From Ruegeria sp. SCSIO 43209 (GTDB lineage Bacteria; Pseudomonadota; Alphaproteobacteria; Rhodobacterales; Rhodobacteraceae), in the NCBI RefSeq assembly GCF_019904295.1, contig NZ_CP065359.1:3160001-3224000 (forward strand): a stretch of 64,000 bases of DNA, in the 5' to 3' direction. Positions within the stretch are counted from its first letter, which is position 1; the number at the start of each line of letters is the position of its first letter. The position numbers and the translations under genes were made by a program. Of this stretch, positions 1 through 64,000 are shown one piece after another. Below the pieces are notes generated by a model that saw only the letters and a list, made by a program, of their open reading frames with translations, was not told the DNA's origin and searched no databases.

Positions 1-6
1 ATAGGG

Positions 7-2632
<2,626 letters not shown>

Positions 2633-3616
2633 TCAGTGGCCACTGACCTTCTTATAAAGGGCCGATTTATAGCCGAAGGGAATTCCCAATACCCCGACAA
2701 GCCACCCAACCGTTCGGGCGATCTGGATCAATCGCCGATCTGGTTGGAACGGAAACAGAAGGATTGCCCCTAACAACGCCAACAAGCGAAAGGGGGTGCT
2801 CAAAAACCCCAAGATCGCCTTTGTTGGCTTCTGATCAAGCTTACGGCGCATATGGGTGTTGGACTGGTCCCTTCCACGGGCGGTCTGATACCAGAATGAC
2901 AACCTTTCGGGAGGAATGGTCTCGTACACAAAAGCGTCGGGCACCCAGCCGACCGGTAAGCCTGCAGCAACGGTCTCGGCATAAAACTTTGCATCCGTCC
3001 CGCCGGTCATCCGCATGGTTTCATCGAACCAAAGGCCGGTTTCGCTGAACAGGCGTGTCTCGCCCAGCCAGTTGTTTGTCACGATGGTCACGCCACCGGT
3101 ACCGTTCAACGTGGCTTTCTTTGCAGCCGCGTTTTCCTTGTCGAGGTAACGATTGCTGATATTGCGCAACATCAGCCGCTGAATCGCGGTCTCCTGCCCC
3201 GTTGGCCCCGCCGCACGAAGCGGAGCGCCCATTAGCACGGCAGAGCTGTTGCGATACCCGGCGACCAACCGTTCAAGCCAATCGACCGCCACCACTTCGT
3301 CATCATCGACAAAACAGAGCAGATCCGAGCCATTCTCCAACGCTTCGCGTGCGGCTCGGTTGCGTCCGAACGGGATGCCGAGTTCGGTCTCAAGGACATA
3401 GTTCAGACTTGCTCCATTAGGCAGCTTCTCCCCTACTGCCTGCACGGTACCTTCGCTGAGCGCTGAGCTGTCGTTTTCCACCACCAAACATCGCACCGAG
3501 CAGTCGGGCGGCAACTTCATCTCTCCCCAGCTTCGAATCAAAGCGGCCAGCATCTCGGGCCGCTGCCGGGTCAGGGTCGAAACGGTAATGTTCAGCGGGA
3601 CAGAGCGGTCTTTCAT
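2633..3616 (-). CDS. Family 2 glycosyltransferase
   Basis: Predicted GT-A fold glycosyltransferase that moves a sugar from a nucleotide-sugar donor to an envelope acceptor; donor and acceptor cannot be told. The N-terminus has the GT2 beginning (NITVSTLTRQRPEML), and a metal-binding acidic motif DDD lies at about residues 104-106 (CFVDDDEVV). A C-terminal hydrophobic stretch (about 267-291) suggests membrane association on the cytoplasmic face. I chose the ATG at 3616 because the GT2 fold begins just after it. The frame extends to an ATG at 3673, which would overlap the end of the upstream SDR gene by 11 bases, so translational coupling is possible. Probably one transcript with the SDR gene. 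Confidence 0.85.
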   Translation of the reverse strand: MKDRSVPLNITVSTLTRQRPEMLAALIRSWGEMKLPPDCSVRCLVVENDSSALSEGTVQAVGEKLPNGASLNYVLETELGIPFGRNRAAREALENGSDLLCFVDDDEVVAVDWLERLVAGYRNSSAVLMGAPLRAAGPTGQETAIQRLMLRNISNRYLDKENAAAKKATLNGTGGVTIVTNNWLGETRLFSETGLWFDETMRMTGGTDAKFYAETVAAGLPVGWVPDAFVYETIPPERLSFWYQTARGRDQSNTHMRRKLDQKPTKAILGFLSTPFRLLALLGAILLFPFQPDRRLIQIARTVGWLVGVLGIPFGYKSALYKKVSGH

Positions 3617-3662
3617 CGAAATCCCATACAATCCGTGCCGGTTTCTTGGCAAGGCGCGGTGA

Positions 3663-4520
3663 TCAAGTGGCATCCTTCTGATGCTGCATCAGTGCTTCCA
3701 ACCCTACACGGTAGTTCGGATAGAGCAATGAGACGCCCAGTTCATCCTTGATCCTGTCATTCCGAACGCGCTTGTTCTCATTATAGAAACTGCGTGCCAT
3801 CGGAGTCAGATCAGCCTCATCAAACGGAACCGCAGGTGGCATCGTCAGACCTTGCAATTCGGCGGCATAGCCGATCACATCCTGCGGCGGCACCGGTTCA
3901 TCATCACAGACATTGTAGATCGCACCCGGATTGGGTTTGGCCATCGACGCGATCAAAACCTGTGCAATGTCGTCAACATGAATGCGCGAAAACACCTGGC
4001 CCGGCTTGATGATCCGCCGCAACCCACCGCGTTTCAGCTTTGAAAACGGCCCGCGACCCGGCCCGTAAATCCCTGCCAGTCGGAAGATATGCAAGGGCAG
4101 GCCCGGAATGCCGCCCCATTGCTCCTCGGCACGCACGCGCCAACGGCCACGTTCGGCCGTCGGTGTGGCGGGCGTCGTCTCATCCACCCAGCCTCCCTGG
4201 TGATCCCCGTAAACGGCTGTGGTCGACAGGTAGCCGACCCATTTGAACTGTCCGATCCGCGCGGCGATCTCATCCTTCAATTCCGCCAGCACCGGATCAC
4301 CATCGGCTGTGGGTGCTGTAGAGACAAGCAGATGCGTCACCCCATCCAGATCAGGCCGATCCCCCGGCCAGACCCAAGGCTCGGCGCCCGAGTCGCGGAT
4401 TGTCTCAAGTTGCTGGGAATCACGCGTGGTTCCGATGACCCGCCATGTGGTTGGATCCAGTTGCCTCGATATCGCTCGGGCAGAATAGCCGTGGCCGAAG
4501 GAGAATAGTGTCTGTGTCAT
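3663..4520 (-). CDS. SDR / NAD-dependent epimerase-like protein (YeeZ type)
   Basis: Atypical short-chain dehydrogenase/epimerase of about 285 residues. An N-terminal Rossmann segment carries a glycine motif (FGHGYSA), followed by the STTAVYG motif that holds the active-site region in YeeZ-like proteins, and further on RLAGIYGPGR and a YNVCDDEP segment typical of this family. Substrate unknown. The ATG at 4520 is chosen because AAAGGGA precedes it directly; the frame continues upstream to 4598 without a comparable site. It is divergent from the methyltransferase gene, with 88 bases between the starts, and is followed by the GT2 gene, which suggests a shared sugar or envelope role (inference). 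Confidence 0.85.
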   Translation of the reverse strand: MTQTLFSFGHGYSARAISRQLDPTTWRVIGTTRDSQQLETIRDSGAEPWVWPGDRPDLDGVTHLLVSTAPTADGDPVLAELKDEIAARIGQFKWVGYLSTTAVYGDHQGGWVDETTPATPTAERGRWRVRAEEQWGGIPGLPLHIFRLAGIYGPGRGPFSKLKRGGLRRIIKPGQVFSRIHVDDIAQVLIASMAKPNPGAIYNVCDDEPVPPQDVIGYAAELQGLTMPPAVPFDEADLTPMARSFYNENKRVRNDRIKDELGVSLLYPNYRVGLEALMQHQKDAT

Positions 4521-4608
4521 GGTCCCTTTGATGATCTGCCCGGCACGTGGATGCAAGCGCCGGATGGACGCACTTGATTCGAATCCTCTGATGCGCATTC
4601 ATTGAGAA

Positions 4609-5241
4609 ATGACCAAAAAGACACCTGACTTGCACGCAGCCTACTCCCTGAAATCGCCCGAGGAGAACAAGCGCCTTTATGCGGAATGGGCAGGGGAATA
4701 TGACGACAGTTTCGCAGCGCTTGAGGACTATCAACTCCACATCCACACGGCGCGCGCTTTTGTGGGTGCAGGCGGACAAGGCCCGGTATTGGATGTAGGC
4801 GCGGGCACGGGGTTATGCGGAGCTATTCTGGCCGGGTTGGGCGTGGGTCCGATCGACGCCACCGATATCAGCGCCGAAATGCTGGACGAGGCGATGCGCA
4901 AGGATATCTATCGCGACGCGATCGAAGCCGATCTCAATCAGGGCCTGCCGGTTCCGCGCGGCAGCTATGCCGGTGTCGTCTCGTCCGGAACGTTCACCCA
5001 TGGCCATCTTGGGCCAGAAGTTTTGCCAGCGCTCTTGCGTGTCGCACGCCATGGTGCGCAGTTCGCCCTGTCGATCAACGCAAAACACTTTGAGGCGCTC
5101 GGGTTCGCCGATACCTTCCGCCGCCTCGAGGCGGATCAGATCAGAGACTTATCGTTAACGCAGGTCCGGATTTATGGCGATCTTGCTGCCGGCCCCAACA
5201 AAGATGACGTCGCTTTGATCGCGTTGTTTGAGAAAACCTGA
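4609..5241 (+). CDS. Class I SAM-dependent methyltransferase
   Basis: Soluble methyltransferase of 210 residues. Motif I for S-adenosylmethionine binding is clear (VLDVGAGTGLCG, about residues 60-71), followed by the acidic second strand (DATDISAEML), where the aspartate should hold the ribose. The short N-terminal part with YAEWAGEYDD resembles methyltransferases that act on small molecules, but the substrate cannot be assigned. Start ATG at 4609, divergent from the SDR gene and convergent with the sterol desaturase gene downstream. The ribosome binding site is weak (TTGAGA). Confidence 0.85.
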   Translation: MTKKTPDLHAAYSLKSPEENKRLYAEWAGEYDDSFAALEDYQLHIHTARAFVGAGGQGPVLDVGAGTGLCGAILAGLGVGPIDATDISAEMLDEAMRKDIYRDAIEADLNQGLPVPRGSYAGVVSSGTFTHGHLGPEVLPALLRVARHGAQFALSINAKHFEALGFADTFRRLEADQIRDLSLTQVRIYGDLAAGPNKDDVALIALFEKT

Positions 5242-5306
5242 CCAAAGCTCTGCGTAGGTCATATACGGACCTATGCAGAACTCGGTGGGGCAGAACGCCC
5301 TCGTGT

Positions 5307-6293
5307 CTAAGTATACATCTGCTTCTTGAAAGCCCGTGTCCGCGTTGTCGCCTCGGCTGAACCATCGTGATAAGTGCCGAACCACTTGTCGAACGGAATC
5401 TCGGATGTGCCGTAGTTACACTCGAAATACCGGTGATGAAGCTGGTGGAAGAAATCCCCGGCCCGCGCGGCATCCGTTTCACCAGCCTTCAGTTTTTCGA
5501 AACCCGAGTGAGACAGTACCGGGCTGATCTGCTGGAAGTAGGCGTGAAACAGCAGATGCAGCGGATGCGAGGGTACAATCAGATGGATGAAGTAGGTGGT
5601 GAAATAGAGAAGGTTTTCATACCAGTGGTTCGATATTCCTGACCATGGTCCGATATTGACGTTGCGATGGTGCACAGCATGAACGTGCTTGTAGAGTTTC
5701 GGGTGATGTTCCAATCGGTGCACCCAGTAGAAATGAAGCCCTGACCACATCGGGATGAAAAGCATCCAGATCACGAACCAAACGGGGGCCGCGGCCCAGG
5801 TTATCACTGGCGCATAGCCATTCGCCATGGCCCAGTAGATCAGCCACTGATAGACCGTCGCCACAGTCATCGCACTTCCCAGCGTCCACCAGACGTTATC
5901 CAAAACCTGATTTCGAAAGGTAAACGACCCATTGTCACGTGTCAGATCACGCCGGTCGAATTTCTTGTACATGCCCTGCCCTTTGCGCATGTAAAGCCAC
6001 CAATGCAGACCTCCTGCTATCATGATCTGAGGCACCATGTTCAGCAGCCAGATACGGAACATCCAGCCGGGCGCGAAACTCTGCATGGTCTCTAATGGAG
6101 GTAAAAACACGAAATAGACGGCAAAAGCCATCACCATGCAAAGCGTCAGCGACGTAAGGGGAAGCCAAGCCCCTTTGTACCAGTTCAGGATAGCCGCAGG
6201 ACGCGGCGGCCAGTTGAACAAAGGGTTCAAACCGACGGGCCCTTCGGGGCGGTAATTCCATCGGGCGGCTTCTGCATCATGCATATCGGTCAT
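5307..6293 (-). CDS. Sterol desaturase / fatty acid hydroxylase family membrane protein
   Basis: Integral membrane di-iron oxygenase of 328 residues. The histidine clusters that bind the two irons are present: HFYWVHRLEHH at about residues 189-199, HAVHHRN near 210-216, and QLHHRYFECNYG near 287-298. Several hydrophobic segments lie between residues 30 and 180. Members hydroxylate or desaturate lipids; the substrate here is not known. The ATG has TAGGAG upstream. It lies 24 bases downstream of the class II aldolase gene on the same strand, so the two are probably co-transcribed and controlled by the divergent LysR regulator. Confidence 0.9.
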   Translation of the reverse strand: MTDMHDAEAARWNYRPEGPVGLNPLFNWPPRPAAILNWYKGAWLPLTSLTLCMVMAFAVYFVFLPPLETMQSFAPGWMFRIWLLNMVPQIMIAGGLHWWLYMRKGQGMYKKFDRRDLTRDNGSFTFRNQVLDNVWWTLGSAMTVATVYQWLIYWAMANGYAPVITWAAAPVWFVIWMLFIPMWSGLHFYWVHRLEHHPKLYKHVHAVHHRNVNIGPWSGISNHWYENLLYFTTYFIHLIVPSHPLHLLFHAYFQQISPVLSHSGFEKLKAGETDAARAGDFFHQLHHRYFECNYGTSEIPFDKWFGTYHDGSAEATTRTRAFKKQMYT

Positions 6294-6317
6294 GGCTGAA
6301 ACTCCTAACAGTGCGCT

Positions 6318-7073
6318 TCAGGTTGCGTAATCCGAGCCTTCGGCATCCAGAACAGATTTGATTTCGCGTAGATGTGCTTCGGCCTGACCGGGATATTCAT
6401 CAAGCTCTTGCGCGGTTTTCTCAGCAATCTCATCGGACAGAACGCGCAAAGGTTGCCCGGTTTGAAGAGCGCGAATGTACGTTTCTGCGGCGCGTTCAAA
6501 ATAATAGAGTCTGTTAAAGGCATCTGCCGGACTGTCGCCGATCACCAAAACCCCGTGGTTGCCCATGATCATGACTTTCTTTTTCGGGTCCGACAGCATC
6601 GCGGCACAGCGCTCACCTTCGCTTTCAAAAGCCAGACCTCCGAACTCTTCATCGATTACGTAGCGATTGAAGAAAGTTGCGGTGTTCTGATCGATCGGCG
6701 GTAAGGTGCTGTCTGCCAGCGAGGCAAGAACCGTCGCAAAAATCGAATGCACGTGCATCACGCAGCGCGCATGTGGGCAATGGCGGTGGATCGATCCGTG
6801 CAGCCCCCAAGCCGTTGGGTCCGGTGCGCCGGGCTGATCCATGACATCTTTGTCATTGGCATCAAGCAGCAGCAGATTTGACGCCTTGATACGCGCAAAA
6901 TGCATCTGGTTGGCATTCATCAGGAACTGCGTGCCGTCTTCATTCACCGCAAGGCTGAAATGGTTCGCCACCCCTTCATGCATGTTCAGCCGCTCAGTCC
7001 AGCGGAATGCGGCGGCCATGTCCACGCGTTCGGACCAATGATCGATGTTGGGACGCAGGTTTGTAACGCTCAT
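6318..7073 (-). CDS. Class II aldolase/adducin family protein
   Basis: Protein of 251 residues in the zinc-dependent class II aldolase family, which includes fuculose-phosphate aldolase and ribulose-phosphate epimerase. The metal site is seen in HVHSIFATVLA (two histidines one residue apart) and the C-terminal family motif in GNHGVLVIGDSPADAF. Proteins of this exact kind are often only named aldolase-like, so the true substrate may be non-sugar. A strong AAGGAG precedes the ATG. First gene of a probable two-gene operon with the sterol desaturase gene, starting 116 bases from the divergent LysR gene. Confidence 0.87.
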   Translation of the reverse strand: MSVTNLRPNIDHWSERVDMAAAFRWTERLNMHEGVANHFSLAVNEDGTQFLMNANQMHFARIKASNLLLLDANDKDVMDQPGAPDPTAWGLHGSIHRHCPHARCVMHVHSIFATVLASLADSTLPPIDQNTATFFNRYVIDEEFGGLAFESEGERCAAMLSDPKKKVMIMGNHGVLVIGDSPADAFNRLYYFERAAETYIRALQTGQPLRVLSDEIAEKTAQELDEYPGQAEAHLREIKSVLDAEGSDYAT

Positions 7074-7158
7074 GCCAGGCTCCTTCGCGGGGTATTCGAT
7101 TTCTGGAAATCGTGCCTTCGCCGCAAACGTTTGACCAACGAAAAAAACAAGCCTAGTT

Positions 7159-7175
7159 CATTAGTAAAACTAATG
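7159..7175. promoter_or_regulatory. Perfect dyad between LysR gene and aldolase operon
   Basis: CATTAGT-AAA-ACTAATG is a perfect inverted repeat with 7-base arms. It contains the T-N11-A core expected of LysR-type operators and ends 14 bases before the LysR start codon. It is therefore a good candidate for the autoregulatory binding site that also controls the divergent aldolase/desaturase operon (inference). Confidence 0.65.
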
Positions 7176-7189
7176 GCAGAGTTATAAGC

Positions 7190-8065
7190 ATGCAGAAATC
7201 ACTTCCTCCGCTCGGCTGGCTACGCACATTTGAAGCGGCGGCCCGTCATTTGTCATTCACGGGGGCGGCGCGGGATTTGAACATGACGCAAAGCGCAGTC
7301 AGCCAGCAAATCAAATCACTAGAGGGCTATTTGGGTCAGCCCTTATTCCTTCGTCGTCCGCGTGCATTGGAGCTGACCGAAGCTGGTATCACCTATTTGC
7401 CGGTCGTGCGTGAAGCCTTTCGAACTCTGGTAAGGGGGACACAAGCCGTCACGGGCGCACAACAAAACGCGGTTCAGGTCCAGAGCAACATCACATTTGC
7501 CGTCAACTGGCTGGCTCCGCGCCTACCCCGGTTTCGGGAACTGCATCCGGATGTACATCTGAATATCTTCACTGAGCTCTGGGAGCCGCGTGAAATGGCC
7601 GAAGGCGCGGCGGTGGAAATCCGCTATTCGCTGCGCCCAGCCGATACGGTGCGAACGGAATTGCTGCGAACAGATCACTACTATCCTGTCTGTGCCCCCG
7701 ACTTCCCGGTGACGCTGGAAACTCTGCAGGAACAGCCCCTATTCGACTGTTCAAATTTGTTGTCGAATTGGGAGAGTTGGATCACAGATCAGAGTCTAAC
7801 TTGGCAAAAACCCAAGGTAACCTATTCGACGACCTATCTGGTCAGCCTGTCGGTTGCGATGGCCGGAGGAGGCTTGTGTTTAGCCCACGACATGATCGCA
7901 AAACGGTTGATTGAAGAAGGCCGCCTGATCGCGCCGTTCAACCATCGCGCTGCTATGCCCGAGGCCTATTATCTATTGCTATCGCCCCAAGCCGAGGAAA
8001 CGCCGGGCGCGTTGGCGTTTGTCGACTGGCTGCGCGCGGAGATTGAAGCCGATCGCCACAACTAA
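7190..8065 (+). CDS. LysR-family transcriptional regulator (GcvA-like)
   Basis: Transcription factor of 291 residues. The N-terminal winged helix-turn-helix is clear (LRTFEAAARHLSFTGAARDLNMTQSAVSQQIK, split here by its helices), followed by the linker helix and an effector-binding domain of periplasmic-binding-protein type. The helix LNMTQSAVSQQI and the sequence around LPPLGWLRTFEA resemble the GcvA subgroup. It is divergent from the class II aldolase/sterol desaturase pair, which is the likely target. The effector is unknown. Confidence 0.92.
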   Translation: MQKSLPPLGWLRTFEAAARHLSFTGAARDLNMTQSAVSQQIKSLEGYLGQPLFLRRPRALELTEAGITYLPVVREAFRTLVRGTQAVTGAQQNAVQVQSNITFAVNWLAPRLPRFRELHPDVHLNIFTELWEPREMAEGAAVEIRYSLRPADTVRTELLRTDHYYPVCAPDFPVTLETLQEQPLFDCSNLLSNWESWITDQSLTWQKPKVTYSTTYLVSLSVAMAGGGLCLAHDMIAKRLIEEGRLIAPFNHRAAMPEAYYLLLSPQAEETPGALAFVDWLRAEIEADRHN

Positions 8066-8222
8066 TCGCGGGTCGCTCCCACCCATCGTCAATGCCCTTC
8101 GGGCCTCTCCTCTGGTTGGGCGTGGCAGCGCTGGCGCGCTGCGGATGGCAGGTTTTGTGATGATTCCATGATACCTTAATAGTGGGGGTTGCACCTTGCG
8201 CCGCATTCGGGAAAGTTGGGCC

Positions 8223-10025
8223 ATGGAATACACTCCCTTCCCAAGTTGGCCCGATACCGCCCCTCGTCTCATCGCTGTTGCTGCTGGCCGCGAGGCTGCC
8301 GATTTGGTGATCCGTGGCGGCGTCTGGGTCAATGTGCATAGCCGCGAAACCCTGCCTGACCATGACGTGGCGATCGCTGCGGGGCGCGTCGCTTTTGTGG
8401 GGCCGGACGCCGCGCATTGTATCGGTCCTGAGACTCAGATCATCGAGGCGCACGGTCGCTATTTGGTGCCGGGGTTATGCGACGCACATATGCATATCGA
8501 ATCGGGCATGTTGACCCCGGCAGAATTTGCCCGCGCAGTCATTCCGCATGGCACAACTTCGATGTTCACCGACCCGCATGAGATCGCGAATGTGATGGGG
8601 TTAGAAGGTGTGCGACTGATGCATGACGAGGCGCTGATGCAGCCGGTGAACATTTTCACCCAGATGCCGTCTTGCGCGCCATCAGCTCCCGGGTTGGAGA
8701 CGACCGGGTACGAAATCACTGCTGAGGATGTGGCCGAGGCGATGTCGTGGCCCGGTATCATCGGACTGGGCGAGATGATGAACTTTCCCGGTGTCATTCA
8801 TGGCGATCCGAAAATGTTGGCAGAGATCGCAGCCACACAGCGCGCCGGTAAAACAGTTGGCGGGCACTATGCTTCGCCAGATTTAGGGCCTGAATTTGCC
8901 GCTTACGTCGCTGGTGGCCCTGCGGATGATCATGAAGGCACCTGCGAGGCCGACGCCATCGCACGTGTCCGTCAGGGAATGCGGTCAATGATGCGGTTGG
9001 GGTCGGCTTGGTATGATGTCGAAAGCCAGATTACTGCGGTGACTGAAAAAGGGCTGGACCCGCGCAACTTCATCTTGTGCACCGACGACTGCCATTCGGG
9101 AACGCTGGTAAATGACGGACACATGAACCGCGTAGTGCGACATGCGATTGCCTGTGGTTGCGATCCTCTGATTGCGCTGCAAATGGCGACGATCAACACG
9201 GCGACCCATTTTGGGTTGGAACGCGAGATCGGCTCGATTACACCCGGGCGGCGCGCTGACATTATCCTGAGTTCTGATCTGGTAGAGCTTCCGATCGAAA
9301 CCGTGGTCGCGCGCGGTCAGATTGTGGCTGAAAACGGGACGGTAACGGTCGAATGCCCGCATCTGAACTGGCCCGCTAAGGCGCGAAATACCGTACACCT
9401 AGGGCATGCGTTGACCTCGACAGACTTTGAAATCGCAGCCCCTGCCGGAGCGAACCGTGTCATGGCCAACGTGATCGGGGTGGTTGAAAATCAGGCCCCA
9501 ACGCAAGCGTTGAAATCCGAGCTGCCGATTATCGAAGGGCTTGTTGAAGGCGAAGGCGATGTGTGCCAAATCGCATTGGTCGAACGGCATCGCGCCACGG
9601 GGGGTGTGACCAACGCCTTTGTCTCGGGCTTTGGGTATCAAGGCAAAATGGCCATGGCCTCGACCGTTGCGCATGACAGCCACCATATGATTGTTGTCGG
9701 CACCGACCGTGAACAGATGGCACTGGCCGCGAACCGGCTGGCCGAAGTGGGCGGAGGCATCACAATCTTTCGCGATGGCGAGGAACTGGCCTTGGTGGAA
9801 CTGCCCATCGCAGGCTTGATGTCCGACAACCCAGCGACTGAGGTTGCCGCCAAAGCGGAACAAATGGTCGAGGCGATGAAGACCTGCGGCTGTCAGCTTA
9901 ACAACGCATATATGCAGCATTCTCTGCTGGCCCTGGTTGTGATTCCTGAACTGCGGATCTCGGACCTTGGGCTGGTGGATGTACGTACATTCGAAAAGAT
10001 CGACCTTCTGGAACCCCTTGCATGA
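8223..10025 (+). CDS. ade: Adenine deaminase
   Basis: Amidohydrolase converting adenine to hypoxanthine and ammonia; 600 residues from the ATG at 8223. The metal site HMHIESG and the DPHEIANVMG motif typical of adenine deaminases are present, as are the later CTDDCHSGTL segment and the C-terminal domain ending LGLVDVRTFEKIDL. A TTG nine codons upstream is also in frame, but the ATG fits the family N-terminus (FPSWPDTAPRLI) better. The last codon overlaps the amn start (ATGA), so the two are translationally coupled. Together they turn AMP into hypoxanthine. Confidence 0.95.
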   Translation: MEYTPFPSWPDTAPRLIAVAAGREAADLVIRGGVWVNVHSRETLPDHDVAIAAGRVAFVGPDAAHCIGPETQIIEAHGRYLVPGLCDAHMHIESGMLTPAEFARAVIPHGTTSMFTDPHEIANVMGLEGVRLMHDEALMQPVNIFTQMPSCAPSAPGLETTGYEITAEDVAEAMSWPGIIGLGEMMNFPGVIHGDPKMLAEIAATQRAGKTVGGHYASPDLGPEFAAYVAGGPADDHEGTCEADAIARVRQGMRSMMRLGSAWYDVESQITAVTEKGLDPRNFILCTDDCHSGTLVNDGHMNRVVRHAIACGCDPLIALQMATINTATHFGLEREIGSITPGRRADIILSSDLVELPIETVVARGQIVAENGTVTVECPHLNWPAKARNTVHLGHALTSTDFEIAAPAGANRVMANVIGVVENQAPTQALKSELPIIEGLVEGEGDVCQIALVERHRATGGVTNAFVSGFGYQGKMAMASTVAHDSHHMIVVGTDREQMALAANRLAEVGGGITIFRDGEELALVELPIAGLMSDNPATEVAAKAEQMVEAMKTCGCQLNNAYMQHSLLALVVIPELRISDLGLVDVRTFEKIDLLEPLA

Positions 10026-11485
10026 CTACTATCCGAACACCTGACGTTCCCAACCCCGAGAAATTTAGCGATCCGCTTGCAGCTGTCGCACGTTTAGAAG
10101 AGCTCTATGAACAGGCGACAAAATTCCTGTGCGATAGGTTTGCAAATGCACTTAAGAACGGCGCTCCTACCGAGAGGTTTCGGGCGTTCTACCCCGAAAT
10201 CCGGATCAGGACCTCGTCTTACGCGCAGGTCGACAGTCGGCTGAGCTTCGGTCACGTGTCCGAACCAGGTACTCATGCCACGACAGTGACGCGCCCCGAT
10301 CTGTTCCGGTCATACCTTACCCAGCAAATCGCACTATTGATCAAGAACCACGATCAGCCGGTCACAATCGGAGCCTCGGAAACGCCGATCCCGGTCCATT
10401 TCGCTGTCGCCAATAACCCGGATCTGGTTGTCCCGCATCAGGGTGCAGCTGGTTTCACTCTGCGCGATGCGTTTGATGTACCGGACCTGAATACAACAAA
10501 CGACGATATCGTGAATGGCGTGCACGAGCTGGAAAACGAAGCCGGGCCCCTTGCGCTGTTCACGGCCCAGCGGGTGGACTATTCGTTGGCAAGGCTTTCG
10601 CATTACACCGCGACTGACCCCGGTCATTTCCAAAACCACGTGCTGTTCACCAACTATCAGTTCTATGTCTCGGAATTTGAGAGCTACGCACGGGCTCAAC
10701 TGGCCGATCCCGACAGCGGCTATACCAGCTTTGTCTCGACCGGGAATGTTGAGATCACGGACGCCGAAGCCGTACTGGAACAGCCCCTTAAACTGCCGCA
10801 AATGCCAACCTACCACCTGAAACGCGCGGATGGGTCTGGGATTACGCTGGTCAATATCGGCGTCGGGCCATCGAATGCCAAAACGGCCACCGACCACATT
10901 GCGGTTCTGCGCCCGCACGCCTGGTTGATGGTCGGCCACTGCGCCGGTCTGCGCAACACGCAGGCGCTTGGGGATTTCGTACTGGCACATGCCTACCTGC
11001 GCGAGGACAAAGTGCTGGACGACGATCTGCCCGTCTGGGTGCCGATCCCACCGCTGGCCGAAGTCCAGGTCGCGCTGGAACAGGCTGTGGCCGAGGTAAC
11101 CGAGTTGGAAGGCTACGAGCTGAAACGTATCATGCGAACAGGTACAGTCGCCTCAGTCGATAACCGCAATTGGGAGCTTCGCGATCAGTCCGGCCCGGTG
11201 CAACGGCTCAGCCAGTCCCGTGCGATTGCGCTGGATATGGAAAGTGCAACAATCGCAGCCAACGGTTATCGGTTCCGGGTTCCTTACGGCACCTTGCTGT
11301 GCGTCTCGGATAAGCCCCTGCATGGTGAATTAAAGCTTCCCGGCATGGCTTCGGCGTTCTATACCACTCAGGTCAGTCGTCATTTGGCGATCGGAATCCG
11401 GGCGATGGAGCACTTGCGCGGCATGCCGCTGGAACGGTTACACAGCCGGAAATTGCGTTCGTTTGACGAAACGGCCTTTCTCTGA
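10022..11485 (+). CDS. amn: AMP nucleosidase
   Basis: Hydrolyses AMP to adenine and ribose 5-phosphate; 487 residues, the usual bacterial length. The N-terminal Amn-specific domain is followed by the nucleoside-phosphorylase-like catalytic domain, with NIGVGPSNAKTATDH at about residues 278-292, GHCAGLRNTQ near 303 and DMESATIAANGYRFRVPYG near 407-425. Its ATG overlaps the stop codon of ade by four bases. The product adenine is the substrate of the upstream enzyme, so this operon is a compact AMP-breakdown route. Confidence 0.96.
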   Translation: MTTIRTPDVPNPEKFSDPLAAVARLEELYEQATKFLCDRFANALKNGAPTERFRAFYPEIRIRTSSYAQVDSRLSFGHVSEPGTHATTVTRPDLFRSYLTQQIALLIKNHDQPVTIGASETPIPVHFAVANNPDLVVPHQGAAGFTLRDAFDVPDLNTTNDDIVNGVHELENEAGPLALFTAQRVDYSLARLSHYTATDPGHFQNHVLFTNYQFYVSEFESYARAQLADPDSGYTSFVSTGNVEITDAEAVLEQPLKLPQMPTYHLKRADGSGITLVNIGVGPSNAKTATDHIAVLRPHAWLMVGHCAGLRNTQALGDFVLAHAYLREDKVLDDDLPVWVPIPPLAEVQVALEQAVAEVTELEGYELKRIMRTGTVASVDNRNWELRDQSGPVQRLSQSRAIALDMESATIAANGYRFRVPYGTLLCVSDKPLHGELKLPGMASAFYTTQVSRHLAIGIRAMEHLRGMPLERLHSRKLRSFDETAFL

Positions 11486-11505
11486 AGCAAAAAAGCAACG
11501 AATTT

Positions 11506-11525
11506 CCCCTATTTTTGGGGTTTTT
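11506..11525 (+). terminator. Possible weak terminator after amn
   Basis: CCCC and GGGG form a four-base stem around a seven-base AT loop, followed by five T residues, 20 bases after the amn stop. The stem is short, so termination would be weak. Confidence 0.4.
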
Positions 11526-11615
11526 AGTGCTACTATTCGTTGTGTTCAGCCACAATATCCCGTTACAGTTACGCGGTGAGGCCCTATAGATCGGGCACGT
11601 TAAGGAGACCAAGAA

Positions 11616-11903
<288 letters not shown>

Positions 11904-11932
11904 TTCGCCGAAGACAGATCGCAAGATCGAAG

Positions 11933-11959
11933 GGGTCGCCACCGGGCGGCCCTTTTTTT
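11933..11959 (+). terminator. Rho-independent terminator of HU gene
   Basis: GGGTCGCC and GGCGGCCC pair as an eight-base stem with one wobble around the loop ACCG, directly followed by seven T residues. It starts 29 bases after the HU stop codon. Confidence 0.9.
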
Positions 11960-12077
11960 GTCTGAATAAGTTATGTAAGCATCTGATTAATATCGAGTTT
12001 TTGCCGCTATCGCCATAGTTGTGTCATATTCCTCATCCACTCGCTTAATGGGAAGTATTATTGAGGAATCTCGATTT

Positions 12078-13625
12078 ATGGCACGATATCAAACCACTGA
12101 ATTCGATACAGAAAATCAATTCGACTGGGCAAGCATCCAATACACGATTGAAGACGATGTTGTCGTTGCAACGCGGACGACTTTTGATGCCGGATACGAG
12201 GTCTTCGGGACTTACGAAGACGGCGTTTTGCGTCAGGAATTTTATGTCGGAACAGATGAGGCACTGGGCTTTGATAATCGGTTCATTGACTATGACGCCA
12301 ATGGAATAATGACCGAACGCGGAACGGTTTACCCAGACAGTATCCGCGTGACCGAGACCTTTCAAAATGGTGTTCCGAATGAGATTCTCATCCAAGATGG
12401 GTTTTTCGGAGACGGTGCAAAATCCTGGAACCAGATCGTTCTACGCTATGATGCGTCGGGCAATATCATAGGCCGCACGATAACAAACGATAATGGTACC
12501 CGGACGGTTGAAGCCTTCGCGCCCGGTCATTTCAGTACTGTTCAGGACTTTCTACAAACCAAATCCTGGGATCGGATCGACACGTTCTTCGATGTCAACG
12601 GAGAGACAACCGGACGGACGACCACCTATGACAATGGAATTATCAGACAGGAAACGTGGACAGACGGACAGCGTAGCAACGTAACGCAGACAGACGGAAG
12701 CGACATAAAGTCGTGGGAAACCATCAGCACCTCATTTGATGGCAGTGGAAAGAAATCTGAAAAGACAACGACATATGACAATGGAGTCGTGAAACATGAG
12801 ATCTGGTCAAATGGCCAGCGCGTCAGCATCAGCCAGACCGATGAGCTGGATGCGAAATCCTGGGATTCGATCACGACCACCTATCAGGACGGACAAATCT
12901 CAGAACGTCGGCTGGAGAAAGATAATGGGGACGTAACCGTTACACTTTATGCGGATGGAAACCGTTCTGACGTGCTGCAACTGGACGGGGACGACAGTGC
13001 TTCTTGGGCATTGAAGGTCACCAGCTATCCAGACGCAGGCGGGAAAGAGATTTCTTTGTATGAAAAGGTCGAGGACATCCCTGACTCCTTGTTCCAATAC
13101 TTCCCGGAACTGACCGCGCCTGACCCGCTTGAAGAGTTCGTGCTGGATTTCAATGACGGAACCCGCATCAATGACAGTGATCAGGTGCTGAATGGTGCAT
13201 TTATTGCAAGTGTTAGCAAAGGGCAGAGCAACACTGATGGTATTCTAACCCCATACGAATACGGTGGCTCAAACCCCGACCCCGACCTGGAGGCGTTCAA
13301 TTCCTGGGGGGCAACTGTCGGCTTCTCGAAAAGCGATGGCGAAGAATTCAACTTCAACAGCGTTTCCTTGGCCAATGCTTCCAGATCGGACACCACGTAT
13401 ATTCCTGAATCGAACTGGGCAAACCAAGTCACTATCAATGCCTATAATGGCGATGAGCTGGTGCACTCCGCAGAGGTCGATCTGACATTCGATCACGTCA
13501 CACACGAGTTTGACTGGCGCGATATTGATCACGTCGAGTTCGTTGCATCGGGAGGTGAAATTACCAATGACCATGTCGAGAACGCGGGTTGGTTCTCGAT
13601 GGACGATCTTAGCTTTTTCGCCTGA
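12078..13625 (+). CDS. Acidic tandem-repeat protein with C-terminal beta domain
   Basis: Protein of 515 residues that I cannot assign to a named function. From residue 115 to about 355 it is built of five units of 47-49 residues. Four carry a K-S-W tripeptide at 115, 162, 211 and 260; the last, at 308, reads A-S-W. Most have a D-N-G turn in the second half, and two more degenerate units may precede them. The C-terminal 160 residues are acidic, Asp/Asn-rich and probably a beta sandwich (FVLDFNDGTRI ... WFSMDDLSFFA). There is no N-terminal signal peptide. The short hydrophobic C-terminus after acidic residues would fit type I secretion, but no glycine-rich calcium repeats are present. The ATG at 12078 is chosen over an in-frame GTG at 12021 because GAGGA precedes it. 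Confidence 0.75.
   Translation: MARYQTTEFDTENQFDWASIQYTIEDDVVVATRTTFDAGYEVFGTYEDGVLRQEFYVGTDEALGFDNRFIDYDANGIMTERGTVYPDSIRVTETFQNGVPNEILIQDGFFGDGAKSWNQIVLRYDASGNIIGRTITNDNGTRTVEAFAPGHFSTVQDFLQTKSWDRIDTFFDVNGETTGRTTTYDNGIIRQETWTDGQRSNVTQTDGSDIKSWETISTSFDGSGKKSEKTTTYDNGVVKHEIWSNGQRVSISQTDELDAKSWDSITTTYQDGQISERRLEKDNGDVTVTLYADGNRSDVLQLDGDDSASWALKVTSYPDAGGKEISLYEKVEDIPDSLFQYFPELTAPDPLEEFVLDFNDGTRINDSDQVLNGAFIASVSKGQSNTDGILTPYEYGGSNPDPDLEAFNSWGATVGFSKSDGEEFNFNSVSLANASRSDTTYIPESNWANQVTINAYNGDELVHSAEVDLTFDHVTHEFDWRDIDHVEFVASGGEITNDHVENAGWFSMDDLSFFA
12420..13142 (+). repeat. Five in-frame repeats of about 145 bases
   Basis: The Lys-Ser-Trp codons recur at 12420, 12561, 12708 and 12855, with a degenerate Ala-Ser-Trp unit at 12999, so the period is 141-147 bases. 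Each unit encodes a W-x2-I motif, a DNG turn and a TTTYDNG-like strand in the better-kept copies. Divergence at the nucleotide level suggests old duplication. Confidence 0.7.
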
Positions 13626-13651
13626 ATCAAGCGACAAGCTGAATCATAATG

Positions 13652-13686
13652 ATGAGCAGCGCTTTTCTACAAAAAGCTCTGCTCAT
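13652..13686. other. Long hairpin downstream of repeat-protein gene
   Basis: ATGAGCAG pairs with CTGCTCAT, and after one mismatch GCTTTT pairs with AAAAGC around the loop CTACA. This gives a 14-pair stem 26 bases after the stop codon. There is no T run, so it may be a processing or stability element instead of a classical terminator. Confidence 0.6.
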
Positions 13687-13807
13687 TCTCATTGCGCGCA
13701 AGCTCATTGATGCCAACTATCGGGCGACCCCGCTATTCGACGCAATGGGTCCTTGCAGCTCATGTTAAAATCAGGAACAGTCGCCCGAATTTCATTAGGA
13801 GGCCGTA

Positions 13808-14695
13808 ATGGACCTGCGCGCCATCGCCATGGGGCTTGTTTTCGCCCTCATCTGGTCTTCGGCCTTCAGCTCGGCGCGGATCATCGTTGCCGATGCCTCG
13901 CCTTTGTTCTCGTTGGCGCTGCGATTTCTGATTTCGGGGCTAATTGGCGTGGCGATCGCACGCGCCATGGGGCAAAGCTGGCGCCTGACTCGCAACCAAT
14001 GGCGCGCCACTATTCTGTTCGGAATCTGCCAAAATGCTCTTTATTTGGGTCTAAACTTCTATGCGATGCAGACAGTCGAGGCTTCGGTCGCGGCGATCAT
14101 CGCCTCGACTATGCCCCTGCTGGTAGCCCTAGCCGGCTGGCTGCTATTGGGTGAGCGGATACGCCCGCTGGGCATCGTCGGCTTGCTGGCAGGTTTTGTC
14201 GGTGTCGCGCTGATCATGGGTAGCCGGATTAACGCTGGTGTCGATCTGTTCGGGGTTCTGCTCTGCGGAATCGGAGCGCTTGCGCTGACCTTTGCCACCT
14301 TGGCTGTTCGGGGGGCGACTTCGGGCGGTAACTTCATGATGGTGGTTGGGCTGCAGATGCTTATCGGATCGGCGGTGCTGTTTCTCGCCGCCCCGGTGTT
14401 CGAGTCTATTCATATCCACGCCACACTGCCTTTTGTGCTGGCTTTTACCTACACCACGTTATTCCCGGGCCTTCTGGCAACTTTCATCTGGTTCCTGCTA
14501 CTGGATCGCATCGGCCCGATCCGTGCAGCAACGTTCCATTTCCTCAACCCGGTATTCGGCGTGACCATCGCCGCCATTTTACTGGGTGAGAAGCTGGGCC
14601 CATTGGATGCGGTGGGGGTTCTGATCACAACACTGGGTATTCTTGCCGTACAGCTGTCGCGCGAGCCCGGTCAGCGCAGCAACGCCTCGACCTGA
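13808..14695 (+). CDS. EamA/DMT-family transporter
   Basis: Inner-membrane transporter of 295 residues with about ten hydrophobic segments arranged as two repeated EamA halves. The first half carries LIWSSAFSSARII and the second LFPGLLATFIWFLLLDRIGPIRAA followed by FHFLNPVFGV (the last pieces are usual in this family). Members export amino acids and other metabolites; the substrate here is unknown. A strong AGGAGG precedes the ATG. Its 3' end overlaps the convergent glutathione peroxidase gene by 25 bases. Confidence 0.92.
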   Translation: MDLRAIAMGLVFALIWSSAFSSARIIVADASPLFSLALRFLISGLIGVAIARAMGQSWRLTRNQWRATILFGICQNALYLGLNFYAMQTVEASVAAIIASTMPLLVALAGWLLLGERIRPLGIVGLLAGFVGVALIMGSRINAGVDLFGVLLCGIGALALTFATLAVRGATSGGNFMMVVGLQMLIGSAVLFLAAPVFESIHIHATLPFVLAFTYTTLFPGLLATFIWFLLLDRIGPIRAATFHFLNPVFGVTIAAILLGEKLGPLDAVGVLITTLGILAVQLSREPGQRSNAST

Positions 14696-15192
14696 TCTAT
14701 CAAATTAGGCGCATTTGGCTTGGTGCTTGACCCATAGGTGGCAACGACCTCACCCTCGGGGCCAATAAGCACTTTGTTAAAGTTCCATTTCGGGACAAAG
14801 CCAGTCTGCGCAGCAACAGCTTGGTAAAACGGATGGGCATCCGAACCTTTCACTGGAGTGATATCCGTCATCGGAAGCGTAAGGTCATAATTTAGTTCGC
14901 AAAAATTCTTGACCTCTTTCGACGACGCCAGCTCTTGTTTGAACGAATTCGACGGGACCGCCAGTACCACCAGCCCGCGTTCTTCATATGTTTCGTGCAG
15001 CTCCTGCAACGCTGCGTATTGTCCGGTAAAGCCGCAAAGCGACGCCGTGTTGACCACAAGCACGGGCTGTCCGCGCCAGTCTTCCAGTGATAATGTCGCG
15101 CCATCGATTGATGAAAATTCGCCCGTCAGTGGTGCCGCCTGAAGGGCTTTGCCCAACAAGATCAGAGCAGTCAACAGAGCCATACGGAACAT
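14671..15192 (-). CDS. Periplasmic glutathione-peroxidase-family thiol peroxidase
   Basis: Thioredoxin-fold peroxidase of 173 residues with an N-terminal signal peptide (MFRMALLTALILLGKALQA). The catalytic cysteine lies in NTASLCGFTGQ and the active-site Trp-Asn in KWNFNK. The usual glutamine of the catalytic tetrad is replaced: the matching segment reads PSNSFKQEL. A second cysteine in VKNFCELN could act as the resolving cysteine. The ATG at 15192 is preferred to a GTG one codon earlier because AGGAGG sits at proper spacing from it. It probably reduces peroxides in the periplasm. Confidence 0.88.
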   Translation of the reverse strand: MFRMALLTALILLGKALQAAPLTGEFSSIDGATLSLEDWRGQPVLVVNTASLCGFTGQYAALQELHETYEERGLVVLAVPSNSFKQELASSKEVKNFCELNYDLTLPMTDITPVKGSDAHPFYQAVAAQTGFVPKWNFNKVLIGPEGEVVATYGSSTKPNAPNLIDQVEALLR

Positions 15193-15335
15193 CACTTCAC
15201 CTCCTGTTATAAATCATACGCGCCGTGCATTCGTTTGGATCAACTGCACAGACCCGCGAGCGCGCTGTAATATGGTTTTGATTCCTGCGCATCTATGCCC
15301 AAATAGGACATCATCATTCAAACACCGGAGGATCC

Positions 15336-15782
15336 ATGTCCCGTTATACCAAAGACCCCGAGGTCATTGCGGCCCTCTCACCTGAAGAATTTCACGTCAC
15401 CCAGCGCAGCGGCACCGAACGCCCGGGCACTGGCAAGCTGTTGAACAACAAGGAACCGGGCATCTACGTGGATATCGTCTCGGGCGAGCCGTTGTTCGCC
15501 TCGACCCACAAATATGAATCCGGCTGCGGCTGGCCCAGTTTCACCAAGCCAATCATACATGAACATGTCGAAGAGTTTCGCGACACCACTCATGGCATGA
15601 TCCGGACCGAGGTCCGCTCGAAACACGGCGACAGCCACCTGGGCCACGTGTTTCCCGATGGCCCCCGCGAACATGGCGGGCTACGCTATTGCATCAATTC
15701 CGCCTCGCTGCGGTTCATTCATCGCGACGAGATGGAGGCCGAAGGGTATGGCGAATTTCTGATCCATGTGGAGGATATCTGA
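15336..15782 (+). CDS. msrB: Peptide-methionine (R)-S-oxide reductase
   Basis: Reduces the R epimer of oxidised methionine; 148 residues. The signature segments ESGCGWPSF and LGHVFPDGP are followed by [11 protein letters not shown], which holds the catalytic cysteine. The CxxC pairs that bind structural zinc in many MsrB proteins are absent, so it belongs to the zinc-free type. GGAGG precedes the ATG. Its stop codon overlaps the msrA start by one base (TGATG), giving a coupled msrB-msrA pair that covers both stereoisomers. Confidence 0.96.
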
Positions 15783-16294
15783 TGACCGATGAACGCGCCG
15801 TTCTGGCCGGAGGCTGCTTTTGGGGCATGCAGGACCTGATCCGCAAATTGCCCGGCGTCTCGCGCACCCGCGTCGGGTACACCGGTGGCGATGTGCCAAA
15901 CGCAACTTATCGCAACCACGGCACCCATGCTGAAGGGATCGAAATCTGGTTCGACCCGACCCAGATCACCTATCGCGATCTGCTAGAGTTCTTTTTCCAG
16001 ATCCACGACCCGACCACCCTGAATCGTCAGGGCAATGACCGCGGAATGAGTTATCGCTCGGCGATCTACTATGTGGACGATGCCCAGAAACAGGTGGCCG
16101 AAGATACAATTGCCGATGTCAACGCCAGTGGCATTTGGCCCGGCAATGTGGTGACCGAAGTCGAACCCGTCGGCGATTTCTGGGAAGCCGAGCCCGAGCA
16201 TCAAGATTACCTAGAGCGCATCCCCAACGGATACACCTGCCATTTCCCGCGCCCGGACTGGGTGCTGCCAAAACGCTCCAGTGCGGCAGAATGA
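15782..16294 (+). CDS. msrA: Peptide-methionine (S)-S-oxide reductase
   Basis: Reduces the S epimer of methionine sulfoxide; 170 residues. The GGCFWG motif with the catalytic cysteine is at residues 10-15, followed by [12 protein letters not shown] and [13 protein letters not shown], all standard for MsrA. The ATG overlaps the last base of the msrB stop codon, which fixes this start and indicates coupled translation. The gene ends in a hairpin shared with the convergent hydantoinase gene. Confidence 0.97.
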
Positions 16295-16304
16295 CTTGCG
16301 CGGT

Positions 16305-16324
16305 ATAGCCCCTTGCGGGGCTAT
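16305..16324. terminator. Hairpin between convergent msrA and hydantoinase genes
   Basis: ATAGCCCC and GGGGCTAT form a perfect eight-base stem around TTGC. The symmetrical hairpin lies 10 bases after the msrA stop and includes the stop codon of the opposite gene, so it could act in both directions. No long T run follows. Confidence 0.6.
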
Positions 16325-18324
16325 CCGACCGCCACCCGAGGTCGTCCACTGGCCTCGACCGTGATCAACGCTTCGACGAATACCTCTTGCGCTTCAATCT
16401 TGGCGGTGCGGATATCGCGGTCGACTGTCACGCGTATATCCTCGGCACCTGCTTGGCGCACCGCGCCCTCAGCCTCGTTGCGCAGCACCTCTTCAAGCAG
16501 CTGCAGAGCGGAATTCGAGTCCGAGAAATCCTGCGGCCCCTCTTCCAGATGTACCCGATAGCGGCCTTCGGCCGGGGACGTAACTGAACCGGCCCGCCGA
16601 AGGGTCAGCCGCCCGACAACCGCACCGATGGCATTTGCAACACCGGCATGCTCTGGCAGGACCATCTTGCAATGCAACCGCTCTCCGACTGCCGGGTAAT
16701 AGCTGGGGGCCGAAGCCCCAAGGCCCACTACATCCACATTCAGCGCGGTATCCAATGCCAACAACCCACGGTGTTTCGCCAACCCGCGCTGCGTCAGAAC
16801 ATGCCGGGCCAGATCTCTTGCAGGCTGGTCAAACCCATGGCTTTCCTCGGCAAAAGCAGTCTCTAATAAGGTCAATGAGGTTTGTTCCGTCAACTGATCG
16901 ACAATGAGCTGAGCCAGCGCTTCAGGCGATACTGCCAGCCTGTCCCCTGATCCAACCCGCTTACGCGCCATCAGTTCCAGCGCCTTGAGCGCTGCCGAGC
17001 AGTCCCAATCCGCAAGCCGCCCCAGAGCATGGCTGGCATCCGAAGGGGTGACACCCGAGACCTGTACGATCCCGCGATCCACCAAACGACCCAGTGCCCC
17101 ATGCTCCATCCGGGTTTGCAACAGACTGCTGAGCGGCACAACACGATCCTCCAACCGGTCCAGTAACACTGATTCACGCGGCCCGACCCCATCGGTGGGG
17201 ATACCCGGCACACGACGGGCAAACCTCGTGTCATGTTCACCTACAGTCGTCGCCCGCAATTGCTCATCCAATGCCGCATGTACCACATCCGGGGCCTCAG
17301 CTGCGATCAGCGACACCGGCAGCACCCGACGCGGCCCAAGGAAGACACCACCGCCTAGGCCTTCGGTCGCCACATGCACCTGACTGTCACCGCCCAAACC
17401 ATGAGTCCGCATCGCAACCGCTTCGACCATGGTCCGGAAACCGCCAACCTGCGCGCCTGCAGGGTCGATGGCGGGTTTGCCATCTCTGATCAGCGCGACG
17501 TCGGTCGTAGTCCCGCCGATATCGGACACCAGCGCGTTCTCAGCTTCGGTCAACCAGCGCGCGCCAACGATAGAGGCCGCAGGGCCACTTAGGATCGTTT
17601 CAATCGGACGCTCCCGCGCCTGCTCGGCGCTCATCAAAGCGCCATCCCCGCGCACAACCATCATTGGGGCGGTGATGCCCTGCGCGCGCAACTGATCCTG
17701 CGCGCGCCCGATCAAGCGGTCGATCATCCCGATCAATCGTGCATTCAGCACGGCGGTCACTGCACGCTTTGGCCCATTCAGCTTGGCCGACAGATGATGA
17801 GAGCACGTGACCGGCACTCCCGTACGCTCGGAAATCACGCGCGCCACTTCCAGTTCATGTGCCGGATTTCTGGTCGCGAACTGTGCTGCAACCGCATAGC
17901 CGGAAATGCCTGAATGTGAGTCTAAAAAGGCCTCAAGCCCTGCAACATCCAATTCGGCGACCTGACCCCCGGCATGGTTGTGCCCCCCGGCCAGAACCAA
18001 AGCCGGATCGCCCTTCAACGCCTCTCTTAGACCGTGTTTCTCAAGGTCGCTTTCCCGAAACCCGACATAGATCAACGCCACGCGCCCGCCCTGGCCTTCG
18101 ACCAACGCATTGGTGGCCAGCGTTGTCGACAACGATGCCATCCCAATCTGATCCGGAGACACATCAGCCGTCTCCAGCACGGCAGAAACCGCGCGGCCCA
18201 CACCAATCGCCAGATCCGCTCGTGTGGTCAGCGATTTGGCCGACGCGATCACCTCGCGCTCATCCCGGATCAGCACCGCATCCGTATAGGTTCCGCCCGT
18301 ATCCACCCCCAAAGCCAACGCCAT
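16321..18324 (-). CDS. Hydantoinase/oxoprolinase family protein (HyuA-like)
   Basis: ATP-dependent hydantoinase A-type protein of 667 residues. The N-terminal ASKHA-type nucleotide motif LGVDTGGTYTDAVLI is clear, followed by STTLATNALVEGQGG and the central phosphate motif SDIGGTTTDVALI. Members open hydantoin or 5-oxoproline rings using ATP, commonly with a HyuB partner, but no hyuB is adjacent here. The ATG at 18324 is chosen because GGAGG sits six bases before it; an ATG four codons upstream overlaps that site. The substrate is not predictable from the sequence. Confidence 0.88.
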   Translation of the reverse strand: MALALGVDTGGTYTDAVLIRDEREVIASAKSLTTRADLAIGVGRAVSAVLETADVSPDQIGMASLSTTLATNALVEGQGGRVALIYVGFRESDLEKHGLREALKGDPALVLAGGHNHAGGQVAELDVAGLEAFLDSHSGISGYAVAAQFATRNPAHELEVARVISERTGVPVTCSHHLSAKLNGPKRAVTAVLNARLIGMIDRLIGRAQDQLRAQGITAPMMVVRGDGALMSAEQARERPIETILSGPAASIVGARWLTEAENALVSDIGGTTTDVALIRDGKPAIDPAGAQVGGFRTMVEAVAMRTHGLGGDSQVHVATEGLGGGVFLGPRRVLPVSLIAAEAPDVVHAALDEQLRATTVGEHDTRFARRVPGIPTDGVGPRESVLLDRLEDRVVPLSSLLQTRMEHGALGRLVDRGIVQVSGVTPSDASHALGRLADWDCSAALKALELMARKRVGSGDRLAVSPEALAQLIVDQLTEQTSLTLLETAFAEESHGFDQPARDLARHVLTQRGLAKHRGLLALDTALNVDVVGLGASAPSYYPAVGERLHCKMVLPEHAGVANAIGAVVGRLTLRRAGSVTSPAEGRYRVHLEEGPQDFSDSNSALQLLEEVLRNEAEGAVRQAGAEDIRVTVDRDIRTAKIEAQEVFVEALITVEASGRPRVAVG

Positions 18325-18386
18325 CGGGTCCTCCATCTGTTCGCCAGAACCGGGTGTAGCGTTTTCCTGCGGCGCGTCCAGCCTGT

Positions 18387-19424
18387 TTACGACAACCGGG
18401 ATGCCGCCCAGCGCGCTGCATCAGCCACGGTCGGATCCGGATCATCGGTCAGCGCCTGTGCAACCGGCAGTAACGCCGGCACCGCTGAGTTCCCAATCGC
18501 ATAAAGCACGTTCCGCACGAACCGATTCCGGCCGATCCGCTTTATCGGCGAGCCCGAGAACATCGCGCGGAATGCTGTATCATCCAGCTGCGCCAGTTCC
18601 GCCAACGGAGGCGCCTTTAGCTCCTCCCGCGCCGCATAGCGAAGGTCACTGGCCGCGACCGCAAACTTGTTCCACGGGCAGGCCGCGAGACAATCATCGC
18701 AGCCATAGATTCGGTTGCCCAACAGCGCGCGCAACTCTTCCTCCACCGGCCCCTTATGCTCGATGGTCAGATACGAAATACAGCGCCGCGCATCCAACTG
18801 ATACGGTGCCGGAAACGCGTCGGTCGGACAGGCCGTCAAACACGCGCGGCATGAGCCACAATGGTCGACCTCAGCGCCATCCACAGGCAAATCCAAAGTT
18901 GTGAAAACAGACCCTAAAAAGGCCCAATTTCCCCAATCCTGACTGACAAGATTGGTATGCTTGCCCTGCCACCCCAGCCCAGCGGCCTGCCCCAGCGCCT
19001 TCTCTGGCACCGGAGCAGTATCGACAAACACCTTCACTTCACCCCCACCCTCGGCAATCAGCCAGCGCGCCAATCGTTTGAGGCGCTTCTTAACCAGATC
19101 GTGATAATCCTTGTTCTGCGCATAAACCGAAATGGCGCCCAAGTTGGAATGCGCCAGCACCGCAGTCGGGTCATGCTCGGGCGTATAGCTCTCCGCAAGC
19201 ATGATCACCGACCGCGCGTCAGGCCACAGCACAGACGGATCACCGCGCCAATGAGCCCGCTCAGCCATCCAGCCCATCTGGCCATGATATCCGGCTTGTA
19301 GAAAGGCATCCAACCGTTCGGGAACAAGGGGCACATCCCAAGGACGACAAACCCGACAGGCGACAAACCCCTCAGACAAGGCTTGCTCCACCAACCGCTG
19401 TTTCAACTCCGATCCGCTCTTCAT
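18387..19424 (-). CDS. queG: Epoxyqueuosine reductase QueG
   Basis: Cobalamin- and iron-sulfur-dependent reductase making queuosine in tRNA, the last step of the pathway; 345 residues. Two 4Fe-4S cysteine groups are visible ([12 protein letters not shown] and CDDCLAACP, with an extra cysteine in ARRCISYLT). The substrate/cobalamin region contains [14 protein letters not shown] and [10 protein letters not shown]. The C-terminal HEAT-like helices ([15 protein letters not shown]) are present. The ATG at 19424 fits the family N-terminus; the frame extends to 19496 through a GC-rich repeat-like stretch that is unlikely to be coding. Confidence 0.94.
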
Positions 19425-19486
19425 CTGGCCAAAAATACCTTCGGGGGTGAATTGGCCCAATGGCCAAGAGGGGGCGGACAGCCCCC
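19425..19486 (-). repeat. Intergenic hairpin plus TATTTTTGGCCAG box before queG
   Basis: On the minus strand the stretch between the GST stop and the queG start holds GGGGGC/GCCCCC (loop TGTCC), then TTGGCC/GGCCAA around ATTG, then GAAGGTATTTTTGGCCAG directly followed by the queG ATG. The first hairpin may terminate GST transcription. The box ending in ATG resembles a widespread roseobacter intergenic motif that I know only by impression. Confidence 0.45.
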
Positions 19487-19500
19487 TACCCCTCAATCTA

Positions 19501-20166
19501 TCAGAAATCCAGATCCGCGTAATGTGGCGGTGGCCGGAATCCCGGAACCTGATCCGCCAGAATCGAGCGGAACGCCGGGCGGGATTTGATCTTGGCGTAC
19601 CAGTCCTTCACCGCAGAGCTTCGGTTCCAATCTACGTCCGAAATGTAATCCAGCGCCGACAGATGCGCCGCCGCGGCGAAATCGGCCAATGTCATCTGAT
19701 CTCCGGCCAGCCAGCGACGGTGATCCAGCAGCCAGGCCATATAATCCAGATGATACTTGATCGCGCGCGCGCCTTCCTTGACGTTCTTGCTGTCCGGATA
19801 GCCTTGCCCCGTTACTTTCTTGTTCACCCGCTCATACAGTAGCTTTGAGGTCACCTCGTGGTGAAACTTGTCATCAAACCAGCCTACCAAACGCCGCACC
19901 TCATAACGTGCTTCGGCTTTTTTAGGCATCAAGGGTGGCTCGGGTCGGGTCTCTTCGATATATTCGCAGATCGCGGCGCTTTCGGCCATGATCTGACCAT
20001 CCAGTCGCAGCACAGGAACCTTACCCGCCGGGTTGCGGCGCAAAAAATCCGGGTCCTGTTCCCAGTATCGTTCTTCGACCAGCTCAACCTCGATCTTCTT
20101 TTCGGCCAGAGACAGGCGAACCTTGCGGCAATAGGGCGAGAGGGGAACGTGAAACAGACGCGCCAT
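19501..20166 (-). CDS. Glutathione S-transferase family protein
   Basis: GST of 221 residues. The thioredoxin-like N-terminal domain has [14 protein letters not shown] with a possible catalytic serine/cysteine at positions 10-13, the conserved cis-proline loop [10 protein letters not shown], and [12 protein letters not shown], which contacts glutathione. The C-terminal helical domain includes [16 protein letters not shown], the usual capping motif region. The cytoplasmic role is probably detoxification, but the substrate is unknown. It lies between queG and mtgA on the same strand. Confidence 0.92.
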
Positions 20167-20226
20167 GAACTTCCATTCGAACCAGTAGAGTACCCTTCAA
20201 GCTTTAGCCGCTGAGGGGTCTGGGTT

Positions 20227-20967
20227 TCAATCCTCGAAACACGCGGCGCGTCCATCTGCGCGGATGGTGGCCGCTCCATCCAGAATTGACGCGGCACGCC
20301 TGCGGGTCCGCACCGATGGATCCGTCACCGACCGGTTGCGCGGGGATGGCAGAATCGCCGCCACACGCGCCGCTTGTGTCGGAGACATTTTTGCCGCACT
20401 CACCCCATAATACTTCTGCGCCGCGGCCTCGACGCCAAAGATCCCTTGTCCGGTTTCCGCGACGTTCAGATACACTTCGAGAATGCGCTGCTTGCTCCAG
20501 ACGATTTCAACAACCGGTGTCATCGAGGTTTCAAGCGCCTTGCGGACCCAGCTGCGCCCCTGCCAGAGAAATACATTCTTGACCACCTGCTGCGTGATGG
20601 TCGATGCACCCCGGCTGCCGCCATCTTCCAGCGCATCGCGGATCGCTTCGACATCAAAGCCCCAATGCAGGCAGAAGTTGGCATCCTCGGCTGCTACGAC
20701 CGACCGCGCCATGATCGGGGCAATCTCTTCGATCGGCACCCACTCGCGATCAACCTTCCCAAGCCGACGCCACTCGGACCAGATCGTATGCGTGACCGGC
20801 GGGTTCACGACTGAATAGATCAGAACCAAAGACACAAAAGCCACGACCATCGCCAGAACAACACGAAGGGCCCAGCGCCGTATCCGAGCGATGGGGCCTG
20901 TTGTTTTGTTTGATCTGGACGCCTTCTTTTTCTTACCGCGCGGTTTGCGGACTGCTTTTTTTGCCAT
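20227..20967 (-). CDS. mtgA: Monofunctional peptidoglycan transglycosylase MtgA
   Basis: Polymerises lipid II glycan strands in the periplasm; 246 residues. A very basic N-terminus is followed by a single membrane segment (about 33-53, VVLAMVVAFVSLVLIYSVV). All GT51 motifs are present: EDANFCLHWGFD with the catalytic glutamate, GASTITQQVVKN, RKALET, ILEVYLN and GVEAAAQKYYG. There is no transpeptidase domain, as expected for MtgA. The C-terminal tail after ILPSPRNR is a little longer than usual. Confidence 0.95.
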   Translation of the reverse strand: MAKKAVRKPRGKKKKASRSNKTTGPIARIRRWALRVVLAMVVAFVSLVLIYSVVNPPVTHTIWSEWRRLGKVDREWVPIEEIAPIMARSVVAAEDANFCLHWGFDVEAIRDALEDGGSRGASTITQQVVKNVFLWQGRSWVRKALETSMTPVVEIVWSKQRILEVYLNVAETGQGIFGVEAAAQKYYGVSAAKMSPTQAARVAAILPSPRNRSVTDPSVRTRRRAASILDGAATIRADGRAACFED

Positions 20968-21005
20968 GCCTTGCTATACGCCGCGAAGGGCGTATTTGAA
21001 ACGGA

Positions 21006-21974
21006 TTATTTCGACAACATCTGTCCGTCGCGCGGTCGCACAACCGGGCGTGCAGTTCTGACTGAGGCTGCTCCGCGCGCCGCCAACTCCGGGAACAAGG
21101 CCAATACTTCTGCTTGCGTCCGACGCTCGGCCTGGGTCAGTGCATGTCCCGGGTAGTAGCTTTCACTTTTGGCGCCATTGGCGAACACGATCTCATGTCG
21201 CCGGAACAGAATGTGGATATAATCCACCTCGCCCCCTTCGACACGCGTGACTGTTGTTCCGTTCACAAGACAATGGGCAGCGATCAGAACTTCTTCATGG
21301 CCAAACAGGTAGGGTGCACGCCAATCATCGATCAGCATCCTGTGCTGCGGCGAAACAAGCAGAGGGCGCGTGAGCCCGAACATCCCTGTCTCGAACCGAA
21401 TTGGGGCCAGTTTACCCTCGGCTGCTACCTTGGTCCGACCAATCCAGAGCACAGGTTTAGCGCCGCTATCCGCGGTCGTAACCAGATCTCCAAGTTTCAG
21501 GTCCTCGACCGGCCGGGGCCCATCGGGGGTATTAATCAATGTGCCGGGCGTAAAGCAGGGCGGACCGAGATCACCGTTGGCGATATCGACCGAACCAAAC
21601 GAAGCCCCATCATCGCTAAAATCGGTGACTGACGAAGAAACAAACGTGCCTTGCTGCAGAACCGATCCGTCTGTTGGGGTAAAAACCTCGCGCCCGTCAG
21701 CAAGGTAGAAGGTAACGCCGGTATATGTAACCTGCGCACCACCCGGCAACTCGATCGTCACCATATCATCGAAGTAAGACGCAGTGATGTCAGATCCGTC
21801 GACCGAGTCTCCATTCAGCCGGTTGACCAGATCATCGTCATTCTGATCGATAATATCAAAGAACTCGACGTTCAGCGTGGATCCAACAACGGTTCCGTTC
21901 GCACCCGGATTGGCCGGGTCGAGCACAAAAAACTGGTCTGTATACGTCGTGGGCACACCGATATTCCACTTCAC
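21006..21974 (-). CDS. Hint (Hedgehog/intein) domain protein
   Basis: Protein of 322 residues of a type common in roseobacters. The N-terminal 130 residues form a beta-rich, Asp-rich segment beginning with TYTDQFFVLDP. The Hint domain starts at CFTPGTLINTPDGPRPV, with the nucleophilic cysteine at the splice position, and contains RPLLVSPQHRML. In such proteins the domain may drive self-cleavage; an active extein is not evident. No signal peptide is present, so export by a type I system is possible (inference). The start is GTG at 21974, fixed by an in-frame stop just upstream; the ribosome binding site is poor. Confidence 0.82.
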   Translation of the reverse strand: MKWNIGVPTTYTDQFFVLDPANPGANGTVVGSTLNVEFFDIIDQNDDDLVNRLNGDSVDGSDITASYFDDMVTIELPGGAQVTYTGVTFYLADGREVFTPTDGSVLQQGTFVSSSVTDFSDDGASFGSVDIANGDLGPPCFTPGTLINTPDGPRPVEDLKLGDLVTTADSGAKPVLWIGRTKVAAEGKLAPIRFETGMFGLTRPLLVSPQHRMLIDDWRAPYLFGHEEVLIAAHCLVNGTTVTRVEGGEVDYIHILFRRHEIVFANGAKSESYYPGHALTQAERRTQAEVLALFPELAARGAASVRTARPVVRPRDGQMLSK

Positions 21975-22081
21975 TCACATCATTGGGATAGCAGCATGCC
22001 TGCATTTCCCGAATAAACTATGACTAAAGCTAGGCGTTATGCACGGCATTACACAAGAATTGGAAACAATATGGCCAGACA

Positions 22082-22117
22082 AAAGAATACCCGGCGTGTT
22101 GGGAACGACACGCCGGG
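22082..22117 (-). terminator. Rho-independent terminator of gltB
   Basis: CCCGGCGTGT and ACACGCCGGG form a perfect ten-base stem with an eight-base loop 25 bases after the gltB stop. On the minus strand it is followed by a T-rich stretch (TATTCTTTTG). Confidence 0.88.
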
Positions 22118-22141
22118 CCAAAGATTTAGATCTCTCAAGAC

Positions 22142-25100
22142 CTATTCTGCAGGAACCGCCGCCACCTCGGTGGTCAGAGGATGACTGAGCTTGTTCAACA
22201 TCTCTTTCGGGCAAACCTGCAGGAAGTTGGTCTTTTCCACATCCCAATGCTGTAAGATATCAATGGCTTTGCGGCTATTGGTTTCCGCGACATGGCGCTC
22301 GATCATTGCTTTCAGCTGATCTTCCCAATGGTCCACTGTCACCGGACAGGTGACAAGCGTCTCCATGTTCATCAGCGCTTCGGCCTTGCCTTCGGGGTCG
22401 TACAGATAAGCCATACCACCCGTCATCCCCGCACCAAAGTTGGCACCGATATCGCCGAGAATAACCGCAACGCCGCCGGTCATGTATTCACATCCGTTCG
22501 AGCCGCAGCCTTCGATAACCACTCTGGCACCTGAATTTCGCACCGCGAACCGCTCACCTGCGCGGCCTGCTGCAAATAGGTGGCCATCGGTGGCACCGTA
22601 TAGGACGGTGTTGCCAATGATGGTGTTATATTCCGCCTTGAGCGGGCTCACCTGCGGGGGTCGCACAACAATCATGCCGCCCGAAAGCCCCTTGCCGACA
22701 TAGTCGTTGGCATCACCCGAGACCTCCAGCTTGAGACCTGGAGCGGCAAAAGCCCCCAGCGACTGGCCGGCCGAACCCTGCAGTTTCACATGCAAGTGAT
22801 CGTCCTGGAACGTGTTCCGCATGCCGAAATTCTGGACGATGTGGCTTGAGACACGTGTACCCACGGTCCGATGCGTGTTCTGCACCGCGTAAGATAGTTG
22901 CATCTTCTCACCGTCTTTCAGGAACCGTGCTGCATCGCGCACAATCTCGGCATCCAGCGTATCCGGCACTGCATTACGATCCTTGTCGCGGTTGTAGACG
23001 ATATCATGTGCACCATCGACGGTGATCAACAGCGGGTTGAGGTCCAGATCATCCAGATGCGCCGATCCGCGGCTGACCTGTGCTAGCAGATCAGCACGAC
23101 CGATGATTTCGTCAATCGAGCGTGCGCCGAGGCTAGCCAGCAGTTCTCGCACTTCCTGTGCGTAGAAGGTGATCAGGTTCACCACCTTGTCCGCGTTGCC
23201 AGTAAACTTGGCACGCAACGATTCGTCCTGCGTGCACACGCCCACCGGACAGGTGTTCGACTGGCACTGGCGTACCATGATACAGCCCATTGCGATCAGG
23301 GCGGCGGTACCGATGCCGTATTCCTCGGCGCCCATCATCGCGGCCATGACGATGTCACGACCGGTGCGCAGGCCACCATCCGTCCGCAGAGTCACACGGT
23401 CGCGCAGGTTGTTCATCGCCAGAACCTGATGGGCTTCGGTCAGGCCCATTTCCCATGGCAGGCCGGCATATTTGATGCTGGTCGCAGGTGAGGCCCCAGT
23501 GCCGCCATTGTGACCCGAAATAAGGATAATATCGGCTTTCGCCTTGGCCACACCGGCAGCAATCGTGCCAACGCCCGAGGACGCCACCAGCTTAACCGTC
23601 ACTTTGCAGCGCGGGTTGATCTGTTTCAGGTCATAGATCAGCTGCGCCAAATCCTCGATCGAGTAGATGTCGTGGTGCGGCGGCGGCGATATCAGCGTCA
23701 CACCCTTGGTAGAATGCCGCAGACGCGCGATCAGGTCTGTGACTTTCATACCCGGCAGCTGACCGCCCTCACCCGGTTTCGCGCCTTGGGCGACTTTGAT
23801 CTCAAGCTCTTCGCACTGGTTCAGGTATTCGGCGGTCACGCCGAACCGGCCCGAGGCCACCTGTTTGATCTTGGCCGACGGGTTGTCACCGTTGGGTTCG
23901 GGCACAAAATGCGCCGGGTCTTCACCACCTTCGCCGGAATCCGACTTCGCGCCAATCCGGTTCATCGCCACGTTTAGTGTCTTGTGCGCCTCGGGGCTGA
24001 GGGCGCCCAGCGACATGCCTGGAGTGACAAAGCGTTTGCGGATTGAAGTGATCGATTCGACCTCTTCGATCGGCACCGGCTTGCCCAGCGGCTTGAAATC
24101 CATCAGATCGCGCAAGTGAATCGGAGGATTGGACTGCATCTTGGCCGAATACTGTTTCCACAGCTCATATGAGGCGCGGTTACAGGCCATTTGCATCATG
24201 TGCATTGAGGTTGCTTCCCACGCGTGGGTCTCACCCGATTTACGCGCTTTGTAGAAACCTCCGATGGGCAGAACATCCAAACCGCTGTCCCACGCCTTAG
24301 CATGAATTTCTTCGACTTTGGTCTGAATGCCGGTGACACCGATGCCGGAGATACGACTGGTCATGCCCGGGAAATACTCGGCCACCATCGCGCGGCTGAG
24401 ACCCACGGCTTCGAAATTCAGACCACCGCGATAGGACGAGATCACCGAAATACCCATCTTGGCCATGATCTTCAGCAGACCCTGGTCGATGGCTTCGCGA
24501 TAGCGCGCAACGTTTTCGGTCAGGTTGCCGTCCAGCAGACCACGGTCAATGCGATCAGCCAGTGAGTCTTCGGCCAGATAGGCGTTCACAACAGTCGCGC
24601 CACAGCCGATCAGAACCGCAAAGTAATGAGGATCAACACATTCAGCAGACCGCACGTTCAGCGAACAAAAGGTCCGCAAACCCTGACGGGTCAAGTGCGA
24701 ATGCACAGCACTGGTGGCCAGGATCATCGGCATCGCCACACGACCTTGCCCTGAATTCATGTCAGACAGAACCAAGTGACCCGCGCCCGAGCGCACGGCT
24801 TCTTCCGCTTCGGCTCTAACACGTGCCAAGGCGGCGCTCAGAGCGCCTCGGCCGGGTTCAAAGCTACAATCGATCTCCGCAAGGGGTGAACCCAGTTGAT
24901 TGACCAGGGTGTCCCATTGTGCATTGCCGACAAAGGGGCTTTCCAGAACGATTATCTCGGTCTGGCTGCTGTCTTCGTCCAGCACGTTCTTAAGGTTGCC
25001 GAACCGCGTCTTCAGCGACATCACACGGTATTCACGCAAACTGTCGATCGGAGGGTTCGTCACCTGGCTGAAGTTCTGTCGGAAAAAGTGGCTAAGCGGG

Positions 25101-26674
25101 CGGTATTGCTTGGACAGAACAGCCGAGGGCGTATCATCCCCCATCGAAGCCAGCGCCTCTTTGCCGTCCTCTGCCATCGGGGCAAGAATCTGTTCTAGGT
25201 CTTCCACAGAATACCCTGCCGCAATCTGACGCTTGCGCAGTTCTTCTCCGGTGAATTTCGGGTGTTCCGTAACGCCCGCAAGTGACTCGTCCAGATCGTT
25301 GATCTTGCCGACCCAGTCGCCAAACGGCAGTGCTCGGGCCAGTTTGTCCTTGATCTGCTTGTCGCGGAACAGCTTGCCCTTTTTCATATCGACAGCCAGC
25401 ATCTGGCCCGGTCCCAGCGCGCCTTTTTCGGTCACGGTGGCCTCATCAATCGGCACCATACCCGCCTCGGACCCCGCGATAACCAGACCATCGCCGGTTA
25501 CCACATAGCGCATCGGGCGCAGACCGTTCCGATCCAAACCGGCACACACCCAGCGGCCATCCGTCATTGCTAGCGCAGCAGGGCCATCCCAAGGTTCCAT
25601 CACTGAGTTGCAGTAGGAATACATATCGCGCCAGCTTTGCGGCAGCTCGATTGCTTGCTTGGACCAGCTTTCTGGAACCAGCATGGTTTTCGCCATCGGC
25701 GCCGAGCGCCCCGCACGCACCAAAACCTCGAATACCGAGTCTAATGCGGCAGAATCCGACGATCCGCCCGCTATGATCGGCTTGATATCCTCGGCATAGA
25801 CGCCAAAGCTGTCCGAGGTCATGCGGATCTCGTGGCTTTTCATCCAGTTGATGTTGCCTTTCAGCGTGTTGATCTCACCGTTGTGCGCCAACATACGGAA
25901 GGGCTGAGCCAGCCACCATTGCGGGAACGTGTTGGTCGAATAGCGCTGGTGGTAAATGGCAAAAGCGGACTCGAACCGCTCATCCATCAGGTCGGGGTAG
26001 AAAACAGCGACCTGCTCGGCCAGCATCATACCTTTGTAGATGATCGACCGGCAAGACAGCGACGCCAGATACAGCCCCGAGATTCCTGCGGCCAGCGCCG
26101 CCTTTTCAATACGGCGACGAATGACATAGAGTTCACGCTCGAACGTGTCTTCATCCACGCCTTTGGAGTTCGAGATCAGAATTTGCTCGATCTCGGGCCG
26201 GGTCGCGTTGGCCTTTTCGCCCAGACAGGTCACATCAACCGGCACATGTCGCCAGCCATAAATATAGTAACCCATACGTAGAACTTCGGTTTCCACGATG
26301 GTCCGGCACTGTTCCTGCGCGCCAAAATCCGTGCGGGGCAGGAAAACCTGACCGACAGCAACCAGTTCATCCAAGTTTGGTTCATGACCCGTGCGACGAA
26401 TCTGATCATAGAAGAATGGGACCGGGATCTGCACATGGATACCTGCGCCATCCCCGGTTTTACCGTCCGCATCCACCGCGCCGCGATGCCAGATTGCCTT
26501 TAGCGCATCGATCCCGGCATCCACCACCTTGCGTGACGGCTTACCATCGACGGACACAACAAGGCCCACACCGCACGAGGAATGCTCTTCTTCCTCTGAA
26601 TAGAGACCGTTTTCTGCCATCCATTTGCGCTTGGCTTCCTCGACCCGCACCCAATCGGCATCATATTTGGTCAT
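22142..26674 (-). CDS. gltB: Glutamate synthase large subunit
   Basis: NADPH-dependent glutamate synthase alpha subunit, making glutamate from glutamine and 2-oxoglutarate; 1510 residues, normal for the family. The class II glutaminase domain begins at Cys34 (HSSCGVGL), so a 33-residue propeptide is expected to be removed. The central and FMN domains follow, with GAKPGEGGQLPG and SGHNGGTGASP. The 3Fe-4S cysteines appear as C-x5-C-x4-C (CIMVRQCQSNTCPVG). The beta-helical C-terminal domain with GGMAYLYDPEG completes it. The ATG at 26674 follows AAGGAG; the longer upstream frame lacks family sequence. It is downstream of gltD. Confidence 0.97.
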   Translation of the reverse strand: MTKYDADWVRVEEAKRKWMAENGLYSEEEEHSSCGVGLVVSVDGKPSRKVVDAGIDALKAIWHRGAVDADGKTGDGAGIHVQIPVPFFYDQIRRTGHEPNLDELVAVGQVFLPRTDFGAQEQCRTIVETEVLRMGYYIYGWRHVPVDVTCLGEKANATRPEIEQILISNSKGVDEDTFERELYVIRRRIEKAALAAGISGLYLASLSCRSIIYKGMMLAEQVAVFYPDLMDERFESAFAIYHQRYSTNTFPQWWLAQPFRMLAHNGEINTLKGNINWMKSHEIRMTSDSFGVYAEDIKPIIAGGSSDSAALDSVFEVLVRAGRSAPMAKTMLVPESWSKQAIELPQSWRDMYSYCNSVMEPWDGPAALAMTDGRWVCAGLDRNGLRPMRYVVTGDGLVIAGSEAGMVPIDEATVTEKGALGPGQMLAVDMKKGKLFRDKQIKDKLARALPFGDWVGKINDLDESLAGVTEHPKFTGEELRKRQIAAGYSVEDLEQILAPMAEDGKEALASMGDDTPSAVLSKQYRPLSHFFRQNFSQVTNPPIDSLREYRVMSLKTRFGNLKNVLDEDSSQTEIIVLESPFVGNAQWDTLVNQLGSPLAEIDCSFEPGRGALSAALARVRAEAEEAVRSGAGHLVLSDMNSGQGRVAMPMILATSAVHSHLTRQGLRTFCSLNVRSAECVDPHYFAVLIGCGATVVNAYLAEDSLADRIDRGLLDGNLTENVARYREAIDQGLLKIMAKMGISVISSYRGGLNFEAVGLSRAMVAEYFPGMTSRISGIGVTGIQTKVEEIHAKAWDSGLDVLPIGGFYKARKSGETHAWEATSMHMMQMACNRASYELWKQYSAKMQSNPPIHLRDLMDFKPLGKPVPIEEVESITSIRKRFVTPGMSLGALSPEAHKTLNVAMNRIGAKSDSGEGGEDPAHFVPEPNGDNPSAKIKQVASGRFGVTAEYLNQCEELEIKVAQGAKPGEGGQLPGMKVTDLIARLRHSTKGVTLISPPPHHDIYSIEDLAQLIYDLKQINPRCKVTVKLVASSGVGTIAAGVAKAKADIILISGHNGGTGASPATSIKYAGLPWEMGLTEAHQVLAMNNLRDRVTLRTDGGLRTGRDIVMAAMMGAEEYGIGTAALIAMGCIMVRQCQSNTCPVGVCTQDESLRAKFTGNADKVVNLITFYAQEVRELLASLGARSIDEIIGRADLLAQVSRGSAHLDDLDLNPLLITVDGAHDIVYNRDKDRNAVPDTLDAEIVRDAARFLKDGEKMQLSYAVQNTHRTVGTRVSSHIVQNFGMRNTFQDDHLHVKLQGSAGQSLGAFAAPGLKLEVSGDANDYVGKGLSGGMIVVRPPQVSPLKAEYNTIIGNTVLYGATDGHLFAAGRAGERFAVRNSGARVVIEGCGSNGCEYMTGGVAVILGDIGANFGAGMTGGMAYLYDPEGKAEALMNMETLVTCPVTVDHWEDQLKAMIERHVAETNSRKAIDILQHWDVEKTNFLQVCPKEMLNKLSHPLTTEVAAVPAE

Positions 26675-26783
26675 TGGCTGTCTCCTTTTTCCCAAGGGGG
26701 CACACAGGCTTTGGTTCATCTGTCGGCGTTCGCTTTCGAACGCATACCCGCTGGGATTTTTCGAATTGCTTTTGCGTTTTGTT

Positions 26784-28217
26784 TCACTCGGCTGCGATGG
26801 CGGATTTGGCGTTAAAACGCTCAATTATGGCATCTGCGCAATCGCGCCCGTCACGGATCGCCCAGACCACCAGCGAAGCACCGCGCACGATGTCGCCGAT
26901 GGCATAAACGCCCTCCATCTCGGTCGCACCGGTCTGGAACGCTGCTTTGATTGTACCCCAGCGGGTCACGGGTAGATCGGGTTGGCCGAATAAGGTGGGC
27001 AGGTCTTCGGGTTCGAATCCAAGCGCCTTGATCACCAGATCGGCCTCTTCGACATAGTCTGCGCCCTCAATCACTTCGGGAGCCTGACGGCCCGAGGCAT
27101 CGGGCTGGCCCAGACGCATCTTCTGCACCATGACACCGTTCACTTGCTCATCGCCGGTAAAGCCTTTGGGTGCGCTAAGCCATTCGAAGATCACGCCTTC
27201 TTCCTCGGCATTCTGGGTCTCGCGCTGCGAGCCCGGCATATTGGCGCGGTCGCGGCGATAGAGGCATTTGACCGACGTCGCACCCTGACGAATCGACGTG
27301 CGCACGCAATCCATCGCGGTATCACCCCCGCCGATGACGACCACTTTCTTACCTTCCGCGTTCAGGCGGCCATTGTCGAAGTCATCAACCGCATCGCCAA
27401 AACTTTTGCGATTCGAGGCTGTCAGAAAATCGATCGCCTTTTCAATCCCACCCAGACCGCTGCCGGGCATGGACAGATCACGGGATTTGTAGACGCCCGT
27501 TGCAATAATCACCGCATCATGTTTCGCGTGGATTTCCGCGAATTTCGCGGCGTCCACATCGCAGTTCAACTCAAATGCAACACCACCATCTGCCAGCAGG
27601 TCATTTCGGCGTTGGACGATATCCTTTTCCAGCTTGAAACCGGGAATGCCGTACATCAGCAGCCCCCCCGCACGGTCATAACGATCATAGACCGTGACCT
27701 GAATACCCGCCCGGCGCAGCATATCCGCCGCTGCCAATCCACCGGGTCCACCGCCAATGATACCCACGCTTTCGTCGCGCTCGGCACGAGGCTGAACGGG
27801 TTTGACCCAGCCTTTATCCCAGGCTGTATCGGTAATGTATTTCTCGATCGAGCCGATGGTGACCGTACCGTGGCCTGATTGCTCGATCACGCAATTGCCT
27901 TCGCACAGACGGTCCTGTGGGCAGATGCGGCCGCAGATTTCAGGGAAAGTGTTGGTAGCCTGGCTTGTTTGATACGCCTCTTCCAACCGCCCGGTTGCCG
28001 TCAGGTTCAGCCAATCAGGGATATTGTTGTGCAGCGGACAATGGGACTGGCAATAGGGCACTCCGCACTGGCTGCATCGGCTGGCCTGTTCGGCCGCCTT
28101 CTCCGCGGCGTACTCGGCATAGATTTCATCGAAGTCCTCTTTGCGGTCACTGGCGGCACGCTTTTCAGGCATGACACGATCGATCTGCACAAATTTCAGC
28201 ATCGGTTGCTTGGCCAC
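26784..28217 (-). CDS. gltD: Glutamate synthase small subunit
   Basis: FAD- and iron-sulfur-containing beta subunit that passes electrons from NADPH to GltB; 477 residues. N-terminal cysteine clusters for two 4Fe-4S centres are visible (CSQCGVPYCQSHCP and CGRICPQDRLCEGNC). They are followed by the FAD motif GIIGGGPGGLAAA and the NADPH motif VVIGGGDTAMDC. The start is GTG at 28217 with GGAG about nine bases upstream. Its gene precedes gltB by 109 bases on the same strand, so they form an operon. Confidence 0.96.
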   Translation of the reverse strand: MAKQPMLKFVQIDRVMPEKRAASDRKEDFDEIYAEYAAEKAAEQASRCSQCGVPYCQSHCPLHNNIPDWLNLTATGRLEEAYQTSQATNTFPEICGRICPQDRLCEGNCVIEQSGHGTVTIGSIEKYITDTAWDKGWVKPVQPRAERDESVGIIGGGPGGLAAADMLRRAGIQVTVYDRYDRAGGLLMYGIPGFKLEKDIVQRRNDLLADGGVAFELNCDVDAAKFAEIHAKHDAVIIATGVYKSRDLSMPGSGLGGIEKAIDFLTASNRKSFGDAVDDFDNGRLNAEGKKVVVIGGGDTAMDCVRTSIRQGATSVKCLYRRDRANMPGSQRETQNAEEEGVIFEWLSAPKGFTGDEQVNGVMVQKMRLGQPDASGRQAPEVIEGADYVEEADLVIKALGFEPEDLPTLFGQPDLPVTRWGTIKAAFQTGATEMEGVYAIGDIVRGASLVVWAIRDGRDCADAIIERFNAKSAIAAE

Positions 28218-28445
28218 GGGTCAGACTCCATGAATTGGCTTGGTCAGGGTTCTTTAAGTGAAGTCATTCTGGATGAAAAGTCAACTGTACTGACCTATAT
28301 TGAGAAAACTGCATCGCTCGATGTTTTTTCAGAGAAATTTGTCGTGTTTTTAGTTCCGATTCGGACCTATCTGGACACTTCACTTTCCCGTTGCCCGCTT
28401 ATACCCATTGTTCTCAACAAAACGAGCACGGTACCGGCGGAGCAG

Positions 28446-29249
28446 ATGAGCCTTTTTCACTTGATTCTTGTGGCGATCATTCAGGGCGTCACCGAATTCT
28501 TGCCTGTGTCTTCATCCGGGCACCTGATCCTGCTGCCCCGCCTGACTGGCGCGGATGATCAAGGCCTGGCAATCGATGTCGCCGTCCATGTAGGAACACT
28601 TGGCGCGGTTATTCATTATTTCTGGTCAGATGTGAAACAAGCCCTAGCCGGGATACCCCAAATTATCCGAGGACGAATTGAGACGCCTCAGGCGCGGTTG
28701 GCACTGGGCTTGGTCATCGCCACGATTCCGACAGTCATTGCGGGCGGGATCGTGTACCTGACGGGGCTTGAGCAGACTCTACGTTCAGTCGCCGTCATCG
28801 GATGGGCGATGCTTGGCTTCGGGTTAGTGCTGTATTGGATGGATCAAAAGGGGGTACAAACCAAACGTAGTTCGGACTGGGGCCTAAAGGACGCAATGAT
28901 CATGGGGCTGTGGCAGATGTTGGCCTTGATCCCGGGGACTTCACGCTCGGGGATTACGATCACAGGCGCTCGCCAGCTTGGCTATACACGCGAAGATGGT
29001 GCGCGGATTGCCATGCTGATGTCGATACCAACGATTGTCGCTTCGGGCGTCCTGCTTTCGGTCGACGTCGTCCGTGAGGCGGACACACAGCTGGCCAAGG
29101 ACGGCGCGATTGCCGCAGCCTTCGCCTTTGTTTCGGCTCTGCTCGCGCTTAACCTGATGATGCGGCTTCTGCGCAGCGTCAGTTTCACGCCCTATGTGAT
29201 CTACCGGGTCATCCTCGGAGCAATACTGCTAATGATCGCCTATAGCTGA
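28446..29249 (+). CDS. uppP: Undecaprenyl-diphosphatase
   Basis: Membrane phosphatase (BacA/UppP) that recycles undecaprenyl diphosphate for cell-wall synthesis; 267 residues with about eight membrane segments. Both catalytic motifs are present: EFLPVSSSGHL near the N-terminus and PGTSRSGITITG near residues 160-171. The ATG at 28446 follows CGGAG. The frame stays open far upstream but is antisense to gltD there. The stop codon abuts the end of the convergent NDUFA9-like gene. Confidence 0.95.
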   Translation: MSLFHLILVAIIQGVTEFLPVSSSGHLILLPRLTGADDQGLAIDVAVHVGTLGAVIHYFWSDVKQALAGIPQIIRGRIETPQARLALGLVIATIPTVIAGGIVYLTGLEQTLRSVAVIGWAMLGFGLVLYWMDQKGVQTKRSSDWGLKDAMIMGLWQMLALIPGTSRSGITITGARQLGYTREDGARIAMLMSIPTIVASGVLLSVDVVREADTQLAKDGAIAAAFAFVSALLALNLMMRLLRSVSFTPYVIYRVILGAILLMIAYS

Positions 29250-30233
29250 TCAGATGCGCAGGTTCTTGGCCGAGTTCTGAATATCGTCATACTGGCCCGC
29301 GGGGCGGAATTTCCACAGATATTCTGGCAGAACCGATTCCAACGTCGCGGGCTCGATCCCGAGGTCTGAAAAACCTTTAGCGTCATCCGCCGCCACATTA
29401 TCGCGCCGCAAATTTTTAAGCTGGTCACGGGTCAGGATATTGTTCGGAAACAACTGAAAACTGACGAACTTCGCGATATCCAACACACCCGCCATGATTT
29501 TCGCCGCCCAGAAAGGCATCCCGATGATGATCCGGCGGCGATGAATTACGTCGAGCATCTGCTGCATCAACGCGCGGAAACTCTTTACCTCTGGCCCGCC
29601 CAGTTCATAAACACCGGCAGACGCTTTGCCCAGAACGCCTTGAACTGCCGCTTGCGCAACATCATCGACATAGACAGGTTGAAATTTCGTTTCCGCCCCA
29701 ACGAGCGGCAGGAACGGGCTCATCCGTGTCATTCCTGCGAAGCGGTTGAAAAACTGGTCTTCGGTGCCGAAAATGACTGATGGGCGCAGAATGACGGCAC
29801 CCGGCATGTGTTGCAAAACGCCCGCCTCGCCCTGCGCTTTGGTGCGCGCATATTCGCTGTCGGATTCGGGATCCGCACCGATGGCCGAGATATGAACCAT
29901 GCGGTCAATACTCTGAGCGGCCGCCAGCCGGGCGATCCGTTCGGCACCTTCGGCCTGCACTGCATCGAACGCATTCTTGCCCAGCTCATTCAATACGCCA
30001 ACGCAATTCACCACGGCGTCCACACCATGCATCGCCGCACTGACCGAGGCGTCATCACGGATATTGCACAAGATAGGCTCGACCTGACCAACCGCGCCAT
30101 AGGGTCTGACGAACATCGCTTCATTGGGCCGCCGCACAGCGACGCGGACACGCCAGCCTTCGGCAGCCATACGCCGCGCGATATATCGGCCGACAAAGCC
30201 CGATCCACCGTAAATCGTGACGAGTTTCGACAT
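29250..30233 (-). CDS. Complex I NDUFA9-subunit-like NAD(P)-binding protein
   Basis: Atypical SDR of 327 residues related to the NDUFA9 accessory subunit of respiratory complex I. The Rossmann motif YGGSGFVGRYIARRMA is at the N-terminus, and the family segments VVNCVGVLNELGKN, ILRPSVIFGTEDQFFNRFA and PVYVDDVAQAAV are visible. In alphaproteobacteria such proteins are linked to complex I assembly or stability, which I infer here by family only. AGGAG precedes the ATG. It is next to the tRNA-Leu gene that carries the island. Confidence 0.9.
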   Translation of the reverse strand: MSKLVTIYGGSGFVGRYIARRMAAEGWRVRVAVRRPNEAMFVRPYGAVGQVEPILCNIRDDASVSAAMHGVDAVVNCVGVLNELGKNAFDAVQAEGAERIARLAAAQSIDRMVHISAIGADPESDSEYARTKAQGEAGVLQHMPGAVILRPSVIFGTEDQFFNRFAGMTRMSPFLPLVGAETKFQPVYVDDVAQAAVQGVLGKASAGVYELGGPEVKSFRALMQQMLDVIHRRRIIIGMPFWAAKIMAGVLDIAKFVSFQLFPNNILTRDQLKNLRRDNVAADDAKGFSDLGIEPATLESVLPEYLWKFRPAGQYDDIQNSAKNLRI

Positions 30234-30431
30234 GATGGCGCTCCTGCTGTCTTGGTCTGAATTGATCTAGCGCCCACGAGCCCGTCGAACAAGGCGCAAT
30301 AACGCCGCGCTTCTCTGAAAATCCGTCGCGTGAACCAGAAGTTGGGGCACGCATCAAAAAACTTTCAAAAACCCCCCCGAATCTGGTTGACGCCCCCTGC
30401 CAGTCAGCTTAAACGCCCCTCCACGACACCT

Positions 30432-30518
30432 GCCCAGGTGGCGGAATTGGTAGACGCGCTAGCTTCAGGTGCTAGTGTCCGTATGGACGTGGAGGTTCGA
30501 GTCCTCTCCTGGGCACCA
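30432..30518 (+). tRNA. tRNA-Leu(CAG)
   Basis: An 87-base class II tRNA with an encoded CCA end. The acceptor arms GCCCAGG and CCTGGGC pair fully. The anticodon stem CTAGC/GCTAG frames the loop TTCAGGT, so the anticodon is CAG and the tRNA reads CUG. A long variable arm follows, as expected for leucine. Its 3' 16 bases are duplicated at 48532-48547 and mark the island attachment site. Confidence 0.97.
30503..30518 (+). repeat. Attachment site at tRNA end (left island border)
   Basis: CCTCTCCTGGGCACCA, the 3' end of the tRNA-Leu gene, is repeated exactly at 48532-48547 beyond the integrase. Integration at this site keeps the tRNA intact. Confidence 0.9.
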
Positions 30519-31547
30519 TATCCCCTTAAAAATATATTTAAAAATAATATGTTACGGACCGAATTGGTCTTGCAGTCCACCTTGTGGACCACCTTTTGGT
30601 TTCGGGTTCATTGACTGCACTCAATGCCAAATGTTTTTAACCAACTTGCTCGCATCGTCCAAATGTCCGAAATGCCTATTAAGTTTGGAGGGTACCCGCT
30701 TTTCCTCACATTACATCCGGTAGCCAATCTGAACTGCGACTTCAGGTGATAGAGTCGTCTCGCTTGTGAAATCAACGAAAATAAGATCGGATGAGTAGAT
30801 GCGAACGACGATCACCTGGCGTTGATGGGATGATGATAAATCCTTTGCCCAATGGTGGATAAAACAAGCATGGTTGTTCGAGTAAGAATCTGACCAACAA
30901 CAAACGAGCTTACTATGCTAAAATCACTGTTGGCTAATATCCGCACCAAGACCGTCAACAAACCAAACGTGTTCTATTGCCTAACGCCCTATCTCAACAC
31001 CTTAGACCCGATTGAAAACCCTCGCACTCGCACCCGCGAGGATGGTCAGAAGGAAAAGGAGGTTGGGAAGGATAGGAAAACCGGCCGGACGATCTGGTTG
31101 CCACTTTCGGATTAAGCTGCTCTGGTGCAACACAGTAAGCCCACAAGAGCTGATCGAGGCACGCTCAATTACGTGCAACGCGCTTCATCAATTTCTTTTT
31201 CTTGTTCTTTGTCTATGTCTTGATGGAAGTACGTTTGCGTTGCGTTCGTAGAAGACGCCCATTGATTTCATTGCAAAATCTCAAATCATCTCGGTATTGA
31301 CGATCACTGATTGTTACCGAATCCGGTACGTTTGCATTTTTTGGAGGCTGCGGATCGAGCGATTTCCAACGTACGAAAGACAAAAAATTGAAAAGGCGCC
31401 TGCCAACTGAAAGAGCCTTCAGCACCCGGACATTCGCAGCAAGAGTTCAGGTTTCATTGCCTCGACCCCAATGTTTGTCCTTCTGCCTTCTTGCTGCTCT
31501 CTCCGCTCTTGAGGTAGCGTCTTGCTAAGAAATTTTGAGGCGAAATA
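30519..31547. other. Left end of island, no supported gene
   Basis: About 1 kb between the tRNA and hsdM. Only short frames occur (for example 30915-31115 plus and 31213-31425 minus), without ribosome binding sites or recognisable products. The last part should hold the hsdM promoter. It may be decayed remains of earlier island DNA. Confidence 0.5.
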
Positions 31548-33086
31548 ATGCTCACAGGCAACATCCGAAACCAGGTCGATCAGATATGGAATGCGTTCTG
31601 GTCAGGCGGGGTTTCCAATCCACTTTCCGTAATCGAACAGCTAACCTTCCTAATGTTCATTAAACGGCTCGACGACCTGCGTACCGTCGAAGAACGCAAG
31701 GCCGAGGATCTGGGCATTCCCATGGCGCGTCGCATCTTCCCGGAAGGCAAGGACGACAAGGGCGAGCCCTACGACAACCTGCGCTGGTCCCGCTTCAAGC
31801 ACTTTGAAGCGCGTGAGATGATGCGGATCGTGGATGAGCATGTCTTCCCCTTCCTCCGGCAGCTTGGTGAACAGGGCTCTTCCTATGGTACGCACATGAA
31901 GGATGCCCGTTTGGGCTTCTCCAACGCCAACCTGCTGGCCAAGGTTGTGCAGATGCTCGACGACATCCCCATGGACGACCGTGACACCAAGGGCGACGTC
32001 TACGAATACATGCTGGGTAAGATCGCCAGCGCGGGAACAAATGGTCAGTTCCGCACTCCAAGGCACATCATTGAGCTGATGGTTCACCTCATGGCGCCGA
32101 CGCCCACCGATACTATCTGTGACCCGGCGGCGGGTACCTGCGGCTTCCTCGTTGCAGCGGGCGAGTACCTACGCGACCACCACCCAGAGATGCTGCGCAA
32201 GAAGGAAAGCCGCGACCACTTCCATAACGATATGTTCCACGGGTTCGACTTCGATGCCACGATGCTGCGGATCGGCGCGATGAACATGACATAGCACGGT
32301 GTCGACAATGCGGATGTCTCGTACCGCGACAGCTTGGCTGAGGAGCATGGAGCGGACGCGGGTGCCTATTCCCTGATCCTCGCCAACCCGCCCTTTGCCG
32401 GGTCGCTCGACTATGACACGACTGCCAAGGACCTGCTGAAGATCGTCAAAACCAAGAAGACCGAGCTTCTGTTCATGGCGCTGTTCCTGCGTCTGCTGCG
32501 GACCGGCGGGCGCGCGGCAGTGGTTGTGCCGGACGGGGTGCTGTTTGGCTCGTCCAAGGCGCACAAGGACATCCGCCGCATGTTGGTGGAGGAACACAAG
32601 CTCGACGCCATCATCAAGCTTCCTTCGGGTGTCTTCAAACCTTACGCGGGTGTTTCCTGTGCCATCGTGGTTTTTACCAAGACCGGTGTGGGCGGAACCG
32701 AGGATGTCTGGTTCTACGACATGTCGGCCGACGGCTTCAGCCTTGATGACAAACGCACGCCGCTACTGGACGCTGAGAAGCTTGGCGTAAAACCTTCAGA
32801 GGTGCCGACAGAGGAAGAGCACGGCAAGAACAATCTGCCCGACATTCTGACGCGCTGGGCTGCTCTGGAAACCGAGACTGATCGCCCAAGGACTGCACAG
32901 AGCTTCTTGGTCAAAGCGTCAGAAATTGCTGCTACTGGGTCGTGGGATCTGAGCCTGAATCGGTACAAGGAGATTGAGCATGAGGATGTTGAACACGCTT
33001 CACCGGAAGAAATCATAGCTGATCTGCGTGCGCTGGAGGCCGAAATCTCCGACGGATTGGATAGGCTAGAAGGGATGCTAGGATGA
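31548..33086 (+). pseudogene. hsdM: Type I restriction methyltransferase subunit, amber-interrupted
   Basis: Adenine-specific DNA methyltransferase subunit of a type I system; full frame 512 codons. The HsdM N-terminal helical domain (MLTGNIRNQVDQIWNAFWSG) is followed by motif I, DPAAGTCGFLVAAGEYL, and the catalytic motif IV, LANPPFAG. At 32292-32294, within the conserved stretch MNMT-stop-HGVDN, a TAG codon interrupts the otherwise unbroken frame; relatives have a leucine there, so a single TTG-to-TAG change explains it. The first 248 residues keep SAM motif I but lack NPPF. Without readthrough no working methyltransferase is made. GAGG precedes the ATG, and the last four bases overlap hsdS (ATGA). 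Confidence 0.9.
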
Positions 33087-34249
33087 ACCTTGTCCCTCTA
33101 GGCGATTTGATGCCGTCCCGTATCCCAAGTGTTAACCCTGCTAAACACCCCGACGAAGTCTTTGAGCTTTGGAGTATTCCTGCATTTGATGTCGGAAAAC
33201 CCGATATAGTTTCGGGTTCCAAAATTGGCTCTTCGAAGAAATGTGTGGAGCCTGGTGATGTTTTATTGTCTCGCATCGTTCCGCACATTCGGCGTTCTTG
33301 GGTCGTGCGACCATCAACTTCTAACCGACAAATCGCATCCGGCGAGTGGATCACGTTTCGTGGTTTAGACTTCGACCCCAACTACCTCCGGCACATACTA
33401 ACATCGGATCCCTTTCATGCGGAATTTATGAAAACCGTTGCTGGTGTCGGTGGGTCGCTATTGCGAGCACGTCCTGAGAGTGTGAAGGCCATAAAAATCC
33501 CTTTCCCACCGCTAGAGGAGCAAAAGCGAATTGCGGGCATACTGGATCAGGCCGCAAGCCTCTGCCGCCTCCGCACCCACGCCCTCGACAAACTCAACAC
33601 CCTCGGACAGGCGATCTTTCATGAGATGTTTGGAGATCCAGTATCTAATCCGCACAAGTATCCCATTGTTGCTTTGGAAGACCTTTGCCAGGTAATTTCC
33701 GATTGCCTTCACAAGACGCCGAAACACCTTGAAAATAGCACCTCAGGTTACCCGTCGATACGAAGCTCTGACTTGATATCAGGCAACATAGACTTCTCCA
33801 CGACAAAACATGTGGACGAAACGACCTACGTCGAACGGATTGGGCGTCATAGACCTGTAGCAGGTGACGTCGTCTACTGCCGTGAAGGGGCTCGCTACGG
33901 CAATTGCGGGATCGTACCTGAGGGCGTTGACCTATGCCTTGGCCAACGGACGATGCTTTTTCAAGCGAAAGAAGGCTATGTAGCTCCCTACTATCTCTGG
34001 TTTGTGGTTAGGTCGGACTGGGTAAAGCACCAGGCTGATAGAGTGGTAGGCGGCGCCGCTTCGCCGCACGTGAATATTCGCGACATCCGCAAGTTCCCGT
34101 GCCTCTTGCCGCCGCTCAGACAACAGGAACGTTTTGCACAATCAATAGCTGAAATATATCAAACAAGACAGCGACTGCTTACCTCGCAAGACGAGAGCGA
34201 AACCCTCTTCGCTTCACTCCAACATCGTGTCTTCCACGGAGAGCTGTGA
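33083..34249 (+). CDS. hsdS: Type I restriction specificity subunit
   Basis: Specificity subunit of 388 residues that recognises the bipartite target of the HsdMS/HsdRMS complex. Two target-recognition domains are seen: the first ends at PFPPLEEQKRIAGIL and is followed by a long helix with LDKLNTLGQAIFHEMFGDP; the second ends at CLLPPLRQQERFAQ and a final helix with LFASLQHRVFHGEL. The frame is complete, unlike hsdM and hsdR. Its ATG overlaps the hsdM stop by four bases, so translation is coupled to hsdM and could be affected by the upstream amber codon. Confidence 0.93.
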   Translation: MNLVPLGDLMPSRIPSVNPAKHPDEVFELWSIPAFDVGKPDIVSGSKIGSSKKCVEPGDVLLSRIVPHIRRSWVVRPSTSNRQIASGEWITFRGLDFDPNYLRHILTSDPFHAEFMKTVAGVGGSLLRARPESVKAIKIPFPPLEEQKRIAGILDQAASLCRLRTHALDKLNTLGQAIFHEMFGDPVSNPHKYPIVALEDLCQVISDCLHKTPKHLENSTSGYPSIRSSDLISGNIDFSTTKHVDETTYVERIGRHRPVAGDVVYCREGARYGNCGIVPEGVDLCLGQRTMLFQAKEGYVAPYYLWFVVRSDWVKHQADRVVGGAASPHVNIRDIRKFPCLLPPLRQQERFAQSIAEIYQTRQRLLTSQDESETLFASLQHRVFHGEL

Positions 34250-34363
34250 CATAAGCGAGCTCCATCATCATTCAATGCCCGGGGCCATGCTCTAACCCGG
34301 ACTTAGGCTATAGGAATGGTGCGTGAACGCGCCCAGAGGTGAACCGCTCGATGTAGGACGCAC

Positions 34364-35104
34364 TTATTGTTTTTTGCTCGTCATCACTTCGATCCATGTT
34401 TTTGAAAGCCTAATGCCTAGTACAGAGGCGAAAATAAAAAGCCATGCATATCCGGTGTTGAAGATTTGATAGTAATCGGAATGATTTTTTTCAGAGAGAT
34501 TTGGGATGGTGATAGACAGCAGCTCGCCAACACTCGTAATTCCAAAAGCCTCGGATACTTCAGTTAGTTCACCAAGGTTCTTTATCTCATAGTTTTCTGG
34601 GTCGCCTGTGGTCAGTTTTCCCTCGGAAACAATCTCTAGAATTTCGTCAATCTCCAAGTTTAGGATTGGCATTGCCTTTTCGCAATCTGCTTCCTCCCAT
34701 GCCGTGAGATCGTCTCTTTCACAAAGTGTTCTCATGGCATTGTGGGAGTATACAATGGCGGACTTGTTGAGATTGTCATCTTGCTGCTCTTGTCTGGCTT
34801 GAAAATCCAGCAGCGACAGGATCAGGCCGAAGGCTGCGCCGCAATACCAGATGTAGTCGATGGCTTTTACTTGGTAGGTTGCTGGGTTGCTCGATTTGTA
34901 AGCTCCCTTTCCGATCAAGAAAGCAATGAAAATAGCCAAGATGACGATAATGCCTCGCAACGGGATGAAGAAGGGAGATTTCGCCGATATTTTTTCTAAG
35001 ATGTCTTGTTGATCCAAGAGATAGATAAATGCAAACCAGACTACCAAGAAAAAGACGATCCCGATCAGGTACCAAGGTTGATTTTTCGATTCTTCGCTCG
35101 CCAT
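34364..35104 (-). CDS. Four-helix membrane protein inside the restriction locus
   Basis: Hypothetical protein of 246 residues placed antisense between hsdS and hsdR. Hydrophobic helices lie at about 11-31 (WYLIGIVFFLVVWFAFIYLL), 47-66, 83-99 and 218-237. A soluble acidic region of about 115 residues sits between helices 3 and 4 and contains two cysteines (TLCERDD and ADCEKAM). I do not recognise a family. The DNA is AT-richer than the hsd genes. The ATG at 35104 is preferred over an in-frame GTG at 35143; neither has a strong ribosome binding site. It could be an accessory of the restriction system or an independent defence or immunity gene. Confidence 0.7.
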   Translation of the reverse strand: MASEESKNQPWYLIGIVFFLVVWFAFIYLLDQQDILEKISAKSPFFIPLRGIIVILAIFIAFLIGKGAYKSSNPATYQVKAIDYIWYCGAAFGLILSLLDFQARQEQQDDNLNKSAIVYSHNAMRTLCERDDLTAWEEADCEKAMPILNLEIDEILEIVSEGKLTTGDPENYEIKNLGELTEVSEAFGITSVGELLSITIPNLSEKNHSDYYQIFNTGYAWLFIFASVLGIRLSKTWIEVMTSKKQ

Positions 35105-35468
35105 TTGTTTTTCTTCTGCCTGCCTATTAGCCTTTGATTTCACGGCTAAGTAACTGACAAGGTTAAGGTTGTCACTTGGTTTTTAATTGGCAAGAAGAGC
35201 GAAAATCCTATTTTCTTCGGCTGACAATGCCGGGTACAGAGGCGTCATTACTGTTCGATGTACCATCGTTCTCAACGTGTCCGGGGATCATATCGCCTTG
35301 TTTGTTGCTGCCGGCTGTACAATCACACAGCTCATGTTTTGAACTTATACGTTGTGGTTACCTGCCAGAGGTTCATGAGAGCGTGGAGAAAGCAGGCCGA
35401 ACAATGCGCTCACGGGTTGATCGCAATCTGAGACGCTTCTACGTTGCTGTTATTGTTTGGAATCTCTC
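35105..35468. other. Divergent promoter region before hsdR
   Basis: About 360 bases between the starts of the membrane-protein gene and hsdR. No supported gene; it should contain both promoters. No clear inverted repeat was found. Confidence 0.5.
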
Positions 35469-38400
35469 ATGACTCAGTTTGCATTTCTCGCCGATGACTT
35501 CCCCGCTTTGCACAAGCATGCCGCCAAGGCGGAGACCCATACACTGTCCGATCCGCGCGGGGCGTGTTTCTGGGCTCGCCTGACGCTGGAGACAGCGCTC
35601 AAGTGGCTTTACCAGAAAGATCCGGCGCTGCGCAGCACTTACAACAACACGCTAGCCGCTATGATTGCCGAACCGAGCCTTGAAGCGCTGACCGGCCCCG
35701 CCATCGTCACCAAGGCGCGCTACATCAAGGATCAGGGCAACCGGGCCGCACATGACTCAGGCAAACCGCTGAGTGCCCACGACGCCACCGCCTGCGTGCG
35801 TGAGCTGTTCCACGTGTGTTACTGGATCGCCCGAACCTACGCCAAGACTACACGTCCTGATCCAGCTTTGACCTTTGACGTGAAACGTCTTGAAAAGTCG
35901 CTGACTATTACCGCCAGCACCGTCGCCCAGATCCAGAAGATCGAAGGCGACATTAAGGCTGAACGCAAACGCGCTGAAGAGGCAGAGGAGGCGTTGCGCG
36001 CTTCTGAGGAGGGACGCGAAGAGCTAGACCGGGAACTGGCTCGGGTCCGTGCCGAGATCGTCGCGTTGAGAAAGGCCAACCAAAGTGTCCAGGACACTCA
36101 CGACTACAATGAGGCCGAAACGCGCGACAGCTTCATCGATCTGCTTTTGGCTGAGGCGGGCTGGCCCTTAGATCAGGAGCGCGATCGCGAGTTTCCTGTG
36201 AAGGGCATGCCAAACGAGAGCGGTGACGGTTTCGTCGACTACGTTCTTTGGGGCGATGACGGAAAGCCTCTGGCACTGGTCGAGGCAAAACGCACCAAAA
36301 AGGACAGTCGGACAGGGCAACAGCAGGCGAAGCTTTACGCTGACTGCCTTGAAGCCGCATACGGGCGGCGACCGGTGATTTTCACTACAAATGGTTATGA
36401 GCATTGGGTCTGGGACGACTTGGCTTACCCACCGCGAGAGTTATCCGGTTTCCTGAAGAAAGATGAGCTACAGCTACTTCATCAAAGGCGAACCAACGTA
36501 CGCGCCTTGTCGAGCGTTGATATCGACGTAGATATCGCGGGTCGCCATTATCAGCAGCGCGCAATTCGGCGCGTTGGGGAGGCATTCGAAAAACACGCCC
36601 AGCGCAAAGCGCTTTTGGTTATGGCAACAGGAAGCGGTAAGACGCGAACAGTGATCGCTCTCATCGACCAACTAATGAGAGCCAACCGCGTCAAACGTGT
36701 TCTATTTCTGGCCGACCGTATTGCACTGGTTAAACAGGCGAATAGCGCTTTCAAAGTACACCTGCCTGCAACACCTTGCGCCAATCTGCTGGAGCGCCAC
36801 GACCCAAAGAAAAACGATCACTCAGGTGCTCGTGTTTGCCTTTCAACCTACCCCACTATGATGGGGCTGATTGAAGAGTCGAAGAACGGCGAGAAGCGCT
36901 ATGGCCCCGGTCACTTTGATCTGATCGTAATCGATGAGGCGCACCGCTCAGTTTATCGAAAGTATCGGGCAATTTTCAGCTATTTTGACAGCCTGCTGGT
37001 GGGACTAACAGCCACCCCACGCGACGAAATTGACAAAGATACCTACTCGCTGTTTGGGCTTGAGAAGGGTGTTCCGACTGATGCCTACGATCTCGATGAT
37101 GCAGTCGCGGACGGCTATCTGGTTCCGCCGACAACCATATCTGTTCCGCTGAAATTCCAACGAGAAGGAATTGCATACGATCAGTTGAGTGATGAAGAGA
37201 AGGAAGCTTGGGACGCCATTGAATGGGATGAAGAAGGTACCCAGCGCGACCGCGTTGAAAGCGCCGATTTGAACAAGTGGCTATTCAACGTGGACACCGT
37301 AGACAAGGTGCTTGAGCACTTAATGCGAAACGGGATCAAGGTAGCTGGCGGTGATAGGCTCGGCAAAACCATTATCTTCGCCAAGAATAGCAAACATGCT
37401 CAATTCATCGTGGACCGTTTCAATGAGAACTACCCGTACTACAAGGGTGAGTTTGCTAAACTGATAGACTACAGCGTTTCCTACGCTCAAACCCTGATCG
37501 ACGACTTCTCGGAAGCAGAAAAAGCGCCTCACATAGCCGTTTCGGTGGACATGCTGGATACTGGGATTGATGTGCCTGAGGTTGTCAATCTTGTTTTCTT
37601 TAAAATCGTGCGTTCAAGAACAAAATTCTAGCAGATGGTAGGAAGAGGCACCCGTCTGTGCCCGGACCTTTTTGGTCCAGGCGAGGATAAGCAAGCTTTT
37701 GTGATCTTCGATTTCTGCCAGAATCTGGAGTTCTTCAAGGAAAACCCAAATCTGGCCGAGGGCGCCAGCGCAAAACCTATCGGTGAACGACTATTTGCGG
37801 CACGAGTGGAGCTTATTGAAGCTCTAGCTAATTACGAAAACGCCCATGAGCAGCTAATTGACTCAACTAAAACCCGCCTCCGCGACGAAGTTATGGGTAT
37901 GCCGCTCGATAACTTCATCGTTCGAGCCAAGCGCCGAAGCGTTGAAAGGTTTAGGGACTCTGCGAACTGGTCAGATCTGACTTTGGACGAGCGAATGGCA
38001 CTTTTGGAAGACGTCGCCGGTCTTCCCTCTGCCTATGAAGACGGTAGCCTTCCCGCGAAACAATTTGATCTCTTGATCCTCAGCACTCAACTTGAACTCC
38101 TGAAACAAGAGGGCGGGTTTGCACGCCTGCAGTCCCGTATAATTAGCTACGCTTCAGGGTTGGAGGAGTTGTCCAATGTACCCCTTGTTGCAAAAGAGTT
38201 GGAATTGATTTTAGAAATTCAATCCGACTGTTTTTGGGAAGACATTACTCCTGAAACTCTTGAGATGGTGCGTCGCCGCTTGCGTCATCTGGCCGAGCTC
38301 ATCAAGCCAACCGAGAGGAAGACTGTAATTACAAACTTTGAAGACGAGATCGGCGAAGGCAGCGCTATGACGATGCCGGATGTCGGCAGCGGCGTAGATA

Positions 38401-38864
38401 AAGCACTGTTCAAGATGAAGGTTCGACGCTTTTTGGAACGACATCGTGACCACATTACCCTAATAAAGGTACATCGCGGAGAGCCCCTTACATCGCAGGA
38501 TATCGACGAATTAGAACGGATTTTAATCGATCAGGAAATCGCTGATGAAAAGTTGATCGCGGAGTTAGGCGATGACGGAGGACTTGGGCGTTTTCTTCGT
38601 TCGCTGACCGGTTTAGATCGAGCAGCTGCCAAAGAAGCGTTTAGCGCCTTCGTTTCGCGACATCAGCTTAACGCAGATCAAACCGACTTCCTTGACCTAA
38701 TCGTGGACAGTTTGACCGAAAGTGGGATCGTTGATCCAGCATCGTTTTATGAGAGCCCTTATACAGACTTCGACGATTTGGGCATTGCGGGCTTGTTCAA
38801 TCGAGATCAAACACAAGAGATCATCGAAATCGTTCGTGGCTTAAACGATGCAGCAGCCGCCTAA
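35469..38864 (+). pseudogene. hsdR: Type I restriction endonuclease subunit, amber-interrupted
   Basis: DNA-translocating restriction subunit; full frame 1131 codons. Domains in order: DUF4145-like N-terminus (1-130), an Arg/Glu-rich coiled coil (about 140-205), a PD-(D/E)xK nuclease with VDYVLWGDDGKPLALVEAKRT, and an SF2 motor with Walker A ATGSGKTRTVIAL, IDEAHRS and LTATPRDE. At 37629-37631 a TAG stops the frame in RTKF-stop-QMVGRGTRL, where relatives have tryptophan (TGG to TAG). The 720-residue first fragment lacks helicase motif VI with its arginine finger. An ATG follows the stop after one codon (TAG CAG ATG), so the 409-residue rest might be made by reinitiation. The ribosome binding site of the ATG at 35469 is weak. 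Confidence 0.9.
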
Positions 38865-38946
38865 AATCGGCCTCATAAATAGGCTAAGCGAAACACTGCC
38901 CTTGAGTTACCTAAGACAAAAATAGAAATTTGCGCTGGGTTTCAGA

Positions 38947-39678
38947 TTAGCACTTTTGCAATTTCCCAATCACTATCACAGTCACGTTGTCATACCCTCC
39001 AGAGTTTAATGCTGCGGAAACAAGAGCTTGCGCCGGATGGGTGCGGTTTTGACTTAGAATTTTCAGTATTTCCTCGCTTCCAATCATATCGGTTAGGCCG
39101 TCGGAGCACAGTAAAATACGGTCGCCCGGCGCCAGTCTTTCACTTTGCACATGGGGAAATATTGGTGCTCGGTGAGTAGTTCCACCGAGCGACTGAGTAA
39201 GTCGATGGCTTCGTGTTCTGTGGTCGCCACCCATACCTATTGTGTGATCAGTGCTGGTTTGAACCAGATCAGTGTCTCTCACGATGTAAGCGCGACTATC
39301 TCCCAAATTGAAAAACAATCCAACTTCATCGCGAAATGCGATTCCAACAATTGTGCTTCCCATACCCGGTCTACCAAGAGGCGCGAACATTGCTTGAAAT
39401 ACTTTGCGGTTGACGCGTTCAAGGATTTCGCTGGCAGAAGTTTTACCTTCGATTTGATCAGCCATTTTGATCAGTTCCGAGATGGTGATCTCACTAGCAA
39501 TTTCGCCTGCTTGGTGGCCCCCCATCCCATCGGCAACCGCCGCGATCCAACGATTGCCGCGTAGATCTACAGTCCACGCACCGTCACCCCCATCAGCGGC
39601 CCAGGTTCCAGCGCAACAATTGTCTTCGTTTCTGGAACGAACCACGCCAGTATGTGTAGCTATCCATGCCGTTCTCAT
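38947..39678 (-). CDS. PP2C-type protein phosphatase
   Basis: Metal-dependent Ser/Thr phosphatase of 243 residues. All PP2C motifs are visible: RSRNEDN near residue 14, VADGMGGHQAGEIAS near 48, GMGSTIVG, NLGDSRAY, LCSDGLTD and a final GGYDNVTVIV. It is a soluble stand-alone domain and should be catalytically active. It is the last gene of a three-gene operon, seven bases after the PLD-like gene. The likely target is the kinase-helicase encoded first in the operon, or the kinase's own substrates (inference). A kinase paired with its phosphatase suggests a phosphorylation-controlled defence switch. Confidence 0.93.
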   Translation of the reverse strand: MRTAWIATHTGVVRSRNEDNCCAGTWAADGGDGAWTVDLRGNRWIAAVADGMGGHQAGEIASEITISELIKMADQIEGKTSASEILERVNRKVFQAMFAPLGRPGMGSTIVGIAFRDEVGLFFNLGDSRAYIVRDTDLVQTSTDHTIGMGGDHRTRSHRLTQSLGGTTHRAPIFPHVQSERLAPGDRILLCSDGLTDMIGSEEILKILSQNRTHPAQALVSAALNSGGYDNVTVIVIGKLQKC

Positions 39679-39685
39679 ACTAGTT

Positions 39686-41143
39686 TCATGTTCTCGTTCT
39701 GGATTTGTGGGAAATCAACGCGTCTCTAATTTGTTGTACATTTTGCGGTGATCTTGTTACCAGGCCATCCAATTTGATGAAGCCAGAGCGCCTGTTAACT
39801 TCGCCAAGAAATGGGCGATTGGCAACAACCGCCAACTCATTGTCTTGGATAAGAAAGAACAAGCTGCGTCTTGAGTGTCTACCTATCGAAAGTTTTTTCT
39901 GATCTGCTCGTCTGACGAGTTCAAACATCGGGTCAAACTTGTCTCCTTTGAGTGGTTCGGTTGGAGTTCTGAGAACTGTTTCGACATGAACATCGACGCC
40001 CGACTCGCAAAGCCGATCTATCTCTCGGAGCCGAAATCCATTCAATAGCAACGGTTGAACACCCGCGCTCGTGATTATTAGTGAGTGCGTAGCGTTGGCG
40101 ATGGCTTCATCGAGCAAATCTTGCTGCTCGTAACATGCCAGCGGCCTAGTCGTCATAGACAAAAGAGAGTGTTCCGCGACTTTTAACTTTTCGTTAGCTT
40201 CTTGAAGTGCCTTTGCGGCTGCAGAAGATCTTTTTTTGTATTGGGCAGCGGGCAAAATTGAGCGAACCTCACTCTCTGCCGCTAAGTGTTGGCGTCTTGC
40301 CTCTACCAGTTCATTGGGATCAGGGAAGGATTTAACCATTTCCCGACCCACAACACGTTGAAGGTATTGCCGAGTTCGACCCTCCGAAACTGCTTTGATT
40401 AAACCCATTTTTTTTGGTCCGCCTCGTTCAGCAAAAGCTCTCTCATGCTGCTCTGATAGCTTACCATCAATTGCGAAGGCGATTTGGATTTCGGAACCGC
40501 TGTTTGATGCAAACACGAGCGCAACAGCTTCTCGAAACACGTTACTGCGGCGAGAGACACGCTTTAACGCCAAAACAGTTCTACGAAAATCTTCGCCGCC
40601 CTGTCTCCGAATGACACGACTGATTTCAGGAATGGACAATTCTGAAATTGATGGTGGCTCGGCTGGGTAGGGGCGGATTTCAATTGCCCCAAAACTTCTA
40701 AGCTCAGAGGCTCGTCTCACACTAGAACTGACTAAGCGTACAGGGAATCGGCGGATTCCGTCATAGTCGACAACAAGCATTTCTTCTCTGAGTTCTTCTT
40801 GGCGTTCATTGGCCAAACGTTTTTCGCCCAGTTCGGTTAACTTGAAAGCGTCGTTGCCGGAATGGCCCATTTGCCTGGATAAAAGGCCATCGGAGACCAG
40901 GACGTTCACAGCCCCTTGTACGATTTCCGGCCCTAAGCCCAATAGGCGGGCCACTTCGGCTTCTTGTCCATCTGCCAGTGCCAATCCCCTCATTACAAAT
41001 TCTTGAATGGTCGGCAGTGCTCGTTGGGAGGTGGTGACTGCCTCGATCGTAAGGCGAAATACCGGCAGGCCAACTTCAGCATAGTCAACTAGCGTAAATC
41101 CGTCTCTAAACTGGTGCAGTCGGGCGATCTCCTCTGGACTCAT
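39686..41143 (-). CDS. Winged-helix protein with degenerate PLD-like domain
   Basis: Protein of 485 residues. A winged helix-turn-helix lies at about residues 33-110 (TSQRALPTIQEFVMRG ... YKLTEL-like end). A charged coiled coil follows at about 280-330. The C-terminal 150 residues have the fold pattern of a phospholipase-D half (SLIITSAGVQPLLL, then SLFFLIQDNELAVVANRPFLG). The HxKxxxxD catalytic signature is not seen, since the position reads RRSLFFLIQD, so it is probably non-catalytic or strongly diverged. The start is the ATG that overlaps the upstream stop (ATGA), showing tight coupling to the kinase-helicase. Likely a DNA- or nucleic-acid-binding partner (inference). Confidence 0.75.
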   Translation of the reverse strand: MSPEEIARLHQFRDGFTLVDYAEVGLPVFRLTIEAVTTSQRALPTIQEFVMRGLALADGQEAEVARLLGLGPEIVQGAVNVLVSDGLLSRQMGHSGNDAFKLTELGEKRLANERQEELREEMLVVDYDGIRRFPVRLVSSSVRRASELRSFGAIEIRPYPAEPPSISELSIPEISRVIRRQGGEDFRRTVLALKRVSRRSNVFREAVALVFASNSGSEIQIAFAIDGKLSEQHERAFAERGGPKKMGLIKAVSEGRTRQYLQRVVGREMVKSFPDPNELVEARRQHLAAESEVRSILPAAQYKKRSSAAAKALQEANEKLKVAEHSLLSMTTRPLACYEQQDLLDEAIANATHSLIITSAGVQPLLLNGFRLREIDRLCESGVDVHVETVLRTPTEPLKGDKFDPMFELVRRADQKKLSIGRHSRRSLFFLIQDNELAVVANRPFLGEVNRRSGFIKLDGLVTRSPQNVQQIRDALISHKSRTRT

Positions 41144-44100
41144 GACAAGGTCTCCATTGCGCAATCCTCTGGGTTGCGGTCCATGTAGTCGATAACGGCC
41201 TCGAAAGGATTGTTGCCATGAATCGATCGACAGAAACTTTGGTCACCAACAATCAACAAGGCGCTTTTTCCTCGAGAAAGCGCCACGTTTAGTCGCGGAC
41301 GTTCTTTGAGAAATCCAAGTCGCCCGCGCTTGTTTGAGCGTACGACCGAGTAAATGCATACATCAGCTTGGCGTCCTTGGAATGCATCTACGCTATTGCA
41401 TGACACCTCAAGGTTTGGCCACTCAGCAGCACCTTGCATCACCATTTTGTCAAGCAATCCGACCTGAGCAGTGTAACCTGAAATTACAGCGACCGAAATA
41501 GACTGATGTTGAATGTTTGCCACAAATTGAAGCGTTTGCAATCGCTCTCGCACTGCAGCGACTTCGGTTGGATTGCAATAGGTTGGGCCTTGTTCACGCT
41601 CGAAGGGGTTTTCAAGTGCATGAGTAGAATACCACATCACAGGTTTCGGAAAGGCGAGCTCAAGCTTTAGCCCGTGTGTCTTGATGGGGCTGTTAAGCTG
41701 ACCGTCATAAAAACACTCACTGACCAGATTTCCAATTGGGCGCACCATACGGTACTGGTTGCTGAGCGCTGCACGACAACCTTCCGGCAAACCATCAGGC
41801 TTTTCCAGTAGACGATCCAACAGGGTCGCTTTCACCTCCTTGTCGTCAAATTCACTTCGTAGTTCGTCCCCCAGATCTTCAAAGAAGGGCGGTAATTGCT
41901 TCGGATCACCAACAACAATCCAACGCTGGCTACGCGCCATTGGAATCAGGATTTCTGTCGCTGTCGCTTTAGATGCTTCGTCAACAATACACAGGTCGTA
42001 GGAGACTTCGCCCATCCCCTTTACTCCAGCAATGCCTACGCAGGTACCGGCAATAACTTCCGCAGAGGACAATAAGGCAGCGTTGAAGTCAGGTGATCGC
42101 CCAACACGTAAACTCCACTCCTCAAGCAGGGACAATCGTTCGCGGCATTCTTCAGCCGCCGGGCCGGAATTGAGGAAATGCTCAGCCCAGTCTGTCAGAT
42201 CGCGAACGTCGCAAGATGTTGCGAGTTCTTCAGCGTAACCACCGATTTCCTTAAGTTGATCCCTTACTCGACGTTCTTCCTTGCGGAGTACACCAAGCTC
42301 TCGTTCTGCCACACCAATCTCGTTGTCCAATTGGGTTGTCTGTTCGGCAATATCGTCATCTTCGACGACTGGGTGATCGTCACCATCCGCGGGAGTTTCA
42401 ACGTCTTTACGTTCTTTTGTCAGATCAGAAATGGACGCCGCAAGCTCTTGCTGTCGTCCTAGGATTTGAATTAGACGTTCCACCATTATTCCAATTTCGA
42501 CCATTCCTCGGTCGACACCATTTTTTTCGGCCCAATCGGACATTTCCTCCTCTGCCAATCGACGTACTTCACCAATCCAAGACTCCACACGCTTTTCGAG
42601 GAGCAGTTCTTTACTTTCATCGGATATCTTCGGTTCGTCCACTCGCCCGATCCGAATTAGCTTCATCTCAGGATCAAGTGTTGAAACACGCTCCAGAACA
42701 TTATCCAAAGCGATGTGCGTTTGTGATGAAAGTAGAATGCGATGTCCTGGGTTTCTTCGAAGCCACTGAACGACGATTTCGCTAATTAGCTTAGTTTTTC
42801 CCGTGCCAGGAGGGCCCTCAATAGCAAGAATATCCTCTACACCAAGCGCTTTAGAGAGTATCTCAATTTTTTCGTCATCGAGATCGCTGTCCGTTGGATC
42901 GACATTGGAAACAGGTGATGTCGGCGTTGCGTTTCCCGGTTCGAGAATTATCGACTTCAAGCGATTACTGACAGCTCGTCCAAATACTACTGAGTCAAGA
43001 GCATGAGTTTGGTGCGAGAGCGCTCGCTGTGCGAGCAGTGTATTGAGTATTATCTCGCCGCGCTGCGGCAGTTTGTTAGGATTTCCGTAAGTAACGTCCA
43101 TTGTAACCTGATTGAACGAAACTGCGCTAACCACGCCAATCACTCTGCCGTTTGCTAGCTGTATTAAACGGTCTTGACCAACCAGTTCCTCTTTCTGGGC
43201 TATGTCAGTAGTAAATACTACTTTCTCCCCGGATACGTGACGGTTCAAATAGGTGATTGCATTTGCACGATTGGCTTCAAGGTCTGCCCTGTCACGAAGA
43301 TAGCTCCTCCACGCCCGAAAAACACGTTCTGTGGCCCGAGAGTCTCGTTCCGCTTGGATAGCATCTCGCTCAGATTTTGCTTCAACCAAAAGCATCTCGA
43401 GAGCGTTGCCTGCCTGTCTCGTACCAGCCGGGCGATTGAAGCTTATTCGCAGGCGACTATTTGTTCCCGCTTCACGCAAATCTGAAGCGTGTCCCGCACC
43501 AATTTCAATTGCTTTCGTGATGTGAAGCAGTTCTTTGTGTTTGCCAGCTACTGAAGCCTCAAAGCACCAAGTTGCTCCAACAATTTTAACTTCGCAGGGG
43601 TCTCCGTCACTCTCCCTTAGGTTAAGAGAGCAAACTTCCTCGAGCTCCTCATGAACGAACCGTTCAAGAGCCGCTCGCCCTTCGAAACCAAGTCTTTTTT
43701 CGAGGTAAGGTAGTACATTACCCGCCATTTCGATGTGAATTGTAACAAAGCCAGAGTTGGTCTTCTCGTGATCCAGCATCGCATGTTCCAGTTGTTCTCG
43801 CAGAACAGCTGCCAAGCGCGGTCGATCCGACACTTCCTCACTTAGACATCGATCCAATATTGGGCGAATCTCACGTGGAAGCACAGCTTCTTGCTGTGCA
43901 ATCCGAATGTCATCGTCGCTAGTGATAATTCGACCTGCTACGCAGGAAATAGCAACTGCAGCAAAGGCGAAACAATCTCGGCTAAAAATATAGTTCTCAT
44001 CGTCTGGAGTAGATGGTGTGTAGCCGGGAGTGTAGTCGAAGCGAAAAGTTAGCCCCTTAATCGCCCAGTTTCCACCATTGTCTAAGAGCTTGGCGATCCC

Positions 44101-44574
44101 ATAATCCGCTAGTTTTGGTTTTCTGTCAGAAGTTACGAGAATGTTTTTTGGCTTAATGTCCCGATGAGCGATTCGTTGCTTCTGCCCGAATACAATCGCA
44201 TCCAGTAGAGGTGAACCATAACGATCCCAGAACACAGTCCACGGCATCGCGCCTTCGTCTACAATGGCATCTTCAAGGTTGTTTTCAATCCACTCAAGTA
44301 CAAGATACCAATTGCCTTCGTCGTCTTGGTCTACCTCAACAAGCTCCACAATGTTGGGATGAACAAGGTTTTGGAGCGTGCGGACCTCGCGGTGAAAGCC
44401 TTCCTTAGAACGCTCATCATCTGGACCAAACTTAACCCGCTTGATCGCAACAAAATTTCCCGTGTTCTGGTCAAGTGCCTTTATGACCGATGCTTGGGCA
44501 CCAAATCGCTCAATGCTAGTCAGCACATAGCGGCCACCGAGCGAATTGATAACAGAACTATCTTCGTTCGCCAT
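41140..44574 (-). CDS. Ser/Thr protein kinase fused to SF1 helicase
   Basis: Large fusion of 1144 residues. Residues 15-260 form a protein kinase with VAIKRV (Lys45), HRDIKPKNIL (137-146) and DYG (157-159), all needed residues being present. A linker region of about 300 residues follows. Residues 580-1110 form an SF1 helicase of the UPF1/Dna2 type: GPPGTGKT (587-594), VDEAS (864-868), GDPKQLPP (889-896), QYRM (940-943), AFQGRQAD (1064-1071) and NVALSRGK (1096-1103). A long acidic coiled-coil insertion (about 650-800) sits inside the helicase core. Its stop overlaps the PLD-like gene (ATGA). It probably senses nucleic acid by helicase action and signals by phosphorylation (inference). Confidence 0.92.
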   Translation of the reverse strand: MANEDSSVINSLGGRYVLTSIERFGAQASVIKALDQNTGNFVAIKRVKFGPDDERSKEGFHREVRTLQNLVHPNIVELVEVDQDDEGNWYLVLEWIENNLEDAIVDEGAMPWTVFWDRYGSPLLDAIVFGQKQRIAHRDIKPKNILVTSDRKPKLADYGIAKLLDNGGNWAIKGLTFRFDYTPGYTPSTPDDENYIFSRDCFAFAAVAISCVAGRIITSDDDIRIAQQEAVLPREIRPILDRCLSEEVSDRPRLAAVLREQLEHAMLDHEKTNSGFVTIHIEMAGNVLPYLEKRLGFEGRAALERFVHEELEEVCSLNLRESDGDPCEVKIVGATWCFEASVAGKHKELLHITKAIEIGAGHASDLREAGTNSRLRISFNRPAGTRQAGNALEMLLVEAKSERDAIQAERDSRATERVFRAWRSYLRDRADLEANRANAITYLNRHVSGEKVVFTTDIAQKEELVGQDRLIQLANGRVIGVVSAVSFNQVTMDVTYGNPNKLPQRGEIILNTLLAQRALSHQTHALDSVVFGRAVSNRLKSIILEPGNATPTSPVSNVDPTDSDLDDEKIEILSKALGVEDILAIEGPPGTGKTKLISEIVVQWLRRNPGHRILLSSQTHIALDNVLERVSTLDPEMKLIRIGRVDEPKISDESKELLLEKRVESWIGEVRRLAEEEMSDWAEKNGVDRGMVEIGIMVERLIQILGRQQELAASISDLTKERKDVETPADGDDHPVVEDDDIAEQTTQLDNEIGVAERELGVLRKEERRVRDQLKEIGGYAEELATSCDVRDLTDWAEHFLNSGPAAEECRERLSLLEEWSLRVGRSPDFNAALLSSAEVIAGTCVGIAGVKGMGEVSYDLCIVDEASKATATEILIPMARSQRWIVVGDPKQLPPFFEDLGDELRSEFDDKEVKATLLDRLLEKPDGLPEGCRAALSNQYRMVRPIGNLVSECFYDGQLNSPIKTHGLKLELAFPKPVMWYSTHALENPFEREQGPTYCNPTEVAAVRERLQTLQFVANIQHQSISVAVISGYTAQVGLLDKMVMQGAAEWPNLEVSCNSVDAFQGRQADVCIYSVVRSNKRGRLGFLKERPRLNVALSRGKSALLIVGDQSFCRSIHGNNPFEAVIDYMDRNPEDCAMETLS

Positions 44575-44814
44575 GTATTCTCACAATTCTAGAGTGTTTC
44601 CTTGCTGTGCAATTCACGCGTAAAACTTGTCTCCCATAGAGACTTCAAGCTGCAGAGATTGTAAAGGGTAATTCTGCACATCTGCTTGATTCTAAGAGAA
44701 AAATTCTTCTTACTTGGAGATACTTAGAACTAGGGATTACTAGCTAAATTTAACTATGACAGGCGCTTACTCTGTAAACGAAAGCAGACATTGTCCCAAA
44801 CTACGAGCAACTAG

Positions 44815-45003
44815 CTATGTCTCTTTCGTGTGTTTTGCCCATCTTTTGCGTTGTGCTTCAGCGATCCGCGCTCGACCTTGCTTGGATGTCGGGCCGGTTG
44901 ACAAGCCGCCATGGTATCGACACCGGCGTTTTCCTGGTGCCACGGGCAGCTGACAACTCGATCCTTTGCGCGTTTTTGCGCCACAGCGAGCTCGTAGATG
45001 CAT
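44815..45003 (-). CDS. HGGxSTG-domain small protein
   Basis: Short basic protein of 62 residues with the pattern CGAKTRKGSSCQ, a histidine/cysteine pair in CRYHGG, and LSTGPTSKQGRARIAEAQRKRW. This is the HGGxSTG domain found in small proteins of phages and islands. The cysteines and histidine may bind zinc. Function unknown. The frame is open further up to an ATG at 45189; that extension is cysteine-rich but has no known pattern, so I prefer the shorter form. It lies upstream of the kinase-helicase gene on the same strand. Confidence 0.6.
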   Translation of the reverse strand: MHLRARCGAKTRKGSSCQLPVAPGKRRCRYHGGLSTGPTSKQGRARIAEAQRKRWAKHTKET

Positions 45004-45367
45004 TGGAAGCGGTTGCCCCTCATTGTCCAAGCCAATGTTCTGCAGATCCTGACACTGGCCACCAGTACATTCGGAGCACGTTTTTTCTCTGCCGCGCCCA
45101 GTAACTGTCCGAAAGGGGCAAATTTGACAGCTCGGTGTCTCATCCCTAGCGAACTCTTCCTGGAGTGATAACAACACCTCGCGAAGCATTAGATTCAAAC
45201 TCAAAAACACCTCCAAATGTAAGCAATTCTAAGCATCGGCCTAAGACCCCATGGACTTTGAATACGCCCACAAAAGAAGACGGCATCAAATTGGACGAGC
45301 TGCCTAGGGGCCTGTTGGCAGAAAGGAATAGGTCAGCTGCACTCGTCGTTGCTTAAGCCTGTATTGA
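45004..45367. other. Gap between two small island genes
   Basis: About 360 bases; only the possible N-terminal extension of the HGGxSTG gene on the minus strand and unsupported short frames are present. Confidence 0.4.
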
Positions 45368-46099
45368 CTATCGACCGGCAATTCCGTGCACAGTAGCTTT
45401 TCGTTCAGCCAAGTTCAGGAACACTCGGTCAAAATACTGCCAAGACATTATCGCTCCATCGCCTTTTCTGGCTATCACATCGTTTACGTTTGAAACGATT
45501 TGCTCATAGCTAAGTTCAAGCGCACACCACCGTTCTACCGTGCGTTTTGCCGCGTCGCTATCAAGCGCATCAGCGAGTGTATACGCACCCTTGCTCAGGA
45601 CGAGATTTCTGAGAGCCGCGATCAGACGGTCAAATTCCAAGGTGAGTTCATTTTTTTCAGCGTGACTCTGCAAATCCGCCACGCTGAGCGCGCTCGTAGC
45701 CTGATTAGACAGATCACAATGCACATCGTTTGCTTGCTCCAAGATTGCTTTTGGTTTTGCTCTGTCGTTTCGGCAGGAGTTTGCGAGCTTGCCATTTTCG
45801 GATTTCGCTTGGAAATGATTGATCGCGTTTTCCGCGAGAGCGACCATTATTCCGTCATCGGTCGCTTTCACTTTTCCAGTCTTGATGAGCGACGATAGCA
45901 GACGCGCCAGCAACTTTTTAGATTTGCCAAGGCCGACACGATACGCAAGTCTTTCCTCGTCATGCTCCAATGAGCCCTGCGCCTCACAATTCTCGACAAG
46001 AAACGAGAATAGCAATCCGCGCTCTTCAAGCGTCAAATCCTGTATTGTTCGGCGCATATCTTGGATTGAAAGTTGGGCGAAAATCATTTGTCCAGCCAT
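45368..46099 (-). CDS. Hypothetical island protein, replication-initiator-like
   Basis: Protein of 243 residues. The N-terminal 90 residues (DLTLEERGLLFSFLVENCEAQG ... LLSSLIKTGKV, quoted in parts) resemble the helical DUF1376/winged-helix part of phage replication proteins. The rest is polar and ends in a helical segment around ALELSYEQIVSNVNDVI. The assignment is tentative. The ATG at 46099 has GGAG upstream, while a TTG at 46114 is also in frame. It is followed by HGGxSTG and preceded by the AlpA-like gene, an arrangement seen in small integrative elements. Confidence 0.6.
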   Translation of the reverse strand: MAGQMIFAQLSIQDMRRTIQDLTLEERGLLFSFLVENCEAQGSLEHDEERLAYRVGLGKSKKLLARLLSSLIKTGKVKATDDGIMVALAENAINHFQAKSENGKLANSCRNDRAKPKAILEQANDVHCDLSNQATSALSVADLQSHAEKNELTLEFDRLIAALRNLVLSKGAYTLADALDSDAAKRTVERWCALELSYEQIVSNVNDVIARKGDGAIMSWQYFDRVFLNLAERKATVHGIAGR

Positions 46100-46224
46100 G
46101 GAGGCTCCATACAAGGTTGGCTGACCGTGTGCTCATGAGCGTCCACCGTGAGGATACTGGTCAGTTGATATTAGAAAGGCGGAGGCAGACATATAGCCAC
46201 TCGCAAGCGTTGCTGGCCGGTTTG

Positions 46225-46434
46225 TTACCGGTTGGCTTTGGCTTCAGCGATGACAGCAAGGATTTCAGAACGAGGCCACCTAGAAGATCCACCAAGTTTG
46301 ATTGGCTTGGGGACCGACCCATCCGCGATACGGCGCCAGAAGCTCGGCACGCTGATTGCAAGCAGCTCTGCGGCTTCCGCCACCTTAAGCAATGGATCGA
46401 TTTCGGTTTGAATTGAGTTGGCTTCAGCGTTCAT
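46225..46434 (-). CDS. AlpA-like excisionase/regulator
   Basis: MerR-type helix-turn-helix protein of 69 residues. The core LLKVAEAAELLAISVPSFWRRIADGSVPKPIKLGG with SSRWPRSEI fits the AlpA/excisionase family (quoted in two halves of the motif). Such proteins bind the element ends or switch on the integrase, and so may control excision of this island. It lies three genes from the integrase on the same strand, after a perfect hairpin. Confidence 0.8.
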   Translation of the reverse strand: MNAEANSIQTEIDPLLKVAEAAELLAISVPSFWRRIADGSVPKPIKLGGSSRWPRSEILAVIAEAKANR

Positions 46435-46499
46435 GTGACTAGATGCCTCGTTTTTATGAGCGTTGAGTCATCTAGAGGCGATCTAAGTTCATGCGGGGA

Positions 46500-46520
46500 G
46501 GGGAGAAAAAATTTCTCCCC
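46500..46520 (-). terminator. Hairpin before AlpA-like gene
   Basis: GGGGAGAAA and TTTCTCCCC form a perfect nine-base stem around AAA, 14 bases after the stop of the upstream hypothetical gene. It is symmetric and may end the integrase transcript. No separate T run follows. Confidence 0.6.
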
Positions 46521-46534
46521 CCCAAACTCGGCTT

Positions 46535-47185
46535 TTAGGCTACGCCGATCAGAGCCTTTTCTTGAACGCTCAGTTTCGTGACTTTTCCTTTAAAATTGGG
46601 AGTAAAATGCTCCGGAACGCGCCACGGGTTCCATTTCAAACTTCCTTGCGCAGAGACCCAGTCTAAAAGTTCCTCTAAGGCTTTGGCTTTCGAAAGGAAC
46701 TCGTCGAACTTCTTCGGGTCATTTTCAAAGGTCTGAAACCTTGGGCCGTCTGATCGATAAGCGGCTTCAAGGTGGCAAGTATTGCGAAACCGGCTGAAGG
46801 CCTTTCTCACTTGTTCAGAGACCGAGCTTTCCAATCTGGCGCTTTGTTCCTCCAGCAATGGCCGTGTAATCAGCTTTACCGCTTTGCCCAAAGTTGGCGT
46901 TACGCCGTTGAGATAGAGTCGCGCGATCTCGCGCACCACCATTGCAGCGTATCTACGCTCGGACATGTTAGATCTTACGAACTTTCTTTCGATTATTGCG
47001 TCCAAAGGGTTCAATTCAATGCTACTGTTATCCGAGATTTCTGACATGTGCCGGTAGGCCTCCCAAATGGTGCTCTCTTTTTCGTCGTCTGGAGCGCCCA
47101 TTCGAACCAAAACAAAGAGATCTGGGCGAGATATCCATTTGCCGTTTCCGTTGTACAAGGGAAGATAACGACGATCCTGATTCAT
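46535..47185 (-). CDS. Hypothetical protein coupled to integrase
   Basis: Protein of 216 residues, charged and mostly helical, with no family that I recognise. The ATG at 47185 overlaps the integrase stop (ATGA), so it is translated as a partner of the integrase; the frame extends upstream to 47371 only over the integrase gene. Features include a C-terminal stretch SLKWNPWRVPEHF. Functions for such genes include excision control, but this is only inference from position. Confidence 0.65.
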   Translation of the reverse strand: MNQDRRYLPLYNGNGKWISRPDLFVLVRMGAPDDEKESTIWEAYRHMSEISDNSSIELNPLDAIIERKFVRSNMSERRYAAMVVREIARLYLNGVTPTLGKAVKLITRPLLEEQSARLESSVSEQVRKAFSRFRNTCHLEAAYRSDGPRFQTFENDPKKFDEFLSKAKALEELLDWVSAQGSLKWNPWRVPEHFTPNFKGKVTKLSVQEKALIGVA

Positions 47186-48369
47186 GCTGTGGCCAATTTT
47201 ATGATTGTATCTGTATTGCCAGTGAGGTGGGACGCCCAGCGCTCCAGCAGCACACGACGTTGGTCGAGAAAGTCGGTTCGACGATAGGCGCGTTCGACAG
47301 AGCTGCCCACAACGTGACCAAGCATAGTTTCTGCAACTTCGTGACGCGCATCGGTTGCCTCCGCCAACCACACGCGGAGACTTGAACGAAATCCATGCGG
47401 ACGGGCGCTCATGCCACGACGCTCCATCAATCTCGACATCGTGGCGTCCGAGATCACCCCTTTTCGAATACTCGGAAACAGATAGCCATCGCGAGCATGT
47501 CGCCGCGCGTCTCCAAGAACATGAAGCGCTTCATTCGAAAGGGGTACACGGAACTCAGCAGTAGCGCCCTCACGTCCTTTCATCTGCTCTGCCGGAATGG
47601 TCCAGACATCACCGTCGATCTGCTCTTCCCTCAAGTACCGTATTGGCCGTGACCGTACCCCGGTCAAAATTAGAAGTTTCAGAGCAAGGTGTGTGACTGT
47701 ACCTTCGTCCAAGCTTTTGTAGAACTCAGGCACTTCACTCCAGGCAAGCGACGGAATGTTGGTGGTGGCCTTACGCGGTTTGCCAAGCAATGCACGTGCC
47801 TTCCTGGGGGCCTGCAAGTCAACATCAATGCCCAGCGCGGCTGCATGCTCCAGACAAATAGATGTCCGTGTCAACGCCTTCCGAGCAGTCTCGGCTTTCT
47901 CATGCCAGATAGGCGCAAGGCAATCCCGCAGATCGATCTGAGTAATTTCAGCAACCGGCACATGACCGAGTTTGGGTATGACGTGTAGTTCCAGCGGACT
48001 AAACCAACGCCCCGCCTTTCCGCCACCTCGCAATTCCGACTTCCGCGCTTCAAACGCATCCCGAGCGATGTCTCTAAACAGGTGCAAATTGCGCTGGGCT
48101 TCCACCCGCCGCTTCTGCCGCTCTCTAATCGGATCTAGGCCTTCTCGCAGTTCGCGCCGTGCAGCATCAGCAGATTCCCGGGCCTCCGCCAAGCCAACAT
48201 CCGGCCACCGCCCGAGGCCCATTTCCCGTCGTTTGCCGAAAACCGTCAGTCTAAGAACCCACTTACCGCTTTTGGAATCTGCCTTCACAAGCCAGAGCCC
48301 AGCGCCATCGCAGTGCTTTCCGCTCTCTAATGCAAGAACGCCGCGCGCGCTCAATTTGTTTTTCGCCAT
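47182..48369 (-). CDS. int: Tyrosine-type site-specific integrase
   Basis: Island integrase of 395 residues. The N-terminal arm-binding domain of the P4 type (DUF4102; DGAGLWLVKADSKSGKW and GKRREMGLGRWPDVGLAEAR in parts) is followed by a core-binding domain and the catalytic domain. In the catalytic part an arginine lies in ILTGVRSRPIRYL, HGFR at the second box, LGHVVGSS with the histidine, and VERAYRRTD with the nucleophilic tyrosine. P4-type integrases commonly use tRNA 3' ends, which agrees with the tRNA-Leu repeats. It lies about 160 bases from the right border. Confidence 0.95.
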   Translation of the reverse strand: MAKNKLSARGVLALESGKHCDGAGLWLVKADSKSGKWVLRLTVFGKRREMGLGRWPDVGLAEARESADAARRELREGLDPIRERQKRRVEAQRNLHLFRDIARDAFEARKSELRGGGKAGRWFSPLELHVIPKLGHVPVAEITQIDLRDCLAPIWHEKAETARKALTRTSICLEHAAALGIDVDLQAPRKARALLGKPRKATTNIPSLAWSEVPEFYKSLDEGTVTHLALKLLILTGVRSRPIRYLREEQIDGDVWTIPAEQMKGREGATAEFRVPLSNEALHVLGDARRHARDGYLFPSIRKGVISDATMSRLMERRGMSARPHGFRSSLRVWLAEATDARHEVAETMLGHVVGSSVERAYRRTDFLDQRRVLLERWASHLTGNTDTIIKLATA

Positions 48370-48531
48370 ACAGCTCTCTACCAGTCCACCTATTGGTCCA
48401 CCCCTAGGTATGGTATGTGCTGCCGTTAGTCGAGATTAATTGAGATCGAATGAAGGAGGTAAGTTAAGCCTTTTCATATAGTTAATCTCTATCTGAGATT
48501 TTTTGAGACATCTACATATTGGGTTTCAATG

Positions 48532-48547
48532 CCTCTCCTGGGCACCA
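48532..48547 (+). repeat. Right border repeat of the island
   Basis: CCTCTCCTGGGCACCA, an exact copy of the last 16 bases of tRNA-Leu(CAG). The partly matching bases just before it (TTTCAATG against GTTCGAGT) suggest the crossover lies inside this repeat. Confidence 0.9.
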
Positions 48548-48857
48548 AAATTTCCATAAAATTTGAACCCCTGGCACTTCCGGTCACTTGACCGATGTAG
48601 AATCAGACTGGTTTGGCCTGTCTGAGTCAATTTCTTTGTTTGACCCCGAGAATCGACCCGTAGCTACCGGAATTAACAATCTCTGTTGCACTACCTTTTG
48701 CCAGTCTAAGAAGGACATGGTGCAAGGCTATGGCAATTTCCTGCAAATCAAACTCATCTTTTTTGAAGATACCTTCCCGTCACGCTTGTTAGTTACAAAG
48801 TCAACTATTACCACACCGATTAAATTCGATCGTATCTGTCCGGAAGGAACGTGCAAA
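48548..48857. other. Region between island and hmgA
   Basis: About 310 bases with no supported gene. It should contain the hmgA promoter. The frame leading into hmgA is open here but has no ribosome binding site before 48858. Confidence 0.5.
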
Positions 48858-50219
48858 ATGAATGAGCTGACCAAGAATGAACGCATGACAGTTGCCCCAT
48901 CCTTGAAAGGGCCGCACGAAGGGTACATGCCGGGCTTTGGCAACGATTACGAAACCGAAGCGCTTCCTGATGCTCTGCCCCAGGGTATGAACAGCCCGCA
49001 GAAATGCAATTACGGCCTCTATGGTGAGCAGCTTTCAGGCACTGCGTTCACGGCACCTTCGCACCAGAACGAGCGTACCTGGTGCTATCGTATCCGCCCG
49101 TCGGTAAAGCATTCACATCGCTATGAAAAAATCGATGTTCCCTATTGGAAATCAGCGCCCAATGTAGATCCTGACGTTGTCAGCTTGGGACAGTACCGCT
49201 GGGATCCGGTGCCCCATACCGGTGAACAGACAACCTGGGTCACGGGCATGCACACCATGACCACTGCCGGGGATGTGAACACTCAGGTCGGGATGGCCAG
49301 CCATATCTATATGGTGAATACTTCAATGCAGGATGATTACTTCTTCTCGGCTGACTCCGAGCTGCTGGTGGTGCCGCAAGAGGGCGTTCTGCGATTCTAC
49401 ACCGAATTGGGGATCATCGACCTTGAACCCAAGGAAATCGCTATCATTCCACGCGGCCTTGTCTACCGGGTCGAAGTTGTGGAAGGCCCTGCGCGCGGGT
49501 TCGTGTGCGAAAACTACGGCCAGAAATTCGAACTGCCTGGCCGCGGCCCGATCGGCGCCAACTGCATGGCCAACCCGCGTGATTTCAAAGCACCGGTCGC
49601 GGCGTTTGAGGACCGCGAAGTGCCCTCAACCGTGACCGTCAAATGGTGCGGCCAGTTTCACCAGACCAAGATCGGTCACAGCCCGCTGGACGTGGTGGCG
49701 TGGCATGGCAACTATGCACCCGTCAAATACGACCTGCGTACATATTGCCCGGTCGGAGCCATCCTGTTCGATCATCCGGATCCGTCGATCTTCACCGTTC
49801 TGACCGCACCTTCAGGCCAGCCCGGCACCGCCAATATCGACTTTGTTCTGTTCCGCGAGCGCTGGATGGTCATGGAAGATACCTTCCGTCCGCCCTGGTA
49901 CCACAAGAACATCATGTCCGAACTGATGGGCAATATTTACGGCCAATATGATGCGAAACCGCAGGGCTTTATTCCCGGCGGTATGAGCCTGCACAACATG
50001 ATGCTGCCCCATGGACCGGATCGCGAAGCCTTTGAAAAAGCATCGAATTCAAACCTGGGGCCAGACAAACTGGAGAACACCATGTCCTTCATGTTCGAAA
50101 CCCGCTTTCCGCAGCATCTCACAGCGTTCGCCGCCAATGAGGCACCACTGCAGGACGATTACATCGACTGTTGGAGCGACATCGAAAAGAAATTCGACGG
50201 CACACCCGGCAAGAAGTGA
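48858..50219 (+). CDS. hmgA: Homogentisate 1,2-dioxygenase
   Basis: Iron(II) ring-cleaving dioxygenase converting homogentisate to maleylacetoacetate in tyrosine and phenylalanine breakdown; 453 residues, normal length. The conserved N-terminal motif [13 protein letters not shown] is present, and the iron site WYHKNIMSE with histidine and glutamate is followed by [12 protein letters not shown]. The ATG at 48858 follows AAGGA; a methionine nine residues later would be a possible alternative. No maleylacetoacetate isomerase or fumarylacetoacetase gene is visible next to it. The nearby HpaR and PLP decarboxylase also concern aromatic compounds. Confidence 0.96.
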
Positions 50220-50307
50220 CGAGGGTATAATTCCTTCGTCTCCCAAAAGGCAGAGAATTAGAACGCTTGATCTGTAACGCATTTAATCGGGTACGTTCAG
50301 AAAAGCT

Positions 50308-50384
50308 TGGCGACCCCGGCAGGATTCGAACCTGCAACCTGCCCCTTAGGAGGGGGCTGCTCTATCCAGTTGAGCCACGGGGCC
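50308..50384 (-). tRNA. tRNA-Arg(CCT)
   Basis: A 77-base tRNA with encoded CCA. The acceptor GGCCCCG pairs with CGGGGTC (one G-U pair). The D stem GCTC/GAGC and the anticodon stem GCCCC/GGGGC are clear, the latter around the loop CTCCTAA, so the anticodon is CCT, reading AGG. No direct repeat of its end was found nearby. Confidence 0.95.
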
Positions 50385-50498
50385 GCGCGTCGTTTTCTCT
50401 AGCGGGGTTTTTTCAGATTGTCATGGGCTTTGCACAACAGTTGAACAATTCGCCCTGTTCACGCTACCATCGGCCAAACAAACAATGCAGGTATCTCG

Positions 50499-51524
50499 GT
50501 GACAACAGAAACAAAACGCCCGCTTACCCTTCGTGATGTCTCGGAAGCGTCCGGAGTATCCGAAATGACCGTTAGCCGGGTGCTACGTAATCGCGGGGAT
50601 GTGTCGGATGCCACCCGTACCCGTGTTTTGGCCGCCGCAAAAGAACTGGGATATGTGCCCAACAAGATCGCGGGAGCATTGGCGTCAAGCCGGGTGAATC
50701 TGGTCGCTGTGATCATCCCGTCATTGTCAAATATGGTCTTCCCCGAAGTTTTAACCGGTATCAATCAGGTGCTGGAAGATACTGAACTGCAGCCGGTGGT
50801 TGGCGTCACGGACTATCTGCCAGAAAAAGAAGAAAAAGTGCTGTACGAGATGCTCTCGTGGCGGCCCTCAGGCGTGATCATTGCCGGACTGGAGCATACC
50901 GAAGCCGCGCGCGCTATGCTGGATTCAGCTGGCATACCGGTGGTCGAGATCATGGATACTGATGGCAAACCGGTGGATGCGATGGTGGGAATCTCTCACC
51001 GCCGCGCCGGGCGCGAAATGGCGCAGGCAATCCTGAAGGCGGGCTATGAGCATATCGGGTTTATGGGCACCAAGATGCCGTTGGACCACCGTGCCCGTAA
51101 ACGGTTCGAAGGCTTCACCGAAGTATTGGGCAAGCACGGGATCGAGATCGAAGATCGCGAATTCTACTCGGGCGGGTCGGCGCTGGCCAAGGGGCGCGAG
51201 ATGACACAAGCGATGCTGGAACGATCGCCTGATTTGGATTTTCTGTATTATTCCAACGATATGATCGGTGCCGGCGGGCTGCTGTATTTGCTGGATCAAG
51301 GGATCGACGTGCCCGGTCAGATCGGTTTAGCCGGATTCAACAATGTAGAGCTGCTGCAGGGGCTGCCGCGCAAGCTGGCCACGATGGATGCCTGCCGGAC
51401 CGAGATTGGGCGCACCGCGGCCGAGATCATTGCGGCGAAGTTGGCCGATCCGGAATCCGAGGTTGAAACCCGCGTTACCCTGACCCCCAAGATCAGCTAT
51501 GGCGACACGCTGAAACGGCGATAA
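50499..51524 (+). CDS. LacI-family transcriptional regulator
   Basis: Regulator of 341 residues with an N-terminal LacI helix-turn-helix (TLRDVSEASGVSEMTVSRVL) and a periplasmic-binding-protein-like effector domain (VNLVAVIIPSLSNMVFPEVL; later HRAGREMAQ and GLAGFNN). The fold resembles GntR of gluconate metabolism, but the effector is unknown. The start is GTG with AGG eight bases upstream. Only six bases separate it from the next gene, so the two are probably co-transcribed. Confidence 0.9.
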   Translation: MTTETKRPLTLRDVSEASGVSEMTVSRVLRNRGDVSDATRTRVLAAAKELGYVPNKIAGALASSRVNLVAVIIPSLSNMVFPEVLTGINQVLEDTELQPVVGVTDYLPEKEEKVLYEMLSWRPSGVIIAGLEHTEAARAMLDSAGIPVVEIMDTDGKPVDAMVGISHRRAGREMAQAILKAGYEHIGFMGTKMPLDHRARKRFEGFTEVLGKHGIEIEDREFYSGGSALAKGREMTQAMLERSPDLDFLYYSNDMIGAGGLLYLLDQGIDVPGQIGLAGFNNVELLQGLPRKLATMDACRTEIGRTAAEIIAAKLADPESEVETRVTLTPKISYGDTLKRR

Positions 51525-51530
51525 CGCCAG

Positions 51531-52745
51531 ATGGCGCTGCAACGTCTGGACAACCGCGCGGCGCGGGCGCTGTTCATGGATCGGCATGCGCTTCTGGAGC
51601 AGCCCGCTGGTGGCTCCAAAGGCGAAGACCTGTTGCAGCTGATCCATCGTTTGGGATTTGTCCAGCTCGACAGTATCAACACCGTCGCCCGCGCGCATGA
51701 CATGATCCTTTATGCGCGCAAGCCAAGCTATCGTGCGCGCCACCTCAAACACCTCTATGAACGCGACCGCGCGCTGTTTGAGCATTGGACACATGACGCC
51801 GCGGTGATCCCGATGGAATTCTATCGCCATTGGCATCTGCGGTTCCTGCGGGATGCAGAGATGCTGAAAGCCCGCTGGAAGAACTGGCGGCGTGACGGGT
51901 TTGAGCAAAAGTTCGAAACCGTCCTGCAGCATATCCGCGACCATGGTCCGGTTGGCTCGTCCGATGTCGGAAAAGACGAGAAAAAGGGATCTGGCGGTTG
52001 GTGGGACTGGCATCCATCCAAGACCGCGCTGGAATATCTCTGGCGATCCGGCGCGCTGACCGTGGTTGGACGCGATGGGTTTCAGAAACGCTATGACCTG
52101 ACAGAGCGGGTTATAGAAACTCAACTTTGCCCCGGCAATTTGCACTGCGACGCAAATGAAACTGTGGATTGGTTGTGTAACGCCGCACTCGACCGGCTGG
52201 GGTTCGCCACATCGGGAGAGCTTGCCGCGTTCTGGGATACGGTAAGCGCTGCCGAGGCAAAATCCTGGTGCCGACAGGCTCTAACACAGGGTGGAATCGA
52301 AGAGATCTGCGTCGAATGCGCAGACGGGCGGGAACGAAAAGTGTTCGCCCGCCCCGGGCTATGCGAACACGCAGCGGCGATGCCCGATGCGCCCGGCCGG
52401 ATCAGAGTTCTCAGCCCTTTTGACCCTATGTTGCGTGACCGGAACCGGGCCGAGCGGTTGTTCGGATTCCACTATCGGATCGAGGTGTTCGTCCCCGAAC
52501 CCAAGCGTACCTACGGCTATTATGTCTTTCCGTTGCTTGAGGGGCACCGGTTGATCGGGCGCATCGACATGAAGGCCCAGCGAGATCGTGGACTGTTGCG
52601 AATCCGATCCGTATGGCCAGAAAGGTCGGTGCGTTGGTCTGATGCAAGAACTCGCCGCCTGCAGGCCGAATTGGACCGGGTACGGCGATTTGCGGAACTG
52701 GACGGGGTGGAATTTGAAAAGGATTGGCTGAAAGATCCTAAATAG
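51531..52745 (+). CDS. YcaQ-type DNA glycosylase (winged-helix)
   Basis: Protein of 404 residues in the HTH_42/AlkZ-YcaQ family, whose members excise bulky or crosslinking base lesions. The N-terminal part has LGFVQLDSINTVARAHD, where the catalytic motif reads Q-L-D (residues 45-47) as in YcaQ, in contrast to Q-x-Q of AlkZ. The later segments PFDPMLRDRNR and the C-terminal RIDMKAQRDRGLL are typical. Function as an interstrand-crosslink glycosylase is inferred from the motif. It ends eight bases inside the convergent regulator gene. Confidence 0.88.
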   Translation: MALQRLDNRAARALFMDRHALLEQPAGGSKGEDLLQLIHRLGFVQLDSINTVARAHDMILYARKPSYRARHLKHLYERDRALFEHWTHDAAVIPMEFYRHWHLRFLRDAEMLKARWKNWRRDGFEQKFETVLQHIRDHGPVGSSDVGKDEKKGSGGWWDWHPSKTALEYLWRSGALTVVGRDGFQKRYDLTERVIETQLCPGNLHCDANETVDWLCNAALDRLGFATSGELAAFWDTVSAAEAKSWCRQALTQGGIEEICVECADGRERKVFARPGLCEHAAAMPDAPGRIRVLSPFDPMLRDRNRAERLFGFHYRIEVFVPEPKRTYGYYVFPLLEGHRLIGRIDMKAQRDRGLLRIRSVWPERSVRWSDARTRRLQAELDRVRRFAELDGVEFEKDWLKDPK

Positions 52746-53658
52746 AACCCAATTTTTCGATCAGGAAACCTTGTTCCTCAATCAGTAGGCGCAGCTCGTT
52801 CAGCGAAACATGGGGCGCCCTGCCCGATGTATCTAGCTGCGCATTTGCCCGCCCATACAAAGCCTCGCGACTGGCCAATATGTTCTTGAGCTGCTCCATC
52901 GCCTTGGGATTTCCAGCCATCGGGCGTTCGTCGCCTTGGGCGCGCACGCGGTCCATATGCTCGGTCGGTGACGCGCGCAGCCAGATGGTGTGAAACCGGC
53001 CAAGCAGGGTAGCATAGGTCGAAGGCTCTGATACGATCCCTCCCGCGACTGCCAGCACGACCCGATCATGCTCTGCAATCACCCGATCCAGCGCCTGCGC
53101 TTCCAGATTGCGATACCCGTCTTGCCCGTAGAACGCCATCACTTCAGACATGGGCATGCCGGCCATCTCTTCAATCATGGCTGTGAGTTCAACAAACGGC
53201 AGTCTTTGTGCAGCGGCCAGCATAGCGCCAAGAGTTGACTTACCCGCTCCGCGTAATCCAATCAGACAAACCCGATGCGCACGTGCATCCTCATCTGGGT
53301 GTGGTTGCAATGCACGCCTGACGCTTTCTTTGACGTCGTCGCTGGCTTGTCGGAAAAGCTCAACTATCTGCAAAGCATCCGAATCCCACGGATCATCTTC
53401 ACCAATCAACCATTCGGCTTTGTAATCCAGTGCCTGTGCGACACGGTGCAACACGCCGATCGAGATGTTGCCCTCACCCGCCTCAAGCTGCGCCAAATAG
53501 CGTGGGGAAACGCCCGAGTTCTCAGACAGGATCCGGCGCGGGATGCCTCGCATTTGACGCGCCCGGCGTACACGCGCGCCCACTCGCTCGCTCAAATCCT
53601 GCTTTGCAATATGTGCAGGCGGTGCCGGTTCTGGCGGTTTGGGCCCATCCATCTGCAT
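52738..53658 (-). CDS. XRE regulator with shikimate-kinase-like domain (BoxR/BzdR type)
   Basis: Regulator of 306 residues. An XRE helix-turn-helix at about 20-85 (RVGARVRRARQMRG, SGVSPRYLAQLEAG) is followed by a P-loop domain similar to shikimate kinase with GLRGAGKSTLG at about 131-141. In this family the kinase-like domain senses benzoyl-CoA and the protein controls aromatic breakdown genes. No benzoate genes lie beside it, so the target is unknown. The start is uncertain: methionines at 53703, 53658 and 53652 are all in frame and none has a good ribosome binding site; I chose 53658. Confidence 0.83.
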   Translation of the reverse strand: MQMDGPKPPEPAPPAHIAKQDLSERVGARVRRARQMRGIPRRILSENSGVSPRYLAQLEAGEGNISIGVLHRVAQALDYKAEWLIGEDDPWDSDALQIVELFRQASDDVKESVRRALQPHPDEDARAHRVCLIGLRGAGKSTLGAMLAAAQRLPFVELTAMIEEMAGMPMSEVMAFYGQDGYRNLEAQALDRVIAEHDRVVLAVAGGIVSEPSTYATLLGRFHTIWLRASPTEHMDRVRAQGDERPMAGNPKAMEQLKNILASREALYGRANAQLDTSGRAPHVSLNELRLLIEEQGFLIEKLGSI

Positions 53659-53815
53659 TGAACCGTTTGTTAAAGGTAAGGATGAGGCTACGACGCGAAC
53701 CATCTACGGGCAACGAATATTACCTTCTCCGCCCACAATGCTTATCGTTTGGGGCCTTAAACGAGATCTGAACGACGGCAGACAGCTTGGTTAGAGCCTG
53801 TTCTGAGCCTTGCGC

Positions 53816-54250
53816 TCAGCCTTCCAGCTGGTGAAGCTCTACCAGAAGGTCCAGCAACTTCTCGTGCTGCTCTGCCCCGAGCAAAGAGCGGGTGTGTTCC
53901 GCCAGCTCCAACATTTCCGCCAGATTTGCGTCGATAATTTGCAACCCGTTCTCGCTGATTTCGACAATCTGTCGGCGGCGGTCTTTGGTATCCGGCCGCC
54001 TCATGATCAGCTTGCTGTCTTCTAGCTTTTTCAGAATGCGCGTCAGGCTGGGCAACAAGAGGCAGGCGCGCTCGGCGATCTGAGTAGGCTCCTGAGGTCC
54101 TTCTTCCTGCAAAACGCGTAGAACGCGCCATTGTTGCTCGGTGACGCCAGCATCCGTTAGCACACCACGAATAGGCCCCATCACCCTTTCCCGAGCGCGC
54201 AACAGCGCTATCGGCAATGATCGGGACGTCTGTGGTAAGTTCTTTGACAT
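53816..54250 (-). CDS. hpaR: HpaR-type MarR regulator
   Basis: MarR-family repressor of 144 residues. The winged-helix part reads VTEQQWRVLRVLQEEGPQEP and then PSLTRILKKLEDSKLI, with the wing DTKDRRRQIVEIS. The N-terminal ARERVMGPIRGVLTDAG is characteristic of HpaR, which controls homoprotocatechuate or 4-hydroxyphenylacetate catabolism. It is divergent from the PLP decarboxylase gene, with 127 bases between the starts, and that gene is its likely target. Confidence 0.85.
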   Translation of the reverse strand: MSKNLPQTSRSLPIALLRARERVMGPIRGVLTDAGVTEQQWRVLRVLQEEGPQEPTQIAERACLLLPSLTRILKKLEDSKLIMRRPDTKDRRRQIVEISENGLQIIDANLAEMLELAEHTRSLLGAEQHEKLLDLLVELHQLEG

Positions 54251-54325
54251 ATGGAATTTTCGCGCAATTCCAAATATTTCGCAATAGAACGTTGGTTGTG
54301 GTTGAGTTTCGTTTACTGGACTTTA

Positions 54326-54339
54326 CTTAACTTGTTTAG
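54326..54339. promoter_or_regulatory. Candidate MarR/HpaR operator
   Basis: CTTAACTTGTTTAG is an imperfect dyad of the form CTnAAC-TT-GTTnAG. It lies 38 bases before the decarboxylase start in the divergent promoter region, a position where a repressor would block the promoter (inference). Confidence 0.5.
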
Positions 54340-54377
54340 CATATGATACTGACAAAAAGGCTACCGAGGCGGATAAG

Positions 54378-55787
54378 ATGAAATGGAATGAATTCTCCGA
54401 TTGGGGCAAGAAGGTTGCCGAGTGGACGCAAGACTATCACCTGACGGTGGGCGACAAGCCCGTGCGCGCCCGGACCGAGCCGGGCGATATCCTGAACGCT
54501 CTGCCCGCGCATCCCCCTGAGCAGGGCGAGCCGATCGAGGACATCTTTCATGATTTCGAACAAATCGTGATGCCCGGCATTACCCATTGGCAACACCCTC
54601 GGTTCTTCGCCTACTTCAATTCGAACGCCTCGGCCCCGTCTGTACTGGCCGAGTTCCTGGCCAGCGCCATCGCACCGCAGTGTATGCTGTGGCAGACCTC
54701 GCCCGCCGCAACCGAGATGGAAACACGAATGATGGACTGGCTGCGCGAAGCGCTGGACCTGCCCAAAGGTTTTGCCGGGGTCATTCAGGATTCGGCGTCA
54801 TCTGCGACATTGGCGGCTGTGCTGACCATGCGCGAGAAGGCGATGAACTGGCAGGGCAACACGCAGGGGCTGTTCGGTCAAAAGCCACTGCGCGTTTATT
54901 GCTCTTCCGAGGTTCATACCTCAATCGACCGCGCCATCTGGGTTGCGGGGATTGGACAGGACAATCTGGTGCGCATCCCCGTGCAAGGTGATTGGCGTGG
55001 AATGAACCCCGAGGCGCTTGAAGCAGCGATTCAATCAGATTTAGAGTCTGGCTTCCACCCGGCGGGCGTGATCCTTTGTGTTGGAGGGACCGGAACCGGG
55101 GCAACTGATCCAGTGGATCGCTGCCTTGCGATCGCACAGAAATACGGCCTTTATACCCATGTCGATGCAGCCTGGGCGGGGTCGGCGATGATCTGCCCCG
55201 AATATCGTCACTACTGGCCGGGGATCGATCAGGCCGACAGCATTGTATTCAATCCCCATAAGTGGCTGGGCGTGCAATTCGATTGCTGTGCGCATTTCCT
55301 GAAAAACCCCGATGATCTGGTCCGCACGCTTGCGATCAGCCCGGAATATCTGAAAACACACGGCAAGGACGGGATTATAAACTACTCAGAATGGTCGGTG
55401 CCCTTAGGACGTCGGTTCCGCGCGCTGAAACTGTGGTTCGTCATCCGTACCTATGGGCTGGAGGGGTTGCGCGAACGGCTGCGGAATCACGTCAATTGGT
55501 CGCGCGCGCTGCATGACCGTTTAGCAGCAGAACCGGATTTTCGGATCGTGACGCCTCCAATGTGGTCTCTTTGGACCTTCCGATACGAGCCGGATGGGGC
55601 CGACGATCTGGATGATCTGAACCTGCGGCTGGTGAATGCAATCAATGATGATGGGCGGATCTACCTGACACAAACCCGCGTGGATGGCGATCTGGTCATC
55701 CGCTTTCAGGCCGGTCAGTTTGAAACCAAAGAACAGGACGTGATGATGGCCTATGACGTGATCACAGAAATCGCTCGAGGGCTTTAG
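54378..55787 (+). CDS. Aromatic-L-amino-acid-type PLP decarboxylase
   Basis: Group II pyridoxal-phosphate decarboxylase of 469 residues. The PLP lysine is K295 (FNPHKWLG). The substrate side shows GITHWQHPRFFAYF and the carbonyl/HVDAAWAGS region carries the cofactor-binding aspartate. The family decarboxylates tyrosine, tryptophan or related amino acids; which one cannot be told. GAGG precedes the ATG. It is divergent from hpaR and convergent with the DUF3095 gene, with which it overlaps by four bases. Confidence 0.92.
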   Translation: MKWNEFSDWGKKVAEWTQDYHLTVGDKPVRARTEPGDILNALPAHPPEQGEPIEDIFHDFEQIVMPGITHWQHPRFFAYFNSNASAPSVLAEFLASAIAPQCMLWQTSPAATEMETRMMDWLREALDLPKGFAGVIQDSASSATLAAVLTMREKAMNWQGNTQGLFGQKPLRVYCSSEVHTSIDRAIWVAGIGQDNLVRIPVQGDWRGMNPEALEAAIQSDLESGFHPAGVILCVGGTGTGATDPVDRCLAIAQKYGLYTHVDAAWAGSAMICPEYRHYWPGIDQADSIVFNPHKWLGVQFDCCAHFLKNPDDLVRTLAISPEYLKTHGKDGIINYSEWSVPLGRRFRALKLWFVIRTYGLEGLRERLRNHVNWSRALHDRLAAEPDFRIVTPPMWSLWTFRYEPDGADDLDDLNLRLVNAINDDGRIYLTQTRVDGDLVIRFQAGQFETKEQDVMMAYDVITEIARGL

Positions 55788-56926
55788 GCCCTCATTGACG
55801 CTGCAGCCTGCGCGTATCCCCCCGAGGCCCCGTCAACAAAGTGCACATGGTCGTCGCGCATGGCCGAGGGAACAAAGCAGGTCATCATCGCCTCTTGCTG
55901 GGCGTGCATGCCATATCTGATTTTGCCTTTTGTTTGCGCGTCTTCCAGCATCTGAGTGAGCTTTTCCAACGTGCTCGAGTCACAATCCAGCGTCATTTTC
56001 AGACCGTCATCAAACTTTCGGAAATCAGCGTTGCGACTGACCATCTCTTTGTAATGCTTGGGTTCGAATTGACCCAGGCGCATCCCGGTTTTGAACAACA
56101 AGCCGATCAACATATTCCCGATCATCAAGCGTGTTTTCTGCATCAGAAGATTCCGACCCGCGCGTGAGACATGGGCATCGATATCGACGCCGGGCGGAGG
56201 GAAACTCATCGGAGGTCCTTTGGCCGGAACCGGGTGACCAGCGCGTTCTAGCCCTTCGGCGACGGACAGGATGGATTGAGTCAGGGCGGCGAATTCAGCC
56301 TCATTAGACTCTGATGTAGGCTGAATAACCAGTGAAACGATCTGACCAACCCTCGCTGGACTGTTGGACCAACGACAAGATAGGCCGGTCAGATCGGGCT
56401 GCGCGTCAGGTCCGGCTGGTTGCACAACAAGCTGCCCGGATTTCATCTGAGCCTCGGCCCAGGCCAGTCCCCCGCCGGTAAACATCGCATAGTCAACGCC
56501 GGTGGAAGGCGCAAAGCGAGCAACACGCAGATCACGTCCAGCGGCGCGGATGTCGGCCACCGAAACCAGCGCCGCGCGCAGAGTGATGGCGAATTCCGTT
56601 TCCGCCCAACTTTGCAATGTTGCCAGCGTATCCCGCGCGATCTCGGCATCCTCACCCGATACGGCGAATCCAGCACCATCACCACCGAAGACATACGGAA
56701 ATATGCGCCCACCCAGCGCATTGATCATGCCTGAAATCACGGCCGCCCCCACCATGTTGACGGTCTTGTACCGGCCCCGCGCGATTTCACCGGTCGAATC
56801 TACGATATCGGCGACGCCCAGAACCCATGTCTCTGGCAAAGGTGTGAACTGCGCGGGGTCACTGAGGCTGAGGAAATTGTCCGAAATGGGGACGGAGTCA
56901 TAAAATACAGAGTCTGAGAGGGTCAT
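55784..56926 (-). CDS. DUF3095-domain protein (adenylate-cyclase-like)
   Basis: Protein of 380 residues of the DUF3095 family. The N-terminal part has TWVLGVADIVDSTGEIARG and the region IFPYVFGGDGAGFAV, patterns that resemble nucleotide cyclase cores with metal-binding aspartates. No membrane segment or signal peptide is evident. The biochemical function is not established. It is a single gene, convergent with the decarboxylase. The ribosome binding site is weak (GAGTGTG). Confidence 0.8.
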   Translation of the reverse strand: MTLSDSVFYDSVPISDNFLSLSDPAQFTPLPETWVLGVADIVDSTGEIARGRYKTVNMVGAAVISGMINALGGRIFPYVFGGDGAGFAVSGEDAEIARDTLATLQSWAETEFAITLRAALVSVADIRAAGRDLRVARFAPSTGVDYAMFTGGGLAWAEAQMKSGQLVVQPAGPDAQPDLTGLSCRWSNSPARVGQIVSLVIQPTSESNEAEFAALTQSILSVAEGLERAGHPVPAKGPPMSFPPPGVDIDAHVSRAGRNLLMQKTRLMIGNMLIGLLFKTGMRLGQFEPKHYKEMVSRNADFRKFDDGLKMTLDCDSSTLEKLTQMLEDAQTKGKIRYGMHAQQEAMMTCFVPSAMRDDHVHFVDGASGGYAQAAASMRA

Positions 56927-57071
56927 AACACACTCGGGAAATCCTAAATCTTCCGTGATGATAGCTCAATTGTGAAGAATGTCCGCCCCAATCGATTCAA
57001 TCATGGCACTTGTGCCGATCAACGCGGCGTGCCAAGCATCGGGGCGGGGCAGCTAGACAATAGGTCAAGAA

Positions 57072-58244
57072 ATGCAGGCAGGTTTGGTGATCTTGTGTCT
57101 GGCCTATGTACTCAGCCAGTTTTTCCGCGCTTTTCTGGCAGTTTTGACTACCGATCTGGGACGCGATATCGGCGCAACACCCGAAGACCTCGCCTTTGCT
57201 TCAGGTCTTTGGTTTCTAATCTTTGCGGCGATGCAGATTCCGGTGGGCTGGGCACTGGACCGCGTCGGTCCTCGGCGCAGTTCTGCGGTGCTGCTGCTGA
57301 TCGGCGGGGCTGGCGGGGCTGGCCTGTTCGCGGTCGCAACGACCCCGTTCCATGTGGCGCTCGCCATGGCGCTGATCGGGGTAGGATGCTCGCCGGTTCT
57401 GATGGCATCCTACTATATCTTTGCACGAGAGTTTCCACCTGCCAAATTCGCCACGCTCGCCGCCGTGATGCTGGGCGTGGGATCTGTCGGCAATCTGGTC
57501 GCCTCATACCCCACGGCGCTGGCGGTCGAGCTGATGGGCTGGCGCGCTACGCTGGCCGGTCTGGCGATTATCTCTGCTGCGGTGGCTGCAGGGATCTGGC
57601 TGACGGTGCATGACCCTGAAAAGGTAAAAACCGAGCAAAAAGGATCACTTCCGGACCTGCTGAAAGAACCTGCGCTGTGGACCATTCTGCCGCTCATGCT
57701 TGTGTCTTATGCGCCATCGGGTGCGATCCGAGGGCTTTGGGCCGGGCCGTATTTGAATGACGTGTTCGGGCTCAGCACCGCTCAGATCGGGACGGCAACG
57801 TTGATCATGGGGGCCGCGATGATCACGGGGACCTTCGCCTATGGGCCGCTGGACCGTATCCTGGGCACCCGGAAATGGGTGATCCTGGGCGGTAATACCT
57901 TGGGCGTCGCAGCACTGGGCCTGCTGTGCCTGTGGATTGACAGCGGCGTTTGGGTCTCGGTGCTGCTGTTGGCGGTGATCGGCTTTCTGGGCGCCAGTTT
58001 TCCGGTGATCATGGCCCATGGCCGGGCCTTCGTGCCGCCGCATCTGGTCGGGCGGGGCGTTACCCTGCTGAACCTTTTTGGCGTTGGCGGCGTTGGTCTG
58101 GCGCAATTTGCCACCGGGCGCATCCATGCGGCCAGCGCCGGGATCAGCCCCTCAGCACCTTATACGGCGATCTTCGGCTTTTTCGCGGTCACCCTTGCCA
58201 TTGGCTGCGTGATCTATCTATTCAGTCGGGACAGCGTGGACTGA
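57072..58244 (+). CDS. MFS transporter
   Basis: Major facilitator of 390 residues with about twelve hydrophobic segments. The loop 2-3 motif is seen as GWALDRVGPRRS, and the second half begins at LKEPALWTILPLMLVSYAPSG. The substrate is unknown; it is probably an exporter or a small-organic-acid carrier. It ends 15 bases before the glycosyltransferase gene, so the two may be one transcript. The ATG at 57072 has only a partial ribosome binding site (AGG). Confidence 0.9.
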   Translation: MQAGLVILCLAYVLSQFFRAFLAVLTTDLGRDIGATPEDLAFASGLWFLIFAAMQIPVGWALDRVGPRRSSAVLLLIGGAGGAGLFAVATTPFHVALAMALIGVGCSPVLMASYYIFAREFPPAKFATLAAVMLGVGSVGNLVASYPTALAVELMGWRATLAGLAIISAAVAAGIWLTVHDPEKVKTEQKGSLPDLLKEPALWTILPLMLVSYAPSGAIRGLWAGPYLNDVFGLSTAQIGTATLIMGAAMITGTFAYGPLDRILGTRKWVILGGNTLGVAALGLLCLWIDSGVWVSVLLLAVIGFLGASFPVIMAHGRAFVPPHLVGRGVTLLNLFGVGGVGLAQFATGRIHAASAGISPSAPYTAIFGFFAVTLAIGCVIYLFSRDSVD

Positions 58245-58259
58245 AACCGGAGACCGCCC

Positions 58260-59294
58260 GTGCAGGACATTGAGGTGATTGCACCCAATCTGAAGCATTC
58301 CCTGTCGGGCGTGACAACGACGGTGATCCGTCTGCTGCCAATCCAGCAGAAAATGATCGGCATCCGTGCCACCGGTCCCGGCCTGCCGGCAGATTTGCCC
58401 CATATCAGACTCTGGAAACTACTGTTTCTGCCCAATCGCAAACGGGTCTGGCATGCACGCCGGAATACCGAGATGTTGATGGGTCTGGTCTTGCGTTCGG
58501 TGCTTCGACGCAACTACAAACTGCTATTCACCTCAGCCGCGCAACGTGATCATTCCGGGTTCACCAAGCGGCTGATTTCGAAAATGGACGCGTTGATCGC
58601 GACGACGCCTCAGGCCGCTTCCTTTCTGGAGCATCCCGCTACTGTCATCATGCATGGCGTCAACACCGAGCTGTTTCACCCAGCCGAGGACAAAAGCGCC
58701 CTGCGCCAAAAACTTGGCCTGCCAGACGGGCTGCTGATCGGGTGTTTTGGCCGTATCCGCCCTCAGAAAGGGGTCGACTTGCTGGTCGATGCCGCCCTGA
58801 AGATGCTGCCTAATCACCCCGATGCGCATGTGATCCTTACCGGGCGTACCACCAACGAATTTGAGGCGTTTCAGGCTGAGCAGGAGCAAAAGCTGCAGGA
58901 CGCCGGGCTGGGCGACCGCGTTCATTTTCTGGGTGAGCGCCCTTGGGATGAGATTGTCGAGACCTATCGCGCGCTCGATCTGTTCGTTGCGCCCGCACGG
59001 CACGAAGGGTTCGGCCTTACACCGCTTGAAGCGATGGCCTCGGGCGTGCCCGCCATAGCCAGTCACGGGGTCGGAGCGTTCAGTGCGCAAATCAAGGATG
59101 GTGAGACCGGAAGACTGGTCGAGAAAGACAATGCCCCTGCACTGGCCGACGCGCTGGAGGATATGGTGCAGGACCGCGCCGCGCTGGCCGCTGCGGGACT
59201 AGCCGCGCGCGCCCATGTCGAGCAGAATTTTCGAATCGAAGGCGAAGCGCAGGCGATTGTCGAGGTTTATCGATCCTTGCTGAAACAACCCTGA
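58260..59294 (+). CDS. GT4-family glycosyltransferase (LPS-core type)
   Basis: GT-B glycosyltransferase of 344 residues. The N-terminal IEVIAPNLKHSLSGVTTTVI resembles LpcC-type LPS-core mannosyltransferases of alphaproteobacteria. The C-terminal half holds FGRIRPQKGVDLLVDA and the GT4 signature HEGFGLTPLEAMASGVP with the two donor-binding glutamates. It probably adds a core sugar on the inner-membrane face (inference). GTG start with GGAG nine bases upstream. Confidence 0.88.
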   Translation: MQDIEVIAPNLKHSLSGVTTTVIRLLPIQQKMIGIRATGPGLPADLPHIRLWKLLFLPNRKRVWHARRNTEMLMGLVLRSVLRRNYKLLFTSAAQRDHSGFTKRLISKMDALIATTPQAASFLEHPATVIMHGVNTELFHPAEDKSALRQKLGLPDGLLIGCFGRIRPQKGVDLLVDAALKMLPNHPDAHVILTGRTTNEFEAFQAEQEQKLQDAGLGDRVHFLGERPWDEIVETYRALDLFVAPARHEGFGLTPLEAMASGVPAIASHGVGAFSAQIKDGETGRLVEKDNAPALADALEDMVQDRAALAAAGLAARAHVEQNFRIEGEAQAIVEVYRSLLKQP

Positions 59295-59407
59295 ACGGTA
59301 CTGAACTGTGTCAAATCGGTGTGACGGGGTGAAATAAGCCGAAACGCCTCTTTTTTCTTTGCCGCAACGCGGCTATGAACGCGCGTCCTTAACTTTGGAG
59401 ACATGAA

Positions 59408-60430
59408 ATGGGCTATCGCGTCGTAGTCGTCGGCGCCACGGGTAACGTGGGCCGCGAAATGCTGAACATCCTGGCGGAACGCCAGTTCCCTGTCGATGAA
59501 CTTGCTGCTCTGGCAAGCCGTCGTTCGCTGGGTACTGAGGTGACATTTGGCGACAAGACGCTCACTACCAAAGATCTGGACACATTCGATTTCACTGGTT
59601 GGGACATGGCGCTATTTGCTGTGGGTTCCGAGGCCACAAAGGTTTACGCCCCTAAGGCGGCAGCGGCTGGCTGCGTGGTGATCGATAACAGCTCGCTCTA
59701 TCGCTATGACCCGGACATTCCGCTGATCGTGCCGGAATGTAACCCCGAGGCGATCCACGACTATAAAAACAAAAACATCATCGCCAACCCCAACTGCTCG
59801 ACCGCGCAGATGGTCGTCGCGCTGAAGCCTCTGCATGACCGTGCCAAGATCAAGCGCGTGGTTGTGTCGACCTATCAGTCGGTGTCGGGCGCCGGTAAGG
59901 AAGGCATGGATGAGCTTTGGGATCAGACCAAGGCCATCTATAATCCCACGACCGAGGTTGAACCGAAGAAATTCCAGAAGCAGATTGCCTTCAACGTCAT
60001 TCCGCAGATCGACGTCTTCATGGAAGACGGCTCGACCAAGGAAGAGTGGAAGATGGTTGTCGAGACCAAAAAGATCGTCGATCCGTCGATCAAGGTCACC
60101 GCAACCTGCGTTCGCGTTCCGGTATTCGTCGGCCACTCCGAGGCCGTGAACATCGAGTTCGAAGAGTTCCTCGACGAAGACGAAGCCCGCGACATCCTGC
60201 GCGAAGCACCGGGCATCATGGTGATCGACAAGCGCGAAGCCGGTGGCTACGTCTCGCCCATCGAATGCGCGGGCGACTTCGCCACCTTCATCAGCCGTAT
60301 CCGTCAGGACTCGACCATCGAGAACGGCCTGAACCTGTGGTGCGTATCCGACAACCTGCGCAAAGGCGCGGCGTTGAACGCTGTTCAAATTGCAGAATTG
60401 CTGGGCCGTGAAGTTCTGAAGAAGGGGTAA
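59408..60430 (+). CDS. asd: Aspartate-semialdehyde dehydrogenase
   Basis: Reduces aspartyl phosphate to aspartate semialdehyde for lysine, threonine and methionine (and diaminopimelate) synthesis; 340 residues. NADP site GATGNVGREML at the N-terminus, catalytic cysteine in ANPNCSTAQMV, and the active-site region VFVGHSEAVNIEFE. A GGAG precedes the ATG. It is a single gene ended by a strong terminator. Confidence 0.97.
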   Translation: MGYRVVVVGATGNVGREMLNILAERQFPVDELAALASRRSLGTEVTFGDKTLTTKDLDTFDFTGWDMALFAVGSEATKVYAPKAAAAGCVVIDNSSLYRYDPDIPLIVPECNPEAIHDYKNKNIIANPNCSTAQMVVALKPLHDRAKIKRVVVSTYQSVSGAGKEGMDELWDQTKAIYNPTTEVEPKKFQKQIAFNVIPQIDVFMEDGSTKEEWKMVVETKKIVDPSIKVTATCVRVPVFVGHSEAVNIEFEEFLDEDEARDILREAPGIMVIDKREAGGYVSPIECAGDFATFISRIRQDSTIENGLNLWCVSDNLRKGAALNAVQIAELLGREVLKKG

Positions 60431-60456
60431 CCTTCGCCAGTTGGTTATGACTCTAT

Positions 60457-60493
60457 TAAACCCCGCTGCACCGCCAGTGGGGTTTATTATTTT
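60457..60493 (+). terminator. Rho-independent terminator of asd
   Basis: TAAACCCCGCTG and CAGTGGGGTTTA form a 12-base stem (one G-T pair) with a six-base loop, followed by a T-rich tract (TTATTTT). Confidence 0.9.
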
Positions 60494-60573
60494 GTGGACG
60501 GGCAGAGATGGCAATATTGCGGGGCAAAGCCGCCCTGTGCATGCGTTGCCATTGCCTATCCAGCACCAGTTGG

Positions 60574-61284
60574 TCAGCCACCGATCTGGGACATTGTCGC
60601 TTTTACCGCATGGTATCTTTGAGAGTTTGGGGGATGCGTCCCCAGAAAGCGATCACCAGGATCAGGAACTCGTGCGAAGTACAGCGCACCCTTGAGTGGA
60701 TCATAACCCGCTTTGTAGGCTATTACAGTGCCTAGTCGATCAGCTTCCAATTCAAAGTTCTTTGAATAGCTGCGGCCGCCAACAAAGGCTCCAATGTCTT
60801 GTGCTGCGGCAATGTCATTCGGCCCTGACCCCGCAATTGTTGCTAGACCGGCCAAAAGCACCGCACCAGCCGCCGCATTTTGGGCCTGTCGCGCCAAATG
60901 CCCTTGAATGTGGTGAGCGGCCTCATGCGCCATAACAAATGCAAGTTCGTCAGTGTTGTCTACATTCCGTATCAGCGCTTGAGTCATTGTGATAACGGGG
61001 CGCCCCGACTTGCTTAAACTCTGATACGCGTTTGAGGGTGCTTTTTTGTCTGGATCAATGCGGATCAAAAAATCACAATTCACATTCTTAGTGCGGCGGC
61101 GGCATTCTCGTTCTGCCACAGGTTCTATTCGTGAGGCGACCTGACGGAACCTTATTTGTGCCTGTTGTGAACTGACGGGCGCGCTCGCGCGACCGGGGTT
61201 TGGAATAGGTGCTGATGGAGGAGTGGTGGTTGAAGCGCATCCCGCTAATGCCAAAACAGCTAACATCAATACCGTTCGCCTCAT
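60574..61284 (-). CDS. M48-family metalloprotease lipoprotein
   Basis: Secreted lipoprotein of 236 residues with a lipobox (LALAGC, cysteine at about 16). The zinc-protease motif HEAAHHIQGH, with the HExxH core, and the second ligand glutamate in FELEADRLGT are present. It is probably anchored to the periplasmic face of the membrane and may act in envelope quality control, as do relatives such as BepA or LoiP (family inference). The ATG at 61284 is preferred to an in-frame GTG at 61290 because AAAGG lies before it. Confidence 0.9.
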   Translation of the reverse strand: MRRTVLMLAVLALAGCASTTTPPSAPIPNPGRASAPVSSQQAQIRFRQVASRIEPVAERECRRRTKNVNCDFLIRIDPDKKAPSNAYQSLSKSGRPVITMTQALIRNVDNTDELAFVMAHEAAHHIQGHLARQAQNAAAGAVLLAGLATIAGSGPNDIAAAQDIGAFVGGRSYSKNFELEADRLGTVIAYKAGYDPLKGALYFARVPDPGDRFLGTHPPNSQRYHAVKATMSQIGG

Positions 61285-61304
61285 AAACACACCTTTCCAA
61301 ATGT

Positions 61305-61577
61305 TCAGAGCATCAAAATCGAATCTGTGGCTTTCGAGAAACCAACTTGCACATTCGAACCTACGGTCTTCACGATTTGATATTCAATAACAGACGGGTT
61401 GTCGGTGGTCGCCCCGATTAAGCTGTCGTCAATATGGTAGGCACTACAAATGGCATTGAAGCGAAGGAGCAAACGATCCACGCCCCGTTCTGTATGGGCT
61501 TGAACCGAGTTGTACACCGCATCAGCGGAGGTTATTTGCGCTGCACGATGGCTTGATCCCAGCCTCCTGCGCGGCAA
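61305..61577 (-). CDS. Possible small hypothetical protein
   Basis: A 90-residue frame ending 20 bases before the protease gene on the same strand. It has no ATG; the first usable start is TTG at 61577 and a GTG lies further in. The C-terminal two thirds (GVDRLLLRFNAIC onwards) look protein-like, but I recognise no family. It may be real with an unusual start, or the remains of a longer gene. Confidence 0.35.
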   Translation of the reverse strand: MPRRRLGSSHRAAQITSADAVYNSVQAHTERGVDRLLLRFNAICSAYHIDDSLIGATTDNPSVIEYQIVKTVGSNVQVGFSKATDSILML

Positions 61578-61667
61578 AGGGACTGCTATGAGCGCACGTA
61601 CATTTCAACAATCGTTTCTGGTATGGCCTCAAAGCAGTCATAAGAGAGATGCCTCCTGCCTGATCCT

Positions 61668-62204
61668 TCACCCCTGTCCCTCAACCAGCGTCTTCAAATT
61701 CTCCAACCCGCGCTCGTAATCTCCGCCGACCCAATTGTCCATCATTAGGCCCATCCAGCGGGACATGGGGTTCATACCAAGGTCGGATACGAATCCCCAG
61801 GTAACCTGTGTGCCTGATCCTTCTGGCCGCAACTGGAACGAGGCGGTGGCTGTCCCCATCGGGCCAAAATCCAGTGCGGTTTGCACGGACTGATCCGGGG
61901 TGCTCTCGGTGATTTCCTGCGAACCGGTTCCCACCTGCGGGCTGTCCGAGGCCCAGTTCAGCGTGTTTCCGACACCCGCTTCCGGGCCACTATAGCTCAG
62001 CTTGGTTTCGGGGTCTCGGGACAGCCAGGGGGACCATTTCTCGGTCTCCTGCATCGAATTCACATAGGGAAAGATCGCCGAGGCTGGTGCATCGATTGTG
62101 ATGCTGCGGGACACCTCGGCCTGACCAGGCAAAATATATGATACTCCGACAAGCGCCAGAATGATCACCAGTAGGGTGACGAGAATACGTTTAATCAATT
62201 TCAT
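61668..62204 (-). CDS. SRPBCC-family (polyketide-cyclase-like) protein
   Basis: Protein of 178 residues with one N-terminal membrane anchor (LVTLLVIILALVGVSYIL). The START/SRPBCC beta-grip follows, with SITIDAPASAIFPYVNSM, WSPWLSRDP and GTQVTWGFVSDL. Members bind hydrophobic ligands; the ligand and role are unknown. A short upstream GAG is the only ribosome binding site visible. The gene stands alone. Confidence 0.85.
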   Translation of the reverse strand: MKLIKRILVTLLVIILALVGVSYILPGQAEVSRSITIDAPASAIFPYVNSMQETEKWSPWLSRDPETKLSYSGPEAGVGNTLNWASDSPQVGTGSQEITESTPDQSVQTALDFGPMGTATASFQLRPEGSGTQVTWGFVSDLGMNPMSRWMGLMMDNWVGGDYERGLENLKTLVEGQG

Positions 62205-62290
62205 GAGCTCGATCCGATTCTGAAAACATCATCGGAAACATATCAAAAAATCGACGTAATTTCAGAGGCCCGATCGTATGGCCCGCAGGA

Positions 62291-62770
62291 TCAGGCCGGT
62301 GGCTGGTAAGGCAGCGACGAATGGTGCAGCACGATGCGAAGCACTCCGTCAGCGTCTTTTTTGTAGCCGAAGCTTTTGTCGACTTGCGTGATGTTACCTT
62401 GGCTATCCGTCAGAATGACCTTGCCCATCCACATGGCGACATCGCCTTCGACGAAGCTGGCCGATGTCTCACTTGCCATTTCGCGCCAACCCTTGATTCC
62501 GAAACCGCCATCAAGCGGAAATTCGGCATCGTGACCGACAAAATAGGCCAGTGCACCGTGGCGAGTCGGGCGAAAGGTTTGATCTCCGGATGCCATAGTT
62601 GGTTTGAACAGGACCGGACCCAGATTATAGCCGTATGCCGCATCTAGAACACCCTCGGCAACGGAACGGGCCGCATCGATCCCACCGTCTTCAAAAGCTT
62701 TGGAGATCGCAATCAACCCATCGCCCCAGGCGGTACGGGCAGCGGCCAGCTCGTCAGTGGTAATCGGCAT
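62291..62770 (-). CDS. SnoaL/NTF2-like protein
   Basis: Soluble protein of 159 residues, likely an NTF2/SnoaL-type fold as in CaMKII-association-domain proteins. Regions visible are AYGYNLGPVLFKPT, YFVGHDAEFPLDGGFGIKGW and GVLRIVLHHSSLPY. Related roseobacter proteins carry many different names, so the function is open. The ATG at 62770 has AAGGA upstream; the frame extends further to 63067 but without family sequence. Confidence 0.78.
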   Translation of the reverse strand: MPITTDELAAARTAWGDGLIAISKAFEDGGIDAARSVAEGVLDAAYGYNLGPVLFKPTMASGDQTFRPTRHGALAYFVGHDAEFPLDGGFGIKGWREMASETSASFVEGDVAMWMGKVILTDSQGNITQVDKSFGYKKDADGVLRIVLHHSSLPYQPPA

Positions 62771-62984
62771 GATCCTGTCCTTCTCTGTCCGGTTTCTATG
62801 GTACTGGCAGCAAGTGAGCGTCAACGCAAGAGGTGTGACCGGACTCTCGCCCGGTTTTGCCCACAGAATCGCGTGGAAGCCTGAATTCTCAGAAAATTCG
62901 ACCCATTCTTTTGAACCGGTGCAAGGTTTTGCAAAGTATTTTGCCGCCAATCTCTGACTGTGCCGTGGGGGCATTTCAATTGGG

Positions 62985-63374
62985 GTGAATGTGGTGGACA
63001 AGATTATCACACTGGAACAGAAGGAACCCGTGCGTCTGGACCCGGACCGCCTGAGCAGCCTGTACAATCAGCTTGGCGACACCAACGCGATGGACGTGCT
63101 GTGCCGCACGGTTGAAGAACTGGCGTTGCGGCTGTCGAATTGTGAACGGTTTTGGCGGCAACGCGATTGGGCCGGGCTGCGCAAATGCGCAAAATCTCTC
63201 GTGGCCATATCCGAGCAAATCGGCATGACAGCACTGGCACGTGTGGCAGGCGATGTAGCTTGTACTGTCGACGCAGGCGATGCGGTGGCGACAGGGGCGA
63301 CTCTGAGCCGCCTAATCCGGGTGGGTGAGCGATCGCTGACTGCCGTCTGGGACCAGCAAGATCTATCTGTCTGA
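62985..63374 (+). CDS. Small helical hypothetical protein
   Basis: Protein of 129 residues, alpha-helical. The helix pair around CAKSLVAISEQIGMTALARVAGDV resembles an Hpt-like bundle (quoted in parts), but the phospho-accepting histidine is missing. It is probably a scaffold or small regulatory protein (inference). The start is GTG at 62985, with further GTG codons at 62991 and 62994. It is 64 bases upstream of the leucyl aminopeptidase gene and on the same strand. Confidence 0.65.
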   Translation: MNVVDKIITLEQKEPVRLDPDRLSSLYNQLGDTNAMDVLCRTVEELALRLSNCERFWRQRDWAGLRKCAKSLVAISEQIGMTALARVAGDVACTVDAGDAVATGATLSRLIRVGERSLTAVWDQQDLSV

Positions 63375-63438
63375 GAGGGGGTTGCGAGTGCGCCGCAGAC
63401 AGATAGTCTGGGCGAAAATCCAACCAGCCGAGACACGC

Positions 63439-64000
63439 ATGACCCTGTCCTTCGCCCCTGCCTCCGACCCATCGTTGCCACTACATGTGTTAGAGCAATC
63501 AGATTTTGAAAGCTGGCTGACCGATCAGCCGGATCATATCCGAGCTTGGGTTGCGGCCGATGGGTTTTCCGGAGCTCTGGGTCAAACACTTCTGGTGCCC
63601 GGCACAGATGGTAATCCGCAGTTTGTCATGGCGGGATATGGCAGCGCGGCAAAACGGGTACGCAAGCGATTTCCGCTAGCCGCTGCCGCAGAATCGCTGC
63701 CCAAGGGCACATATCATATCGCCTCGGGCGTTCCCGCAGATGTGCTTGAGGCTGAATGCCTGGGCTGGCTGATGACGGGATATGCCTTTGATCGCTATGC
63801 AGCGCAAAGCCCGGCTAACGCCACGCTGATCGCGCCCGAGGGCGTAGATGCCCGGCGGATCGAAATCATGGCCAATGCCGAGGCATTGACACGGGATCTG
63901 GTCAACACACCCGCTTCGGACATGGGCCCGGTGCAATTACAACACGCGGTTGAGGCACTGGCACGGGAACACGGCGCAGACATCTCGGTCATCACAGGCG
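63439..64000 (+). CDS. Leucyl aminopeptidase family protein (partial, runs off right edge)
   Basis: Only the first 187 residues are inside the window. The N-terminal domain of M17 aminopeptidases is followed by the family segment EALTRDLVNTPASDMGP at about residues 149-165, directly before the catalytic domain. The ATG at 63439 gives the usual N-terminus; an in-frame GTG at 63388 is possible. The full protein should be a zinc/manganese-dependent cytosolic peptidase. Confidence 0.88.
   Translation, partial: MTLSFAPASDPSLPLHVLEQSDFESWLTDQPDHIRAWVAADGFSGALGQTLLVPGTDGNPQFVMAGYGSAAKRVRKRFPLAAAAESLPKGTYHIASGVPADVLEAECLGWLMTGYAFDRYAAQSPANATLIAPEGVDARRIEIMANAEALTRDLVNTPASDMGPVQLQHAVEALAREHGADISVITG

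Follow-up and report, generated by a model that had tools for sequence, protein, structure and literature searches.

The operon analysed here is a relative of Mokosh type I, a named anti-phage system, and by sequence it is a derived variant rather than standard type I. We put at about one in two the reading that it represents a branch of Mokosh type I, borne on a mobile island, whose output has shifted from cutting nucleic acid to phosphorylating proteins. It lies in a window of 64,000 nucleotides from Ruegeria sp. SCSIO 43209, to which all coordinates refer. The three minus-strand open reading frames reported in a sequence-only reading of this DNA were all present in the ORF check, and the ATGA overlap between mkoA and mkoB (41143-41140) and the 7-base gap from the mkoB stop to the PP2C ATG (39685-39679) are both seen in the sequence. 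The same reading placed the operon in a tRNA-Leu island beside a type I restriction system, and the boundary repeats and a tyrosine integrase of that island were located.

30503..30518, plus strand: left copy of the boundary repeat, from the 3' end of tRNA-Leu (CAG), putative attL
38947..39678, minus strand: PP2C-type Ser/Thr phosphatase, 243 aa, third operon gene (NCBIfam, PDB, five Asp)
39686..41143, minus strand: mkoB, winged helix, middle domain, linker and PLD-like domain without nuclease site, 485 aa from ATG (PADLOC MkoB, hhalign)
41140..44574, minus strand: mkoA, Ser/Thr kinase fused to UPF1-type SF1 helicase, 1144 aa (ORF, PADLOC MkoA, Pfam)
47182..48369, minus strand: tyrosine integrase of the island (Arm-DNA-bind_3, Phage_int_M and Phage_integrase matches)
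48532..48547, plus strand: right boundary repeat, putative attR

The island is about 18.0 kb long and is flanked by a 16-base repeat of the tRNA-Leu 3' end; it carries the operon, which neighbours the type I restriction-modification system. Promoter and terminator scans at the locus gave scores at shuffle level, and the Rfam scan detected tRNAs alone.

As described in the available text of PMC11672841, Mokosh type I pairs MkoA, a Ser/Thr kinase with a COG1112 RNA helicase, with MkoB, a PLD nuclease, and type II is MkoC, in which one gene encodes both helicase and PLD. The window MkoA matches the PADLOC MkoA model PDLC03920 (E 3.4e-215) over residues 10-1141, on profile positions 5-1108 of 1112, and the window MkoB matches the MkoB model PDLC03922 (E 2.6e-41). 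The first model is also matched by one further MkoA of the branch and two canonical MkoA, the second by two further branch MkoB and six others. Branch and canonical MkoB align end to end in hhalign (probability 100%, 467 columns), and the order mkoA then mkoB, overlapping or a few bases apart, is common to canonical loci. The operon has the type I fusion of a kinase to a COG1112/UPF1-type helicase and the separate, adjoining mkoB (MkoB model, ATGA overlap), but its MkoB does not have an intact HKD site. The branch differs from type I in this lost PLD active site, a linked PP2C gene and a DYG kinase, and we file it as a derived variant because branch MkoB is without the PLD-site H, K, N and E. 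The helicase part of MkoC is related to branch MkoA, and its PLD end matches five of the six non-branch MkoB tested and none of the three branch MkoB tested. The proposal of an undescribed defence system, which its author would have given up on a match to a named one, falls with the PADLOC calls of MkoA and MkoB; the operon, island and residues of that interpretation stand. The Mokosh family was already known, and what appears new is the predicted nuclease-dead MkoB, the linked PP2C and the DYG motif in one branch.

By homology, the PLD-like fold is probably kept in branch MkoB.

39734..40138, minus strand: PLD-like domain of MkoB, residues about 336-470, active site lost
39842..39865, minus strand: residues 427-434, where HxKx4D would lie, Asp alone left

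The earlier description of a winged-helix, degenerate PLD-like partner agrees with this and with a weak MarR-like winged helix in the window protein. The Pfam scan of the window MkoB gave no match, and no nuclease or PLD Pfam match appeared in any of the three branch MkoB scanned. The PLD-site His, Lys, Asn and Glu are each found in 0/120 branch MkoB among the matches listed (120 listed of 185, the window's own included). Canonical MkoB have H in 19/21 and K, N and E in 20/21 each, counting for L012, whose mkoB is split into two ORFs, the last piece alone. The HKD Asp is retained in 119 of the 120 branch MkoB among the matches listed, and E339, R373, D404/P405, D434, R443/P444, R452 and R464, in the PLD-like half, each stand at 97% or above in a set of 117 sequences. 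The charged members of this set (E339, R373, D404, D434, R443, R452 and R464) could form a different active site. On that view, the operon would be an ordinary Mokosh tuned by a phosphatase, in which MkoB still cuts, the kinase licenses it and PP2C resets it. The constraint on the PLD-like half and the retained Asp argue for such a nuclease; however, the four residues missing from all 120 MkoB among the matches listed and the empty Pfam scans argue against it, and we regard it as unlikely. The HKD site can be lost without PP2C: in the fetched DNA of two canonical loci, Lentzea L021 and M. marinum L109, there is no PP2C, although H and K are gone from the first and H from the second.

The third protein matches Pfam PP2C_2 over residues 35-203, NCBIfam NF033484 with E 4.6e-44, which is below that model's cut-off, and PstP (PDB 2cm1) with E 7.3e-24. 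Asp 19, 50, 127, 193 and 230, which we take to be the five metal-site residues, are all present and conserved, as in a Stp1/PstP-type enzyme. The operon recurs elsewhere in the same order, as the sequence-only reading had suggested checking. PP2C lies directly 3' of mkoB in 8/8 mkoB-bearing branch loci: the window, six plasmids (L003-L008) and the genome locus L128, the last found through MkoA only after the PP2C rule had been formed. It is found in 0/21 canonical kinase-type loci, a set that includes the near pairs L016/L023, L020/L108, L011/L109 and L110/L111 and several loci with short flanks (L012, L018, L021 and L110). Neither this absence nor the loss of the nuclease site as a trait of the branch was noticed in the sequence-only reading. 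The Bradyrhizobium locus L019 is a ninth with DYG; its mkoA is truncated, and the DNA fetched there contains no mkoB and no PP2C. In a mirror-tree comparison of 28 trios, MkoA and MkoB correlate with rho 0.95 and MkoA and PP2C with rho 0.83, values reached in 0/999 permutations. The trios comprise 6 plasmids and 22 sets paired by equal length of the longest source record of the protein matches. By this pairing 35 MkoA-PP2C matches were obtained, where a shifted-length control predicts 0.2. Among the matches listed, 48/120 PP2C share a length value with an MkoA or MkoB match listed; with 120 matches listed per protein, the method shows PP2C presence and cannot show absence. The three genes are co-inherited and co-evolving. 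A chance neighbour is rejected for PP2C by its place 3' of mkoB in all eight loci and its co-evolution with MkoA across the trios. The plasmid PP2C loci H92, H93 and H104 have no MkoA annotated adjoining.

In three (L005, L006 and L007, not L008) of the four Rhizobiaceae plasmid loci, which form one MkoA sub-branch, PP2C is followed by an overlapping DUF3800 gene. It would suit a reading in which the PLD-like half is a sensor of nucleic acid or phosphopeptide and the complex signals to an effector encoded elsewhere, leaving the operon incomplete as a defence unit. However, DUF3800 was neither annotated nor found after PP2C in the window, L003, L004 or L008, and we think this arrangement improbable.

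MkoA is a fusion of Ser/Thr kinase and UPF1-type helicase, as originally described, and the Pfam matches delimit both parts.

41239..42882, minus strand: SF1 helicase core, AAA_11/AAA_12 (UPF1-type), residues 565-1112
43798..44502, minus strand: kinase domain, PF00069 (Pkinase) E 1.6e-29, residues 25-259
44098..44106, minus strand: DYG motif instead of DFG, residues 157-159

The kinase residues K45, E63, HRD137-139, N144 and D157 are intact in the window, which together with the five Asp of PP2C bears out the earlier statement on catalytic residues; the DYG motif is a refinement of it. The kinase residues are each retained in 112-115 of the 115 full-length branch MkoA among the matches listed, in which Lys141 is replaced by Asn in 13. 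The Tyr of DYG is found in 114 of these 115 and in 6/6 plasmid members, in contrast to canonical MkoA, with the Phe of DFG in 21/21 and DYG in 0/21. Walker A (G590, K593 and T594) and Walker B (D865 and E866) of the helicase are invariant in the 115 branch sequences among the matches listed and in the 21 canonical ones. An APE motif was found in 5/115 parsed branch kinases (11 of 126 were not parsed); since most are without APE in the scan used, kinase activity is likely, though not certain.

A decaying system, its nuclease gone and its operon no longer protective, could draw on an in-frame TAG in each of the neighbouring hsdM and hsdR, on an in-frame TAA in the mkoA of G1534 and on the truncated L019. 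But the window mkoA, mkoB and PP2C are full-length open frames, and the catalytic residues of kinase, helicase and PP2C are conserved among the members listed down to 44% MkoA identity, so decay is disfavoured and strikes us as very improbable.

As far as its available text goes, the Mokosh description includes neither PP2C nor a lost PLD site, yet a new system unrelated to Mokosh is refuted by the homology of MkoA and MkoB, including the end-to-end MkoB alignment. In TerY-P triads and CoCoNuT type II/III-A, PP2C and a Ser/Thr kinase accompany a UPF1-like helicase and a nuclease (available text of PMC11090510), a likeness to this operon. No match to VWA (TerY), McrB GTPase or zinc-ribbon was found among the 10 window proteins scanned; with no VWA there, the TerY-P triad of VWA, PP2C and kinase is incomplete, in line with the earlier remark that the layout is unlike TerY-P. 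PD-T4-6, MAD6 and BREX PglW have a related kinase domain, the sole matching part and far below the MkoA score; for PglW, one of the BREX set PglW/PglX/PglZ, the match is weak. The KKP (kinase-kinase-phosphatase) prophage module is presented in the available text of PMC11341870 as phage defence by a kinase toxin with a PP2C antitoxin: two Ser/Thr kinases (PfkA with CSD, and PfkB) and PP2C, with CSD and FHA parts. Both clusters oppose a Ser/Thr kinase output with PP2C, and KKP acts on phage through kinase toxicity. The likeness is drawn from the description: that text mentions no helicase or PLD protein, and our operon has one kinase domain, fused to the helicase, and no CSD match in its proteins.

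The lost PLD site and the linked PP2C suggest that defence in the branch may work through a protein-phosphorylation switch instead of cleavage. Our best reading of the output, by analogy with KKP, would be a kinase gated by the helicase and held in check by PP2C. As we infer the mechanism, MkoB, with its winged helix and site-less PLD fold, would bind nucleic acid and/or dock substrate, and the helicase would engage phage-derived RNA or ssDNA and so release the kinase. The targets of the freed kinase would be proteins of the host or the phage, or MkoA/MkoB; phage growth would be halted, probably with growth arrest. PP2C would act as the antidote that undoes leaky phosphorylation, and, as in KKP, its inhibition by a phage may itself trigger defence. 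A second brake may lie in the Tyr of DYG, a part played in LRRK2 by its DYG Tyr, Y2018 (available text of PMC6660771). A more specific version, which we offer tentatively, is an effector swap: the PLD nuclease was inactivated and the nucleic-acid-gated kinase became a toxin, with an acquired PP2C as antidote and DYG as brake, giving a helicase-triggered phosphorylation toxin-antitoxin that PADLOC calls ordinary Mokosh. Against a phosphorylation output, canonical Mokosh already has a kinase, and PP2C could merely tune it.

In the passages on Mokosh and phage that this analysis covered, no role is given for the Mokosh kinase. A natural branch without the nuclease site, but with the kinase and helicase residues and a phosphatase, separates out the kinase output, so that it can be tested whether kinase activity alone stops phage. 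It also suggests that PADLOC Mokosh calls include loci unlikely to work by PLD cleavage.

The MkoA tree (58 sequences, unrooted) has the branch as one group with SH-aLRT 100 and a length of 1.03, which fits a single origin; PP2C in all eight loci may then be one evolutionary event. Although the tree is unrooted, we infer HKD and DFG to be the ancestral states and PP2C a gain, HKD being the PLD-family motif and retained in canonical MkoB. The system was found in 1/385 of the class (the window's own), 1/397 of the G814 order (the query genome) and 2/394 of the G814 family, and so is rare at the thresholds used. A single-sequence scan of genome contigs gave 10 pattern matches and no relative; viral contigs gave at least 8 weak matches, with no full MkoA among the matches listed, and of 38 phage records with a match, none reached 80% coverage of MkoA. 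Plasmid duplicates and near-duplicates (H4, H11, H16, H17 and H20-H22) were left out. The 21 canonical loci exclude L019 (DYG) and L022 (DFG), both with a truncated mkoA and no mkoB or PP2C, and L024-L091, with other or more distant helicases. In L113, of G814, MkoA is of the DFG type and lies at the end of a contig, and mkoB is not readable. Outside the 21, a PP2C ORF is present at L074 and L076, and L026 and L027, with an HKD protein downstream, may be distant Mokosh.

The three reading frames lie on the minus strand where the sequence-only reading had placed them, and the ATGA overlap and the 7-base gap between them were confirmed.

44574-41140, minus strand: mkoA, kinase-helicase fusion
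41143-39686, minus strand: mkoB, middle protein
39678-38947, minus strand: PP2C phosphatase

The fusion of a kinase to a UPF1-type helicase was upheld by Pfam, which places a protein kinase at residues 25-259 and both AAA portions of an SF1 helicase at 565-1112. Among solved structures, the kinase half is closest to bacterial kinases, e.g., PknB, and the helicase half to SMUBP-2 and UPF1/NAM7. Pfam also agrees that the third protein is a PP2C, and it matches PstP (2cm1) at E 7.3e-24. The middle protein, which has no Pfam match, had been read as winged-helix and PLD-like; the winged helix stands on a weak MarR-like match (best E 0.0027), and residues 377-461 give one very weak match (E 0.25) to a viral envelope phospholipase, a member of the PLD family.

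The further proposal that this is an undescribed defence system fell when PADLOC was run. Nearly the whole fusion protein, residues 10-1141 of its 1144, matches MkoA (PDLC03920, E 3.4e-215), and the second protein matches MkoB (PDLC03922, E 2.6e-41); the third has a weak match only (PDC-M21C, 7e-05). PMC11672841 describes Mokosh type I as having its COG1112 helicase and its PLD nuclease encoded separately and a Ser/Thr kinase in addition. Given that description and the two homologies, the operon is a member of the Mokosh family, and we put the probability that it is derived from Mokosh at about 0.97. An unnamed new system is rejected because two of the three proteins are homologous to MkoA and MkoB. 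The operon is a derived variant of this named family, one not recognised as such in the searchable literature: no paper joining Mokosh, phosphatase and kinase was found in a search with most subscription journals outside its reach, so we do not claim absence from print. One review mentions Mokosh and phosphatase, once each (PMC10286901).

The variant forms a branch, comprising the window operon and relatives with a DYG-type MkoA, which we compared with 21 canonical kinase-type Mokosh loci from cyanobacteria, actinomycetes, one Phycisphaerae MAG and Desulfosarcina. Co-occurrence of the three genes in the same order elsewhere was borne out by six plasmids of Alphaproteobacteria (one each from Aminobacter and Microvirga, two from Agrobacterium and two from Sinorhizobium), where the ends also overlap, and by the genome G1534. 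In G1534, whose locus was found via MkoA after the PP2C rule had been formed, PP2C directly follows mkoB. With this eighth case, PP2C follows mkoB in 8/8 branch loci still having mkoB (the window, the six plasmids and G1534). The ninth DYG locus, in Bradyrhizobium (L019, 5962-8469), has a truncated mkoA, with mkoB and PP2C both absent from the fetched DNA. The PP2C profile found none in the fetched DNA of the 21 canonical loci, which extends up to 6-7 kb per side and less at contig ends. PP2C genes are frequent on plasmids (243 records); in the three other plasmid PP2C loci opened, MkoA is not annotated alongside. At three of the four plasmid loci from Rhizobiaceae (L005, L006, L007), a DUF3800 gene comes after PP2C and overlaps it. 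The mkoA of G1534 (L128:7983-11420), its sequence read as is, has one in-frame TAA.

The second difference is in the nuclease site of MkoB. Canonical MkoB has a C-terminal PLD half with the motif form HAKxLxxD...SFNW...E (H 19, K 20, D 21, N 20 and E 20 of 21), and the same stretch in the branch has the form xxFFLxxD...NRPF. Among the 120 branch MkoB proteins listed of 185 matches, the window's included, His, Lys, Asn and Glu of the site occur in none; the Asp is kept in 119 and gapped in 1. Branch and canonical profiles align over their full length (467 columns at a probability of 100%, E 2.2e-56), so the branch proteins have inherited the fold. Within the canonical group, Lentzea (L021) has H, K, N and E changed and M. 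marinum (L109) has H changed, both with PP2C absent from the fetched DNA; loss of the nuclease therefore does not by itself entail a PP2C gene. In the M. marinum plasmid MkoB (L109:9387-11240), the His of the HKD motif (the PLD-family active site) is replaced by Val, and the motif is followed by an S1 RNA-binding domain, with no PP2C in the fetched DNA; this is possibly an independent change of output. A genome of the same bacterial family as the window, G621, encodes a Mokosh-like pair (L122:7950-12025, contig G621:C17) that is the reverse of the window variant, its helicase frame lacking a kinase and its MkoB carrying two HKD motifs; the contig stops a short way upstream.

Of the 115 full-length listed branch MkoA proteins, 112-115 keep the kinase residues HRD, VAIK Lys, alpha-C Glu, Asn and DxG Asp. 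DFG has become DYG in 114 of the 115 and in 6/6 plasmid proteins; the Phe is present in 21/21 canonical ones. By a separate motif scan, APE is found in 5 of the 115 branch kinases that could be parsed, out of 126, and in all 20 canonical kinases that could be parsed, out of 21. G1534 combines DYG and a kept APE with absence of HKD and presence of PP2C, and L019 also has DYG with APE kept, so that APE loss may postdate the other branch changes. At ten helicase positions checked, the sole departure is one residue in one branch protein.

A single branch (SH-aLRT 100, length 1.03) separates PP2C loci from PP2C-free loci in an MkoA tree of 58 sequences, made by a quick method with long branches flagged, unrooted, and with G1534, the DFG-type G814 and L019 left out; the PP2C association is thus consistent with a single event. 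The three genes are inherited together within the branch: over 28 trios, their distance matrices correlate at 0.95 for MkoA-MkoB and 0.83 for both MkoA-PP2C and MkoB-PP2C, with 0/999 permutations as high. MkoA of the window kind is rare, being found in 1/385 genomes of the class, the window's own; in the phylum, MkoA occurs in 2/349, the window's own and G814. Among the MkoB-model matches listed for the order (390 genomes), those better than 6.4e-16 come from just G621 and the genome of the window, and most of the weaker ones cover the PLD part alone. Four of the six branch plasmids were typed as conjugative and two as non-mobilizable.

Millman et al. in 2022 reportedly identified the PLD of MkoB as the effector of canonical Mokosh, required for defence. 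The branch retains the motor and the kinase, and would have lost the cutting site and added an enzyme that reverses the action of a kinase. In the simplest reading, the kinase would have turned effector, with PP2C as its antidote; we infer every functional step and give this mechanism even odds. The derived variant does yield a testable prediction. Since PMC11090510 gives RNA and ssDNA as the substrates of UPF1-like helicases, we guess that one of these would be the trigger. PMC11341870 shows that a kinase/phosphatase circuit of the proposed type can defend: in KKP, a kinase-kinase-phosphatase prophage defence module, the kinases are toxic when co-expressed, rescue needs the phosphatase catalytic motifs, and toxicity is triggered by a T4 protein binding the phosphatase. 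CoCoNuTs, in which a UPF1-like helicase is joined with TerY-P (VWA, PP2C and kinase), are described in PMC11090510 and parallel the operon in their parts. By analogy only, the DYG Tyr may be compared with that of LRRK2, which, according to PMC6660771, acts as a brake; replacing it by Phe makes the kinase hyperactive.

The setting is, as the sequence-only reading had it, a tRNA-Leu island, which spans 18 kb, has an identical 16-base repeat at either end and carries an integrase. A type I RM system shares it with the operon, and two of its genes each have a single in-frame TAG.

31548-33086: hsdM, named by reading; in-frame TAG at 32292-32294
35457-38864: hsdR, by Pfam; in-frame TAG at 37629-37631

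The TAGs may reflect sequencing error or be suppressed; otherwise, this system seems to be broken. On a Nostoc plasmid (L111:5977-15116), Mokosh lies shortly before DncV-like, E2-like and JAB-like genes, a CBASS-type set.
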